This document shows positions 1 to 41,034 of a stretch of 41,034 nt of DNA, one piece after another (the stretch's first letter is position 1; every line of letters begins with the position of its first letter). Source of the DNA: a virus; IMG/VR virus record IMGVR_UViG_3300027687_000029, positions 1 to 41,034 of that record, one strand, 5' to 3'. The position numbers and the translations under genes were made by a program. Under the pieces are notes generated by a model. The model was given only the letters and a program-made list of their open reading frames with translations, had not been told where the DNA came from and did no database searches.

Positions 1-477
1 TGCATCAGACAAAGCACGAGGCTTGCACTTGAGAGCTTGGAGTTGGTACTCTACATTATAAGGCAGAGGGCCAGTCTTTACACGCTTGAATTGAACATCC
101 CAGCCTGTACTTGGATCTGTTGGGTCACCTAAGTCTTCTGCAGCAGTAATGATCTGCTCCCATAATTTCTTCTTTAGGTTTACCACTTTAACTTCACCGT
201 TGTCGATGCACTGAGTAGCGTAGCTCCAGCCACACTTGAGGTCAGGGTAGAACTCACGAACCCAATCTTTCTCTAGGTTGTTAAAGGTTTCTTTGTTGCG
301 GTCAAAGGATAAACACTCTAGTGGAATGTTCTTGCCATTCTCACCGTTTATCCAATAGACGTATCTAGCTAGAATGTCACCTACTAGACGGAACTTGTTG
401 TCACCATCTTTGTACTGAAAACTGCTAACTGAACTTTTTTGTGCAGAACCTTTCTGCTGATTAAATGAAATAGCCAT
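1..477 (-). CDS. Phage single-stranded DNA-binding protein, gp32-like (3' end outside window)
   Basis: The frame starts at ATG 477 and stays open to base 1, giving the first 159 residues. The N-terminus (MAISFNQQKGSAQKSS, then KDGDNKFRLVGDI and YVYWI) has the layout of T4 gp32-like phage SSBs: a flexible Ser/Gln-rich start leading into the OB-fold core. The family coats ssDNA at replication and recombination forks, which fits the neighbouring polymerase, primase and helicases. The stop codon of the next gene upstream (478-480) directly abuts this ATG, so the two are probably translationally coupled. The family call rests on recognised sequence pattern only. Confidence 0.72.
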   Translation of the reverse strand, partial: MAISFNQQKGSAQKSSVSSFQYKDGDNKFRLVGDILARYVYWINGENGKNIPLECLSFDRNKETFNNLEKDWVREFYPDLKCGWSYATQCIDNGEVKVVNLKKKLWEQIITAAEDLGDPTDPSTGWDVQFKRVKTGPLPYNVEYQLQALKCKPRALSDA

Positions 478-888
478 TTAATGAATCTCCTTTGCGTTGA
501 CTTCTTCGTACTTGAAATGAAGGATTTGTGAATCATCCAAGTATAGTAGCCTATTATTGTTTATTAATGTGTCCATATCCTCTGCAGGCAGAAGTACGGT
601 ATCTAGTGTTGTATCTTTAGTTAGGCGAAAGTACGCCGTAGATCGTAAGGCACACAATGCAATGTATTGTGCAAGCTCACGATACCGGTACTTATAAGAA
701 TGGTATAGCAGTACATCGGGATGAAGCATGAAGCTATCCCCAAGGAAGTTTTTCTGCGAATATTTATAAATAGGGTCTACAGCATTTGTAGGTATCTGCC
801 CCAGTACGAGCATCCGTACTATACGCACAATCTCTACAGCGTTGCCGTTAGCCTCTTTATGAATCCTTCGCCAGTCAAATAAGAACAT
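478..888 (-). CDS. Conserved-looking phage protein of unknown function, 136 aa
   Basis: I do not recognise this protein. It is soluble, with an Arg/Lys-rich helical N-terminus (DWRRIHKEANGNAVEIVRIV) and no membrane segment. It lies between the UvsW-like helicase and the SSB and abuts the SSB start. The start is doubtful: a near-perfect promoter has its -10 box at 891-896, so RNA from it would begin near 884, inside codon 2. ATG 888 has no Shine-Dalgarno and an in-frame TAA lies two codons upstream. Either ATG 888 is used only on read-through RNA, or translation starts further in; the next in-frame ATG is codon 26. Confidence 0.6.
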   Translation of the reverse strand: MFLFDWRRIHKEANGNAVEIVRIVRMLVLGQIPTNAVDPIYKYSQKNFLGDSFMLHPDVLLYHSYKYRYRELAQYIALCALRSTAYFRLTKDTTLDTVLLPAEDMDTLINNNRLLYLDDSQILHFKYEEVNAKEIH

Positions 889-890
889 AT

Positions 891-919
891 ATTATACTAA
901 AAATTAAGGTTTGTGTCAA
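891..919 (-). promoter_or_regulatory. Phage sigma-70-type promoter, leftward
   Basis: On the minus strand the -35 is TTGACA (914-919), the spacer is 17 bp and the -10 is TATAAT (891-896). It is preceded by the recurrent AAAATAGTTC extension. The predicted RNA start is near 884, inside the annotated start region of the 136-aa gene. Confidence 0.88.
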
Positions 920-930
920 GAACTATTTTT

Positions 931-2214
931 TTATAGTTGCTTTATTTGATAACCCTCTCTCATATAGTGACCCATCCTGTTGGAAGCCTGTTTTTTAGCA
1001 GTATTCCCTTTTAGATGAATGTCTATGATGACAGGATCTCTCTTGCCCTCTTGTAGTCGTATGACCCTGCCTATCAGCTGAGTCAAAAGAGGCTCGTTAT
1101 TTATTGGTGTACCGAGTATTAGGCAGCTAAGATTGTTAACGGAGATACCTTCTGAAAAGATTGCTTGAGTACCAAAAAGAATGTCTTTTTTACCGCTTCT
1201 GATTTCAGTTAGGTGTGTTTCTCTATCTTCATGCGAGACCTCACCCGTAACACAAATTGCTCTATCACCAGCCAGTTCGGCGCAGGCTTTCAAAAAGTGA
1301 ACTCGATCGCTCACAACTAGCACCTTGTGCCCTTTTGCGGCGTAGGCCGCAGCAAGCATTGCCACTGTGTGTCGATATTCCTCATTGTTAGCTAATGCCG
1401 TTACTCTGTTTGCCCAAGGTGTTCTGTTGCCATCCATAAATCTAACATCTGACTGCAAGACATGGATAGTAGGCATCATGAAGTTCTCTTTTGGCGGCTT
1501 AAAGAGTTTATTTCCAAAGTAATCCCTAAAGACTACATGTTTCCCATCTTTTCTTTCTATAGTGCCGGATAGACCTAACTTATACCTTGCATAGTTAGTA
1601 TCTATTATCTTAGAAAAGGTAGGAGAAGATACGTGATGCATTTCGTCCAGAATAATTGTTCCGAACTGATCTTTTATCTTCGGTAAGTTACGGTATAAAG
1701 TCTGGGTGTTGCCTATAGTGATAGCCTGGGAAGTATCAAAGTTTCCACTACCAATAATTCCTGGCGTAAACCCAAAGACTTTTTCTACCTCTTGTGCCCA
1801 CTGATTTCTTAGGGGGACAGTGTGTGTTACAACGAGAGTTTTCTGACCTAGCTTACCAGCTATAGCAAGACCTGTAAAAGTCTTGCCCCAACTGACCCAA
1901 GCGTTAATTATGGCGTTATCTTCGATCTCGTCATATACCAATTGTTGGCTTTCTCGTAGATCAAACCTAAAGTCAGGAAAGTCTACTGGTACATTTAAAC
2001 GCTTATCAACAATCTCATAGTCTTCTGGTATCAAATCCGTTCTCCCGACAGGTATACTGACAAGATCCGTTTTAATGCGAGACATATTCTTTATAACCAT
2101 AGGAGGTTCTGTAGGATTGTAAGACGGAATAGCATAAGTAAGTTCATTATTGATGAAATCCTTATACTCTTGCGTCACCTCTAGGTAAATTCTATTGCTG
2201 ATTACCGCTTTCAT
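931..2214 (-). CDS. SF2 DNA/RNA helicase, UvsW-like
   Basis: This is a two-domain superfamily 2 helicase of 427 aa. Residues around 88-113 hold the Q-like region and an altered Walker A (WVSWGKT, Lys about 111). DEMH follows at 190-193 (motif II), SGT at 216-218 (motif III) and QLIGRVIR at 379-386 (motif VI). Length and motif order match phage UvsW-type helicases, which unwind R-loops and branched intermediates and help switch replication from origin-primed to recombination-dependent mode. Walker A lacks the usual GxGKT glycine spacing (VSWGKT). The gene ends next to a promoter and abuts the SHMT gene, so it sits in the replication operon. Confidence 0.88.
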   Translation of the reverse strand: MKAVISNRIYLEVTQEYKDFINNELTYAIPSYNPTEPPMVIKNMSRIKTDLVSIPVGRTDLIPEDYEIVDKRLNVPVDFPDFRFDLRESQQLVYDEIEDNAIINAWVSWGKTFTGLAIAGKLGQKTLVVTHTVPLRNQWAQEVEKVFGFTPGIIGSGNFDTSQAITIGNTQTLYRNLPKIKDQFGTIILDEMHHVSSPTFSKIIDTNYARYKLGLSGTIERKDGKHVVFRDYFGNKLFKPPKENFMMPTIHVLQSDVRFMDGNRTPWANRVTALANNEEYRHTVAMLAAAYAAKGHKVLVVSDRVHFLKACAELAGDRAICVTGEVSHEDRETHLTEIRSGKKDILFGTQAIFSEGISVNNLSCLILGTPINNEPLLTQLIGRVIRLQEGKRDPVIIDIHLKGNTAKKQASNRMGHYMREGYQIKQL

Positions 2215-3363
2215 TTATTGGCCTTCATTGATTATGTCAGATATTCTAATAGCTATTTCCATAAACTCCACATACTCTTTGCCTCTAGTAGTTTCTGCCG
2301 CAGTGCCTATGCGGATACCGCTAGTCTCTGTAAATGATCTATGGTCGTTTGGCACACCATTTTTATTTACGGTAATACCCTGTGCTTCCAGTGTATTCGC
2401 TAAAGCCTTACCACTCCATGCTGTGTTACTAAGATTTAATAGTAACAGATGGCTATCTGTACCAGATGTTTGAAGATCAATGTTGTTTTCTTTAAACTTT
2501 CTTGCCATGCACTGAGCATTAAACTTTACCTGTCTAGCGTATCTACTAAACTCTGGGGCCAAAGCCTCTATGAAGCACTGTGCTTTAGCAGCAATAATGT
2601 TCATTAAAGGACCGCCCTGAGTACCAGGAAATATAGCACTATTTATACGTTTAGTATAACCAGGATTGTTCCAAAGTATAATACCCCCTCGTGGCCCTCT
2701 TAGAGTTTTATGTGTTGTGCTAGTAACTACATCTGCAAAGTTTATAGGATTTTCGTAGGATTTTCCCGCTATGAGGCCGGAGTAGTGTGCCATATCTACT
2801 ACTAGCTTAGCACCTACACTATCTGCTATCTCTCTGAAAAGCTCCCACTGTATTTGTCGTGGGTAGGCCGAAGCTCCCGCAACTATTACTTGTGGTTTTA
2901 CCTCTTCAGCTTTATCTGCTACTAAATCGTAGTTGATCCAACCTTCTGGATCAACTCCGTAGGAAAAGCTCTGATAAACTTTTCCAGACTGATTTACACT
3001 TGCCCCATGAGACAAATGTCCTCCAGAGGCTAAATCCATACCCAATATTTTGTCACCCGGCTTTAGAAAAGCCTGATATACTGCTGTATTTGCATTAGCC
3101 CCGCTGTGAGGTTGAACATTGGCGAAATCTGAACCAAATACATCGCATACCTTAGAGATAGCAAGACTTTCAATAGCGTCCATGTTTTCACAGCCGTTGT
3201 AATACCTACGCCCAGGATAGCCCTCTGCGTATTTATTAGTAAATACTGATCCGCACAAAGCTCGCACTGCTTCAGATGCAAAGTTTTCGGAGGCTATAAG
3301 CTCTATAGTCTCGTTCTGTCTTTCAATCTCGTCTCCGAGTATGTTATATATTTGTCTGTCCAT
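2215..3363 (-). CDS. glyA: Serine hydroxymethyltransferase
   Basis: PLP-dependent SHMT converts serine and tetrahydrofolate to glycine and 5,10-methylene-THF. The family signature is clear: ELIASENF near 21-28, YAEGYPGRRYYNGC near 45-58 and the PLP-lysine motif STTHKTLRGPRGG with Lys219. FPGTQGGP follows near 245 and the C-terminal SGIRIGT near 348-354. At 382 aa it is somewhat shorter than typical bacterial GlyA (about 415-420), mostly at the C-terminus, but all core motifs are present. A phage copy is unusual. Its natural partner here is the phage ThyX, which consumes methylene-THF to make dTMP and returns THF. Confidence 0.95.
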   Translation of the reverse strand: MDRQIYNILGDEIERQNETIELIASENFASEAVRALCGSVFTNKYAEGYPGRRYYNGCENMDAIESLAISKVCDVFGSDFANVQPHSGANANTAVYQAFLKPGDKILGMDLASGGHLSHGASVNQSGKVYQSFSYGVDPEGWINYDLVADKAEEVKPQVIVAGASAYPRQIQWELFREIADSVGAKLVVDMAHYSGLIAGKSYENPINFADVVTSTTHKTLRGPRGGIILWNNPGYTKRINSAIFPGTQGGPLMNIIAAKAQCFIEALAPEFSRYARQVKFNAQCMARKFKENNIDLQTSGTDSHLLLLNLSNTAWSGKALANTLEAQGITVNKNGVPNDHRSFTETSGIRIGTAAETTRGKEYVEFMEIAIRISDIINEGQ

Positions 3364-3364
3364 A

Positions 3365-4024
3365 TTATAGTCCTAGTTCTGTCTTTGCTGTTATATAACT
3401 CTTTACGAATTCACTTCTTACAATATCTTTAATCTCAAAGTCGATTAGGTCAAACTGCTCCATTCGCTTTAAGATAGAGACAAATTGCTCTAAACCATTC
3501 TTACCCAGATCAGACTGTCGGAAGTCACCACAAAAGATAACCCTACAGTTTTCACCAACTCTCGTAATAATAGAGTCTAGCTCATGCAATGTCATGTTTT
3601 GACACTCATCTATAATGATTACTGCGTCTCTCAGAGTAATTCCCCTGATAAAAGATGTAGTCATAAAATGAACTATACTCTTTTGCTTCAGTATCTCATA
3701 AGCGTCCCCTCTTCCGAATAGCTCTACAGCTATATCTTTGTAGGGTGCTTCATAGATTGCACTTTTCTCTTTCTCGTTTCCTGGAAGAAATCCAATATCC
3801 CTAGTGGGTACTGCACTTCTTAGAATAACCAAATTATTATAACAGCCTTTGATCATATCATCGAAAGCAAGGTAACAAGAAATAAAAGTCTTCCCTGTTC
3901 CTGCGACCCCGTGGAGCAGCAGATGTTTATTGCTTTCAAAAGCTAGTAATTGGTTCTGTGTTAGAGGTTCTATTTCTTGTAATGTAAGACTTGCTCCAGC
4001 AAGAGTTCTTCTATTTTTAGCCAT
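3365..4024 (-). CDS. phoH: PhoH-like P-loop ATPase
   Basis: This is a single P-loop domain of 219 aa with Walker A GVAGTGKT (39-46), a PhoH-type middle region (RSAVPTRDIGFLPG near 69-82) and Walker B IIIDECQN (136-143). The GDFRQSD segment near 166-172 is also characteristic. PhoH-like ATPases are common in marine phages; a role in RNA or phosphate metabolism has been proposed but is unsettled. One base separates its stop from the SHMT start, so the two are co-transcribed. There is no sign of truncation. Confidence 0.9.
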   Translation of the reverse strand: MAKNRRTLAGASLTLQEIEPLTQNQLLAFESNKHLLLHGVAGTGKTFISCYLAFDDMIKGCYNNLVILRSAVPTRDIGFLPGNEKEKSAIYEAPYKDIAVELFGRGDAYEILKQKSIVHFMTTSFIRGITLRDAVIIIDECQNMTLHELDSIITRVGENCRVIFCGDFRQSDLGKNGLEQFVSILKRMEQFDLIDFEIKDIVRSEFVKSYITAKTELGL

Positions 4025-4029
4025 ATTAT

Positions 4030-4524
4030 TTATACTTTTCTTCGAGTGTCAGACTCTTTGTTTTCTGAGTACTCGTATAACACCCATGGTGCGTTATTAA
4101 GATGTAAAATGCCCGCCCAAGCAAACTCTGGCAAAGGCGGACGTGGTACAGCAAAAGGGTAGGATATGCCCTTCAGCCACAGCACTGAAGCAGTTTCTTT
4201 TCTAACTACTTTCTCTATACTATAATACTTCAAAGGAACCATTTTAGTTTTAGAGTAGATAAAGGGAGTACCTTTGTTATCTATGTAGGTATTTTTACTC
4301 TGCTTCAGTATTCCTACTGGCGTTTCTATACACTTTTTAAGTGTGTACAAACTTTTAAAAGGAGTCTGTATTCTTCTAGCTCCTAGAGTCTTACCTGACA
4401 TATTCTTATCATCCAATAACTCGTTATCAAGATATAAGAGTCCGTCAGTAAATGTCCAGTTGCTAGATCCTATCGGAAATACAGGGAACTCTACTTTGTG
4501 TAGGTTAGAGTAAGTAACTACCAT
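4030..4524 (-). CDS. Hypothetical phage protein, 164 aa
   Basis: The function is not recognised. The protein is soluble, rich in aromatic and basic residues, without membrane segments or metal-binding motifs. Its start overlaps the 3' end of the DNA polymerase gene by 20 bp, and its stop lies 5 bp before phoH. Those overlaps indicate a real gene co-translated with the polymerase, so a replication-linked accessory role is possible but is only an inference from position. Confidence 0.62.
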   Translation of the reverse strand: MVVTYSNLHKVEFPVFPIGSSNWTFTDGLLYLDNELLDDKNMSGKTLGARRIQTPFKSLYTLKKCIETPVGILKQSKNTYIDNKGTPFIYSKTKMVPLKYYSIEKVVRKETASVLWLKGISYPFAVPRPPLPEFAWAGILHLNNAPWVLYEYSENKESDTRRKV

Positions 4525-6784
4525 ACTGCTTCTCGAATTTACCTAAAGAATAATCTTCGTGTACATCAAAGTCGCAGCCAACAGGTGTACCAGGAATGCT
4601 TACACCACGATCCATTTGTATAAACTCTCTGAGTTTATCTGAATAATGTTCTATCTCATCCTCTGGTACTTCAGCTAGAATAGAGTCGTGTACAAGAGCA
4701 AAGATGCGAGCACCCATCTTGTTAACACGAATATACTCTGACATATCAATACCGCCCAAAAGGTTGATATCTGATGCAGGTGACTGTACTAGAAAGTTCA
4801 GCCCTGATCTGATACTATGACTCTTGATACCTTTGTCCTCTGAAGCAACATTAGGTAGTCTGCGTTTGCGACCGAAGTAGCTATAGATAAATCCATTTAC
4901 TTCTATTGACTTCTGGTTCTTCTCTAGCCAAGATTTTAGCTTGTGGAAAGATCTGAAATAGTCGTCAATAACTTCTTGTGCCTCACTACGGCTAAAGTGT
5001 TTGCCGGAATCTGTTGTTACTTGCTGTGAGATTTTATTAGCTCCAGCGCCGTACATGATACCAAAGGTTACAGCTTTCGCCGCTTGTCTTTGCATCGGAT
5101 ATAGTTCTGCAACTTCTTCTGGCTCACAGGCTAGTCTAAATACTCTATGTGCAATGTTACTGTGGAAGTTACCGCCGGAACGGAATACATCCATCAGTGC
5201 CTGGTCATTAGCTAGAACAGCGGCAACATACACCTCTGCTGTAGTTAAGTCCATTGCGACAATTTTATTGCCGGGTGCAGCTTTAATGCAACCTTTGACA
5301 ATAGGGTTATCACGAGGTAATTGTTGCATATTTAACTTACCAGAGGAAGACAGACGACCACTGGTAGTTCCATGAAGATTGAAATTAGTACGCAGTCTGT
5401 TATCTCTATCAAGCTGCGGAATAATCTTATCTAAGTAAGTATTCTTGATCTTAGACTTTTGTCGTATCTCAAGGATGTGCTTGGGTACTGGATGTTTTCT
5501 ACTAAGTTCTTCCAGAACTTCTGCATCAGTAGAGTTTGCACCTGTGCCAGTCTTCTTGCCTGTGGGCTGTAAGCCGATATAGTCAAAAAGAAGTGCACGA
5601 AGTTGTACTGTACTATTTGCATTGAAGGGTTTGCCCTGAGCAGTTTCAAACTTACTAATTTCTGGTACCTTGTAAAGCTCCTCGATAGCAACGTCGATGT
5701 TGTCCTGCATAAGCTCCTGAGCAACAGACAAGCGTGATGGATCAAACGGAACACCATTATCTTGTGTAGTTAGAAGAAATCTAACCCCAGGAATAAGAAT
5801 GTTATCGTATACCCACTTTAGCTTAGGGTTCTGTTTAATTTTTACAAATTTCTCAAAGAGAGCGAAAGTACAGACAGCATCCATAGCTGCGTAAGTTTTC
5901 ATAGTATCGAATGGAATCATATCCCAAGTGAAACTTGCTTGGTTCAAACCATTAGCTCGCTTATGTTGATCTATCCAATCATACATAGGCTTTTCGTAAT
6001 CACCGTAAGGTGTGAACTTAATAGCTAACTGCTTGAGGCCATGCCCACCAGGGTTTTCATCAATTAGATAATGCAGTAACATAGTATCTTCGAATTTAGG
6101 AAAAACGAAGTTAAAGTGATACTGGAAGAACGCTAAGTCGAACTTCGCATTGTGGAAGATAACTGTGCGATTTAGGAATAATTCGCGTAGCATATCTTCT
6201 ATCTCTTCGTCAAAGCAATCTGTATCTATATAGACCCCGCTGAGACCGTTATACGACATAGAGATGCCGATAACGTGGCCGTTGCGAGGATATAGACCAG
6301 TAGTCTCTGAGTCAAGAGCAATTAGGTCATGACCATCAAAGTCTAGAGCACCCTGAATCCACTTCTTAGCTTCTTCAGTGTCTTGTATACCTCTAGCGAT
6401 GGTTTCATCAATGATTATATCTTCTATCTCACCATTAATGTAAGCTATGATACTATCTTTAGATGATTCCCAAGTCTTACGAGCTTCTGGCTTGAAGGCA
6501 AGCATAGCTGGGTTAATCACAGGCAGGAACTTACCTTCTACTTTTTTACCAGAATATTCCGTGACTGAATTGATTTTTGTAAAGTATTTCAGTGCATCAC
6601 TACCTACTAGGATAATCCATTCATAGGCATCTGTATCTATAACGATGTCACAGTCTTTTTTTAATACTTTTTTAAGTGTGGAATCGGAACACAATTGGTA
6701 ACGATCAAACTCGAAAGCCCCTTCAAACTCTTTTTGGAAGTCTGTGCGGCTTGATTTAGTTTCTACTAATGCAACTTTAGGCAT
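4505..6784 (-). CDS. polA: Family A DNA polymerase with 3'-5' exonuclease
   Basis: Replicative DNA polymerase of 759 aa. The N-terminal 150 residues are unassigned. The DEDDy exonuclease has DSETTG (158-163), HNAKFD (211-216) and YAAMD (298-302). The polymerase domain has motif A DLTTAEVYV (512-520) in place of the usual DYSQIELR, motif B RQAAKAVTFGIMYG (566-579) and motif C HDS (699-701). The residue matching E. coli Pol I Phe762 is Phe574. No 5'-3' exonuclease domain is present, as is usual for phage PolA. It overlaps the primase gene by 8 bp, indicating translational coupling in a polymerase-primase pair. Confidence 0.96.
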   Translation of the reverse strand: MPKVALVETKSSRTDFQKEFEGAFEFDRYQLCSDSTLKKVLKKDCDIVIDTDAYEWIILVGSDALKYFTKINSVTEYSGKKVEGKFLPVINPAMLAFKPEARKTWESSKDSIIAYINGEIEDIIIDETIARGIQDTEEAKKWIQGALDFDGHDLIALDSETTGLYPRNGHVIGISMSYNGLSGVYIDTDCFDEEIEDMLRELFLNRTVIFHNAKFDLAFFQYHFNFVFPKFEDTMLLHYLIDENPGGHGLKQLAIKFTPYGDYEKPMYDWIDQHKRANGLNQASFTWDMIPFDTMKTYAAMDAVCTFALFEKFVKIKQNPKLKWVYDNILIPGVRFLLTTQDNGVPFDPSRLSVAQELMQDNIDVAIEELYKVPEISKFETAQGKPFNANSTVQLRALLFDYIGLQPTGKKTGTGANSTDAEVLEELSRKHPVPKHILEIRQKSKIKNTYLDKIIPQLDRDNRLRTNFNLHGTTSGRLSSSGKLNMQQLPRDNPIVKGCIKAAPGNKIVAMDLTTAEVYVAAVLANDQALMDVFRSGGNFHSNIAHRVFRLACEPEEVAELYPMQRQAAKAVTFGIMYGAGANKISQQVTTDSGKHFSRSEAQEVIDDYFRSFHKLKSWLEKNQKSIEVNGFIYSYFGRKRRLPNVASEDKGIKSHSIRSGLNFLVQSPASDINLLGGIDMSEYIRVNKMGARIFALVHDSILAEVPEDEIEHYSDKLREFIQMDRGVSIPGTPVGCDFDVHEDYSLGKFEKQYGSYLL

Positions 6785-7604
6785 ATAATTTTCTCTTTAG
6801 TCCAGTTACTTGAGATTGGGTAAGTGCTCCAGGATCAGTGTCTTTAAGATTCACGTTCCTAGATACGAGACCAACTTTCTCGCACATTACCTTGATGTTT
6901 TGTGCAGCTTTCTGTCCTGCTTCGTCTCCATCAAAAAAGATAGCTATCTTAGAGCAGCCCTGCATAGAGAGCATTCTTAACTTATCTTCATTGATATTCA
7001 TTGTGCCGAAGCAGCATACTGCGTTCTCTAGTCCTTTATCATGTAAGTTGATTACATCATAAATACCTTCTACTAGAATTATTTCTCCGAGTAGGGGAAA
7101 TACCTGTGGAAACAAGGGCAGCTTTGCTCCTGGTGGTGTAAATTTATACTTAGGAATACCACTAGCGGTATGTCTACCTTGAAAAGCTACTATCTTTCCA
7201 GAGATATTTCTAATAGGAAAGTTAATCCTACTGATATAGTCTGGGTCTGTGTGTTCAAACGCCTCAAACTTTCTATAAGTTTTAGGTGTGATGTTACGCC
7301 AATTGCCTACATAAGGCATATAGTTTTTCGGGAAGGAGAGGCCGACAGACTCTGCTTTCTTCTCCTGGATCTTACGCTTCATTGTCTCTCTCTTGAGCTG
7401 AAATCCAGAGGCTGTCTCTCCAAAGAATGTAAACAAGTTACCCTTATACTCACAAGCAAAGCAATTGAATCTACCATCAATCTGATCAATTCTCATGCTA
7501 GGATTACTGTCATCATGCTCAGGGTTCAAGCACTTAACAACAAAGTCTTTACCTTTAGGGATGAAAGCAATCTGCTTCTGATTTAATAACTCTTCTACGT
7601 TCAT
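6777..7604 (-). CDS. DNA primase, CHC2 zinc finger plus TOPRIM
   Basis: A compact 275-aa primase that makes RNA primers for the phage fork. A CHC2-type zinc ribbon lies near residues 25-51 (C25, H30, C48, C51). The TOPRIM catalytic core follows, with Glu179 in LVEGIYD and the metal-binding FFDGDEAG (Asp225/Asp227). It is much shorter than bacterial DnaG and lacks the C-terminal helicase-binding domain, so coupling to the DnaB-like helicase must happen differently. It is sandwiched between the 99-aa gene, whose stop touches its start, and the polymerase. Confidence 0.92.
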   Translation of the reverse strand: MNVEELLNQKQIAFIPKGKDFVVKCLNPEHDDSNPSMRIDQIDGRFNCFACEYKGNLFTFFGETASGFQLKRETMKRKIQEKKAESVGLSFPKNYMPYVGNWRNITPKTYRKFEAFEHTDPDYISRINFPIRNISGKIVAFQGRHTASGIPKYKFTPPGAKLPLFPQVFPLLGEIILVEGIYDVINLHDKGLENAVCCFGTMNINEDKLRMLSMQGCSKIAIFFDGDEAGQKAAQNIKVMCEKVGLVSRNVNLKDTDPGALTQSQVTGLKRKLYA

Positions 7605-7904
7605 TTACTTACCGATATGTTTTATGTCGTCATTAGGAATAACTTGGTATGTACCCTTGTTGTAAGGAATACTAATCGTATAATTACTACTAATATCTTT
7701 CTTGAACTGTGCATCCTTGTCTCGCTGCATTTCTGGAGCTGGAATGAAAGGAGCGGATCTGTGCTTGTGCCAGACAGGATCTATAGCGAATACGCTGTCT
7801 GCTTTTATCTTTAGTGGTATGAAGGGTGCTTTTGAACGTGATTTATACACTCGCTTTTTCCTTCTGCCTGAAGTTGTATGTGACATACTTCCGTGAATAA
7901 TCAT
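7605..7904 (-). CDS. Hypothetical basic protein, 99 aa, first gene of the primase-polymerase operon
   Basis: The function is not recognised. The N-terminus is strongly basic (GRRKKRVYKSRSK near residues 13-25), which could bind nucleic acid; the rest is mixed. ATG 7904 has a GAGGAA site about 5 nt upstream and sits about 20 nt after the start point predicted from the promoter at 7931-7959. ATG codon 7 is an alternative start. Its stop abuts the primase ATG, so it is the leader gene of the operon running through primase, polymerase, phoH and glyA. Confidence 0.6.
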   Translation of the reverse strand: MIIHGSMSHTTSGRRKKRVYKSRSKAPFIPLKIKADSVFAIDPVWHKHRSAPFIPAPEMQRDKDAQFKKDISSNYTISIPYNKGTYQVIPNDDIKHIGK

Positions 7905-7930
7905 ATGCTTCCTCGATTGTGAGAATGTAT

Positions 7931-7959
7931 ATTATACTAGATTCAGCTAGAAAAGTCAA
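7931..7959 (-). promoter_or_regulatory. Phage sigma-70-type promoter for the primase-polymerase operon
   Basis: The minus strand carries TTGACT (7954-7959), a 17-bp spacer and TATAAT (7931-7936), with AAATAGTTC upstream of the -35. The predicted start is near 7924, giving a 20-nt leader with a GAGGAA ribosome binding site before ATG 7904. Confidence 0.9.
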
Positions 7960-7966
7960 GAACTAT

Positions 7967-9322
7967 TTAGAAGGCGACATCATCAATATCTTCATCTATC
8001 TTGTGCTCTGACACTTCTCTCTCTGCAGGAGACATGGCAGACTCTGGGCCAATCTTCATTGTTTCCCAGTCCATCTTAGATGTAAAAGATAGCTGCGCGG
8101 CGGAACGCATTTTAACACAGTTAAACGTGATACAGTTGTCTTCGTGCTCATACGCTTCTAGCGCATAGGCAGCATCAGCTGAGTCAAGAATACCTTTTGC
8201 AAAACGCGCTTCACCGGTAGCGTCAGTCTGATAAGGAGATATGACAGTACATTCGTACTCTTGTGCCATACTCTTTAGGGCTTTGCTTACTTCTATTTGT
8301 TCAGTCCAATCGTACTGTCCAGAACGAGATGGGATAGCGGAGCGTTTCACTTGGTTAATGTAGTCTACCAAGATAACCCCGACGTTGAGAGCTTTCACTT
8401 TCTTGTCCAATTCGGCCTTAATTTTTGCCAGAGTAAGGCCTGGATCATAAATCACATCTAGCTGCTGAGTTGGGAGAAGCTCAGTAGTAGTTGATAAATT
8501 ATGATGAAACTTCTCGAAGTCGCGGTGTTCTCGATATTCCTGTAAACGATCTTGGCCATCCGTATAACGACTAGCCCACCAACCCGCTACTTTTTCCCAT
8601 TCTGTTACATTAAGATTTTTCGTGCGCAGACGAGAAAAAGGTATTCCCGTTGCAATAGAACATACTCTCTGAAGGATTGAACGACTATCCATTTCAATAG
8701 TGAAATACATAGCCGAACGACCACTCTCAAAGACAGTATGAGCAATATTTGCACAGGTAAGAGACTTGCCTGCTCCACGACGACCACCAAGAAGAACAAG
8801 ATCTCTGGGAGAGAACTGTATCTGGTAATCGTACTCAGCGTTTAGGCCGAGGGGCAGGTATTTGCCAATCTCTTCATCATCTTCAAACAGTTGAATACGT
8901 TGCATACTCTCCTGCGGTAGTTCTAGGTCAACTTTCTTTTCAACATCTAGAACAATCTGATGTAAGTGTGCTACTGATTCTTCTGCATCTTCAAAAGCTA
9001 CAGAGTTATCAATATAATCCTCTAGGGAATCTAAGATTTCCTTTTGGGTATACTCGTTCTTGAGATATTGTAGCAGCATAAATGCATCTACATCAACTTC
9101 CACACTCTCGATTGCATATAGCTTTTCAATAGTTGCAGAGTCACGTATCTCAAACTTCAAGTCTTCAAAGGTTGGTAGGTGGTGAAACTTATCGTAATGC
9201 CTATCAATTGTGTTAAACACAGTATGATACTCTGTAGGCAAATAATCCTTACGAACGGAACTCCAGGTTTCGAAATCCTGTAACGTAAGTACTTGCTTTA
9301 TTAGCGCACTAGCAATATTCAA
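7967..9322 (-). CDS. DnaB-like replicative helicase
   Basis: RecA-fold replicative helicase of about 451 aa. The N-terminal 150 residues are helical, as expected for a DnaB-like collar. Walker A GGRRGAGKS (about 179-187), TIEMD (catalytic Glu) and Walker B VILVDYINQVKR follow. The C-terminus is acidic. I place the start at TTG 9322 because GGGAG lies 5 nt upstream; TTG 9334 is also open and would add four residues. A strong hairpin plus T-tract lies just upstream (9341-9377), so much of its transcription may depend on read-through from the HTH gene. Confidence 0.92.
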   Translation of the reverse strand: MNIASALIKQVLTLQDFETWSSVRKDYLPTEYHTVFNTIDRHYDKFHHLPTFEDLKFEIRDSATIEKLYAIESVEVDVDAFMLLQYLKNEYTQKEILDSLEDYIDNSVAFEDAEESVAHLHQIVLDVEKKVDLELPQESMQRIQLFEDDEEIGKYLPLGLNAEYDYQIQFSPRDLVLLGGRRGAGKSLTCANIAHTVFESGRSAMYFTIEMDSRSILQRVCSIATGIPFSRLRTKNLNVTEWEKVAGWWASRYTDGQDRLQEYREHRDFEKFHHNLSTTTELLPTQQLDVIYDPGLTLAKIKAELDKKVKALNVGVILVDYINQVKRSAIPSRSGQYDWTEQIEVSKALKSMAQEYECTVISPYQTDATGEARFAKGILDSADAAYALEAYEHEDNCITFNCVKMRSAAQLSFTSKMDWETMKIGPESAMSPAEREVSEHKIDEDIDDVAF

Positions 9323-9340
9323 AGTAACTCCCAACCAACC

Positions 9341-9377
9341 AAAAAGTAGTAGCTATCTGGCAAAAGATAACTACTAC
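9341..9377 (-). terminator. Rho-independent terminator after the four-repeat HTH gene
   Basis: On the minus strand, a 13-bp stem with one G-T pair (arms 9365-9377 and 9346-9358, loop TTTTGC) is followed by TTTTT (9341-9345). It lies between the HTH gene and the helicase in the same direction, so it probably attenuates the helicase message. Confidence 0.85.
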
Positions 9378-9395
9378 CAACTTATTTACGAAAGA

Positions 9396-10121
9396 TTAGC
9401 CAGCGGCTTTTTCTTTCTTCGCAGCACCGTCATAGTCGGAAGCGACCAAGCCACGACGGGTCAACATAGTCTTTACACCACGAGCAGTCTTACCAATGTT
9501 TTCTGCAATAGCTTCCACTGTCATGCTTGAGATATCACCCAAGTCTGCTAATGGATCTTCTTTTGCTGAACCTTTGGTATGTTCCTGACGAGGAATACCA
9601 TCAATGTCACCAGAGCGAAGCAAGCTAAGAGCTTTACCACGTACTGAGTTTACACTGCGGTCTAGAGCGTCTGCGATCTGCTCAACGAAAGCACCATCAT
9701 TAACCATTGAAACAAAAGTTTCCTCTTCATCAGGGTTATAGGTACGAACGGCTTCTACTTTAGGAGCAGGCTTAACGTGATCTGTCAGTTCCATAGAAAG
9801 AATCTTTCCTTGGATTGACTTAGCAGAGAAAGCGCCTGATTCAAAGTTATCAGCGATTTGAGCATAAGTATATTCACCACTGTTGTCAGACACGAATGTC
9901 TGCAAAGTAGCTTCTTGTGCTTCCGTGAAAGCACGGGCAGAGGAGGCTGACGCCAGCTCTACATCAAAACCCATCTTACGCAGTTTGCTAGAAACTGAAC
10001 GGGTTGAGGTTTCAAGGTTTTCTGCTGCTTCTGCAACAGTTGCTTGAGAAATAGGTGTTTCGTTACCGACGAAGCTAGTAAGCTGTTCGGTACGTTCTTC
10101 GGTCCACTTTGGCAATGCCAT
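9396..10121 (-). CDS. Four-repeat HTH/Myb-like protein, largest member of a paralogous family
   Basis: This 241-aa protein is built from about four copies of one small helical unit. Copies start near residues 6 (KWTEERTEQL), 65 (FTEAQEATL), 128 (YNPDEEETF) and 192. Each ends in a second helix of the form S.RSV..KL...G, typical of DNA-reading helices. The tail is Lys/Ala-rich. The same unit occurs in at least five other genes here (12592, 18499, 21943, 23582, 27506). ATG 10121 has GGAGAG 7 nt upstream. The gene is followed by a strong terminator and its codon choice looks expression-biased. I infer an abundant DNA-binding protein, either a regulator or a chromatin-like factor. Confidence 0.75.
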   Translation of the reverse strand: MALPKWTEERTEQLTSFVGNETPISQATVAEAAENLETSTRSVSSKLRKMGFDVELASASSARAFTEAQEATLQTFVSDNSGEYTYAQIADNFESGAFSAKSIQGKILSMELTDHVKPAPKVEAVRTYNPDEEETFVSMVNDGAFVEQIADALDRSVNSVRGKALSLLRSGDIDGIPRQEHTKGSAKEDPLADLGDISSMTVEAIAENIGKTARGVKTMLTRRGLVASDYDGAAKKEKAAG

Positions 10122-10124
10122 GTT

Positions 10125-10874
10125 TTACTCTCCAATAAAATCTTTAAGATTTTCAATTATAGTTACGCCAGACTCTCTGGCTTTGGTTGTTTTTGCTGAT
10201 TCTACGCCGCTCTCGTTTACGAGTATAGTCACTTCTTTGGTCAGGGAGCCTACGACTCTGTATCCTGCATCTGATAGTGCTGTTGTTGCGTCAGCTTTAG
10301 TTTTAAAACTCTTCAATCTACCACTTATACACACTACACCATTAACACTAACTAAGGATGATTTCTCTTCAAAAAGAAATGAGTGTGGTAATAAGCAATA
10401 TACATCTACTGAATCTTCTATCCAATCCATCAAAGAGGCAGTCGCCTTTGGCCCAAGACCCGCTTTCTCGCACATTTCTACGTCTATTTCATCCATATTT
10501 TTACATACAGTAGAAAGTTTATCGGAAGCTGTCTTACCAATCAGGGGAATGCTCAGTGCTGGTAGTAATAGGTTTAGTGATGCTTTTTTAGAGTTTTCTA
10601 TCTCGTTGTACAATTTCTCGGCCAGCTTTTCGGAGTTTAATGCAAGTGTGATATCTGCAACAGTTAAGTCATAGATATCTAACACATTAACAAGCTCTAG
10701 TTTAGCTACAGCAGCGGGCCCAAGACCTTTAATTTTAAGGGTCTTTGCAAAGTGTTCTACTTTCTTACTTGATTGGCTGCCACAAGAAACATTGCGGCAG
10801 TAAAGAAGAGAGTTACTCCACTCAAGATCGGAATCACAACTTGGGCAATTCGTGGGGGCTTGAATCGAAAACAC
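10125..10874 (-). CDS. NAD+-dependent DNA ligase, C-terminal half (zinc finger, HhH, BRCT)
   Basis: This is the C-terminal portion of a LigA-type ligase as its own gene of 249 aa. It has a four-cysteine zinc finger (C10, C13, C26, C31), helix-hairpin-helix repeats (IKGLGPAAVAKL, KAGLGPKATASL) and a C-terminal BRCT domain (GVVCISGRLKSF). No adenylation domain is present; that is the next gene upstream (10962). I use GTG 10874, which has AGAGGAG 8 nt upstream. The longer ATG 10901 lies before the RNA start (about 10897) predicted for promoter 10904-10932 and cannot be read from that RNA. Together the two genes would rebuild the ligase, as in T5-like phages. Confidence 0.88.
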   Translation of the reverse strand: MFSIQAPTNCPSCDSDLEWSNSLLYCRNVSCGSQSSKKVEHFAKTLKIKGLGPAAVAKLELVNVLDIYDLTVADITLALNSEKLAEKLYNEIENSKKASLNLLLPALSIPLIGKTASDKLSTVCKNMDEIDVEMCEKAGLGPKATASLMDWIEDSVDVYCLLPHSFLFEEKSSLVSVNGVVCISGRLKSFKTKADATTALSDAGYRVVGSLTKEVTILVNESGVESAKTTKARESGVTIIENLKDFIGE

Positions 10875-10903
10875 TAATGGGACTCCTCTGAAATTGAACA
10901 TAT

Positions 10904-10932
10904 ATTATACGAGATTTTAAGGTTTCTGTCAA
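10904..10932 (-). promoter_or_regulatory. Phage sigma-70-type promoter for the ligase C-terminal gene
   Basis: The minus strand carries TTGACA (10927-10932), 17 bp and TATAAT (10904-10909), preceded by AAAAATAGTTC. It lies in the 60-bp gap between the two ligase genes, so the C-terminal half can be transcribed independently. Confidence 0.9.
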
Positions 10933-10961
10933 GAACTATTTTTCCTGAGGTATAACTTAAA

Positions 10962-11879
10962 TTATACACGGCGTACAATACGCGGTATAATTTCTCCACT
11001 ACGAATAACTTCTACGTTACACCCGATCTCTAACTCTAGTTCTCGAATGTAATCTATATTATGTAGAGTGGCTCTAGCTACTTCTGCCTCACCTATAGTA
11101 ACAGGCTCTAGAATTGCTACAGGGCTTACGACCCCGCTCTTACCTACTTGCCATGTTACATCTAGTAGTTTAGTTACTACTCCTTCCTTCTGCTCTTTCA
11201 AGGCAAAAGCACCTCGTGGGTGGTGAGCAGTATGTCCTAACTCTAGAAATTTAGTATTGTCGTCAATACGATACACAGCACCGTCCGTAGGGAAGGGACT
11301 TGAATCGAAGTGAGTAACAACATTCATTCCAAGATGACTCAAGGCACCCATAGTAGACATATAAGTCTCTAAGGTACTTGGGTACACATCGTAAGCTACA
11401 AACGTAAGATCTCTACTAGAGAAAATCGATAAGTCTTTCAAGTTCAAAGAACCTGAAGCGTAGTTACGAGAGTTAGGTATACTATTAGGAGCAACAACCT
11501 CTCCGGTAATCTGAGTAAAATGTCCGCCATTAATAACATTAGGTACTAATAGCTTCATCTTATAAGTTATATCTCTGCCTACCTTACCATCACCGCGAGT
11601 TAAAGCCAACTCTAGGCGTCCATTAACATATAGCAAAGATACTGCTGCTCCATCGAGCTTGGGGGTACATACACAGTCGTTCACGTTTAACGGCGAATCT
11701 TCTATGTCGAAACATTTTTGGAGCGAGTACATTGGGTACAAGTGTGGCACACCGTCAGTAACAGTATGTCCTACATTGCTGTAGTTATACCTAGACGCTA
11801 GACTATCAAATTCATCATCTAATAGCATAGGAGTGCCTGCATAGTACAAACTACTTGCTTTGTCCAAAAAATTCTTCAT
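10962..11879 (-). CDS. NAD+-dependent DNA ligase, N-terminal half (adenylation and OB domains)
   Basis: Catalytic half of a split LigA, 305 aa. A short Ia-like segment (LYYAGTPMLLDDEFDSL) supplies NAD+ recognition. The nucleotidyltransferase core has the adenylated lysine in KLDG (Lys74) and RGDG at 95-98. The OB-fold region ends at IIPRIVRRV. It stops exactly where the zinc finger of full-length LigA would begin; that part is the separate downstream gene. ATG 11879 has GAGGGT upstream and a strong promoter 25 bp away. The ligase seals nicks and joins Okazaki fragments. Confidence 0.93.
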   Translation of the reverse strand: MKNFLDKASSLYYAGTPMLLDDEFDSLASRYNYSNVGHTVTDGVPHLYPMYSLQKCFDIEDSPLNVNDCVCTPKLDGAAVSLLYVNGRLELALTRGDGKVGRDITYKMKLLVPNVINGGHFTQITGEVVAPNSIPNSRNYASGSLNLKDLSIFSSRDLTFVAYDVYPSTLETYMSTMGALSHLGMNVVTHFDSSPFPTDGAVYRIDDNTKFLELGHTAHHPRGAFALKEQKEGVVTKLLDVTWQVGKSGVVSPVAILEPVTIGEAEVARATLHNIDYIRELELEIGCNVEVIRSGEIIPRIVRRV

Positions 11880-11903
11880 ATTACCCTCAATTCAATATAT
11901 ACT

Positions 11904-11932
11904 ATTATACTAGAGAGAGCGACGAAAGTCAA
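11904..11932 (-). promoter_or_regulatory. Phage sigma-70-type promoter for the ligase N-terminal gene
   Basis: The minus strand carries TTGACT (11927-11932), 17 bp and TATAAT (11904-11909). It lies immediately after the PC4-like gene. The predicted start near 11897 gives an 18-nt leader with a GAGGG ribosome binding site. Confidence 0.88.
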
Positions 11933-11935
11933 AGG

Positions 11936-12235
11936 TTATTTATACATTTCGTCTAAATAATCTTTAAAGAACTCCTCTAGGATGTCCTTACTCTCTGCTA
12001 GGGATAATATTTCGATAAGGCCAGCAAACAGCTCTCTTGAATTACTTAAATCCAAGGGCATTGCTACACCTTCTCTTCCTGCTCTCCATTCTTCATCGAA
12101 GTCTAAAAAATACTTTCTCACATGCATATACTCTATGCCACGAAACGAATTAACTACAAGACGTACTTGTGTTTCTTTCGCTTCATCGTAATGAATAACC
12201 TTTTCATACTTAGAGGGGGCTTCGTGGAGTTCCAT
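11936..12235 (-). CDS. PC4/YdbC-like single-stranded nucleic-acid-binding protein
   Basis: A 99-aa protein whose core (VRLVVNSFRGIEYMHVRKYF, then EEWRAGREGVAMPL) follows the PC4 pattern: a curved beta-sheet with an IR-Y-strand followed by a G-W-P/AG-KG-I/V-L loop and a C-terminal helix. PC4-fold proteins bind ssDNA and act in transcription or repair; bacterial and phage forms exist. The remaining C-terminus is acidic. It abuts the GTG-started gene upstream (3-bp spacing). The assignment is by motif pattern and would need a profile search. Confidence 0.65.
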   Translation of the reverse strand: MELHEAPSKYEKVIHYDEAKETQVRLVVNSFRGIEYMHVRKYFLDFDEEWRAGREGVAMPLDLSNSRELFAGLIEILSLAESKDILEEFFKDYLDEMYK

Positions 12236-12237
12236 AG

Positions 12238-12504
12238 CTATACTCCATTCCGAAGTATAGTGGACAGAGGCACTACGCTAGTAACGCTCTCAGGCTTTAG
12301 CAGTCTGTACGAATCTGTATCCCAACAAAAAAGCAAAAGAGTCCTGTCAGATTCTTTTGCCCGATTAGTTTTTGTTTGAATATAGGGGGTACTAAAGTCA
12401 ATCGTACAAACATTGTACTTTAGTTTCTTCGAGTTTTCACTTCTGTAGGTAATGATAGCATCACCGAATTCCGTTACTAGCTTTGCTAAGTCCTCTTTCT
12501 TCAC
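12238..12504 (-). CDS. Hypothetical protein, 88 aa, paired with the PC4-like gene
   Basis: The function is not recognised. The start is GTG 12504, preceded by AAGGAG with ideal spacing. The protein is soluble, with an N-terminal helix and a beta-rich remainder (TLLLFCWDTDSYRLLKPESV). It ends 3 bp before the PC4-like gene, so the two form an operon. An upstream terminator (12561-12583) separates it from the preceding HTH gene, and no consensus promoter is visible in the gap. It may depend on read-through. Confidence 0.6.
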   Translation of the reverse strand: MKKEDLAKLVTEFGDAIITYRSENSKKLKYNVCTIDFSTPYIQTKTNRAKESDRTLLLFCWDTDSYRLLKPESVTSVVPLSTILRNGV

Positions 12505-12560
12505 AATTACTCCTTAGTAGTAGGTTAGCAAAATTTATTTTGCTGCATTACTCTCTAAGA

Positions 12561-12583
12561 GAAAAGGTGGCCCCGAAGGGCCA
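12561..12583 (-). terminator. Terminator with TTCG tetraloop after the HTH gene
   Basis: The minus strand reads TGGCCC, TTCG, GGGCCA followed by CCTTTTCTC. The stem is 12568-12573 with 12578-12583. It lies 9 bp beyond the stop of the HTH gene at 12592. Confidence 0.75.
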
Positions 12584-12591
12584 TGAAAGAT

Positions 12592-12963
12592 TTAGTCCTC
12601 TGCGTCAGCGGCAGATAGTACACCTGCGAAGTAAACGGCTGCTTTACCAGTCAACTTAGAAATTACGTCTTCGTCAACTGCCTTACCCATATCTACGATA
12701 ATGGCTGTAAGTGCGTCTTGTGCTGCTTGCTTTGATACTCGTGTGCCGCCTGTTGAACCACTAGAAGTAGTACTACTTCCGCTTGCTGCAGGGGTCTTTT
12801 TGATGTAAACACCAGCTTTGCTAAGTACCATACGAACTCCGTTGGGAGACTCGTCATGTTCCTCAGCGATATCTTTTACGATTTCCATTGATGTTTCGGG
12901 GGTAGGGTTTGCGTTCTCGTATGCTTCGATTACCGCTGCTTTCTTATCGTCGTCCCAAGCCAT
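12592..12963 (-). CDS. HTH/Myb-like paralogue with C-terminal helical domain, 123 aa
   Basis: Member of the phage HTH family: N-terminal unit AWDDDKKAAVIEAYENANP with recognition-type helix NGVRMVLSKAGVY, a Ser/Thr/Gly-rich linker, then a C-terminal helical domain (QAAQDALTAIIVDMGKAV) like those of the 21943 and 23582 genes. I choose ATG 12963 because AAAAGGAAAAG lies just upstream and the paralogues begin at this point. ATG 13047 is also open with its own GAGAGG site and would add 28 unrelated residues. It has its own promoter (13073-13101) and terminator, which suggests strong separate expression. Confidence 0.75.
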   Translation of the reverse strand: MAWDDDKKAAVIEAYENANPTPETSMEIVKDIAEEHDESPNGVRMVLSKAGVYIKKTPAASGSSTTSSGSTGGTRVSKQAAQDALTAIIVDMGKAVDEDVISKLTGKAAVYFAGVLSAADAED

Positions 12964-13072
12964 GTTTCTTTTCCTTTTAATAGGGTGGTTTAATCCTGGG
13001 CAGGTACCCAGTACTTCTCGTTGTTGTGCGTAAAATCGGTCGCCCATTGGTTTCCTCTCTTTATTGACAACT

Positions 13073-13101
13073 ATTATAATTCAATTTAACATTCCTGTCA
13101 A
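13073..13101 (-). promoter_or_regulatory. Phage sigma-70-type promoter for the 12592 HTH gene
   Basis: The minus strand carries TTGACA (13096-13101), 17 bp and TATAAT (13073-13078), with AAAAAAATTC upstream. The -35 overlaps the stop of the ParB-like gene. The predicted start near 13066 leaves about 100 nt before ATG 12963 or 18 nt before ATG 13047. Confidence 0.88.
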
Positions 13102-13511
13102 GAATTTTTTTCTACTAAGTCATTAATACTGTACGGCATAACACGCACATTTATATGAAAATGATCTAAAATTCTATAAGCGTCATACCTATGATGCCCG
13201 TTAATAATGTAACCATCCATGTCTACTGTAATAGGTTTAAGAACTCCTGCTTCTATCTTGCTAATTTTTCTCAGCAACTTCTCTACGCTTCTTCCGCGCT
13301 GAACAGACCTGATCTGTATTATAGACAAAACAGTAGTAGGAATATCACTGTCATCCACGGCAGGAGGCGCAAGGCCTCCGGTAGGGATAGGGTCATGACG
13401 CTTATCTATGTAGCTATCGCCTTCTTGCTCATACCCCATCCATCGCATCCGTGGATGCACCAGACTATCCAAGTTCGGCGTCCAATCTTCTATAAAAAGA
13501 TATGTACTCAC
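13098..13511 (-). CDS. ParB/sulfiredoxin-fold protein, no HTH domain
   Basis: A 137-aa protein whose C-terminal half (VLKPITVDMDGYIINGHHRYDAY) shows the ParB/Srx signature: a beta-strand, then GYIINGHHRYDAY in the place of the ParB GERRxxA nucleotide-binding motif. Such stand-alone domains in phages are often annotated ParB-like nuclease, but activity is not established by sequence. It lacks the HTH and dimerisation domains that let true ParB bind parS, so it is unlikely to read the parS copy at 25822 by itself. The start is given as GTG 13511, which overlaps a 36-aa ORF; ATG codons 22 and 25 are alternatives. Confidence 0.68.
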   Translation of the reverse strand: MSTYLFIEDWTPNLDSLVHPRMRWMGYEQEGDSYIDKRHDPIPTGGLAPPAVDDSDIPTTVLSIIQIRSVQRGRSVEKLLRKISKIEAGVLKPITVDMDGYIINGHHRYDAYRILDHFHINVRVMPYSINDLVEKNS

Positions 13512-13575
13512 TCCATCTAAAATAGTCTCTTCTTAGATAACAGTAGAACTGTCCTATATACTTTTCACTATCCAT
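13465..13575 (-). CDS. Possible 36-aa basic/aromatic protein
   Basis: A short frame, MDSEKYIGQFYCYLRRDYF and onward, starting at ATG 13575 with GAGGAG 5 nt upstream. It overlaps the preceding gene's stop by 8 bp and the start of the ParB-like gene by 47 bp. The good ribosome binding site supports translation, but the overlap with the ParB-like start makes one of the two starts doubtful. The function is unknown. Confidence 0.4.
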   Translation of the reverse strand: MDSEKYIGQFYCYLRRDYFRWSEYISFYRRLDAELG

Positions 13576-13801
13576 TGTATCTCCTCTGCCATCGGCAAAT
13601 TGTATTTGTGCGAATATCTTCCCACTTTTCATTTTCTATATCCCAAACTACTATTGTATCCGAGACATCGTATTGTTTAATTTTTTTATCTCCTGCAAGA
13701 GTGAACCACCCCTCAAGAGTTCTACCACTGTTTACACTCATGTACTCTATGAAACAGTCTTCCTGATAGAGACACTCTAGAACATTGTCTGTGAAGTCCA
13801 T
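13568..13801 (-). CDS. Hypothetical protein, 77 aa
   Basis: The function is not recognised. It is a small acidic, Trp-rich, probably beta-rich protein (GWFTLAGDKKIKQYDVSD, VVWDIENEKWEDI) that could be an SH3-like or Tudor-like barrel. I choose ATG 13801 with GGTGG upstream. A longer frame from TTG 13846 exists but has no ribosome binding site and overlaps the previous gene heavily. Confidence 0.5.
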   Translation of the reverse strand: MDFTDNVLECLYQEDCFIEYMSVNSGRTLEGWFTLAGDKKIKQYDVSDTIVVWDIENEKWEDIRTNTICRWQRRYNG

Positions 13802-13803
13802 AT

Positions 13804-13962
13804 CTACCACCCATGCACGATGTTTGCCATAATCATACAAGCACAAAAAACATTTATAAGAACTATTCCTGTGCGTAGTATAGCTATAATATTATCTTGC
13901 TCTCTGGTTGTCTCATCATCGAAAGAACCAATTGTGTATTTCCATATATCCCACCAACTCAT
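13804..13962 (-). CDS. Small single-pass membrane protein, 52 aa
   Basis: The frame starts at ATG 13962, overlapping the stop of the HTH gene (13959) as ATGA. It begins MSWWDIWKYTIGSFDDE and has one hydrophobic stretch near residues 29-47 (RTGIVLINVFCACMIMANI). AAGG sits immediately upstream. The ATGA coupling supports translation. The function is unknown. Confidence 0.5.
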   Translation of the reverse strand: MSWWDIWKYTIGSFDDETTREQDNIIAILRTGIVLINVFCACMIMANIVHGW

Positions 13963-14642
13963 ACCTTCTGTAAGTCAACACCGTACTCTTGCAAATGTTC
14001 TAGTTTTCCTAAATCATATGCAGGGGAGTAGGCGTTGAATCCTCCAACTTCTGTATTAGAATATGAACTTTCACTGGAGTCTACTTTCTCAGGTATATAA
14101 ATCTGATAGCAGGGAACCCCATAAAGAGCTATGTATTTAGCGTCGTCTAAGCGCGCTTTGATTTCAGCAGGTGCGTGATGTGCAGCAGACCATACTATCT
14201 CTTTCTCTATGAACTCTTCAGCCACACAGCTTTCTGGTAAGTAAGCATTCTGTGCTCTGTCTTCAGCAGAGGCTGGTCGCTGTGGTACTCCAATGCGTTC
14301 TAGTAGGGCTTTTACGAACGAGGCTGATCTATACAGACCTTTAGAAATGTCACTTACAGTATCGCCTTGTAGATAAAAGGTAATTGCCTCTTTAATCTCA
14401 CCAGCAGTAGCTGCTTTTCCTTTGTTTATAGACTTTCTTCTTAGTTCGTAGGTCTTACGTTCCTCATAGTCCGCCAGAACTTTTGTCAACCTGGCAGTAT
14501 TGTATGCTATATTCAGTATCTCGCAACCCTCTTTCTTCGTAATAGCTTTTACTGTAGAGGATGTCGGATTCAAAAGAGCTATCACTCGCTCTATGTTTAC
14601 ATCCGTCAGGTTCTCGTAGCTCTTTTTCTTTACTCTTGCCAT
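13959..14642 (-). CDS. HTH DNA-binding protein, 227 aa
   Basis: A basic N-terminus (MARVKKKSY) is followed by helical repeats resembling HTH units. Residues near 79-118 (ATAGEIKEAITFYLQGDTVS, then RSASFVKALLERIGV) look like a homeodomain/resolvase-type HTH. The C-terminal half is acidic without a recognised domain. It is related in style to the small HTH family here but lacks the N-terminal YT signature. Its first 60 codons overlap, out of frame, the 3' end of the dNTP pyrophosphohydrolase gene, an unusually long overlap of 179 bp. Confidence 0.6.
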   Translation of the reverse strand: MARVKKKSYENLTDVNIERVIALLNPTSSTVKAITKKEGCEILNIAYNTARLTKVLADYEERKTYELRRKSINKGKAATAGEIKEAITFYLQGDTVSDISKGLYRSASFVKALLERIGVPQRPASAEDRAQNAYLPESCVAEEFIEKEIVWSAAHHAPAEIKARLDDAKYIALYGVPCYQIYIPEKVDSSESSYSNTEVGGFNAYSPAYDLGKLEHLQEYGVDLQKV

Positions 14643-14919
14643 TTTCTAACTCAATCTCCAACTTAAATAATAGACAACACACTGCGTGTGCTAAGTGAGA
14701 CAGCCCACTTTCTGGGTCTATCTCTTCGTCATCTATGTGTGCGAATATGTGCCGAAGTGCACCGGAACTATATCTACTCTGTAGATTGTCCAGCTTTCTC
14801 CAATTCTCTTCGTCGTACTTCTGTGCTCCGAAGGTTAATACTTTAGCTACTTCTGTTAGTGCTTTCGGAGGGAGCAAATGCATTTTTGGCTTCTCTCCAT
14901 CATATTTTATACCTTCCAT
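14464..14919 (-). CDS. dATP/dGTP diphosphohydrolase-like protein (DUF5664/MazZ-like N-terminal type)
   Basis: The first 95 residues (KYDGEKPKMHLLPPKALTEV, VLTFGAQKYDEENWRK, LRHIFAHIDDEE, DPESGLSHLAHAVCCLLF) match the dGTP/dATP pyrophosphohydrolase N-terminal family seen in phage MazZ proteins. These cleave dNTPs to dNMPs and can purge dATP/dGTP or supply dGMP. The His/Glu/Asp positions needed for metal binding are visible. The start is ATG 14919, two bases from the glutaredoxin stop. The C-terminal 56 residues lie over the next gene in another frame and look unconserved. No purZ is visible in this window. Confidence 0.75.
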   Translation of the reverse strand: MEGIKYDGEKPKMHLLPPKALTEVAKVLTFGAQKYDEENWRKLDNLQSRYSSGALRHIFAHIDDEEIDPESGLSHLAHAVCCLLFKLEIELENGKSKEKELREPDGCKHRASDSSFESDILYSKSYYEERGLRDTEYSIQYCQVDKSSGGL

Positions 14920-14920
14920 T

Positions 14921-15169
14921 CTACAGCAATCCCCTCTGTTTGTCAAACGATTTTTGAAGATCACTATAGCCTCCAATAGAATAATCGTACAAAAAAATCT
15001 GCGGATACGTTGTAAACTTGACTTTTTCCCACAGCTCATCCATCGTGTAATCACTATCTAACTGTAAGTATGTAAACTCTACACCCTCACTTTTGAGTAA
15101 GCGCCTTGCTTTATCACAAAAGATACAGTCCTGTTTTCCATAAATAACATACGGTTTAACTACTTTCAT
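14921..15169 (-). CDS. Glutaredoxin
   Basis: An 82-aa thioredoxin-fold protein with the redox motif CIFC (Cys15-Cys18) after an initial beta strand (YVIYGKQD) and a cis-proline loop (TYPQIF near 54-59). Phage glutaredoxins usually reduce ribonucleotide reductase; no RNR lies in the window, so it may serve the host enzyme or a gene outside. Its ATG overlaps the ThyX stop by 4 bp (ATGA), so the two are translationally coupled. Confidence 0.9.
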   Translation of the reverse strand: MKVVKPYVIYGKQDCIFCDKARRLLKSEGVEFTYLQLDSDYTMDELWEKVKFTTYPQIFLYDYSIGGYSDLQKSFDKQRGLL

Positions 15170-15804
15170 TTTTCTACAAATTCCTCGATCATAGGAAATA
15201 TGGGTTTCAGGGCTTCAACACATTCTAGAGCGATAGTTTGGTGTTCTAGTTGTGTGCCGTTCCCGCTACGCAGTTGAATGAAATGTACCCAGCTACGAAT
15301 TGTTCCTGCCATATATAATCGTGATGGAGTGATACCTTCTGGTAAGACTGCCCGCGCTTGTTCTTTTGCGATACCGTTCTTCAACGCCCAGTTGTAAGCT
15401 GTCATAGAGGCGTGCCAAGCATTTCTCTGCTTAGTTAGCCATTCTAGATGTATGGGGCCGTCCTCTAGTCGTACAGAATTCTGTCGATTCTTAGGATCTT
15501 GTCCTCTAGCTTCTCTGAAGGCAGGTATTGGTAGTTCGTCTACTGTTGCATAACGCTGACTAAACTCTTGAAAAGAAAAGGATCTATGACGCAGTATCTG
15601 TCTAGCAATATCTCTGGTGGTGTCTATTTCCATTGTTACAGATACCATCTCTAAAGGAGACCAGTGTCCGTGTTTAATGAGGTATCGTACTAATTTTTCT
15701 GCGGTTTCTTCATTGTTTTGGTTTGAAGGGTTGGACACCCTTGCTGCGAATGCTATATCATTTAATACATCATCGCTTGACTTACTAACTATTCTAACTG
15801 CCAC
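15166..15804 (-). CDS. thyX: FAD-dependent thymidylate synthase ThyX
   Basis: Makes dTMP from dUMP with methylene-THF and NADPH through FAD, releasing THF rather than dihydrofolate. The ThyX signature RHRSFSFQEFSQRY (72-85) fits RHRxxSxxxxSxRY exactly, and the C-terminal YMAGTIRSWVHFIQLR segment is typical. The length (212 aa) is normal. The start is GTG 15804, overlapping the previous stop as TAGTG. With the phage SHMT it forms a self-sufficient methylene-THF cycle. Confidence 0.97.
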   Translation of the reverse strand: MAVRIVSKSSDDVLNDIAFAARVSNPSNQNNEETAEKLVRYLIKHGHWSPLEMVSVTMEIDTTRDIARQILRHRSFSFQEFSQRYATVDELPIPAFREARGQDPKNRQNSVRLEDGPIHLEWLTKQRNAWHASMTAYNWALKNGIAKEQARAVLPEGITPSRLYMAGTIRSWVHFIQLRSGNGTQLEHQTIALECVEALKPIFPMIEEFVEK

Positions 15805-16373
15805 TATCTTGTAATCCTTTCGTTGTAATCTGCTTCGTTTTCATCCCACCACTCTGGCTTATCCCTGTACTTCCAGCTGGCAAAGGTTGCTTTGTCTTTG
15901 TGGTAGAAGGCTCTGTAACTAGCAATGGGCTTGTCTGATTTGAGTTCATCGGGCATAGCCTGTGCAAAGGTAGTGAGACCGGTACTGGGTAAGCTGATAT
16001 CAGGTAGCTGGAGTATAACTTCATGCACTGACTTATGTTCTTTACCGTAGCGATATCTGTACTCGTCGTTGAGCGCAAGACCGTAGCAGAATAACCACTC
16101 GTAGTTCTGCTGGGACTCTCTTGCCCATATAGTACAGGGGTGATTGTACATAGTGGGAAGATAAGGAAAGTCCCTAACAGGATTTTTCTTTGCTTCTTTA
16201 ACAACTGCCCATTCCTCTCTAGTAAGTTTTTGTGGTACATAGCCAAGGTACTTATCTATCCAGTGATTAGTACATAGCATCTGTGCTGCCTCTAGGGGCA
16301 TCTTTACAATATGCTTGTCAACGTGATATTCAGCACACTTGTCTAAATCTTCATCTAATATAAAAATATTCAT
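15804..16373 (-). CDS. Conserved phage protein of unknown function, 189 aa
   Basis: The N-terminus (MNIFILDEDLDKCAEYHVDK, then HIVKMPLEAAQML) and later NHPCTIWARESQQNYEWL and RYRYGKEHKSVHE fit a family common in phages, with conserved His, Asp, Cys and Trp residues suggesting an enzyme. No activity is established to my knowledge. Because MNIFxLD is the family N-terminus, ATG 16373 is credible. The promoter at 16381-16409 predicts an RNA start at about 16374, one base before the ATG, so the mRNA looks leaderless. Confidence 0.65.
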   Translation of the reverse strand: MNIFILDEDLDKCAEYHVDKHIVKMPLEAAQMLCTNHWIDKYLGYVPQKLTREEWAVVKEAKKNPVRDFPYLPTMYNHPCTIWARESQQNYEWLFCYGLALNDEYRYRYGKEHKSVHEVILQLPDISLPSTGLTTFAQAMPDELKSDKPIASYRAFYHKDKATFASWKYRDKPEWWDENEADYNERITR

Positions 16374-16380
16374 AGTGTGT

Positions 16381-16409
16381 ATTATGACACCTTATTATTA
16401 ATTTGTCAA
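16381..16409 (-). promoter_or_regulatory. Promoter giving a near-leaderless mRNA
   Basis: The minus strand carries TTGACA (16404-16409), 17 bp and CATAAT (16381-16386), preceded by AAAATTATTC. The predicted start at 16374 is one base before ATG 16373. It heads the thyX operon. Confidence 0.85.
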
Positions 16410-16420
16410 GAATAATTTTA

Positions 16421-16741
16421 TTACAAACTATCTTTATTTCTCCACTCTCTTAGCCACTTAGAGCCAGCACGCTCAGCATCCATAAAGACTGCGTTGGTGA
16501 ACCCTATAGGTATAATTATTGCTAAATGAATAAAGATGCTAGCTAGTGTACTATAGTTTACTAGTCCTAAGTAATGACTTGCTATAAACCCGAAGTATGC
16601 ACTCCACATTGTAAACAAAGCCAGCGTAAAATACATCTGCAAACTAGGATCGCCAATAAATCTCAATGGATTAAACCGCACATCCATAACATAACGCCAG
16701 CTATCAACCACGAATATGGTTGCTCTTTTTAATCGTATCAT
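16421..16741 (-). CDS. Integral membrane protein of the lysis region, 106 aa
   Basis: Two hydrophobic segments near residues 35-57 (MYFTLALFTMWSAYFGFIAS) and 64-84 (TLASIFIHLAIIIPIGFTNA), a basic N-terminus and a charged C-terminal tail (RAGSKWLREWRNKDSL). Its ATG overlaps the lysozyme stop (ATGA). Position after holin and lysozyme suggests a lysis accessory, but no lipobox, signal peptide or coiled coil typical of spanins is visible. Confidence 0.65.
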   Translation of the reverse strand: MIRLKRATIFVVDSWRYVMDVRFNPLRFIGDPSLQMYFTLALFTMWSAYFGFIASHYLGLVNYSTLASIFIHLAIIIPIGFTNAVFMDAERAGSKWLREWRNKDSL

Positions 16742-17184
16742 ACATTTTCCAATCTGCTCATTAATCTTTCGGCTCTATTAGGTACTTGTCGGTACCATAA
16801 GGAGTCCCTACCCTCTTTTGCTGCTTCTACCCAATCTGATTTGTTAAGGGCCGCATGCATATTCTTAAACTTAGATAGCCGTGGTCTGCCCATATTAAAG
16901 ATCATGTTTACAAGTATTTCTTGAACTTCCCCTGGCCAATCGTCGAAGTAGTCCTCCCTATATAGGATTAGACACTCTCGTATTGACGTATGCAGGTCTT
17001 GCATAAACACTGACTTGACTCGATCCTCACTAACCCTCGTTCCAACCTCTAAGCCAAACTCTTCGTCCTGCTTTGTTATCAGATGGCCGACTCCAAAAGT
17101 AGGATATCCCAAATGGTCATTGTAAATTTCATACTTAATTCCTTCGTCTAGTTGTAGCTGTTTGTATACATTATCTTGGTTCAT
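16738..17184 (-). CDS. Lysozyme (endolysin), glycoside hydrolase 24, T4-like
   Basis: A 148-aa muramidase that cleaves peptidoglycan at lysis. The catalytic triad spacing of T4 lysozyme is kept: Glu14 (LDEG), Asp23 (YNDHLGYPTFGVGH) and Thr29. The rest follows the GH24 core to LWYRQVPNRAERL. There is no signal peptide or SAR segment, so it needs a holin, which is encoded just upstream. I choose ATG 17184 with GAGGA 6 nt upstream; TTG 17190 would add two residues. Confidence 0.93.
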   Translation of the reverse strand: MNQDNVYKQLQLDEGIKYEIYNDHLGYPTFGVGHLITKQDEEFGLEVGTRVSEDRVKSVFMQDLHTSIRECLILYREDYFDDWPGEVQEILVNMIFNMGRPRLSKFKNMHAALNKSDWVEAAKEGRDSLWYRQVPNRAERLMSRLENV

Positions 17185-17360
17185 ATGCAATCCTCTGCGT
17201 TTCTTATCTGTCCAGTGTACTCGTAAAAGAACTGTCGTTCCGTTATCTCTAATACGTCGTAGTCGTCTGACTTATCGTAGCCGAACTCTTCTACATCTTC
17301 TAGCAAACACCAGTCTCCATTAGGCCATTCGCAAAGTTTTACTAAATTATTCAGCGTCAT
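17181..17360 (-). CDS. Small acidic protein in the lysis operon, 59 aa
   Basis: The function is not recognised. It starts at ATG 17360 with GAGGAG 7 nt upstream. The upstream extension to 17447 has no ribosome binding site and overlaps another small gene. The protein is soluble and acidic (CLLEDVEEFGYDKSDDYDVL). It overlaps the lysozyme start by 4 bp, so it is translated with it. Confidence 0.55.
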   Translation of the reverse strand: MTLNNLVKLCEWPNGDWCLLEDVEEFGYDKSDDYDVLEITERQFFYEYTGQIRNAEDCI

Positions 17361-17493
17361 TTCTTTGCTCCTCAATCTTAGATGTGTCCTGTGTTTCATT
17401 ACTTTCGTCCTCCCCGTAACGACCCCGATCACGGTTTCCATCACCATTTAGCTCAGTTAAATCCTGTTGGGTCTCTTTGAAATTTCTTTCCAT
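17347..17493 (-). CDS. Small hydrophilic protein, 48 aa, coupled to holin
   Basis: ATG 17493 overlaps the holin stop as TAATG and has AGGGA upstream. The frame starts MERNFKETQQDLTELNGD and is very rich in Asp, Glu, Asn, Arg and Gln, so probably disordered. It ends inside the start of the 59-aa gene (14-bp overlap). The chain of overlaps supports translation. The function is unknown. Confidence 0.5.
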   Translation of the reverse strand: MERNFKETQQDLTELNGDGNRDRGRYGEDESNETQDTSKIEEQRNDAE

Positions 17494-17882
17494 TACTTTT
17501 CCCTACTCACGCCTTGTACTTTTTCGTAGCTTCTCATGGCCCCTAATCCTAGCATACCCATCATTACGGGAGTGAGTGCTTCGGTATCTACGGGGGGTAA
17601 CTCTATCCATACAGAAAGTATGGGATGTAGTATCACGTTATATAATAATCCTAAGCCGCACGTCCAACCAATTGCTGGTCTCCATCCGGCTACAAATAAA
17701 GATTTATGTGCAGCTTCGACTTTGTTTACTTCTAGTTGCGCTAGCTGTTGTGCGTGATGCTGTTTATCCGCTAATGTAGCTATTTCATGTGCTAACTTAT
17801 TAGCTTGATCTTTGTCTACTATAAACTCTGATACTAAACCTGATACAGGCCCAATCAGCTCTTTTATAAATCCAAGTGCCAT
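17493..17882 (-). CDS. Holin, 3-TM gene-transfer-agent type
   Basis: A 129-aa protein with an N-terminal helical region, a coiled-coil-like stretch (KLAHEIATLADKQHHAQQLA) and then the signature FVAGWRPAIGWTCGLGLLYN followed by further hydrophobic segments near 80-92 and 103-117. This is the layout of the GTA_holin_3TM family, which perforates the inner membrane to release endolysin. AAGGA lies upstream of ATG 17882. It is followed at once by the small coupled genes and lysozyme. Confidence 0.85.
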   Translation of the reverse strand: MALGFIKELIGPVSGLVSEFIVDKDQANKLAHEIATLADKQHHAQQLAQLEVNKVEAAHKSLFVAGWRPAIGWTCGLGLLYNVILHPILSVWIELPPVDTEALTPVMMGMLGLGAMRSYEKVQGVSREK

Positions 17883-17916
17883 AATATATCCTTATGGAGA
17901 ACTATATAGTGAAGAA

Positions 17917-17932
17917 GGGACTATTAAGTCCC
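17917..17932 (-). other. Short hairpin upstream of holin
   Basis: GGGACT, four bases, AGTCCC (17917-17922 with 17927-17932). On the minus strand it is followed by TTCTTC, so it could be a weak terminator or an RNA element that modulates holin translation between the tiny membrane ORFs and holin. Confidence 0.35.
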
Positions 17933-17942
17933 TCCAGTTTTA

Positions 17943-18053
17943 CTACCAAGCTAGCGCCGATAACGTCCCCATTACTATGGCCAATGACCATATGAAATCG
18001 CAGAGTATACCGTCGCAGGCAATCTCTTCTAGCCTTATTTTCATCATTTTCAC
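17943..18053 (-). CDS. Possible 36-aa single-pass membrane protein
   Basis: GTG 18053 has AGGAAGAG at good spacing; in-frame ATGs at 18047 and 18044 are alternatives. A charged N-terminus (KMMKIRLEEIACD) leads into a hydrophobic segment (FIWSLAIVMGTLSALAW) that ends the protein. It lies just upstream of holin. A small membrane partner or lysis modulator is plausible from position only. Confidence 0.45.
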   Translation of the reverse strand: MKMMKIRLEEIACDGILCDFIWSLAIVMGTLSALAW

Positions 18054-18094
18054 TATTTATCTCTTCCTGGGCGTTTGTGGTGCTCCGACCGTTT

Positions 18095-18175
18095 TTAGTC
18101 TATCCAGTGTGAATAAATCTGTACTGAAAAATACAGAAGCATTACTAAAACCCCAAGAGTCGTTCCATTAATCAT
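18095..18175 (-). CDS. Possible 26-aa hydrophobic peptide
   Basis: ATG 18175 overlaps the end of the 55-aa gene by 8 bp. The peptide begins MINGTTLGVLVMLLYFSVQI and is almost entirely one membrane helix. No separate ribosome binding site is evident, so it would depend on coupling. Weakly supported alone, but it is one of three tiny membrane frames in a row. Confidence 0.35.
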   Translation of the reverse strand: MINGTTLGVLVMLLYFSVQIYSHWID

Positions 18176-18335
18176 AGTGTGTGAACAGCTCCTCGTCATC
18201 TACGTCGAGCTTCCCCAGGCCCAATAACCATTCTATTGTATCTACGGTTCCTTCTCTTTTTCCTAGCTTATAACTACTGTACATAGCCCCTGCTAATATA
18301 AAAGCTAAAAGAGCGTAAAACTCGATACCGGTCAT
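18168..18335 (-). CDS. Small membrane-anchored protein, 55 aa, first gene of the lysis operon
   Basis: ATG 18335 has AGGAG 6 nt upstream and follows the promoter at 18382-18410 by about 40 nt. An N-terminal hydrophobic helix (IEFYALLAFILAGAMYSS, residues 4-21) is followed by a cytoplasmic-type acidic tail (KLDVDDEELFTHYD). The N-in/N-out topology is uncertain. It may be an antiholin or pinholin-like partner, which is inferred only from position at the head of the lysis cassette. Confidence 0.6.
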   Translation of the reverse strand: MTGIEFYALLAFILAGAMYSSYKLGKREGTVDTIEWLLGLGKLDVDDEELFTHYD

Positions 18336-18381
18336 GAACTACTCCTGTTTTTCTTTTTTGTCTTCTTAGGATTTCTAAGAT

Positions 18382-18410
18382 ATTATAGGGGAAATCGGTT
18401 GCAAAGTCAA
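18382..18410 (-). promoter_or_regulatory. Leftward promoter of the divergent pair (lysis operon)
   Basis: The minus strand carries TTGACT (18405-18410), 17 bp and TATAAT (18382-18387), with AAAAATAATA upstream. The predicted start is near 18375, driving the lysis cassette. Confidence 0.88.
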
Positions 18411-18452
18411 GTATTATTTTTGAGTGACTGTTAAAAATAACACTTGACTTTG
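18402..18452. repeat. 20-bp inverted repeat forming the core of the divergent promoters
   Basis: The arm at 18433-18452 (AAAAATAACACTTGACTTTG) is repeated in inverted orientation at 18402-18421 with one mismatch and an 11-bp centre. Each arm holds a -35 hexamer and its upstream AT extension, so the two opposed promoters are mirror copies. Confidence 0.9.
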
Positions 18453-18472
18453 GAGGTTATTGCTATTATAAT
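18444..18472 (+). promoter_or_regulatory. Rightward promoter of the divergent pair
   Basis: TTGACT (18444-18449), 17 bp and TATAAT (18467-18472), with AAAAATAACAC upstream. The predicted start near 18479 gives a 20-nt leader before ATG 18499 with AGGAAA as ribosome binding site. Confidence 0.88.
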
Positions 18473-18498
18473 TATACCTATAATGAAATAGGAAATCT

Positions 18499-18681
18499 AT
18501 GAAATATACGAGAAGACCTTGGACGTATGACGAGAGAGTTACGCTATCAAAGCAATACTACTCATCAGACTGTGAGAGGCTACAAGAACTGTTTCCTGAC
18601 CGATCTTACAACTCCTGTGTGAAACAGGCTAAGTATCTAAGAGACAGAGGTTGGGTTTTTATAAAGAAGAGTAAGGAATAA
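18499..18681 (+). CDS. Single-domain Myb/SANT-like HTH protein, 60 aa
   Basis: One small three-helix unit: PWTYDERVTLSKQYYSSDCE followed by CVKQAKYLRDRGW. It matches the family pattern here (P/N-W/Y-T, helix, YxxN-like turn, S..K...L..GV/W). As the first gene of the rightward operon at a divergent promoter it could be a regulator of that promoter. Its stop overlaps the next ATG (TAATG). Confidence 0.65.
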   Translation: MKYTRRPWTYDERVTLSKQYYSSDCERLQELFPDRSYNSCVKQAKYLRDRGWVFIKKSKE

Positions 18682-18866
18682 TGCCAAAGACAAAAGTAAC
18701 AACAGAAGAGTTAATCGAGCAACTACAGAGGGAGTTCGAAGTAGAAGAACTCGACTTCGAGAAAGACACCTATAATGATGCTGATTATGAAGATGGACAA
18801 CCCGATAGCTATACAGAATATCAAGACCTGTACGATGGGGATGACTCTTTTGGAGATTACATTTGA
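18681..18866 (+). CDS. Very acidic small protein, 61 aa
   Basis: The function is not recognised. A helical N-terminus (TEELIEQLQREFEVEELDFE) is followed by a Tyr/Asp-rich tail (YTEYQDLYDGDDSFGDYI). Strong negative charge suggests a DNA mimic or a partner of a basic protein such as the bS21 homologue encoded next. It overlaps both neighbours, consistent with coupled translation. Confidence 0.55.
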   Translation: MPKTKVTTEELIEQLQREFEVEELDFEKDTYNDADYEDGQPDSYTEYQDLYDGDDSFGDYI

Positions 18867-19057
18867 AAGTATCAGTAAGAAATGGTAATATAAATAGTGC
18901 TATCAGAGCACTGAAAAGAAACACCAAAGACAGCCTCATTGAACTGAGGGGAAAACAACATTACGAGAAGCCTAGCTCCAAAAGGAACAAAGCGAAAGCG
19001 TCAGCTCGTATCAGAGAACAAAAAAGGCAAAGAGATGATAAGCGGAACAAATTTTGA
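18863..19057 (+). CDS. rpsU: Ribosomal protein bS21 homologue
   Basis: A 64-aa basic protein matching the S21 layout: V-x-V-R-x-G-x-I-N-x-A-I-R-x-L-K-R at the N-terminus, then ELRGKQHYEKPSSKRNKAK, closely following the cellular FYEKPTTERKRAKA motif, and a Lys/Arg tail. It starts at TTG 18863 (GGAG 8 nt upstream), with the TTG overlapping the previous TGA. S21 sits at the mRNA exit region of the 30S subunit and aids initiation. Phage copies are known and are thought to bias host ribosomes toward phage messages. Confidence 0.85.
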   Translation: MKVSVRNGNINSAIRALKRNTKDSLIELRGKQHYEKPSSKRNKAKASARIREQKRQRDDKRNKF

Positions 19058-19415
19058 GTTAGTTGGCGACTTTATGGAAGCGTTTGGACAAACGTGTGAG
19101 GTAGAGCCTACATTAAGTGACTTCAATACTCGGGAGCTAAGAATCTCTTTGATTGAAGAAGAGTTGGACGAATTAAAGCAAGCTATCGAAGATAGGGACG
19201 TTGTAGACGTAGCAGATGCACTTACAGATTTACTGTACGTTATTTATGGGGCTGGCCAATCTTTCGGCATTGATTTAGACGAGTGTTTTGCCGAAGTGCA
19301 TTACAGTAATATGTCTAAGCTAGAGAACGGAAAGCCACTCTATCGTGAAGATGGTAAAGTATTAAAGGGTAAGGAGTACTTCCCGCCCAATCTAGAGGCA
19401 GTATTAGATGTATAA
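19035..19415 (+). CDS. MazG-like nucleotide pyrophosphohydrolase
   Basis: An all-alpha NTP pyrophosphohydrolase of 126 aa. The metal-binding EEELDELKQA (about 41-50) and DVADALTDLLYV (about 58-69) fit the ExxE and ExxD pattern of the MazG/PRA-PH superfamily. The C-terminus (MSKLENGKPLYREDGKVLKG) is typical of phage members. It would hydrolyse (d)NTPs or alarmone-like nucleotides. It overlaps bS21 by 23 bp. Confidence 0.82.
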   Translation: MISGTNFELVGDFMEAFGQTCEVEPTLSDFNTRELRISLIEEELDELKQAIEDRDVVDVADALTDLLYVIYGAGQSFGIDLDECFAEVHYSNMSKLENGKPLYREDGKVLKGKEYFPPNLEAVLDV

Positions 19416-19647
19416 GTGTATATGTCATGCTGTAACAGATGGTGATGTCGACCAATATCACCTAATAGGAACTAAGTGCGGTAAGTGTCTTGAAGCAGGT
19501 CCGATGACGGATGGTTATAGCTTTGAAACTGGCTATAAGTTTAAGATGGATAACTTAGTAATAAAGGGGAAGTTTGAAGGAGCTGACTCCGACAAACGCG
19601 ATTATATTAAAAGCCAACTCGAAACAGAGATTCGCTACACATTTTAG
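19408..19647 (+). CDS. Bfd-like [2Fe-2S] protein, 79 aa
   Basis: The N-terminus MYKCICHAVTDGDV and IGTKCGKCLEAG resemble the bacterioferritin-associated ferredoxin domain. Four cysteines at 4, 6, 24 and 27 could hold a [2Fe-2S] cluster, with a shorter spacing between the pairs than in cellular Bfd (cysteines 4, 6, 38, 41). The rest is unassigned. The role in a phage is unknown; iron release or redox sensing are possibilities. It overlaps the MazG gene by 8 bp. Confidence 0.65.
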   Translation: MYKCICHAVTDGDVDQYHLIGTKCGKCLEAGPMTDGYSFETGYKFKMDNLVIKGKFEGADSDKRDYIKSQLETEIRYTF

Positions 19648-19656
19648 GAGATCGGT

Positions 19657-19854
19657 ATGAACATGAACTTGACAAAGTATTTATTTATTGAAGGTGTTAT
19701 ATCAGAGGCAGATCGTAAAGCAGGAGAACTTGTTTTAATTCCTACTATTACGTTTGAGTACTTAAATTATAAGGAAGATGGTATAGATTGGACACTACGT
19801 CTTGCCTGGTTGCTTGCACACTTAGAAATTACATTTAACTGGAGAGGGGTGTAA
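19657..19854 (+). CDS. Hypothetical protein, 65 aa
   Basis: The function is not recognised. It is a small soluble protein with aromatic strands (TFEYLNYKEDGIDWTL) and a short amphipathic helix at the C-terminus (RLAWLLAHLEITFNW). AGGAG lies upstream and the stop overlaps the next start (TAATG). Confidence 0.55.
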   Translation: MNMNLTKYLFIEGVISEADRKAGELVLIPTITFEYLNYKEDGIDWTLRLAWLLAHLEITFNWRGV

Positions 19855-20003
19855 TGGGACTAGGATTTCAAGACGGGTTTCAACCTGCACTAGCGTTCTG
19901 GGAACATTGGTGTAAGGGAGAAAATGATATGATTTCTACTGAGGAAGGGTACCCATGCAATTGGTGTGGGCTTACAGAAGAGGATATGAACGATGGAGAT
20001 TAA
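19854..20003 (+). CDS. Small CxxC protein, 49 aa
   Basis: ATG 19854 overlaps the previous TAA. The sequence begins MGLGFQDGFQPALAFWEHWC and later has PCNWCGLTEEDM. One CxxC plus Cys20 could bind a metal, but there are too few ligands for a clear zinc ribbon. It is acidic overall. The function is unknown; translation is supported by the overlap. Confidence 0.5.
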   Translation: MGLGFQDGFQPALAFWEHWCKGENDMISTEEGYPCNWCGLTEEDMNDGD

Positions 20004-20190
20004 TGCTATAACCCCGGTGCGGCGTACACTTGCTGCACCTCAGACTAGAACAGATACAGTAACAACTGTGAACAAATTAGCTGACGGTACTCACAAGGTA
20101 AGTCAGGATCACTATACTGTCACGCTCTACGATAGAGGTGGTAGTTTACAAACTGTGCAACGTAGTTTTAGCACTAATTATCTGGTATGA
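19993..20190 (+). CDS. Hypothetical protein, 65 aa, last gene of the rightward operon
   Basis: The function is not recognised. Thr/Val-rich, with alternating strands (TRTDTVTTVNKLADGTHKV, HYTVTLYDRGGSL). It overlaps the CxxC gene by 11 bp, and GAGGA lies 9-10 nt upstream. It is followed directly by a terminator. Confidence 0.55.
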   Translation: MEINAITPVRRTLAAPQTRTDTVTTVNKLADGTHKVSQDHYTVTLYDRGGSLQTVQRSFSTNYLV

Positions 20191-20191
20191 A

Positions 20192-20212
20192 AAAGGGGCG
20201 TTAAGCCCCTTT
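20192..20212. terminator. Bidirectional terminator between convergent operons
   Basis: AAAGGGGC (20192-20199), loop GTTAA and GCCCCTTT (20205-20212), with A-tract and T-rich flanks on the two sides. It serves both the rightward 18.5-20.2 kb operon and the leftward operon ending at 20211. Confidence 0.88.
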
Positions 20213-20393
20213 ATTCTTTGTCTACTATCTTTTTTAATTCTGCCAACTTGAGAAGTAATGTACTTCTTTGTAGCTCTGTTGGCTCTTCACCCATAACTCC
20301 ATTGATATACCACTGAATATCCTTAACTGCTTCATCTATATTCTTTAGTTTAGTCAAATTGGAGTTCCTCTTGTAGTACGGTGGTAGCTTCAT
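20211..20393 (-). CDS. Hypothetical helical protein, 60 aa
   Basis: The function is not recognised. A basic N-terminus (MKLPPYYKRNSNLTKL) is followed by two predicted helices with a Leu-rich C-terminal one (LLLKLAELKKIVDKE). It overlaps the 3' end of the preceding gene by 44 bp. AAGGAG lies a little far (13 nt) from ATG 20393. Confidence 0.5.
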   Translation of the reverse strand: MKLPPYYKRNSNLTKLKNIDEAVKDIQWYINGVMGEEPTELQRSTLLLKLAELKKIVDKE

Positions 20394-20529
20394 GTTCTGC
20401 TATCGCTCCTTTTAATATGCCCGTAATTGACATGCCTACTAGCATTGCTAGTGCTTCTTGGTCTAGTTCCATCTTCAGGTTAGCACTGCCATCCCAAAAC
20501 TCTTCTACATCTGATACTTCAATTTTCAT
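20350..20529 (-). CDS. Hypothetical protein, 59 aa
   Basis: ATG 20529 with GGGA upstream. It begins MKIEVSDVEEFWDGSANLKM and continues with a helix (EALAMLVGMSITGILKGAI) that is hydrophobic enough to be amphipathic or membrane-associated. It overlaps the 60-aa gene downstream. The function is unknown. Confidence 0.5.
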   Translation of the reverse strand: MKIEVSDVEEFWDGSANLKMELDQEALAMLVGMSITGILKGAIAEHEATTVLQEELQFD

Positions 20530-20580
20530 ACTAATCCCATAAGTTTCTGTAATATTTATCCGCTACACTTTTATCCATTT

Positions 20581-20736
20581 CTATGGTCTGTACTCCAAAA
20601 AAGTATAGAACTTAAACCATAGGAATGAAACATCTAAACAACGCTCAACTAATGATATTGAGATAGAAGGAAGCAAGTAAACAGTCTTCTCATGTGTCCA
20701 CTGATTACTGAAACGATATACTCTTTTACTTGTCAT
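20581..20736 (-). CDS. Hypothetical small basic/aromatic protein, 51 aa
   Basis: ATG 20736 overlaps the previous TGA (ATGA) and has GGA 8 nt upstream. It begins MTSKRVYRFSNQWTHEKTVY and ends in an aromatic stretch (FLWFKFYTFLEYRP). No family is recognised. The coupled start supports translation. Confidence 0.45.
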   Translation of the reverse strand: MTSKRVYRFSNQWTHEKTVYLLPSISISLVERCLDVSFLWFKFYTFLEYRP

Positions 20737-20834
20737 ATACACTTCCACATTAATTCTCCTGCTATGTCACTTAAATAAACTAATAGTTGTAGATTGAGTA
20801 CAATTAGTACAAATCCTGCTAGATCACAAATCAT
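20733..20834 (-). CDS. Possible 33-aa membrane peptide
   Basis: ATG 20834 has GGAG 7 nt upstream. The peptide (start MICDLAGFVLIVLNLQLLVY) is one hydrophobic helix with a short tail. It overlaps the previous tiny gene by 11 bp and the next by 4 bp (ATGA). It is part of a chain of micro-ORFs. Confidence 0.45.
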   Translation of the reverse strand: MICDLAGFVLIVLNLQLLVYLSDIAGELMWKCI

Positions 20835-20913
20835 CTAATAACTCCACGATTACCCAGAGTAATACTAGGTATGCTGCGGCGAGTACTGACCCCGCCCATA
20901 CTTCAAATATCAT
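20824..20913 (-). CDS. Possible 29-aa membrane peptide
   Basis: ATG 20913 lies 11 bp inside the end of the 93-aa gene. The peptide (MIFEVWAGSVLAAAYLVLLW and a short acidic tail) is a single membrane helix. Its ribosome binding site is weak, so it would rely on coupling to the upstream gene. Confidence 0.4.
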   Translation of the reverse strand: MIFEVWAGSVLAAAYLVLLWVIVELLDDL

Positions 20914-21184
20914 TTACGTCTAAACCGTCTTTCCAAATAGCATCAGTGTAGTGAGGGTCAAAGGACATAGAGGAACCTAGTACCTCGTCAACTTCGTCTG
21001 TGTCCACAATCATAAGTTCTCTACCATCGAGTTCATAGCCTATGGCAGATAAGAATCTAGTATAGGATTCCAACATAGCATCGAGAGTGATCGCAGGCTG
21101 TTCCGTTATCGAATGCTCTATATACTCTCCAGTTCTGCTATTGTTAACAGGGTGGGCAATAAAGCTATACATTTTTTCTTTCAT
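20903..21184 (-). CDS. Hypothetical acidic protein, 93 aa
   Basis: The function is not recognised. ATG 21184 has AGGAG 7 nt upstream and follows a promoter at 21207-21236 with a predicted 16-nt leader. It is soluble, with an Asp/Glu-rich C-terminal half (IVDTDEVDEVLGSS, TDAIWKDGLDVNDI). It heads the leftward chain of very small genes to 20211. Confidence 0.6.
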   Translation of the reverse strand: MKEKMYSFIAHPVNNSRTGEYIEHSITEQPAITLDAMLESYTRFLSAIGYELDGRELMIVDTDEVDEVLGSSMSFDPHYTDAIWKDGLDVNDI

Positions 21185-21206
21185 TCATTTCTCCTAATAA
21201 GTATCT

Positions 21207-21236
21207 ATTATACACTGTTTTAGCTATCAAAGTCAA
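21207..21236 (-). promoter_or_regulatory. Phage sigma-70-type promoter, leftward
   Basis: The minus strand carries TTGACT (21231-21236), 18 bp and TATAAT (21207-21212). The predicted start near 21200 has TAGGAG before ATG 21184. Confidence 0.82.
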
Positions 21237-21301
21237 AACTTTTTTGCGTCTACTACAACTTTGTCACTAAGTATTTACAGTCACCCTACCAAAAATAGTT
21301 C

Positions 21302-21330
21302 TTTTCTTATGCCAAAAAGTGTGATATAAT
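21302..21330 (+). promoter_or_regulatory. Degenerate member of the phage promoter family, rightward
   Basis: AAAAATAGTTC (21291-21301) is kept exactly, but the -35 is TTTTCT (21302-21307) instead of TTGACA. A 17-bp spacer and TATAAT (21325-21330) follow. The upstream element is conserved while the -35 is not, which suggests the extension has its own role. Confidence 0.6.
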
Positions 21331-21362
21331 TTATTAAAATTGATAATCAATAAGGTTTAACT

Positions 21363-21491
21363 ATGATTTATTATACTCGTTGTTACGAAGGTGGTTTGAA
21401 ATCATTATGCAATTGGAGTACAATCGGAATTAAAGGAGATTGCATCTCCAAATCCATTAGGTTATTGAAAGTGACATCTAGTAACAACTAA
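21363..21491 (+). CDS. Small basic cysteine-containing protein, 42 aa
   Basis: ATG 21363 has AAGG 7 nt upstream and lies 26 nt after the start predicted from promoter 21302-21330. It begins MIYYTRCYEGGLKSLCNWST and has three cysteines and a basic C-terminus (SKSIRLLKVTSSNN). It is the only rightward gene among leftward neighbours. The function is unknown. The 154 bp that follow (21492-21645) hold no gene, only AT-rich sequence with two GAGG-type motifs. Confidence 0.45.
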   Translation: MIYYTRCYEGGLKSLCNWSTIGIKGDCISKSIRLLKVTSSNN

Positions 21492-21645
21492 AACCCCACT
21501 TTCGAGGCAACGAGAATTATATAATTAAAACAATTGTTAAGTACAACGATAATCAAATAACCCCGCTACGAGGATATGAACAATATCCCAATCCTACCCG
21601 AACTAAAAATCCCTTACAATTTCTCGCAATTTCAAAATCATTTTT

Positions 21646-21867
21646 TTAAGGATTCATTACTGCTTCTATGCTTTCAAAGAGTCTTTCCAATTGACCTTCA
21701 GCACTAGAACCTACAGGATATTTTATAGAATTTTCATGAATTATCCTTAGTGTGTAGAACTTTATTTCTTCTCCACAGTCAGTTCTTTCATAGTTTTCTA
21801 GTATTTCAATATCCGTAGATCCCCTACTATATGTGCCTACTAGGTTTGCAGCTTTTAAGTACTGCAT
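21646..21867 (-). CDS. Hypothetical protein, 73 aa
   Basis: The function is not recognised. It is soluble, with strand-forming central residues (EIKFYTLRIIHENSIKYPVG) and a C-terminal helix (QLERLFESIEAVMNP). Its ATG lies 13 bp inside the end of a 32-aa membrane ORF, suggesting coupled translation. Confidence 0.5.
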   Translation of the reverse strand: MQYLKAANLVGTYSRGSTDIEILENYERTDCGEEIKFYTLRIIHENSIKYPVGSSAEGQLERLFESIEAVMNP

Positions 21868-21953
21868 ATATTTACCATACTATTGTAATTAATGATACCT
21901 AGTAAGACCCCGCAGAGAATCCAAGGTATATAGTTCAGCAATTTATCCAGCAT
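21855..21953 (-). CDS. Possible 32-aa membrane peptide
   Basis: ATG 21953 has AAGGAGAG at good spacing. The peptide begins MLDKLLNYIPWILCGVLLGI and is largely one membrane helix. It overlaps the HTH gene before it by 11 bp and the 73-aa gene after it by 13 bp. The strong ribosome binding site makes translation likely. Confidence 0.5.
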   Translation of the reverse strand: MLDKLLNYIPWILCGVLLGIINYNSMVNICST

Positions 21954-22254
21954 TCAATCTCTCCTTCATAATGATTAATACTTGCTTCGGAGCTTTTTCC
22001 AACCCCGTAAGTTCGTCTTCTGTTGTGTTTAAAGCTAATGCTATCTCTGCGACAATTTCAGCTTTAGTGACGGGCGTTAACCCCGCTTTGGTTTTATAAA
22101 CAGATCGTCTATAAACTCCTTCTCTACTTAGCTTTCCAATTATTGATTTCTTACTTTTACTGAGAGTGGCCGCCAATTCTTCCACTGTTTGTGGTTCAGG
22201 ATTAGCCGCGTACTTTTCAAGTATTAGCTTAGTCTGTTCCTCAGTATAGTTCAT
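21943..22254 (-). CDS. HTH/Myb-like paralogue with C-terminal helical domain, 103 aa
   Basis: Family member: NYTEEQTKLILEKYAANPEP, then SIIGKLSREGVYRR. A C-terminal domain starts TKAGLTPVTKAEIVAEIALA and closely parallels the 23582 protein (TKAGVPVERKEAMVEEIQTM). The first unit is probably DNA-binding and the second may mediate oligomerisation. ATG overlaps the previous TGA (ATGA). It sits in a leftward operon with two helical proteins. Confidence 0.78.
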   Translation of the reverse strand: MNYTEEQTKLILEKYAANPEPQTVEELAATLSKSKKSIIGKLSREGVYRRSVYKTKAGLTPVTKAEIVAEIALALNTTEDELTGLEKAPKQVLIIMKERLNAG

Positions 22255-22460
22255 TGCGCTACTAATCTCCTGACTGTTGCTAGTTTATCAGCAGCTTCCG
22301 TTAGCTTTTCTACTTCTTCTTCAATAGCTGCTATCAGTTGTGGATGTTCGCCTATCCCGACAGGGTTATTCATATATACTCGAATATTGGCTTCGTGGAT
22401 TGCTACATCCCCTTCTAGCCTTTTACCAAGCGCCTCTAGTAATTGTGTATCATACATCAT
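22251..22460 (-). CDS. Helical, possibly coiled-coil protein, 69 aa
   Basis: I choose ATG 22460, directly after the previous stop with GAGGAATGAA upstream; an extension to 22484 is open but lies inside the preceding gene. The protein is helical with a heptad-like stretch (AAIEEEVEKLTEAADKLATV). No family is recognised. Its stop overlaps the HTH paralogue start (ATGA). Confidence 0.6.
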   Translation of the reverse strand: MMYDTQLLEALGKRLEGDVAIHEANIRVYMNNPVGIGEHPQLIAAIEEEVEKLTEAADKLATVRRLVAQ

Positions 22461-22461
22461 T

Positions 22462-22785
22462 TCATTCCTCATAGTCGTTTTCATCCGGGGGTACGAAGGA
22501 AATTGTTAGTTTTCCTGTTTCTGGGTCTTTTTCCATGGATACAAAGCCGCAATACTCAAGCCACTTAACTGCTACATTCTCTACGCCAACAATATCAGCA
22601 TACATCTGTATTAAGGTTTGATACTCGTCTTCTATCTCCAGAGTCCTATCTTTTATACTAATGTGACCCCGCTCTATTTTTTCCAGCGCATCGTATAGCT
22701 CACTAAGAACTACTTGAGTTGCTTCCATTTGTTTTTCTATTTCTCTCTGCTCTCTAACATCTGGAAATTGAATTATGTTGCTCAT
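22462..22785 (-). CDS. Helical protein of unknown function, 107 aa
   Basis: I choose ATG 22785 (MSNIIQFPDVREQREI) with a perfect AAGGAGG 6 nt upstream. The ATG at 22806 lies before the RNA start (about 22802) predicted for the promoter at 22809-22837. It is long-helical at the N-terminus (EKQMEATQVVLSELYDALEK), then a small globular part. Position suggests a partner of the HTH gene two genes downstream. Confidence 0.65.
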   Translation of the reverse strand: MSNIIQFPDVREQREIEKQMEATQVVLSELYDALEKIERGHISIKDRTLEIEDEYQTLIQMYADIVGVENVAVKWLEYCGFVSMEKDPETGKLTISFVPPDENDYEE

Positions 22786-22808
22786 ATAATCCTCCTTAGG
22801 AACCATCT

Positions 22809-22837
22809 ATTATAACGGACATGATGAAAAATGTCAA
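22809..22837 (-). promoter_or_regulatory. Phage sigma-70-type promoter, leftward
   Basis: The minus strand carries TTGACA (22832-22837), 17 bp and TATAAT (22809-22814). The predicted start near 22802 has AAGGAGG before ATG 22785. It lies just beyond the ncRNA terminator, so the next unit starts afresh. Confidence 0.9.
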
Positions 22838-22857
22838 GAAATTTTTTCAACAGGCAT

Positions 22858-22890
22858 AAAAAAACCCCAGACAATTTCTTATCTGGGGTT
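22858..22890 (-). terminator. Strong rho-independent terminator of the structured RNA
   Basis: The minus strand has a 9-bp stem AACCCCAGA with TCTGGGGTT (22882-22890 with 22863-22871) and a 10-nt loop. The run of seven T (22858-22864) begins inside the stem base. Confidence 0.92.
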
Positions 22891-23145
22891 GATTTAAAGA
22901 GTGAATGGCTGCCTCCTTCTTTCCATTCGATGAAAGCCTCACAGGTTGATGACTTTCCCCATTCTCAATAGGGGGATATTGAGAACGATTAGTACAGCTT
23001 GCATATCAATAAATAGAAGTTGCCGAAACTGTACTGGCTCTCGCTGTTACCCCTGCGCCCCAACTAGGTATGAGGTTACCCCTACAGCGTTTTTACTTGC
23101 CTGTAGGTTACAAGGAGGGAGTAGCGTACGCCTCTCTCAAATCTG
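22858..23145 (-). ncRNA. Candidate structured non-coding RNA, about 288 nt
   Basis: A consensus promoter (23152-23180) and a strong terminator (22858-22890) bracket a stretch without a plausible gene; the longest frame I find is about 21 codons without a ribosome binding site. Several stems are exact: 23101-23107 with 23081-23087 (CCTACAG), 23029-23035 with 22991-22997 (AGTACAG, enclosing 31 nt) and 22977-22985 with 22962-22970 (TTCTCAATA, 6-nt loop). The motif GGGGTAAC occurs twice. I do not recognise a known RNA family. It could be a regulatory, decoy or scaffold RNA; the function is unknown. Confidence 0.72.
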
Positions 23146-23151
23146 TTAACT

Positions 23152-23180
23152 ATTATACTTAAAAATAACCTTTCAGTCAA
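23152..23180 (-). promoter_or_regulatory. Promoter of the structured RNA
   Basis: The minus strand carries TTGACT (23175-23180), 17 bp and TATAAT (23152-23157), preceded by AAAAATAGTTC. The predicted start is about 23145. No ORF with a ribosome binding site follows. Confidence 0.9.
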
Positions 23181-23189
23181 GAACTATTT

Positions 23190-23336
23190 TTACCTACCTT
23201 GTCCTCTGTACTTCTTATAGGAACGCTTCTTACTCTTATTCATAGAAGAAAACTTCACCATATTAGGATTACCACTTGTACTAGATCTTTTAGCTGGGCC
23301 TGGTTCATGTACTACTGTTAGAGATCGTTGTGCCAT
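23190..23336 (-). CDS. Small very basic protein, 48 aa
   Basis: ATG 23336 has AAAGGA 7 nt upstream. It begins MAQRSLTVVHEPGPAKRSST and ends in a Lys/Arg/Tyr-rich tail (NKSKKRSYKKYRGQGR), suggesting nucleic-acid or ribosome binding. The frame continues upstream to 23426, but that part lies over the tRNA and is rejected. No family is recognised. Confidence 0.6.
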   Translation of the reverse strand: MAQRSLTVVHEPGPAKRSSTSGNPNMVKFSSMNKSKKRSYKKYRGQGR

Positions 23337-23358
23337 ATCATTTCCTTTATTAAAATTG

Positions 23359-23432
23359 TGGAGAGGAAGACTGGACTCGAACCAGCATACACGGAGTTGC
23401 AGTCCGTTACATAGCCTTTCTGTCACTTCCTC
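23359..23432 (-). tRNA. tRNA-Cys (anticodon GCA)
   Basis: 74 nt including an encoded CCA. The acceptor GAGGAAG pairs with CUUCCUC, and the anticodon stem ACGGA/UCCGU encloses loop CUGCAAC with anticodon GCA. The T arm is GCUGG-UUCGAGU-CCAGU and the D stem is short (ACA/UGU). The discriminator is U, the usual base for cysteine tRNAs. It follows a long hairpin whose 3' arm ends on nucleotide 1 of the tRNA. Confidence 0.93.
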
Positions 23433-23540
23433 CTTTGTAAAGAGTACTCAGAGCGGAGGACAGGCATAACATTTACCTCTCACTTTACTATCTTATTCGC
23501 AGAAGCGAACCCTGACTTCTCTGAGTACCCTTTACAAAGG
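23432..23540 (-). repeat. 22-bp inverted repeat (hairpin) abutting tRNA-Cys
   Basis: The arms 23519-23540 and 23432-23453 match 21 of 22 as DNA. In leftward RNA the odd position is a G-U pair, so the stem is fully paired; in rightward RNA it would be C-A. The 65-nt loop holds a mini-hairpin (TTCGC, TTCT, GCGAA). Another stem, GGCTCC/GGAGCC (23542-23547 with 23560-23565), lies just upstream. It may direct processing of the tRNA precursor. Confidence 0.85.
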
Positions 23541-23581
23541 AGGCTCCGTTGGGTACGGTGGAGCCGAAGCCGTTATGTTAC

Positions 23582-23926
23582 TTAGCCTTCGATGGCTGTA
23601 ATCATTGCCAAAGCTGCTCGCATCTTAACAAGATCGTTCTTAGTAGCTTTGCTTAGTGACTCTACTTCTACACCTAGCATGGTTTGAATCTCTTCTACCA
23701 TTGCTTCTTTACGCTCAACCGGAACACCTGCTTTAGTAGCCCGTGCCTGTGCTTGGTAGATGCCCATGCTTGATAGCTTAGCAATTACGCTGCGTACTGG
23801 CTTGTCAAACTCTACAGCTAACAGTTCAGCAGTCTCACGACTAGGATTAGCACTGTAGTTTGTTTCCATTACAGAGATCATGTCTTCAGTGTAGTTTGTT
23901 GATGCTTTTGCGGTAAATTCGCTCAT
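23582..23926 (-). CDS. HTH/Myb-like paralogue with C-terminal helical domain, 114 aa
   Basis: Family member: NYTEDMISVMETNYSANPSR, then SVIAKLSSMGIYQAQA and the C-terminal domain TKAGVPVERKEAMVEEIQTM. It is closest to the 21943 protein. Its own promoter gives a 39-nt AT-rich leader and GGGAGA ribosome binding site. The transcript continues through a string of hairpins into tRNA-Cys, suggesting an expressed, processed message. Confidence 0.8.
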   Translation of the reverse strand: MSEFTAKASTNYTEDMISVMETNYSANPSRETAELLAVEFDKPVRSVIAKLSSMGIYQAQARATKAGVPVERKEAMVEEIQTMLGVEVESLSKATKNDLVKMRAALAMITAIEG

Positions 23927-23971
23927 TTAAAATTCTCCCAAATTTTGTTTGTTTCTTTATTTTATGAATCT

Positions 23972-24000
23972 ATTATACTAGCTTTTTTGTTTTTTGTCAA
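23972..24000 (-). promoter_or_regulatory. Promoter for the 23582 HTH gene and tRNA-Cys
   Basis: The minus strand carries TTGACA (23995-24000), an AT-rich 17-bp spacer and TATAAT (23972-23977). It overlaps the end of the metallopeptidase gene; the start is near 23965. Confidence 0.9.
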
Positions 24001-24386
24001 GCAGTTTTTGCTGTCTGACTAAAAAGATAATGCATTAAGAATGCCTCCTCTAGTCCTCTTGCTTCTACTTCCCAAGGAGCGAACCAGTAATCTCCTTCCC
24101 ACTTTTCACCTTTAAACATTTCTGTCTCAAGGCACAGCCCATCTTGTTCGTGTTGTTTAACGTGCACCATTTCGTGTGCTACCGCTCTTATGATATACAC
24201 AAGATCCTCTGTTTTTATAAACTTTCTATCTAGGATGAGGCTGTAAACACCTCCTCCCAGTACTTCTAACTCTCCACTGTTCTCGTCTAAGTCTTCGGTT
24301 TCCACGAAGATGTCTACGTCTAGGTTATAATAGCCAGCTACTAAATCTACTACGCCTCCAATTGTATTTCTAAGCCGTTTCTTCAA
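23997..24386 (-). CDS. Small zinc metallopeptidase-like protein (HExxH)
   Basis: The central AVAHEMVHVKQHEQDG carries HExxH with a following His and Glu; EGDYWFAPWEVEARGLEE downstream supplies the third zinc ligand candidate, a SprT-like or ImmA-like layout. I choose TTG 24386 because GAGGG lies 6 nt upstream; GTG 24407 is also open. It may be a protease against a host factor or a virion-related peptidase; the substrate is unknown. It overlaps the 60-aa gene before it. Confidence 0.7.
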   Translation of the reverse strand: MKKRLRNTIGGVVDLVAGYYNLDVDIFVETEDLDENSGELEVLGGGVYSLILDRKFIKTEDLVYIIRAVAHEMVHVKQHEQDGLCLETEMFKGEKWEGDYWFAPWEVEARGLEEAFLMHYLFSQTAKTA

Positions 24387-24552
24387 CGTGAGCCCTCGCT
24401 TTCGCACTAGATTTTAGATGCTTAACTAACCAAGATATATCATCAATGTGTTCGCCCATTGATATTAATAAGGTCATAGCAGTAGTTTTATCTAAACCTT
24501 CCCCAAGCACACCGTAGTATATCATTAAGATGTCAAATTGTTTATCTGTCAT
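24370..24552 (-). CDS. Hypothetical helical protein, 60 aa
   Basis: I choose ATG 24552 (MTDKQFDILMIYYGVLGEGL) with AGGGAGG upstream; ATG 24573 lies before the RNA start predicted for promoter 24576-24604. It is small and helical, with one His/Asp-rich turn (GEHIDDISW). The function is unknown. Its end overlaps the metallopeptidase start. Confidence 0.55.
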   Translation of the reverse strand: MTDKQFDILMIYYGVLGEGLDKTTAMTLLISMGEHIDDISWLVKHLKSSAKARAHVEETA

Positions 24553-24575
24553 ACTATCCTCCCTTATATGCAACT

Positions 24576-24604
24576 ATTATACTACCTTCGACTTTTCTTG
24601 TCAA
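24576..24604 (-). promoter_or_regulatory. Phage sigma-70-type promoter, leftward
   Basis: The minus strand carries TTGACA (24599-24604), 17 bp and TATAAT (24576-24581). It overlaps the 3' end of the PPK2 gene. The start near 24569 has AGGGAGG before ATG 24552. Confidence 0.88.
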
Positions 24605-25229
24605 CAATTCTTTCCTCTAAGGTGTCACATAGTTTAGTAATTAAAGCTAGGCGACCCTCTTTCTTGTCATTGTAGTTGATAGGATACCAGTCATTAGTGG
24701 TAGTCATTACACGCTCTTTGAGAATAGTCATCTCGTCATAGTAAGATAGAGCTTTGATATCGTTTGGTGATAGCTTCCACGACTTGAGTGGAGAGGTCTT
24801 TCGCTCGTTGATACGATCATTTTGCTCATCTTCGCTGATAGATAGCCAGAACTTGATGTACTCTACGTCTTGGTTAGCTTCCCAGTTGTTCACGGTTAGC
24901 ATGAAGTCGCAGTACTCTTCGTCTGAGCACCAGTCATTGATAGGCTGTACCATAGCTCTAGAGTACCAACTACGATCAAAGAATGTAATCATAGGTCGCT
25001 TAGGCAATTTGGTTTCCCAGAACTTAAGCCAGCTTTTCATAATCTTAGAAGTAGGCTTTGTAGAAAGAACAACGCTGTACGAATCTGTAGGCATATAGTG
25101 TGTCAACTCACGAATAGTGGATGATTTACCAGCCGTATCTCTACCTTCTAGCACTACAGCAGTAGGCTTAAGGTTAGGGTTGGCTAAGATGCTGTTCAGT
25201 CGTGCTTGTTGTCTTTCTAATTTGTTCAT
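24582..25229 (-). CDS. Polyphosphate kinase 2 (PPK2) family protein
   Basis: A 215-aa P-loop kinase of the PPK2 family, which transfers phosphate between polyphosphate and nucleotides. Visible are Walker A EGRDTAGKSSTI (28-39), FFDRSWYSRAMVQPI (83-97) and the lid region RKTSPLKSWKLSPNDIKALS (143-162), all in family order and spacing. Short single-domain PPK2s usually phosphorylate NDPs or NMPs with polyphosphate. I choose ATG 25229 (AAGAGGA upstream); the frame extending to 25355 lies before the promoter start. A phage copy is unusual and could provide nucleotides independently of cell energy. Confidence 0.9.
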   Translation of the reverse strand: MNKLERQQARLNSILANPNLKPTAVVLEGRDTAGKSSTIRELTHYMPTDSYSVVLSTKPTSKIMKSWLKFWETKLPKRPMITFFDRSWYSRAMVQPINDWCSDEEYCDFMLTVNNWEANQDVEYIKFWLSISEDEQNDRINERKTSPLKSWKLSPNDIKALSYYDEMTILKERVMTTTNDWYPINYNDKKEGRLALITKLCDTLEERIVDKKSRR

Positions 25230-25253
25230 GCTATTCCTCTTTTGTATGCAACT

Positions 25254-25282
25254 ATTATACAACCCTACGCTTCTGTTGTCAA
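25254..25282 (-). promoter_or_regulatory. Promoter for the PPK2 gene
   Basis: The minus strand carries TTGACA (25277-25282), 17 bp and TATAAT (25254-25259). The start near 25247 leads to AAGAGGA and ATG 25229. Confidence 0.88.
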
Positions 25283-25404
25283 CTGTATTTCCTCGTTTGG
25301 TCATAAAACATCGCAACCGATCTCCCGGGGGCCGGTCGCGGGGTTTTTCTGTCAAGTTTTATTTACTCTAATTTACTAAAATTATATGAAATTAAGTGCA
25401 CCCG

Positions 25405-25479
25405 TTGCGGGGTTTGCACAAATTATCTACGCTTATCTAAGACTAACGCAATCTGACATAATTTGTGCAAACCCCGCAA
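25405..25479. repeat. Perfect 22-bp inverted repeat
   Basis: The left arm 25405-25426 begins TTGCGGGGTTTGCACA; the right arm 25458-25479 is its exact complement, separated by 31 bp. Each arm contains ACCCCGC and a TTTGCAC iteron core. It ends seven bases before the -35 of the rightward promoter at 25486. Confidence 0.95.
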
Positions 25480-25485
25480 AAATAC

Positions 25486-25514
25486 TTGACATTGCAGAGC
25501 GTTGCATGTATACT
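25486..25514 (+). promoter_or_regulatory. Rightward promoter inside the repeat region
   Basis: TTGACA (25486-25491), 17 bp and TATACT (25509-25514), preceded by AAAAATAC. Palindrome GGCGCC (25515-25520) follows the -10 directly. No gene follows, so the product may be a primer or regulatory RNA. Confidence 0.75.
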
Positions 25515-25532
25515 GGCGCCGGAGACCACCGC

Positions 25533-25639
25533 TTTTGCACTAAATTGCACTTAACTTGAAAAAAAGACTTGACATGCATTGCTTTTGCACTTATTTTGGC
25601 GCAAGCAACACTTTCGTTTTTGCACTTCGCTTTTGCACT
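25533..25639 (+). repeat. TTTTGCACT iterons
   Basis: Exact copies at 25533-25541, 25583-25591, 25618-25626 and 25631-25639. Variant TTGCAC sites lie at 25545 and 25667, an inverted TGCAAAA at 25681, and the 22-bp arms contain the core as well. The spacing is irregular. Confidence 0.85.
25569..25597 (+). promoter_or_regulatory. Second, weaker rightward promoter overlapped by an iteron
   Basis: TTGACA (25569-25574), 17 bp and TATTTT (25592-25597), preceded by an A-tract and GAC. The iteron 25583-25591 lies in the spacer, so a factor bound there could block transcription. Confidence 0.5.
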
Positions 25640-25777
25640 GGCGCCCCCGCGCCAAATCACCGTAAATTGCACCCCATCCCTGCAAAAGACTACTAACCCC
25701 GCGCATGCGCTCGCAATCGGGGACGAGCAACACAAATATAATCGTCGTCGTACTACTACTGGCGCCCCCGCGCCAAA
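25638..25777. repeat. Two copies of a GC-rich hairpin repeat
   Basis: CTGGCGCCCCCGCGCCAAA occurs at 25638-25656 and 25759-25777. Each can fold as TGGCGC, CCCC, GCGCCA. Partial copies (TGGCGC) occur at 25514 and near 25597. The second copy runs into the 10-bp stem at 25773-25803. Confidence 0.9.
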
Positions 25778-25821
25778 ATCATGCTGTCAAGCAATGATTT
25801 TGGTCGTGGGATGTGAAACAG

Positions 25822-25837
25822 TGTTTCACGTGAAACA
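25822..25837. other. parS: Exact canonical bacterial parS site
   Basis: TGTTTCACGTGAAACA, the 16-bp palindrome bound by chromosomal ParB in many bacteria, matches with no difference. It is flanked on both sides by further half-sites (GTGAAACAG at 25813 and CGTTTCA at 25839), giving a larger near-palindrome. It overlaps the stop codon of the 77-aa gene (25826). A host ParB bound here could spread on the phage genome; this is an inference. Confidence 0.8.
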
Positions 25838-26057
25838 GCGTTTCAGATCTAGGACAAAATGAAGTTTGTCCCTCAGCACGCGGCACCATGAATATGCCCT
25901 ATGCAATTCGCTGTGTACGGCAATCAAGTCTTCTACCTCCTGACGAGAAAGCTCTACCACGAAAACCTCGCGCGTTTGTTCCTGTTTATAGTAATGTGGC
26001 ACCATACGCTCTACAGTTACCGTTTCGGTTTTGTTGATTTTTCTGATAAATTCCATA
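25826..26057 (-). CDS. Hypothetical protein, 77 aa, ending in the parS site
   Basis: The function is not recognised. I choose ATG 26057 with AAGGG upstream; the longer frame to 26224 covers another small gene. It is basic and helical (SRQEVEDLIAVHSELHRAYS, then WCRVLRDKLHFVLDLKRCFT). The last codons and stop lie within parS. It belongs to the GC-richer island. Confidence 0.55.
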
Positions 26058-26067
26058 ATTTTTTCCC

Positions 26068-26190
26068 TTAAATTTGCGTTAGTAGATAGTAGAAAGCGCC
26101 GCCCCAGATTAGCGTATCCGTTAGCACAGAATAGACTAGGTAAGCGGTGACGAAAAATCTCGCCACCTTTTTTTGGGTTTTCTTTTTCAT
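26068..26190 (-). CDS. Small membrane protein, 40 aa
   Basis: ATG 26190 overlaps the exonuclease stop (ATGA), with GGAG about 9 nt upstream. A basic N-terminus (MKKKTQKKVARFF) leads into one or two hydrophobic stretches (TAYLVYSVLTDTLIWGGAFY). Coupling supports translation. The function is unknown. Confidence 0.5.
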   Translation of the reverse strand: MKKKTQKKVARFFVTAYLVYSVLTDTLIWGGAFYYLLTQI

Positions 26191-26840
26191 TGCCCAAGCT
26201 CCAACAATTGCTTTCTGGTAACATTCCGCAGAATGTAAGTCAGAATTGCCGCCTCATAATCACGCGCATCTTCTAGCGCAGTGTGAGGCTCATCCGCTAA
26301 CGATATACCTAAGATGAATTTTGCCATTGTGTCGGCGGTCATGCTAGGGTTACGCAGCTTTGCCGTAAGCAAATCGTTATCATAACAAAAATCATGGTAT
26401 CCCGCTTGGCTGCCAATAACTTTTTTGGCCGCCTTCATTAGACAAAAACGCTCGGAGAAAATGCCAAGGTTAATGCGAGTATTGCGGCATTTGCCTAGGT
26501 CAAAGCTCAGATTGTAAGCTGTCAAAACCGGAGCGTATCGAGCATTTACGCCAGCAAGCCATTGGTTAATCAGCGCAGGCGATGAGATAGAACGCTCGCC
26601 AGACTCCAGCATTGCATCATAATCCTTGGCTCGGCGTTGTGCCGATTGCTCAGACCAAAAAGCCGAATCAGGAGCGGACGGGTCGGAGAACAAATCGAAT
26701 TTGCCGAAATGTCCGAGAACCATAGCGCCGAACTGCTCGACAATTTTACCCTTGCGAGTGACAACGACAGCGCCGAAGTCCGCGACCGATTGTTTTTTAG
26801 TGGTTTCGGTGTCCACGATTGCGTAATAGTGCTTGCTCAT
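26187..26840 (-). CDS. DnaQ-like 3'-5' exonuclease (DEDDh)
   Basis: A 217-aa RNase H-fold exonuclease. Exo I is VDTETT (Asp10/Glu12), Exo II is YNLSFDLGK (Asp114) and Exo III is EPHTALEDARD (His186/Asp191). It could be a proofreading, RNase T-like or DNA-processing nuclease. The phage polymerase already has its own proofreading domain, so this is likely a repair or RNA exonuclease. Its codons are GC-richer than in the left replication genes. Confidence 0.88.
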   Translation of the reverse strand: MSKHYYAIVDTETTKKQSVADFGAVVVTRKGKIVEQFGAMVLGHFGKFDLFSDPSAPDSAFWSEQSAQRRAKDYDAMLESGERSISSPALINQWLAGVNARYAPVLTAYNLSFDLGKCRNTRINLGIFSERFCLMKAAKKVIGSQAGYHDFCYDNDLLTAKLRNPSMTADTMAKFILGISLADEPHTALEDARDYEAAILTYILRNVTRKQLLELGQ

Positions 26841-26841
26841 T

Positions 26842-27321
26842 TTATGCTACCTTTTGTTGTGTAAGATTATATTGTACCGGATCAATGACGCGAACGCCAG
26901 CATTACCGAGTACCGTTTGAACCTCTTTTGAGTCATCAAACATAATTGAATCGGCTGCAAATTGCTGCCATTGAATGCCGCGTGACATTGCCAGCGCCTG
27001 CAATTTGTCGAGTTTAAGAATGCCGCAACCCCGCTCATCGCCACCCATGCGAGAAAGCATGGCATTGCCGAGCATTTTGTGAGCGCGAAGAAAAGCGAAA
27101 TCCGCAGCGCCCATAACGCGAGAAGTGCAAACGATAACGTCTAGGCCGTCCCGAATAGCGCCCTGCATTTTGCTGGCTAATGGTAACAGTTTGTCTTTGG
27201 CTACCATGCCGACAGTGCAGTTTGCACGCCAGAATTCTAGGTTAATCGAGCCATCGGCTAGCAAACGCTGACGGTGGCTGGTGTTTACAACGGTATCGTC
27301 TAGGTCAAATATAAAGTGCAT
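26842..27321 (-). CDS. HAD-superfamily phosphatase-like protein
   Basis: 159 aa. HAD motif I is FDLDDT (nucleophile Asp6, acid Asp8), a motif II Thr/Ser is in VIVCTSRVMG, and the acidic motif IV-like SIMFDDS is near the end. It may be a 5'-nucleotidase or polynucleotide phosphatase (the kinase domain is absent). I choose ATG 27321; TTG 27333 gives four extra residues. It overlaps the membrane gene upstream by 17 bp. Confidence 0.85.
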   Translation of the reverse strand: MHFIFDLDDTVVNTSHRQRLLADGSINLEFWRANCTVGMVAKDKLLPLASKMQGAIRDGLDVIVCTSRVMGAADFAFLRAHKMLGNAMLSRMGGDERGCGILKLDKLQALAMSRGIQWQQFAADSIMFDDSKEVQTVLGNAGVRVIDPVQYNLTQQKVA

Positions 27322-27505
27322 AAGAATATCCAATAATGCCTGTAATGTTTAGAAGGATCAAATTATAGCATCGAATCTTGATAGCTTGCAAGGTTAATAG
27401 TGCCAAGCCAAGAATCGCCAACAGTTTGCCTTCGTCAGTGTCGATGATGAAGGGAGCAGCGGACAATGCCGCCGCCCCTAACCATCCAATGATTGGGAGC
27501 AACAT
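27305..27505 (-). CDS. Small membrane protein, 66 aa
   Basis: Two to three hydrophobic segments: near 2-20 (LLPIIGWLGAAALSAAPFI), 27-43 (KLLAILGLALLTLQAIK) and 48-64 (NLILLNITGIIGYSYAL). The ATG abuts the HTH paralogue stop (27506). It resembles half-transporter or PQ-loop-like small proteins in style, but no family is certain. Confidence 0.6.
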   Translation of the reverse strand: MLLPIIGWLGAAALSAAPFIIDTDEGKLLAILGLALLTLQAIKIRCYNLILLNITGIIGYSYALYI

Positions 27506-27796
27506 CTACCCGATGTGCTCTAGGATCGTGACCAATTCTGATTTGGTCAAATCGCCCTCGCGTGAGGCTAACGATAAGCCCTCGCGGATGCCAAGCAGAA
27601 TGTCCGCCTTGGTGACAGCATCGCGCTTGGCCGCTGTGCGAACAACCGCGACATATTCCACCTCTAGGCTTTTCGCCTTAGAGATCACAGAGCGATGCGA
27701 TAGACCGAAATCGGTAGCTAACGCTTTTGCTTTAGCGAGATTGAGAGGAGCAGCAGCTTCGATAGCGGCGACCATTGCGGGAGTGTAATTAGACAT
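27506..27796 (-). CDS. HTH/Myb-like paralogue with C-terminal helical domain, 96 aa
   Basis: Family member in the GC-rich island: MSNYTPAMVAAIEAAAPLNL, then SVISKAKSLEVEY and the C-terminal domain KRDAVTKADILLGIREGL. I choose ATG 27796 with AAGGA upstream; ATG 27835 lies within the promoter's -10 region and cannot be transcribed from it. Codon use is GC-richer than in its paralogues at 21943 and 23582, so it may have come from a different phage lineage. Confidence 0.78.
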   Translation of the reverse strand: MSNYTPAMVAAIEAAAPLNLAKAKALATDFGLSHRSVISKAKSLEVEYVAVVRTAAKRDAVTKADILLGIREGLSLASREGDLTKSELVTILEHIG

Positions 27797-27823
27797 ATTG
27801 TCATCCTTAGTTAGTAAGCGTAT

Positions 27824-27851
27824 ATTATAACGCATTTTAGTAATTTGTCAA
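27824..27851 (-). promoter_or_regulatory. Phage sigma-70-type promoter, leftward
   Basis: The minus strand carries TTGACA (27846-27851), 16 bp and TATAAT (27824-27829). The start near 27817 has AAGGA before ATG 27796. It drives the 27.8-25.8 kb operon. Confidence 0.85.
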
Positions 27852-27883
27852 AGACCGTTTTGGAATAAGCTTATTCGATTTAG

Positions 27884-28081
27884 TTATAAGCCGCCCATCT
27901 CATTCACGATATAAAACGTAATCCATGAGATAAGAAAAGCCAGCACCATCATAGCCGCGCCGATGAATTGTGATAACAGATCCAATCCGTTAGTAACAAA
28001 CATCCAACCCGTAACCGCGCTAACAACAACCATTAGTGTCATGAACAATGACAGCATCGCAATCTTAATCACCTCAAACAT
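27884..28081 (-). CDS. Small two-helix membrane protein, 65 aa
   Basis: Two membrane segments, near 8-28 (MLSLFMTLMVVVSAVTGWMF) and 40-60 (IGAAMMVLAFLISWITFYIV), with a short loop. AGAGAGG lies upstream of ATG 28081. The function is unknown. Confidence 0.6.
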   Translation of the reverse strand: MFEVIKIAMLSLFMTLMVVVSAVTGWMFVTNGLDLLSQFIGAAMMVLAFLISWITFYIVNEMGGL

Positions 28082-28109
28082 ACCATAGCCTCTCTCTGAA
28101 TATGCAACT

Positions 28110-28137
28110 ATTATAACACATCTGACCGGCTTGTCTC
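28110..28137 (-). promoter_or_regulatory. Probable weak leftward promoter
   Basis: The minus strand carries TATAAT (28110-28115) with GAGACA (28132-28137), a 16-bp spacer. It lacks the AAAAATAGTTC extension. It precedes the 65-aa membrane protein gene. Confidence 0.5.
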
Positions 28138-28149
28138 ATCGTTTGTTCC

Positions 28150-28205
28150 TATCAATAGGGGGCGGTTGATAGACGTTGCCTATCGCGGCTTCGCCGGCGT
28201 CCCCC
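28150..28205. other. GC-rich structured stretch at the module boundary
   Basis: Nested inverted repeats: TATCAA/TTGATA (28150-28155 with 28166-28171), GATAG/CTATC (28168-28172 with 28180-28184), CGGC-TTC-GCCG (28186-28196) and an enclosing GGGGG/CCCCC (28158-28162 with 28201-28205). It lies in the 262-bp gap between leftward and rightward modules, where no gene is visible. Confidence 0.5.
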
Positions 28206-28280
28206 TCACGTACGACTTTTGGTAAAAAGTAAAACGAGAAACGGTGTATAAGTTAAAATCATACCAAGCAAAAAAAGTTC

Positions 28281-28309
28281 TTGACAATTATTCTTAAGTT
28301 GACTATAAT
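28281..28309 (+). promoter_or_regulatory. Promoter at the start of the rightward structural region
   Basis: TTGACA (28281-28286), 17 bp and TATAAT (28304-28309), preceded by AAAAAAAGTTC. The start near 28316 has AGGAG before ATG 28344. Confidence 0.9.
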
Positions 28310-28343
28310 TGGGGCTATTCACAAAAACTATCAGGAGAAACGG

Positions 28344-28823
28344 ATGGAAATCACCACCCCCACCAGTCTTACTACATACGATGGCAGAACTGCTGTTGAA
28401 AGTGATAGAGCCTGGTTAGCAGAAGTCCTAGCTGACAATACCATTCATACTCCTGATGATGCTATCTTTGACGCACCGGACGGAACTGAAGACTCATTTA
28501 AAAACAGCAGAATTATATCAACAAAAGACGGTACACGAATTCTATGGGTTCTTACAGCTTTTTCGAAAGGAGCAAAAACACTTGCTCCCCTGGGTATAGC
28601 AGTACATCCTGACCACAGAGGACAAGGACACTACTCTAACTATATTCGAGAAGTTTTTCAATATTCGCAAACTAATAACCTGTTAGATGAATACAACACC
28701 GTACACGACCAAGCACTTCCTGTCGCAGGAAACACCGGTATACCCGGAACCGCTGCAACCAGAACAGACAGGGGGTATGTGATTAGAGAAGGAACAGTAC
28801 AGGACATATATGACTCAATATAA
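28344..28823 (+). CDS. GNAT-family acetyltransferase-like protein
   Basis: 159 aa. The core GIAVHPDHRGQGHYSNYIRE has the GNAT acetyl-CoA pyrophosphate loop (RGQGHY). The C-terminus (GYVIREGTVQDIYDSI) fits the last strand of the fold. I choose ATG 28344 with CAGGAG upstream; the longer frame from 28281 begins within the -35. It overlaps the tail-fibre gene by 14 bp, so it may modify fibre or another virion protein, or a host target. Confidence 0.8.
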   Translation: MEITTPTSLTTYDGRTAVESDRAWLAEVLADNTIHTPDDAIFDAPDGTEDSFKNSRIISTKDGTRILWVLTAFSKGAKTLAPLGIAVHPDHRGQGHYSNYIREVFQYSQTNNLLDEYNTVHDQALPVAGNTGIPGTAATRTDRGYVIREGTVQDIYDSI

Positions 28824-29793
28824 TCAAGCAGTTGTAACTGCAATTGGAGGAAATAGTTATACTCGTAATCTTTCAGCTGGCGATACGATTGTAGTTACAG
28901 GTAGCACCTCAGAAAGCGGATCAGCTACTAGGGATGCATCTGTAAGTGTTGCAAGTGGACCCGTATCTGTGTCATCTGGCTCACTTAGGGTAAATGGCAG
29001 TGGAGGCGTACAGTCTTTTACTATATCTACTACGGCTAATGGAAGCTACAGTGTAGGGCTTGCTTATACCGATAACAAGAGCAATTTTTACACAGCAGCA
29101 ATAACAGGTACTGTCTCTGGTTATGTTGTAGATACAACACCCAACCAGTTTACTTTTGCAGATATTGCAAACGCTGCCCCGAACTCTACCCACCACAGAG
29201 GAGTACTAATAACGGGAATGAACACCCCCGCTACAGTAACAGGGGGCGGAGGTTTATTCTTAGTTAAGAGTGGAAGTTCTAATCCTAGTATAAACTCTTC
29301 GGATTACACAACAGCAAATAAGACAGTCAGTAGTGGACAGTACGTATGGGCTAAAGCAACGGCTTCTGCAAATAACGGAACTTCAGTAAATGTACCTATT
29401 AATGTTGGCGGAGTTACAGACACTTTTACTGTTGCTACTCCTGGAGGAACTTCGGGTGGAGGATCCTCAGCAGTGCAACCAGGTACACCAGGAAATAACT
29501 CTTATGGTATAGTAGTCTATGGGCCAAATGCGAGTACAGAAGTATTTAGCTCTAATCTACGAGCATCTAACCTGGCAGTATTTTCTACATTTAGTTTAAC
29601 AGCTGGAGCAAGTGCTACTTTTCTTTGTGCAGCCGCAAACAATACGTCGAAAGTATTAGTTATAGCAACAGCGGCTTACCAAGGGTACCAACCGAATATA
29701 AGTATTACAAAAGCAACAGACAGATATGTTATTACTAACACTCTTTCTTCGGGAACGATTAGTGGGTTTACATATGCGGTAAGGACTTCATAA
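28810..29793 (+). CDS. Tail fibre/appendage-like structural protein, 327 aa
   Basis: A Ser/Thr/Gly/Val-rich beta-sheet protein with Ig-like or fibre-like stretches (TIVVTGSTSESGSATRDASV) and a Gly-rich linker (TPGGTSGGGSSAVQPGTPGN) that separates an N-terminal from a C-terminal domain. There are almost no charged residues over long runs and no signal peptide. The 29793 protein shares style but little sequence. The presence of a tail chaperone gene downstream supports a fibre role. Confidence 0.6.
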   Translation: MTQYNQAVVTAIGGNSYTRNLSAGDTIVVTGSTSESGSATRDASVSVASGPVSVSSGSLRVNGSGGVQSFTISTTANGSYSVGLAYTDNKSNFYTAAITGTVSGYVVDTTPNQFTFADIANAAPNSTHHRGVLITGMNTPATVTGGGGLFLVKSGSSNPSINSSDYTTANKTVSSGQYVWAKATASANNGTSVNVPINVGGVTDTFTVATPGGTSGGGSSAVQPGTPGNNSYGIVVYGPNASTEVFSSNLRASNLAVFSTFSLTAGASATFLCAAANNTSKVLVIATAAYQGYQPNISITKATDRYVITNTLSSGTISGFTYAVRTS

Positions 29794-30482
29794 TGGCTTA
29801 TGGAATGGAAGTTACAGGAGCAGATGGTAGTGGTAGTTTTTTAATTGCCGATACTGCTTCCAATTTAGTGCATCAAAGTGTCTCCCACGCAGGAACAGCT
29901 AGCACCGTTACTATATCTGGAGCTATAGATAAGCCTCTGATATTTGTAAACGCAAAGAACGTAAGTGGACAGAATGAAGGTATCTTTGCTGTATGGAATG
30001 CTGCGACAAGAACTGTGTCATTTTACGCACTCACAGTAACATTCGTAAGTAGTACGCAAGTTACTTCTACATGGACAGCTAAAGCAGTAAATTATTTTAT
30101 AGTAAGAAATGCTGGGGAGAATCCTAACTTAGGCCACAATTATGGACTGCAGCTATTAACATCCTCGGGAGTAATAGCATTAGACTCTAGAAGTTTTGGA
30201 ACAAACAGTACTCACTACATTAGTGAGGTATCTGCAGGTAACTTAAACCATAATAGCTACGGGGACCAGATAACAGCTGACCAAGATGCGTATGTAGAGA
30301 TGGGATGGTCCAGTGCTACACAAGGCACAAACTCTTTTTCTGTTTTTAGATGCGCAAAATTTAATTCAACAAACATAGTAGCACAGTCAAGGATATTAAT
30401 TAGTATAACTGTACTTGGCAGTGCTGGCTTTGTATCCAACCCTTGGGGGCTTCCCACAATGTTACTAGGTAAATTAAGGTAA
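29793..30482 (+). CDS. Tail fibre-like structural protein, 229 aa
   Basis: Gly/Ser/Thr-rich beta protein (MAYGMEVTGADGSGSFLIAD; SVSHAGTASTVTISGAID), like phage appendage proteins. The start overlaps the preceding stop (TAATG). It may be a receptor-binding tip; no specific family is recognised. The C-terminus is basic (LGKLR). Confidence 0.58.
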   Translation: MAYGMEVTGADGSGSFLIADTASNLVHQSVSHAGTASTVTISGAIDKPLIFVNAKNVSGQNEGIFAVWNAATRTVSFYALTVTFVSSTQVTSTWTAKAVNYFIVRNAGENPNLGHNYGLQLLTSSGVIALDSRSFGTNSTHYISEVSAGNLNHNSYGDQITADQDAYVEMGWSSATQGTNSFSVFRCAKFNSTNIVAQSRILISITVLGSAGFVSNPWGLPTMLLGKLR

Positions 30483-30488
30483 ATAATT

Positions 30489-30965
30489 ATGGACGTAAGA
30501 TATGTGTGCTTCATCACAGAAAGCACAGGCAAGATAGAAAGGATAGTATTTCCTCAGAATGAGTTTCCAGATGAAGGAGTTACAGATGGCGTGCGGGTGG
30601 TGTATTTAACAGACACTAATATGGGCACTACAGACTTAGCTGAGTTTATGGATAAATACTGGTTTAACACCACTACACTACAATTTGACGATGTTGGAGC
30701 GCCCCCGAATAACTATGCTACTTACAGCATGGAAACAGAGTCTTGGTCTTGGGATGCAGCACCTGTATTAGCAGAAATTCGCCATTATAGAACACAGTTC
30801 TTGCTAAGTACCGACTGGACACAAGTACCTGACAATACGTTAACTGATGCTCAAAGAGAAGAAGCACGTAGTTATAGAACTGCTTTAAGGAATGTCACGA
30901 GCAGTCTTGATAATCCTAAAAATGTAGATGCTGTAGCGTGGCCGACACCACCTAGCTTTTTATAA
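30489..30965 (+). CDS. Tail fibre assembly/chaperone-like protein, 158 aa
   Basis: The C-terminal segment (FLLSTDWTQVPDNTLTDAQR, then YRTALRNV, DAVAWPTPPSF) matches the phage tail assembly chaperone pattern in which LLxxTDWTQ is followed by a YRxxLR helix and a WPTPP end. The N-terminal half is unassigned. It is the last gene of the fibre module. Confidence 0.72.
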   Translation: MDVRYVCFITESTGKIERIVFPQNEFPDEGVTDGVRVVYLTDTNMGTTDLAEFMDKYWFNTTTLQFDDVGAPPNNYATYSMETESWSWDAAPVLAEIRHYRTQFLLSTDWTQVPDNTLTDAQREEARSYRTALRNVTSSLDNPKNVDAVAWPTPPSFL

Positions 30966-30985
30966 TACCTTCTCAAAAAAAGTTC

Positions 30986-31014
30986 TTGACAATCCACCCC
31001 TTTGAGAATATAAT
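30986..31014 (+). promoter_or_regulatory. Promoter giving a leaderless mRNA for the 31021 gene
   Basis: TTGACA (30986-30991), 17 bp and TATAAT (31009-31014), preceded by AAAAAAAGTTC. Counting seven bases from the -10 gives +1 at 31021, the A of the ATG itself. Confidence 0.9.
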
Positions 31015-31020
31015 CTTACC

Positions 31021-31482
31021 ATGGCTAAAGAATTAACTACAATATCCCCAGAGGGACTCGAAGTTGCGAACTCTTATTTGCAGTTCGGAAACATCACCGG
31101 GGTCACCCAATACTTAGGCGTGCCTGAGAATAAAGTGGTGGAGTTGTTAAATAAGCGAGAGGTTAAGAAGTATATTGACACCGTTTATTTAGACATGGGC
31201 TATCGCAATAAGAATAATATTGCAAGTGTACTAGACGAAATGATTGAAAACAAACTAGAAGAGGCTAAGGAAACTGGCGTATATTCTAGCAAAGATTTGG
31301 CTGATCTGTTACAAATGGCACACAAGATGAGAATGGATGAGATTAAAGCGCAAGCGGAACTCGAAAAACTCAATCAAACCAGCGTAAGAAGTCAGACTAA
31401 TGTCCAGATTAATGAAGGTGTACCTTTCGGCCAGGGCAACTACGGTAAGCTCATGGAAAAGCTATTAAAAGATGTTAACTGA
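31021..31482 (+). CDS. Putative terminase small subunit
   Basis: 153 aa, helical. The N-terminal region (ISPEGLEVANSYLQFGNITG, then VPENKVVELLNKREVKKYID) has an HTH layout with the KREV-YI segment common in phage small terminases. A coiled region follows (DEIKAQAELEKLN) and then a basic end. It would bind the packaging site and regulate TerL. TerL lies 3 kb downstream with eleven small genes between. The ATG coincides with the predicted RNA start, and no Shine-Dalgarno is possible on that RNA. Confidence 0.65.
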   Translation: MAKELTTISPEGLEVANSYLQFGNITGVTQYLGVPENKVVELLNKREVKKYIDTVYLDMGYRNKNNIASVLDEMIENKLEEAKETGVYSSKDLADLLQMAHKMRMDEIKAQAELEKLNQTSVRSQTNVQINEGVPFGQGNYGKLMEKLLKDVN

Positions 31483-31678
31483 TGATGAAGTGCTTAAAGT
31501 GAAAATGGAGTTGCGAGAACATGAAGTCCAATGCGAGGAACGGTGGAAAACTACCTTTACTCGGTTCGACCGTATTGAAGAACAACTCGTAAGAATGGAA
31601 CAAAGACAAATGGCTGGGCTAGGCACTCTTGTAGTATTTCTAGCAGGCATAGTCGTGGCAGTAGTCACCCAAACATAG
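31472..31678 (+). CDS. Coiled-coil protein with C-terminal membrane helix, 68 aa
   Basis: Heptad-like N-terminus (MLTDDEVLKVKMELREHEVQ; RIEEQLVRMEQRQ) followed by one membrane segment (GLGTLVVFLAGIVVAVV). The layout is like XhlA-type phage membrane proteins. The start overlaps the terminase gene by 11 bp. The function is uncertain. Confidence 0.55.
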   Translation: MLTDDEVLKVKMELREHEVQCEERWKTTFTRFDRIEEQLVRMEQRQMAGLGTLVVFLAGIVVAVVTQT

Positions 31679-31680
31679 TT

Positions 31681-31977
31681 ATGGCTATGAAACTAAATGA
31701 GACTACTGAACTAGCTATACCCTTAAAAAATCTTATTGGGTTAGTAACAGTCACTGCGGTTTCAGTGTGGGCGTATACAGGTATCACAGAAAGAATCTCA
31801 TTCCTAGAGCACAATCTTGGGGCTGCAGTTATCGAGATAAAAGAAAACGATAATTGGATAGATGAGTTTGTACCACCACCTGAGGTACAGGACAATATTA
31901 AAAGAGTTCGCGACCTTGAAATAAGAGTACGGGTCTTAGAGACTAAGTTAGAGGGAGAATACAATGGCGGTTCGTAA
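31681..31977 (+). CDS. Membrane protein with coiled coil, 98 aa
   Basis: One hydrophobic segment near 17-33 (NLIGLVTVTAVSVWAYTG) and a C-terminal coiled coil (NIKRVRDLEIRVRVLETKLE). It has the inverse order of the preceding gene's layout; the two may be partners. The function is unknown. Confidence 0.55.
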   Translation: MAMKLNETTELAIPLKNLIGLVTVTAVSVWAYTGITERISFLEHNLGAAVIEIKENDNWIDEFVPPPEVQDNIKRVRDLEIRVRVLETKLEGEYNGGS

Positions 31978-32149
31978 GAAACGTAAGGCGGCAAAGAAAA
32001 AGCCGATTCCTACTAATAAAAAACTTTACGCAAGAGTGAAGGCACAGACTAAACGAAAGTTTGCTGTATACCCCTCAGCTTATGCAAATGGATGGCTTGT
32101 AAAGACCTATAAAGCCAAAGGCGGTAAATACCGCATGGGGAGTAAGTAA
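31964..32149 (+). CDS. Lys-rich basic protein, 61 aa
   Basis: A strongly basic N-terminus (MAVRKKRKAAKKKPIP) and then KRKFAVYPSAYANGWLVKTY followed by KAKGGKYR. This AVYPSAYANGW motif occurs in short basic proteins of phages and large DNA viruses. It probably contacts DNA in the particle or during packaging; not proven. It overlaps both neighbours. Confidence 0.6.
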   Translation: MAVRKKRKAAKKKPIPTNKKLYARVKAQTKRKFAVYPSAYANGWLVKTYKAKGGKYRMGSK

Positions 32150-32310
32150 TGCCAGCAGGAAAAGGAACATACGGAAAGAAGAGAGGGCGTCCAGCCAAAA
32201 AAGGTAAGGGTAAAGGAAAGAAGAAGTCTATGGGCGGTTTAACAGCAGCTCAGAAGAAGTTACCACCAGCACTTCGTAAAGCAATAGCAAAGAAGAAAAA
32301 GAAGAAGTGA
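32149..32310 (+). CDS. Extremely Lys-rich small protein, 53 aa
   Basis: ATG 32149 overlaps the previous stop (TAATG). It starts MPAGKGTYGKKRGRPAKKGK, which contains an AT-hook-like GRP with flanking lysines, and ends in six lysines. About half the residues are basic. Histone-like or AT-hook minor-groove binding is a reasonable inference. Confidence 0.6.
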   Translation: MPAGKGTYGKKRGRPAKKGKGKGKKKSMGGLTAAQKKLPPALRKAIAKKKKKK

Positions 32311-32328
32311 GGCCATAGGAGGTAGACC

Positions 32329-32595
32329 GTGAGTTTAAAGAAATGGTTTAAAGAAGAGTGGGTAGATATATCCAGACCCAAGAAGGGTGGCGGCTACGAG
32401 AAATGTGGAAGAAGTAAAGCAGGTAAGAAAACATATCCAAAGTGTCTACCAAAAGCCAAAGCTGCCGGTCTAACTGAAAAGCAACGAAAATCGGCTGTTC
32501 GCAGAAAGCGAGCAGCTGGTAATCCAGGAGGAAAGCCGACTAACGTTCGCACCTTTGTGAAGAGAAAAAAACGTGGCAGTAAAAAGAAAAGCTAA
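32329..32595 (+). CDS. Basic protein, 88 aa
   Basis: GTG 32329 with a perfect AGGAGG 7 nt upstream. WFKEEWVDISRPKKGGGYEK, then CGRSKAGKKTYPKCLPKAKA and a Lys/Arg tail. Two cysteines and a conserved-looking core occur in other phage basic proteins. It is a candidate DNA condenser or internal head protein. Confidence 0.62.
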   Translation: MSLKKWFKEEWVDISRPKKGGGYEKCGRSKAGKKTYPKCLPKAKAAGLTEKQRKSAVRRKRAAGNPGGKPTNVRTFVKRKKRGSKKKS

Positions 32596-32878
32596 GAAGA
32601 AGGACTCCCGATTAAAAAGAGCAGGTGTTTCAGGTTATAACAAACCAAAGAGAACTCCTAGCCATAAGAAAAAGTCACACATTGTTGTAGCTAAAGTAGG
32701 TTCTAAAGTAAAGACCATTCGATTTGGTCAGAAAGGAGCAAGTACTGCAGGCAAGCCTAAAGCGGGTGAGTCAGCTGCAATGAAAGCAAAACGAAAGAGT
32801 TTTAAAGCGCGTCACGCCAAGAATATAGCCAGAGGAAAGATGTCAGCAGCATATTGGGCTGACAAAGTTAAATGGTAA
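32573..32878 (+). CDS. Basic protein, 101 aa
   Basis: GTG start at 32573 inside the previous gene (23-bp overlap). Lys-rich N-terminus; the C-terminal half (VKTIRFGQKGASTAGKPKAG, then SFKARHAKNIARGKMSAAYW) looks like a conserved phage motif with a basic helix. Candidate packaging or internal DNA-binding protein. No family name can be given with confidence. Confidence 0.62.
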   Translation: MAVKRKAKKKDSRLKRAGVSGYNKPKRTPSHKKKSHIVVAKVGSKVKTIRFGQKGASTAGKPKAGESAAMKAKRKSFKARHAKNIARGKMSAAYWADKVKW

Positions 32879-33066
32879 TGGCGTTCCTACTTGTTGTCAA
32901 CGTAGCTGGAGAACAGCTAGCTGGCAACATGATGTTTAGAGACATAAACAGATGCAACTACTTCGCCTACAGAATTGAACATAACGAGAAGGGTAAAAAA
33001 CAACTAGATATAGCAGCCTACTGCATACCAAAGATGGTTTCAACAAAAACCACATTCTGGGACTGA
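32878..33066 (+). CDS. Hypothetical protein, 62 aa
   Basis: I choose ATG 32878, which overlaps the previous stop (TAATG); ATG 32872 is also open. It begins MAFLLVVNVAGEQLAGNMMF, which could be a short signal or strand. It contains two cysteines (CNYFAYR, AYCIPK). The function is unknown. Confidence 0.5.
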   Translation: MAFLLVVNVAGEQLAGNMMFRDINRCNYFAYRIEHNEKGKKQLDIAAYCIPKMVSTKTTFWD

Positions 33067-33070
33067 AATC

Positions 33071-33520
33071 ATGATTATGGAACTGGGTGTTATTATGTCA
33101 GCAGTAAGTACTGCTACCTCTATGATAAATAAGGTAGCTTCTACGACTAACGATATATCTTCTATAAGTGGGTTCCTTACTAGTTTAGGCGGTGCTCAAG
33201 TTGACTTACAAACGCTTCATAACTCAGGCAAGCTTACAGAGAAAGATGCGATACAAGCAGCTCTGACAAAAAAACAAATTGATGATACTATGAAAGAGAT
33301 CAAAGATCTTTTTCTAGTCAGTGGTAATAGCGATCTATATGCACAAGCCATGCAAGAACTAGCAAATGCAAGAAAGAGGCGCCTAGATGAAACTAAACGT
33401 AAGCAAAAAGCTCGTAAAGAGCTAATAGATATGATTAAGATAGGCACTTTAGCTGTAGGGGTAAGTATTTTTCTAGTACCTCTAATAGTTGGTTTCCTTG
33501 TCAGTCTATTAAAGGGGTAA
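33071..33520 (+). CDS. Helical protein with C-terminal membrane segment, 149 aa
   Basis: A helical body (residues 10-110, charged coiled region QELANARKRRLDETKRKQKA) and one C-terminal hydrophobic segment (MIKIGTLAVGVSIFLVPLIV). It may be an internal virion or ejection protein, inferred from layout and position among head genes. The start may instead be ATG codon 9. Confidence 0.52.
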   Translation: MIMELGVIMSAVSTATSMINKVASTTNDISSISGFLTSLGGAQVDLQTLHNSGKLTEKDAIQAALTKKQIDDTMKEIKDLFLVSGNSDLYAQAMQELANARKRRLDETKRKQKARKELIDMIKIGTLAVGVSIFLVPLIVGFLVSLLKG

Positions 33521-33523
33521 TCT

Positions 33524-33724
33524 ATGAGTAAAGATAATGTAGTGAAGTTTCCTAAGAAGAAAAAACGTTCTAAGTCTGACAAGCAATTTGTAGAATTAGA
33601 GCACCAAGCAAGCTTAATAGAACAGCAACGCAAAGACATCATGAAACTATTGGGTAGTGACTCACCTAACGAGTGTTGTGGCTGTTGTGACCCCTGCGAG
33701 TGCGACCCGTGTGAGTGCGAGTGA
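33524..33724 (+). CDS. Small protein with a cysteine-rich tail, 66 aa
   Basis: Basic first half (VVKFPKKKKRSKSDKQ), a helix (LEHQASLIEQQRKDIMKLLG) and then NECCGCCDPCECDPCECE: eight cysteines in the last 18 residues, arranged as CCxCC and repeated DPCEC. This looks like a metal-binding or disulfide-rich cap, reminiscent of metallothioneins in density only. It overlaps the EF-hand gene as GTGA. Confidence 0.6.
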   Translation: MSKDNVVKFPKKKKRSKSDKQFVELEHQASLIEQQRKDIMKLLGSDSPNECCGCCDPCECDPCECE

Positions 33725-34035
33725 AAGAGCTACAAAAAGACTCAATATATGCACAGTTTGACTTAGACGGAGATGGAACCGTGTCCGACGAAGAAATAAA
33801 AAGAGCCCAAGATATGCTAGAAATAGAATTGAGGGAAGAGAAGTCAGAAGCTCAAAAACGAATGGCCTGGGTAGCAATGTTGTCAATGATTGGCTTTAAC
33901 ATTCTATTATTCAGTACTTACATTTCAGAATCAAGAGTAGCAGCCCTAGCAGACTTGTTAGGATTATTTTACATAGCGCAGGCGGGTGTAGTAGGCGCAT
34001 ATATGGGAGTGTCCGCATGGATGAGCAAGAAGTAG
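33721..34035 (+). CDS. EF-hand membrane protein, 104 aa
   Basis: An N-terminal canonical EF-hand loop DLDGDGTVSDEE (ligands Asp14, Asp16, Asp18, Glu25), a charged helix, then two to three hydrophobic segments (MAWVAMLSMIGFNILLFSTY; LGLFYIAQAGVVGAYMGV). GTG 33721 overlaps the previous TGA; GTG 33715 would add two residues. A calcium-sensing membrane protein in a phage head region is unusual. Confidence 0.72.
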   Translation: MKELQKDSIYAQFDLDGDGTVSDEEIKRAQDMLEIELREEKSEAQKRMAWVAMLSMIGFNILLFSTYISESRVAALADLLGLFYIAQAGVVGAYMGVSAWMSKK

Positions 34036-34445
34036 TATATTTAAAAGAAAAGTTTATTTATGTCAAAGACGGTGACCAGTATGGCAAGCGAGATGCTTGG
34101 TATATAATGAAGCCTACAGGCGAAGGTGAATTAGTGCGGTATAGAGGTGATTGCGAAGACTTTGCACTAACTACTCTGTATAGGCACTGTGACGAAAGTC
34201 TTTTAAAGTTTTGGTGGATGCTTATATCTTATAAAGCTCAGATTACTTACTGCTACGTTAAAGAGCCCCACAGAGGCCACGCAGTACTAAGAATAGAGAA
34301 TGACTGGACAGACAATATCTTTGGAAGAGTAGTTACTCAAGAAGATATGATAGACTACGGTTACGTGTTCGAAACAAAATATTTTAATCCCTTAACAGTA
34401 GCTATAAAACTACTAAAAGGGAAATGGTGGAAGTATAAAGCATGA
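34017..34445 (+). CDS. Transglutaminase-like cysteine protease, 142 aa
   Basis: RYRGDCEDFALTTLY (Cys46), GHAVLRIEN (His88) and a following Asp (96 or 99) fit the bacterial transglutaminase-like cysteine proteinase triad. Such proteins occur beside terminase genes in several phage groups. The substrate is unknown; a role in virion protein processing or cell wall work is possible. It overlaps both neighbours. Confidence 0.75.
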   Translation: MDEQEVVYLKEKFIYVKDGDQYGKRDAWYIMKPTGEGELVRYRGDCEDFALTTLYRHCDESLLKFWWMLISYKAQITYCYVKEPHRGHAVLRIENDWTDNIFGRVVTQEDMIDYGYVFETKYFNPLTVAIKLLKGKWWKYKA

Positions 34446-35743
34446 TAGAAGTTAGCAGACAAGATATAATCCCAGATTATCTTCTTGACTATCCAGCAGC
34501 AGATAAGTTTCTCAAGCTCCCAGTAGAACCGTACATGGATTTACTGGGCATTCAGCCTCTCCCCTCTCAGGTAGCTATTATAAATGCTATCAATTCTCCT
34601 AAGTACAGATTCATCTGTGCAGCAGTTTCCCGACGTCAGGGAAAAACTTATATAGCGAATATTATTGGGCAACTAGTATCTCTTGTTCCTGGTTCCAATA
34701 TTCTTATTATGTCCCCCAACTATGCCTTATCTCAAATTTCTTTCGACCTCCAGCGGACGTTGATCAAACACTTCGACCTAGAAGTTACTAAAGACAACGC
34801 AAAAGATAAGGTTATCGAAATATCTAACGGCTCTACTATCCGGATGGGATCAGTAAACCAAGTTGACTCTTGTGTTGGTAGATCATACGATTTAATTATT
34901 TTTGACGAAGCGGCACTAGCCGATGGTAGAGACGCTTTTAACGTAGCACTACGTCCCACACTAGATAAAGACAATTCAAAGGCTATCTTCATTTCAACGC
35001 CTCGGGGTCGCAACAACTGGTTCGCGGAGTTCTTTGATAGAGGCTTTGATGATCAGTTTTCAGAGTGGATATCTATAAAAGCTACTTATAAGTCTAATCC
35101 TCGTATGTCAGAGACTGACATAGCAGAAGCTCGAAAGAGTATGTCAGAGGCAGAATTCCGACAAGAGTATGAAGCTGACTTCAATACGTTTGAAGGGCAG
35201 GTATGGAGCTTTGACTTCGAGAAGTGCACAGGCTCTTTCCAAGATATGGAAACTAAACGTCTAGATGTATTTGCAGGGCTTGACGTAGGGTATAGAGATC
35301 CTACTGCATTCTGTGTAATTGGGTATGACTGGGATGAAGAGACATTCTACTTACTAGATGAGTACTTAGATGCTGAGAAGACAACTGAGCAACACGCAGG
35401 TGAGATACAAAGACTTATCGATAAGTGGGACATAGACTATATATTTATTGACTCCGCAGCTCAACAAACTCGATTTGACTTTGCACAAAATTACGACATT
35501 AGTACTATCAATGCTAAGAAATCAGTATTAGATGGCATTGCAAGAGTAGAGGGAATAGTTGATAATGATCGACTGCTTATAGATCAAACATGCACGGAAA
35601 CACTGGCGGCATTAGACCAGTATCAGTGGGATCCTAACCCGAATCTACTTAAAGAAAAACCAAAACACAATAGAGCCTCACACATGGCAGATGCGCTAAG
35701 GTATGCCCTTTACTCATTTGAAACATCAAACAGTGGCTTTTAA
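34442..35743 (+). CDS. terL: Terminase large subunit
   Basis: Packaging motor and nuclease of 433 aa. Walker A SRRQGKT (63-69), Walker B LIIFDEAAL (151-159), coupling motif STPRG (about 185-189) and an RNase H-like nuclease with GLDVGYRDP (Asp281), FIDSAA (Asp337) and HMADALRYAL (Asp417). ATG overlaps the previous stop (ATGA). The size is compact for the family. An HNH gene follows, as is common for HK97-like packaging modules. Confidence 0.95.
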   Translation: MIEVSRQDIIPDYLLDYPAADKFLKLPVEPYMDLLGIQPLPSQVAIINAINSPKYRFICAAVSRRQGKTYIANIIGQLVSLVPGSNILIMSPNYALSQISFDLQRTLIKHFDLEVTKDNAKDKVIEISNGSTIRMGSVNQVDSCVGRSYDLIIFDEAALADGRDAFNVALRPTLDKDNSKAIFISTPRGRNNWFAEFFDRGFDDQFSEWISIKATYKSNPRMSETDIAEARKSMSEAEFRQEYEADFNTFEGQVWSFDFEKCTGSFQDMETKRLDVFAGLDVGYRDPTAFCVIGYDWDEETFYLLDEYLDAEKTTEQHAGEIQRLIDKWDIDYIFIDSAAQQTRFDFAQNYDISTINAKKSVLDGIARVEGIVDNDRLLIDQTCTETLAALDQYQWDPNPNLLKEKPKHNRASHMADALRYALYSFETSNSGF

Positions 35744-35765
35744 CGATACCATCCAAAAATAGTAT

Positions 35766-35794
35766 TTGACATGGTACCTTAAACTCGATATAAT
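35766..35794 (+). promoter_or_regulatory. Promoter for the HNH-portal-capsid unit
   Basis: TTGACA (35766-35771), 17 bp and TATAAT (35789-35794), preceded by AAAAATAGTA. The start at about 35801 leaves only 8 nt before ATG 35809, with no Shine-Dalgarno. Confidence 0.88.
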
Positions 35795-35808
35795 TCTGGT
35801 ATTAGAAA

Positions 35809-36171
35809 ATGGATTTAAAAAGAGACATCGTAAAATACATAAGAGACAAGGCAAAGAATAAGTATGAAAAAGGCACCGAGTGCCGAATATGTGGCGGTAA
35901 AGTTAAACTAGATTTTCACCACTTTCATACGTTAGCCCCTCTTATACATGATTACGTGGCAAAGAACAAACTAGACCCCAAGAATGTACTTTCTTTTAGA
36001 GAAGACTTCATAGCGGAGCATCAGTCAGAGTTGTACGAACATACGGTAACTCTATGCAATGCTCATCATTTACAGTTACATTCCATTTATGGGAGAAACC
36101 CTAGCTTAGGCACTGCGAACAAGCAGAAGAACTGGGTAGAGATTCAAAGAGAAAAGCATGGCATGGTATAG
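35809..36171 (+). CDS. HNH endonuclease-like protein
   Basis: 120 aa. C25-x2-C28 (CRICGG) and C83/H86 (LCNAHHLQLH) form the zinc ribbon, and FHHFH (37-41) holds the catalytic histidines. HNH proteins next to TerL and portal help the terminase cut concatemers in HK97-type phages. Alternatively it could be a homing nuclease, though it is not inside another gene. Confidence 0.82.
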   Translation: MDLKRDIVKYIRDKAKNKYEKGTECRICGGKVKLDFHHFHTLAPLIHDYVAKNKLDPKNVLSFREDFIAEHQSELYEHTVTLCNAHHLQLHSIYGRNPSLGTANKQKNWVEIQREKHGMV

Positions 36172-37378
36172 TAACATTTTTGGTGGTAAAGATGGCGAAG
36201 TTGAGAAAGCTGTCGATGAGTACATGGAAAAGTTAAATCCTATCCAATCCTACTTTGGTAATAACAAAGAAGGGTCTAGAGAATACACAGAGAATTATGA
36301 ACAGTTTTATGAAACGCTAGAGATTGTAAATCGTGGCGTAAACATGATTGTAGACGACGTAGCAGAGATTCCAGTAGTTGTTCATCCTAATCAGACGAAT
36401 GGCGTACAGAAAGGGATGAGAAGATCCACAGTAAATAAGCTACTCAACAAAGAACCTAATATGTTTCAAGATGTTAGTTCTTTTAAAAGAAACCTAATCA
36501 CTGATTACCTACTTGATGGTAATATCTTCATATACTACGATGGTGCTCACTTATACCATTTACCCGCAGACAGCGTAACAATACACGCAGATCCTAAAAC
36601 ATTTATAGAGAAGTACACATACAACGATGTAGACTATGGTCCAGACGAGATTATACACGTTAAGGAGAATTCCTTTTACTCTATCTTCCGAGGAACCTCT
36701 AGACTAAAGCCTGCTGTCCGCACAATGGCACTTACAACTTCAATGAGAAAGTTTCAAGATAACTTCTTTAAGAACGGAGCAGTACCAGGACTAGTATTAA
36801 AAAGCCCAAACACATTAAGTGAAAAGATTAAAGAACGAATGATTCAATCATGGAGCATTCGATATCGTCCAGACGCAGGTGGTAGACGCCCTCTGATTCT
36901 CGACGGTGGTCTAGAGATTGATAGTATTTCTAACGTAAACTTTAAAGAGTTAGACTTCCAATCTTCTATTACAGAAAATGAAACAATTATACTAAAAGCA
37001 TTGGGTATCCCACCTATCTTATTAGACTCAGGAAACAATGCAAACATTCGTCCTAATATGAGAATGTATTATCTTGAGACAATCTTACCTATCGTAAGAA
37101 AGATAAACTACGCTTACAGCCGCTTCTTTGGATATGAGATAAAAGAAGACGTTATAGATATCCCAGCTCTACAACCAGAGTTGAGAGATCAGTCGCAGTA
37201 CTATAGTTCGTTAGTAAATGGTGGTATTATTACTATCAATGAAGCTAGAACTCGGTTAGGCTTTGAAGCTCTAGAAGGACAAGACGATGTTAGAGTTCCT
37301 GCGAATATAGCAGGGAGTGCAGCCAATCCCGACGAGGGTGGCAGACCAACCGAGGATGACGAAGATGGCAGCGACTAG
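36158..37378 (+). CDS. Portal protein, HK97 family
   Basis: 406 aa forming the dodecameric ring at the capsid vertex. The family pattern is visible: NRGVNMIVDDVAEIPVVVHP near 58-77, LLDGNIFIYYDG, a stem/wing region, FFKNGAVPGLVLKSPNTLSE and AIKALGIPP-type segment (ILKALGIPPILLDSG). The C-terminus is acidic and disordered (PDEGGRPTEDDEDGSD). It overlaps the HNH gene by 14 bp. Confidence 0.93.
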   Translation: MAWYSNIFGGKDGEVEKAVDEYMEKLNPIQSYFGNNKEGSREYTENYEQFYETLEIVNRGVNMIVDDVAEIPVVVHPNQTNGVQKGMRRSTVNKLLNKEPNMFQDVSSFKRNLITDYLLDGNIFIYYDGAHLYHLPADSVTIHADPKTFIEKYTYNDVDYGPDEIIHVKENSFYSIFRGTSRLKPAVRTMALTTSMRKFQDNFFKNGAVPGLVLKSPNTLSEKIKERMIQSWSIRYRPDAGGRRPLILDGGLEIDSISNVNFKELDFQSSITENETIILKALGIPPILLDSGNNANIRPNMRMYYLETILPIVRKINYAYSRFFGYEIKEDVIDIPALQPELRDQSQYYSSLVNGGIITINEARTRLGFEALEGQDDVRVPANIAGSAANPDEGGRPTEDDEDGSD

Positions 37379-37643
37379 AAACAGAAAACGCAAAGTAGTT
37401 CAAGAAATGGGAATGTACTTTGCAGAGAAAGGATATGTTGTTCCTTTAGATGAGTACAAGCGTGCTAGTGATAGACCCGCTTTTCTTACTCCGAAAGAAA
37501 TAGTAAACGTAATGGGCTCTTATACTTCCGCAGTACAATGGATAGAGAAGTATGAACCAGAGCTATGGGGCCTTATTCATAAAGATGATAAAGATCCTTT
37601 AGCCGAGCTAGCCCAAGCAAAGCCGGGGAAAAAGAATGGATAA
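37365..37643 (+). CDS. Hypothetical head-region protein, 92 aa
   Basis: I choose ATG 37365 (MAATRNRKRKVVQEMGMYFA) with GAGGA upstream; the longer frame lies in the portal gene. Basic N-terminus, then a helical domain (PLDEYKRA; AVQWIEKYEPELWGLI). It overlaps the portal end and the next gene start. The function is unknown. Confidence 0.58.
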   Translation: MAATRNRKRKVVQEMGMYFAEKGYVVPLDEYKRASDRPAFLTPKEIVNVMGSYTSAVQWIEKYEPELWGLIHKDDKDPLAELAQAKPGKKNG

Positions 37644-39696
37644 AATTTTTAATTTAACCTCAACTTTCAAGACCCATGCCGTAGAAGATGGATCAGTAAT
37701 GATTCGTGGAATGGCAAGTACAGCCGATTTTGATCGCGCTGGTGATTCCATAGCAGCAGAAGCATGGAATAAAGGTGGGTTAAAGAATTTCGAAAAGAAT
37801 CCTATTATTCTTTTCAATCATGATTACGATCGTCCTATCGGTCGTGCTACGGGCCTGAAAGTAACAGAGAACGGCCTGGAGTTAGAAGCAAAAATTAGCA
37901 AGTCAGCACCCGCTAATGTTTGCGAATTAGTAAAAGAAGGTATCCTTGGAGCATTTTCTGTTGGTTTCCGAGTCAAGGATGCTGATTTCATAAAGGAAAC
38001 TGACGGATTAATGATAAAGGACGCAGAATTATTTGAGGTATCGGTTGTTTCCGTACCTTGTAATCAGGAAGCTACTTTCTCGCTAGCGAAGTCTTTTGAC
38101 TCAATGGATGAGTACGAAGAATTCAAAAAAACTTTCACAAATCGTGTAGATCTAGCCGGTCAGACTCTGGCTAAAGACGAAGTTAATACTTCTAGCGTAG
38201 CTAGTGATACACCGGACGGAACCGAACAGGTTCAAAAGGAGATACAAATGTCTGAAGTTAATACTCCAGAAATCGACTTAGCCGCATTTGCAAAGCAAGT
38301 AGCAGAAGAAACTGCTACCAAGATTGCCATGAAGCAAGCCGAACAGAAAGCCGCGGATGAAGCCGTAGCACAAGAATTAGTTGAGAAGACTGCAGCAGAA
38401 GCTGAAGCCAAAGCTCAACAAGAAGAAACAGTTAAGACTGCTGTAGTATCTGGTGTAACATCAGGTGCCGAGCGTTTACTAGCTGATATGCAAGCTGATT
38501 TCGCATCTAAAGGTGTTGAAACTGCTGAAGTATTAGAGAAGTATAAGTCTGAGTTGATGGAAAAATCAGCCGAGCTTGAAGCTATGCGTAACAGCAAGCG
38601 TGATTTCTCTGGCCGTACACAAGGCGTAGATGTTAAAGCAATGGGTGGAGACTTATTGTCTGCTCACATTCTAGGTAAGGTTACTGGCAAAGGCTGGGAT
38701 ACTAAATTTGGTCGCGAGACTCTAGAGAAAGCTGGCGTAACATATACTGGTACTGCTGGTGATGGTTCTGCAGTTGGTGTTGACGTAATCGTTTCAAATC
38801 AGTTTGAGATGGAAGTACGTCAGGCAATGAAGGTTGCTCCTTTATTCCGCGAAATTCAGGTTTCTAGTGGTGCTACTGTACTACCAATCGCTCCTGACAC
38901 CGAAATGGCTAACTTCAATGCTGGCGGTGCTGACGTGGCTAACAACTTGTTGGAAGAAGCTGGTGCTTCTGATAACAACTATAACGTTAATCAGGTTATC
39001 TTGCAAGCGCACAGATTGATCTCTAGTACGTTTATTCCTGCTGATACAGACGAGCAAATCGTTATTTCAGTACTACCTATGCTTACCTCAGCTCTAGCAC
39101 GTGCTCACGCTACTGCTATTGATTCAGCTCTACTAGTTGGTGCTGGTGCAGGTAACATCTCTAAAGGTCTAGTAGGTGTTAACGGCGCTGATAACGCTAA
39201 CGGTTTTGGCGCAGCTTCTGCTGGAACAGCACTTGACGCTTCTGGCGCTGGTGAAGTTACTCCTGCGGTTCTTCTTGGACTACGAAAGGAAATGGGCAAG
39301 TATGGTCTAGACGCAAGTCGTGTAGCATACATCGTTCCTACTGACGTATACTACGAGTTGATCGACGCATCTGGCTTTACCGATGTTACCGAAGTTGGTA
39401 GTGATTTAGCTACTAAACTTTCTGGTATGGTAGGAACCGTATTTGGTTCACCAGTAATCGCTAGTGATCGTTTGGTTTACAACTTGGCTAACGGTGGTGC
39501 AGTTACTACTACTGCAGCTATTGCTGTAAACATGGACAACTATGTGATTCCACGTTTGCGCGGCGTTAACGTAGAAACTGACTACATCGTCAAAGAGCAG
39601 CGTACCGTATTGGTCGCAACTCAGTCTCTTGGCTTTAACGAGTTAGTTGCTGGCGCGGGTTCTAATAAGCCTGCAGTTCGTTTACCTTACCAATAG
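37636..39696 (+). CDS. Prohead protease fused to HK97-fold major capsid protein
   Basis: A single 686-aa frame. Residues about 15-150 are the HK97-type prohead protease (RGMASTADFDRAGDSI; NHDYDRPIG with the candidate His; GAFSVGFR with the candidate Ser). Residues about 205-330 are an Ala/Glu/Lys-rich coiled delta/scaffold region, and 335-686 the HK97 capsid fold (AVGVDVIVSNQFEMEV; LLEEAGASDNNYN). A strong ribosome binding site and ATG at 38248 lie in frame at the protease-scaffold junction, so a 482-aa capsid subunit is probably also made directly. Codon use is strongly expression-biased. Confidence 0.9.
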   Translation: MDKIFNLTSTFKTHAVEDGSVMIRGMASTADFDRAGDSIAAEAWNKGGLKNFEKNPIILFNHDYDRPIGRATGLKVTENGLELEAKISKSAPANVCELVKEGILGAFSVGFRVKDADFIKETDGLMIKDAELFEVSVVSVPCNQEATFSLAKSFDSMDEYEEFKKTFTNRVDLAGQTLAKDEVNTSSVASDTPDGTEQVQKEIQMSEVNTPEIDLAAFAKQVAEETATKIAMKQAEQKAADEAVAQELVEKTAAEAEAKAQQEETVKTAVVSGVTSGAERLLADMQADFASKGVETAEVLEKYKSELMEKSAELEAMRNSKRDFSGRTQGVDVKAMGGDLLSAHILGKVTGKGWDTKFGRETLEKAGVTYTGTAGDGSAVGVDVIVSNQFEMEVRQAMKVAPLFREIQVSSGATVLPIAPDTEMANFNAGGADVANNLLEEAGASDNNYNVNQVILQAHRLISSTFIPADTDEQIVISVLPMLTSALARAHATAIDSALLVGAGAGNISKGLVGVNGADNANGFGAASAGTALDASGAGEVTPAVLLGLRKEMGKYGLDASRVAYIVPTDVYYELIDASGFTDVTEVGSDLATKLSGMVGTVFGSPVIASDRLVYNLANGGAVTTTAAIAVNMDNYVIPRLRGVNVETDYIVKEQRTVLVATQSLGFNELVAGAGSNKPAVRLPYQ
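38236..38250 (+). promoter_or_regulatory. Internal ribosome binding site and start for a separate capsid subunit
   Basis: AAGGAG followed by ATACAA and in-frame ATG 38248 (codon 205, MSEVNTPEID). The spacing of 6 nt is ideal and the site sits exactly between protease and scaffold segments, as in nested protease/scaffold genes of other phages. Confidence 0.8.
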
Positions 39697-39711
39697 GCTA
39701 AGGTTTACTTT

Positions 39712-39773
39712 AATCTGGGAGATACTCTCTTCCAGATTATTAACCTGGGGGAGTTTTTCTCCCCCAAGTTTTT
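39712..39773 (+). terminator. Tandem hairpin terminator after the capsid gene
   Basis: The first stem is AATCTGG/CCAGATT (39712-39718 with 39732-39738). The second, strong stem is TGGGGGAG/CTCCCCCA (39746-39753 with 39759-39766) with a T5 loop, followed by TTTTT (39769-39773). Confidence 0.92.
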
Positions 39774-39785
39774 ACTAATATACTT

Positions 39786-40376
39786 ATGGCAAATTTAATA
39801 ACATTAGCAGATTACAAAGAAGCTGAAGGCATTGCGAGTCCTAAAGAAGACCTGCGCATTAATTCTTTAGTTCCGGCCGTGAGTCAATTAGTAAAAACTT
39901 ATTGCGGAAATTCATTTGTAGATTTCTTCTCAGTCAATAAAGAAGAAGAGTTCACAATAACATGGGGCACCAACGTAGTACAACTAACCGAGAGCCCTGT
40001 AACTTCTATCATTTCAGTTCAGGAAAGATCCTCATATGCCGCCACTTATACAACTCTTACTACGTCGTCGTTCAACTATTTTCTCGACTCAAGTACCGAC
40101 AGTATTATTAGAACTAATTCTGGGGGTGGTACTGTTCACTGGCCTTACGGTCCTGCTGCCGTAAAGGTAGTTTATAAAGCAGGCTACTCAGCTATACCAG
40201 AAGATTTAAAATTAGCAGTATTTGACCTAATTACTTATTACTTAAAAGATGAGCACAAAGAACGGCGCACAATCGCTGGTGCATCTATCCAGAATCAAAG
40301 CTCTAGTAGTCAACGTAACAATGTAGCGTTCCCAGATCACATTAAGAGAGTTTTAGACTTATACAAGAACTTCTAA
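39786..40376 (+). CDS. Head-tail connector protein
   Basis: 196 aa with the gp6-like connector layout: an N-terminal LADYKEAEGI helix, paired helices (LVPAVSQLVKTYCG), a central beta insertion (TSIISVQERS) and the C-terminal AVFDLITYYLKDEH helix. It sits just after the capsid gene, the normal place. It joins portal to the tail. The stop overlaps the next ATG (TAATG). Confidence 0.82.
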   Translation: MANLITLADYKEAEGIASPKEDLRINSLVPAVSQLVKTYCGNSFVDFFSVNKEEEFTITWGTNVVQLTESPVTSIISVQERSSYAATYTTLTTSSFNYFLDSSTDSIIRTNSGGGTVHWPYGPAAVKVVYKAGYSAIPEDLKLAVFDLITYYLKDEHKERRTIAGASIQNQSSSSQRNNVAFPDHIKRVLDLYKNF

Positions 40377-41034
40377 TGAGTTCTGCTAAACTTAAAAAGG
40401 CTATAGATTTCATTGCAAAAAGAGCCCAGGAAAGAAAAAAGTCTAGTAAAAAGACTAAAGATTCGCAGTCTCGTAGTGATGCAGAAAAATTTAAGGGCCA
40501 AATACTCATAGTAAATAAGGAGCACCAAGCTGCCATTATTTTTAAAGAAACAGGGGTACGACTAAGCCTTACGGAACGAAGAGATTTATTTGATTTGTTA
40601 AAAGCATTCTACGCTTCCCAAGAAGCCGCTGTGAGATTTGATACTACAGCAGAGAAAAAAGCGGCTATGTCTGCTAAATCAATGGCTAGTACAAAACAAG
40701 GTGATGCCGTTTTTATAGTAAATAACTTCGAGCAGGCCAAAACTTTAAAGTTCAAAACTAGAAATAAAACTGACGCTTCTCAGATTCAAGCAAACTATGT
40801 GAATGGTCTATCTAGACGTTCCAAGTCCCCTAAAGTATCTGCAGGACAAATAAGTGCAGGAAGCCAGCTAGGCCACGGAGACAGAGGGGTATCTGCTTCT
40901 CAATTCGGTATAGACAGAGCAGTAGAGGAGTCCGTAGAGAAGTTTGATCTTAGTGGTGCTGAAGCTTCACGATTAAGAAGCATAGTCACTACTACACGAC
41001 AAAAATATGATCAGAAAATAAATATAGCTGCTGA
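40376..41034 (+). CDS. Virion-region protein of unknown function (3' end outside window)
   Basis: ATG 40376 overlaps the connector stop. 219 complete codons are visible. It is a highly charged helical N-terminus (KAIDFIAKRAQERKKSSKKT), then a mixed domain (HQAAIIFKETGVRLSLTERR). Position suggests a neck or head-completion protein; no family is recognised. Confidence 0.6.
   Translation, partial: MSSAKLKKAIDFIAKRAQERKKSSKKTKDSQSRSDAEKFKGQILIVNKEHQAAIIFKETGVRLSLTERRDLFDLLKAFYASQEAAVRFDTTAEKKAAMSAKSMASTKQGDAVFIVNNFEQAKTLKFKTRNKTDASQIQANYVNGLSRRSKSPKVSAGQISAGSQLGHGDRGVSASQFGIDRAVEESVEKFDLSGAEASRLRSIVTTTRQKYDQKINIAA

Follow-up and report, generated by a model that had tools for sequence, protein, structure and literature searches.

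Proheads of HK97 contain ~60 proteases per 415 capsid proteins and those of phage D3 ~90 proteases per 540 capsid proteins (PMC12749128); how the correct small number of proteases is packaged in phages of the HK97 type is only partly understood. The nearest cultured relatives of the locus described here are the T5-like phages (T5 and DT57C; Demerecviridae), in which homologs of the protease and of the scaffold-capsid protein are encoded in this order too, with a related portal gene adjoining. In these phages the protease and capsid are separate genes, that is, the protease gene ends with a stop codon (TAA) and, after a gap of 15–17 nt, the capsid gene begins with its own Shine-Dalgarno (SD) sequence; we saw no hairpin there. 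Protease-capsid fusions are known from other phages: PAJU2 and possibly Nocturne116 (PMC8306868) and, further, Gifsy-2 and the members of the NCBIfam fusion families.

A fused protease-capsid gene and its relatives

The window that we analyzed is a stretch of 41,034 nucleotides (IMG/VR virus record IMGVR_UViG_3300027687_000029, positions 1 to 41,034). Its portal gene (36158..37378, + strand) has its best matches in T5-like phages, and the neighboring adaptor gene, like the portal gene, is a head gene. A small ORF (37317..37643, +) precedes the protease, and its stop codon overlaps the protease start (ATGGATAA). From the ATG at 37636 to the stop codon at 39694–39696, 686 codons then follow in one frame (37636..39696, +) that encodes protease, linker, scaffold, and capsid; a sequence-only reading of this DNA had proposed such a 686-residue frame, and both the translation and the profile matches bear it out. 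Elsewhere in the window, a full-length serine hydroxymethyltransferase (2215–3363, –; PF00464, 466.9 bits) adjoins the replication genes, and a short NAD-dependent DNA ligase (10962–11879, –) of 305 residues has only the adenylation and OB-fold domains.

The HK97-type prohead protease domain, assigned from profile matches, comprises residues 1–157 (37636..38106, +); residues 13–157 match Peptidase_S78 (PF04586; 60 bits, above the curated cut-off of 21) and TIGR01543 (73.6 bits, above the curated cut-off of 59). His62 and Ser108 are invariant across the clade described below and likewise in the T5-like phages; they are candidate catalytic residues, a role taken from the protease family. The linker (residues 158–204; 38107..38247, +) is variable in both length and sequence and is predicted to be disordered. 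The nested ORF that follows (38248..39696, +) would encode a scaffold-capsid precursor of 482 residues. Its first part is a helical, delta-like scaffold domain (38248..38715, +, the downstream boundary being approximate), with helices at residues 215–324 in an AlphaFold model of low confidence (mean pLDDT 54) that we used for the domain outline only; any cleavage site in the scaffold would be placed by analogy with T5. The capsid domain (38716..39693, +, the start being approximate) is T5 pb8-like by both profile and structure: the profile matches the major capsid structures of T5 and DT57C (E-values of 1.9e-52, 5.6e-52, and 4.3e-49), the alignment with the mature T5 capsid chain begins at approximately profile position 370, and the best Foldseek matches, obtained with the low-confidence model as query, are 8ho3 and 8zvi. 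Against the NCBIfam protease/capsid fusion family NF045541 the protein scores 53 bits, below the curated cut-off of 525 bits, and NF045540, the ClpP-like fusion of Gifsy-2 (cut-off 475 bits), gave no match at an E-value of 0.1.

We collected relatives from IMG/VR by using the entire protein, its capsid part, and its protease part as separate queries and taking the best 80 loci from each search, below which split members of the clade could rank. The matches listed include 156 distinct related ORFs (a count that may contain a few shortened copies of one contig) from a group of uncultured phages, mostly marine, that we refer to as the clade. In contrast to the separate genes of the T5-like head module, all 156 of these distinct ORFs, like the ORF in the window, are a single frame without a stop codon, and this is so across more than 10 linker lengths. 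Seven more loci, from metagenome-assembled genomes of bacteria, have the same fusion, SD, and hairpin (vide infra). Split sequences occur in the set only for two T5-like phages that we added deliberately; the protease and capsid are also split in Vibrio phage VCPH. As for split intermediates between the clade and T5, a scan with a divergent member as the query gave no more than three loci outside the clade, all of them distant, and a search with a mixed profile gave back the clade.

An internal start signal behind a conserved hairpin

The protease/scaffold junction contains an SD sequence, AAGGAG (38236..38241, +), located 6 nt before an in-frame ATG (Met205; 38248..38250, +). This signal had been noticed from the sequence alone; its coordinates are exact, and every distinct fused relative among the matches listed (156/156) has GGAG-N6-ATG in frame at this junction. 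In the 83 distinct 60-nt junction windows from these matches, the ATG and positions –10 to –6 are invariant and position –11 is 99% conserved; most upstream positions are only ~35–65% conserved. Nearly all relatives have AAG, GAG, or CAG as the codon in which the SD begins, with AGGAG constant. Because the encoded residue varies while the bases are constant, the internal signal appears to be maintained as RNA; we rejected incidental SD-like codons for the same reason. In a scan of the 37636–39696 ORF for SD-like motifs, just one of the internal in-frame ATG codons, that of Met205, has such a motif. As judged from these alignments, the internal SD-ATG is not a chance site.

If the gene were expressed as a polyprotein only, every subunit would be the full fusion, from which the protease would cleave itself during assembly, and the SD-like bases would be incidental. 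The frame is open throughout, as this explanation requires, and PAJU2 is described as an autocatalytically cleaved fusion (PMC8306868). However, retention of the SD, spacing, and ATG at the level of bases despite changes in the residues would be unexplained, and the covarying hairpin described in the next paragraph would be left without a reason; we consider this explanation unlikely.

An RNA hairpin, GAACC-GAACA-GGTTC (38219..38233, +), lies upstream of the internal SD; this element, identified by recurrence and covariation, was missed in the sequence-only reading. A stem of 4–7 bp with a loop of 3–7 that ends 1–5 nt before AGGAG is found in 68/68 distinct upstream 30-mers from the matches listed, whereas 24% of dinucleotide shuffles form such a stem with 4 bp or more; the 68 sequences contain 32 different stem pairs. 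In three alignments of fixed geometry, 96–100% of the cells are paired and 9–19 cells are changed on both sides; the covariation score and paired percentage are matched by 0/500 shuffles, and the signal drops sharply when the partner is slid by 1–3 columns. The paired percentage is biased towards structure because the alignment groups were chosen for geometry, and we regard the changes on both sides of the stem as the stronger evidence. The folding energy of the 30 nt upstream is –7.67 kcal/mol (–2.97 kcal/mol for mononucleotide shuffles). The fold of the 80-nt junction alone is not exceptional (z –0.98); the case for the hairpin stands on its recurrence and covariation instead. No known Rfam element was found.

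Most other SD sites of the same contigs resemble their shuffles, so the hairpin is not a general feature of the ribosome binding sites in this group; the protease start shows a weaker hairpin tendency, and a simple stem count without energies is a less clean control for the other SD sites. By prediction, the hairpin has little influence on opening of the ribosome binding site (4.6 vs 5.0 kcal/mol), which makes a role as an insulator of that site unlikely, and the free turnover of the stem sequence speaks against a sequence-specific protein site. These patterns indicate that the internal SD, its spacing, the ATG, and the hairpin are selected as RNA; we infer that the hairpin belongs to the internal initiation signal.

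Sequences upstream of two other genes were noted in the same survey. In several relatives, a hairpin of the CCGCT/AGCGG type occurs before the protease start, where the upstream gene ends (e.g., L029 at about 4970–5000). In many relatives, a gene starting with MAQQLYFSRD (L021:6049, L067:9585, and similar) has a conserved CTTTTCAAG stretch before its SD, with no stable fold.

A short hairpin near an SD would also fit an mRNA with a processed 5′ end, and the free turnover of the stem sequence agrees with this as well. The linker could then contain a promoter or a site of RNA processing that yields another mRNA, with its 5′ end near the hairpin, as the sole template for the capsid precursor, the proteins being the same. 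A scan of positions 37600–38300 on both strands found no sigma-70-like promoter; this nested transcript, which RNA processing or another sigma factor, such as that of a phage, could still supply, seems to us improbable.

Away from the hairpin, the third codon positions of the linker are ~1.5 to 4 times more diverse and pN/pS is 0.48 (0.81 for the last 12 linker codons). The third-position bias and the pN/pS of 0.48 argue that the linker is translated and that the open frame is no accident, that is, by this measure the full fusion is also under selection, at the protein level. These data bear on the A-run (TTC AAA AAA ACT) at the end of the protease domain, where a frameshift would lead to stop codons downstream in the shifted frames; the main product of the first start would then be a short protease, only the capsid precursor would matter, and the fusion would be a by-product. 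However, several relatives (e.g., L036, L039, L040, and L062) have an interrupted run (AAG AAA), and the linker past it evolves as a zero-frame protein. As the run is not conserved, we discarded frameshifting as a highly improbable explanation.

Two proposed nested products and the dose of protease

We consider it likely, from the sequences compared here, that one mRNA is translated into two nested proteins: a chimera, for which initiation is weak, and a capsid precursor, for which it is strong. Ribosomes that initiate at 37636, where a weak SD overlaps the upstream stop codon, would produce the protease-linker-scaffold-capsid chimera; ribosomes that initiate at 38248, where a strong SD lies behind the conserved hairpin, would produce the scaffold-capsid precursor. 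The chimera, probably the minority product, would co-assemble via its scaffold-capsid part and carry a set dose of protease into the prohead, after which the protease would cut the linker and the scaffold. The hairpin may act as a docking site for the ribosome or protect the 5′ end of a processed RNA. Strong support for the proposal of the sequence-only reading, namely that nested starts yield the capsid protein alone in addition to the fusion, comes from the open frame and internal signal in 156/156 relatives (matches listed), the protein-level selection on the linker, and the covariation of the hairpin; the comparison with split relatives that it suggested agrees, the T5-like phages beginning their separate capsid gene at the equivalent junction.

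Indirect evidence points to the fusion as the minor product and the capsid precursor as the major one. In the relatives, the mean anti-SD energy is –8.3 kcal/mol for the internal start and –5.8 kcal/mol for the protease start, and the predicted site opening is 7.2 kcal/mol for the protease start vs 4.6 kcal/mol for the internal start. The weaker SD and less open site at the protease start agree with this division; the strength of an SD predicts the actual product ratio poorly. The minority of protease in the proheads of HK97 and D3 also supports a minor chimera. T5 and HK97 package free protease, so covalent delivery is unnecessary in general.

If two nested products are made, a single gene would set the dose of protease through the ratio between its two starts, and the shell subunit would be the carrier; this gives a clear prediction for the proheads. 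The hairpin-SD element would also be an unusual, well-conserved case of RNA structure selected within a coding linker.

Comparison with other fused and nested genes

The Pseudomonas phage PAJU2 and its relatives likewise have an S78 protease and a capsid in one frame; however, they are an unrelated fused lineage with a different capsid, and their SD spacing varies. PAJU2 itself, the fusion described as a self-cleaving polyprotein, has an SD-ATG at the junction, and most of the distinct fused PAJU2-like members (L320–L399; e.g., L317:2032-4035) have retained, between protease and scaffold, an AGGAG-type SD and an ATG that is in frame. In L375, L386, and L387 the genes are split at the junction, and the capsid ATG follows the stop codon by 12 nt. 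As a separate observation, the junction SD in PAJU2-like phages is often flanked by GCCC/GGGC and could sit in the loop of a hairpin.

The Gifsy-2 gene (NF045540) also combines three functions (protease, scaffold, and capsid) in one ORF; its protease is ClpP-like, unlike the HK97-type protease of the clade. In the Gifsy-2-like fusions (L400–L479), GAGGA located ~10 nt before an in-frame junction ATG is conserved, but the Glu codons that form it are conserved too; this is a weaker SD candidate, and conservation of the protein could explain it. Tentatively, we suggest that a nested start may be common in phages with protease-capsid fusions and that chimeric lattice subunits may set the protease dose by translation, with the ratio in the clade controlled by a hairpin-SD-ATG within translated sequence. 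Other protease-capsid ‘polyproteins’ that are annotated as single products may then be nested pairs. Our literature search found no publication about internal starts within protease-capsid fusions.

In the C/Nu3 genes of phage lambda and the UL26/UL26.5 genes of herpesviruses, the protease is an in-frame N-terminal extension of a nested assembly protein, and the two products share the C-terminus. As in C/Nu3, the gene of the clade has a conserved internal in-frame start with an SD and a stop codon shared by both frames. However, the nested product of C/Nu3 and UL26/UL26.5 is a separate scaffold, whereas that of the clade would be a scaffold joined to the shell subunit. Thus, fusions and nested starts are each known; what is new is the shell subunit as the nested product, together with a conserved hairpin.
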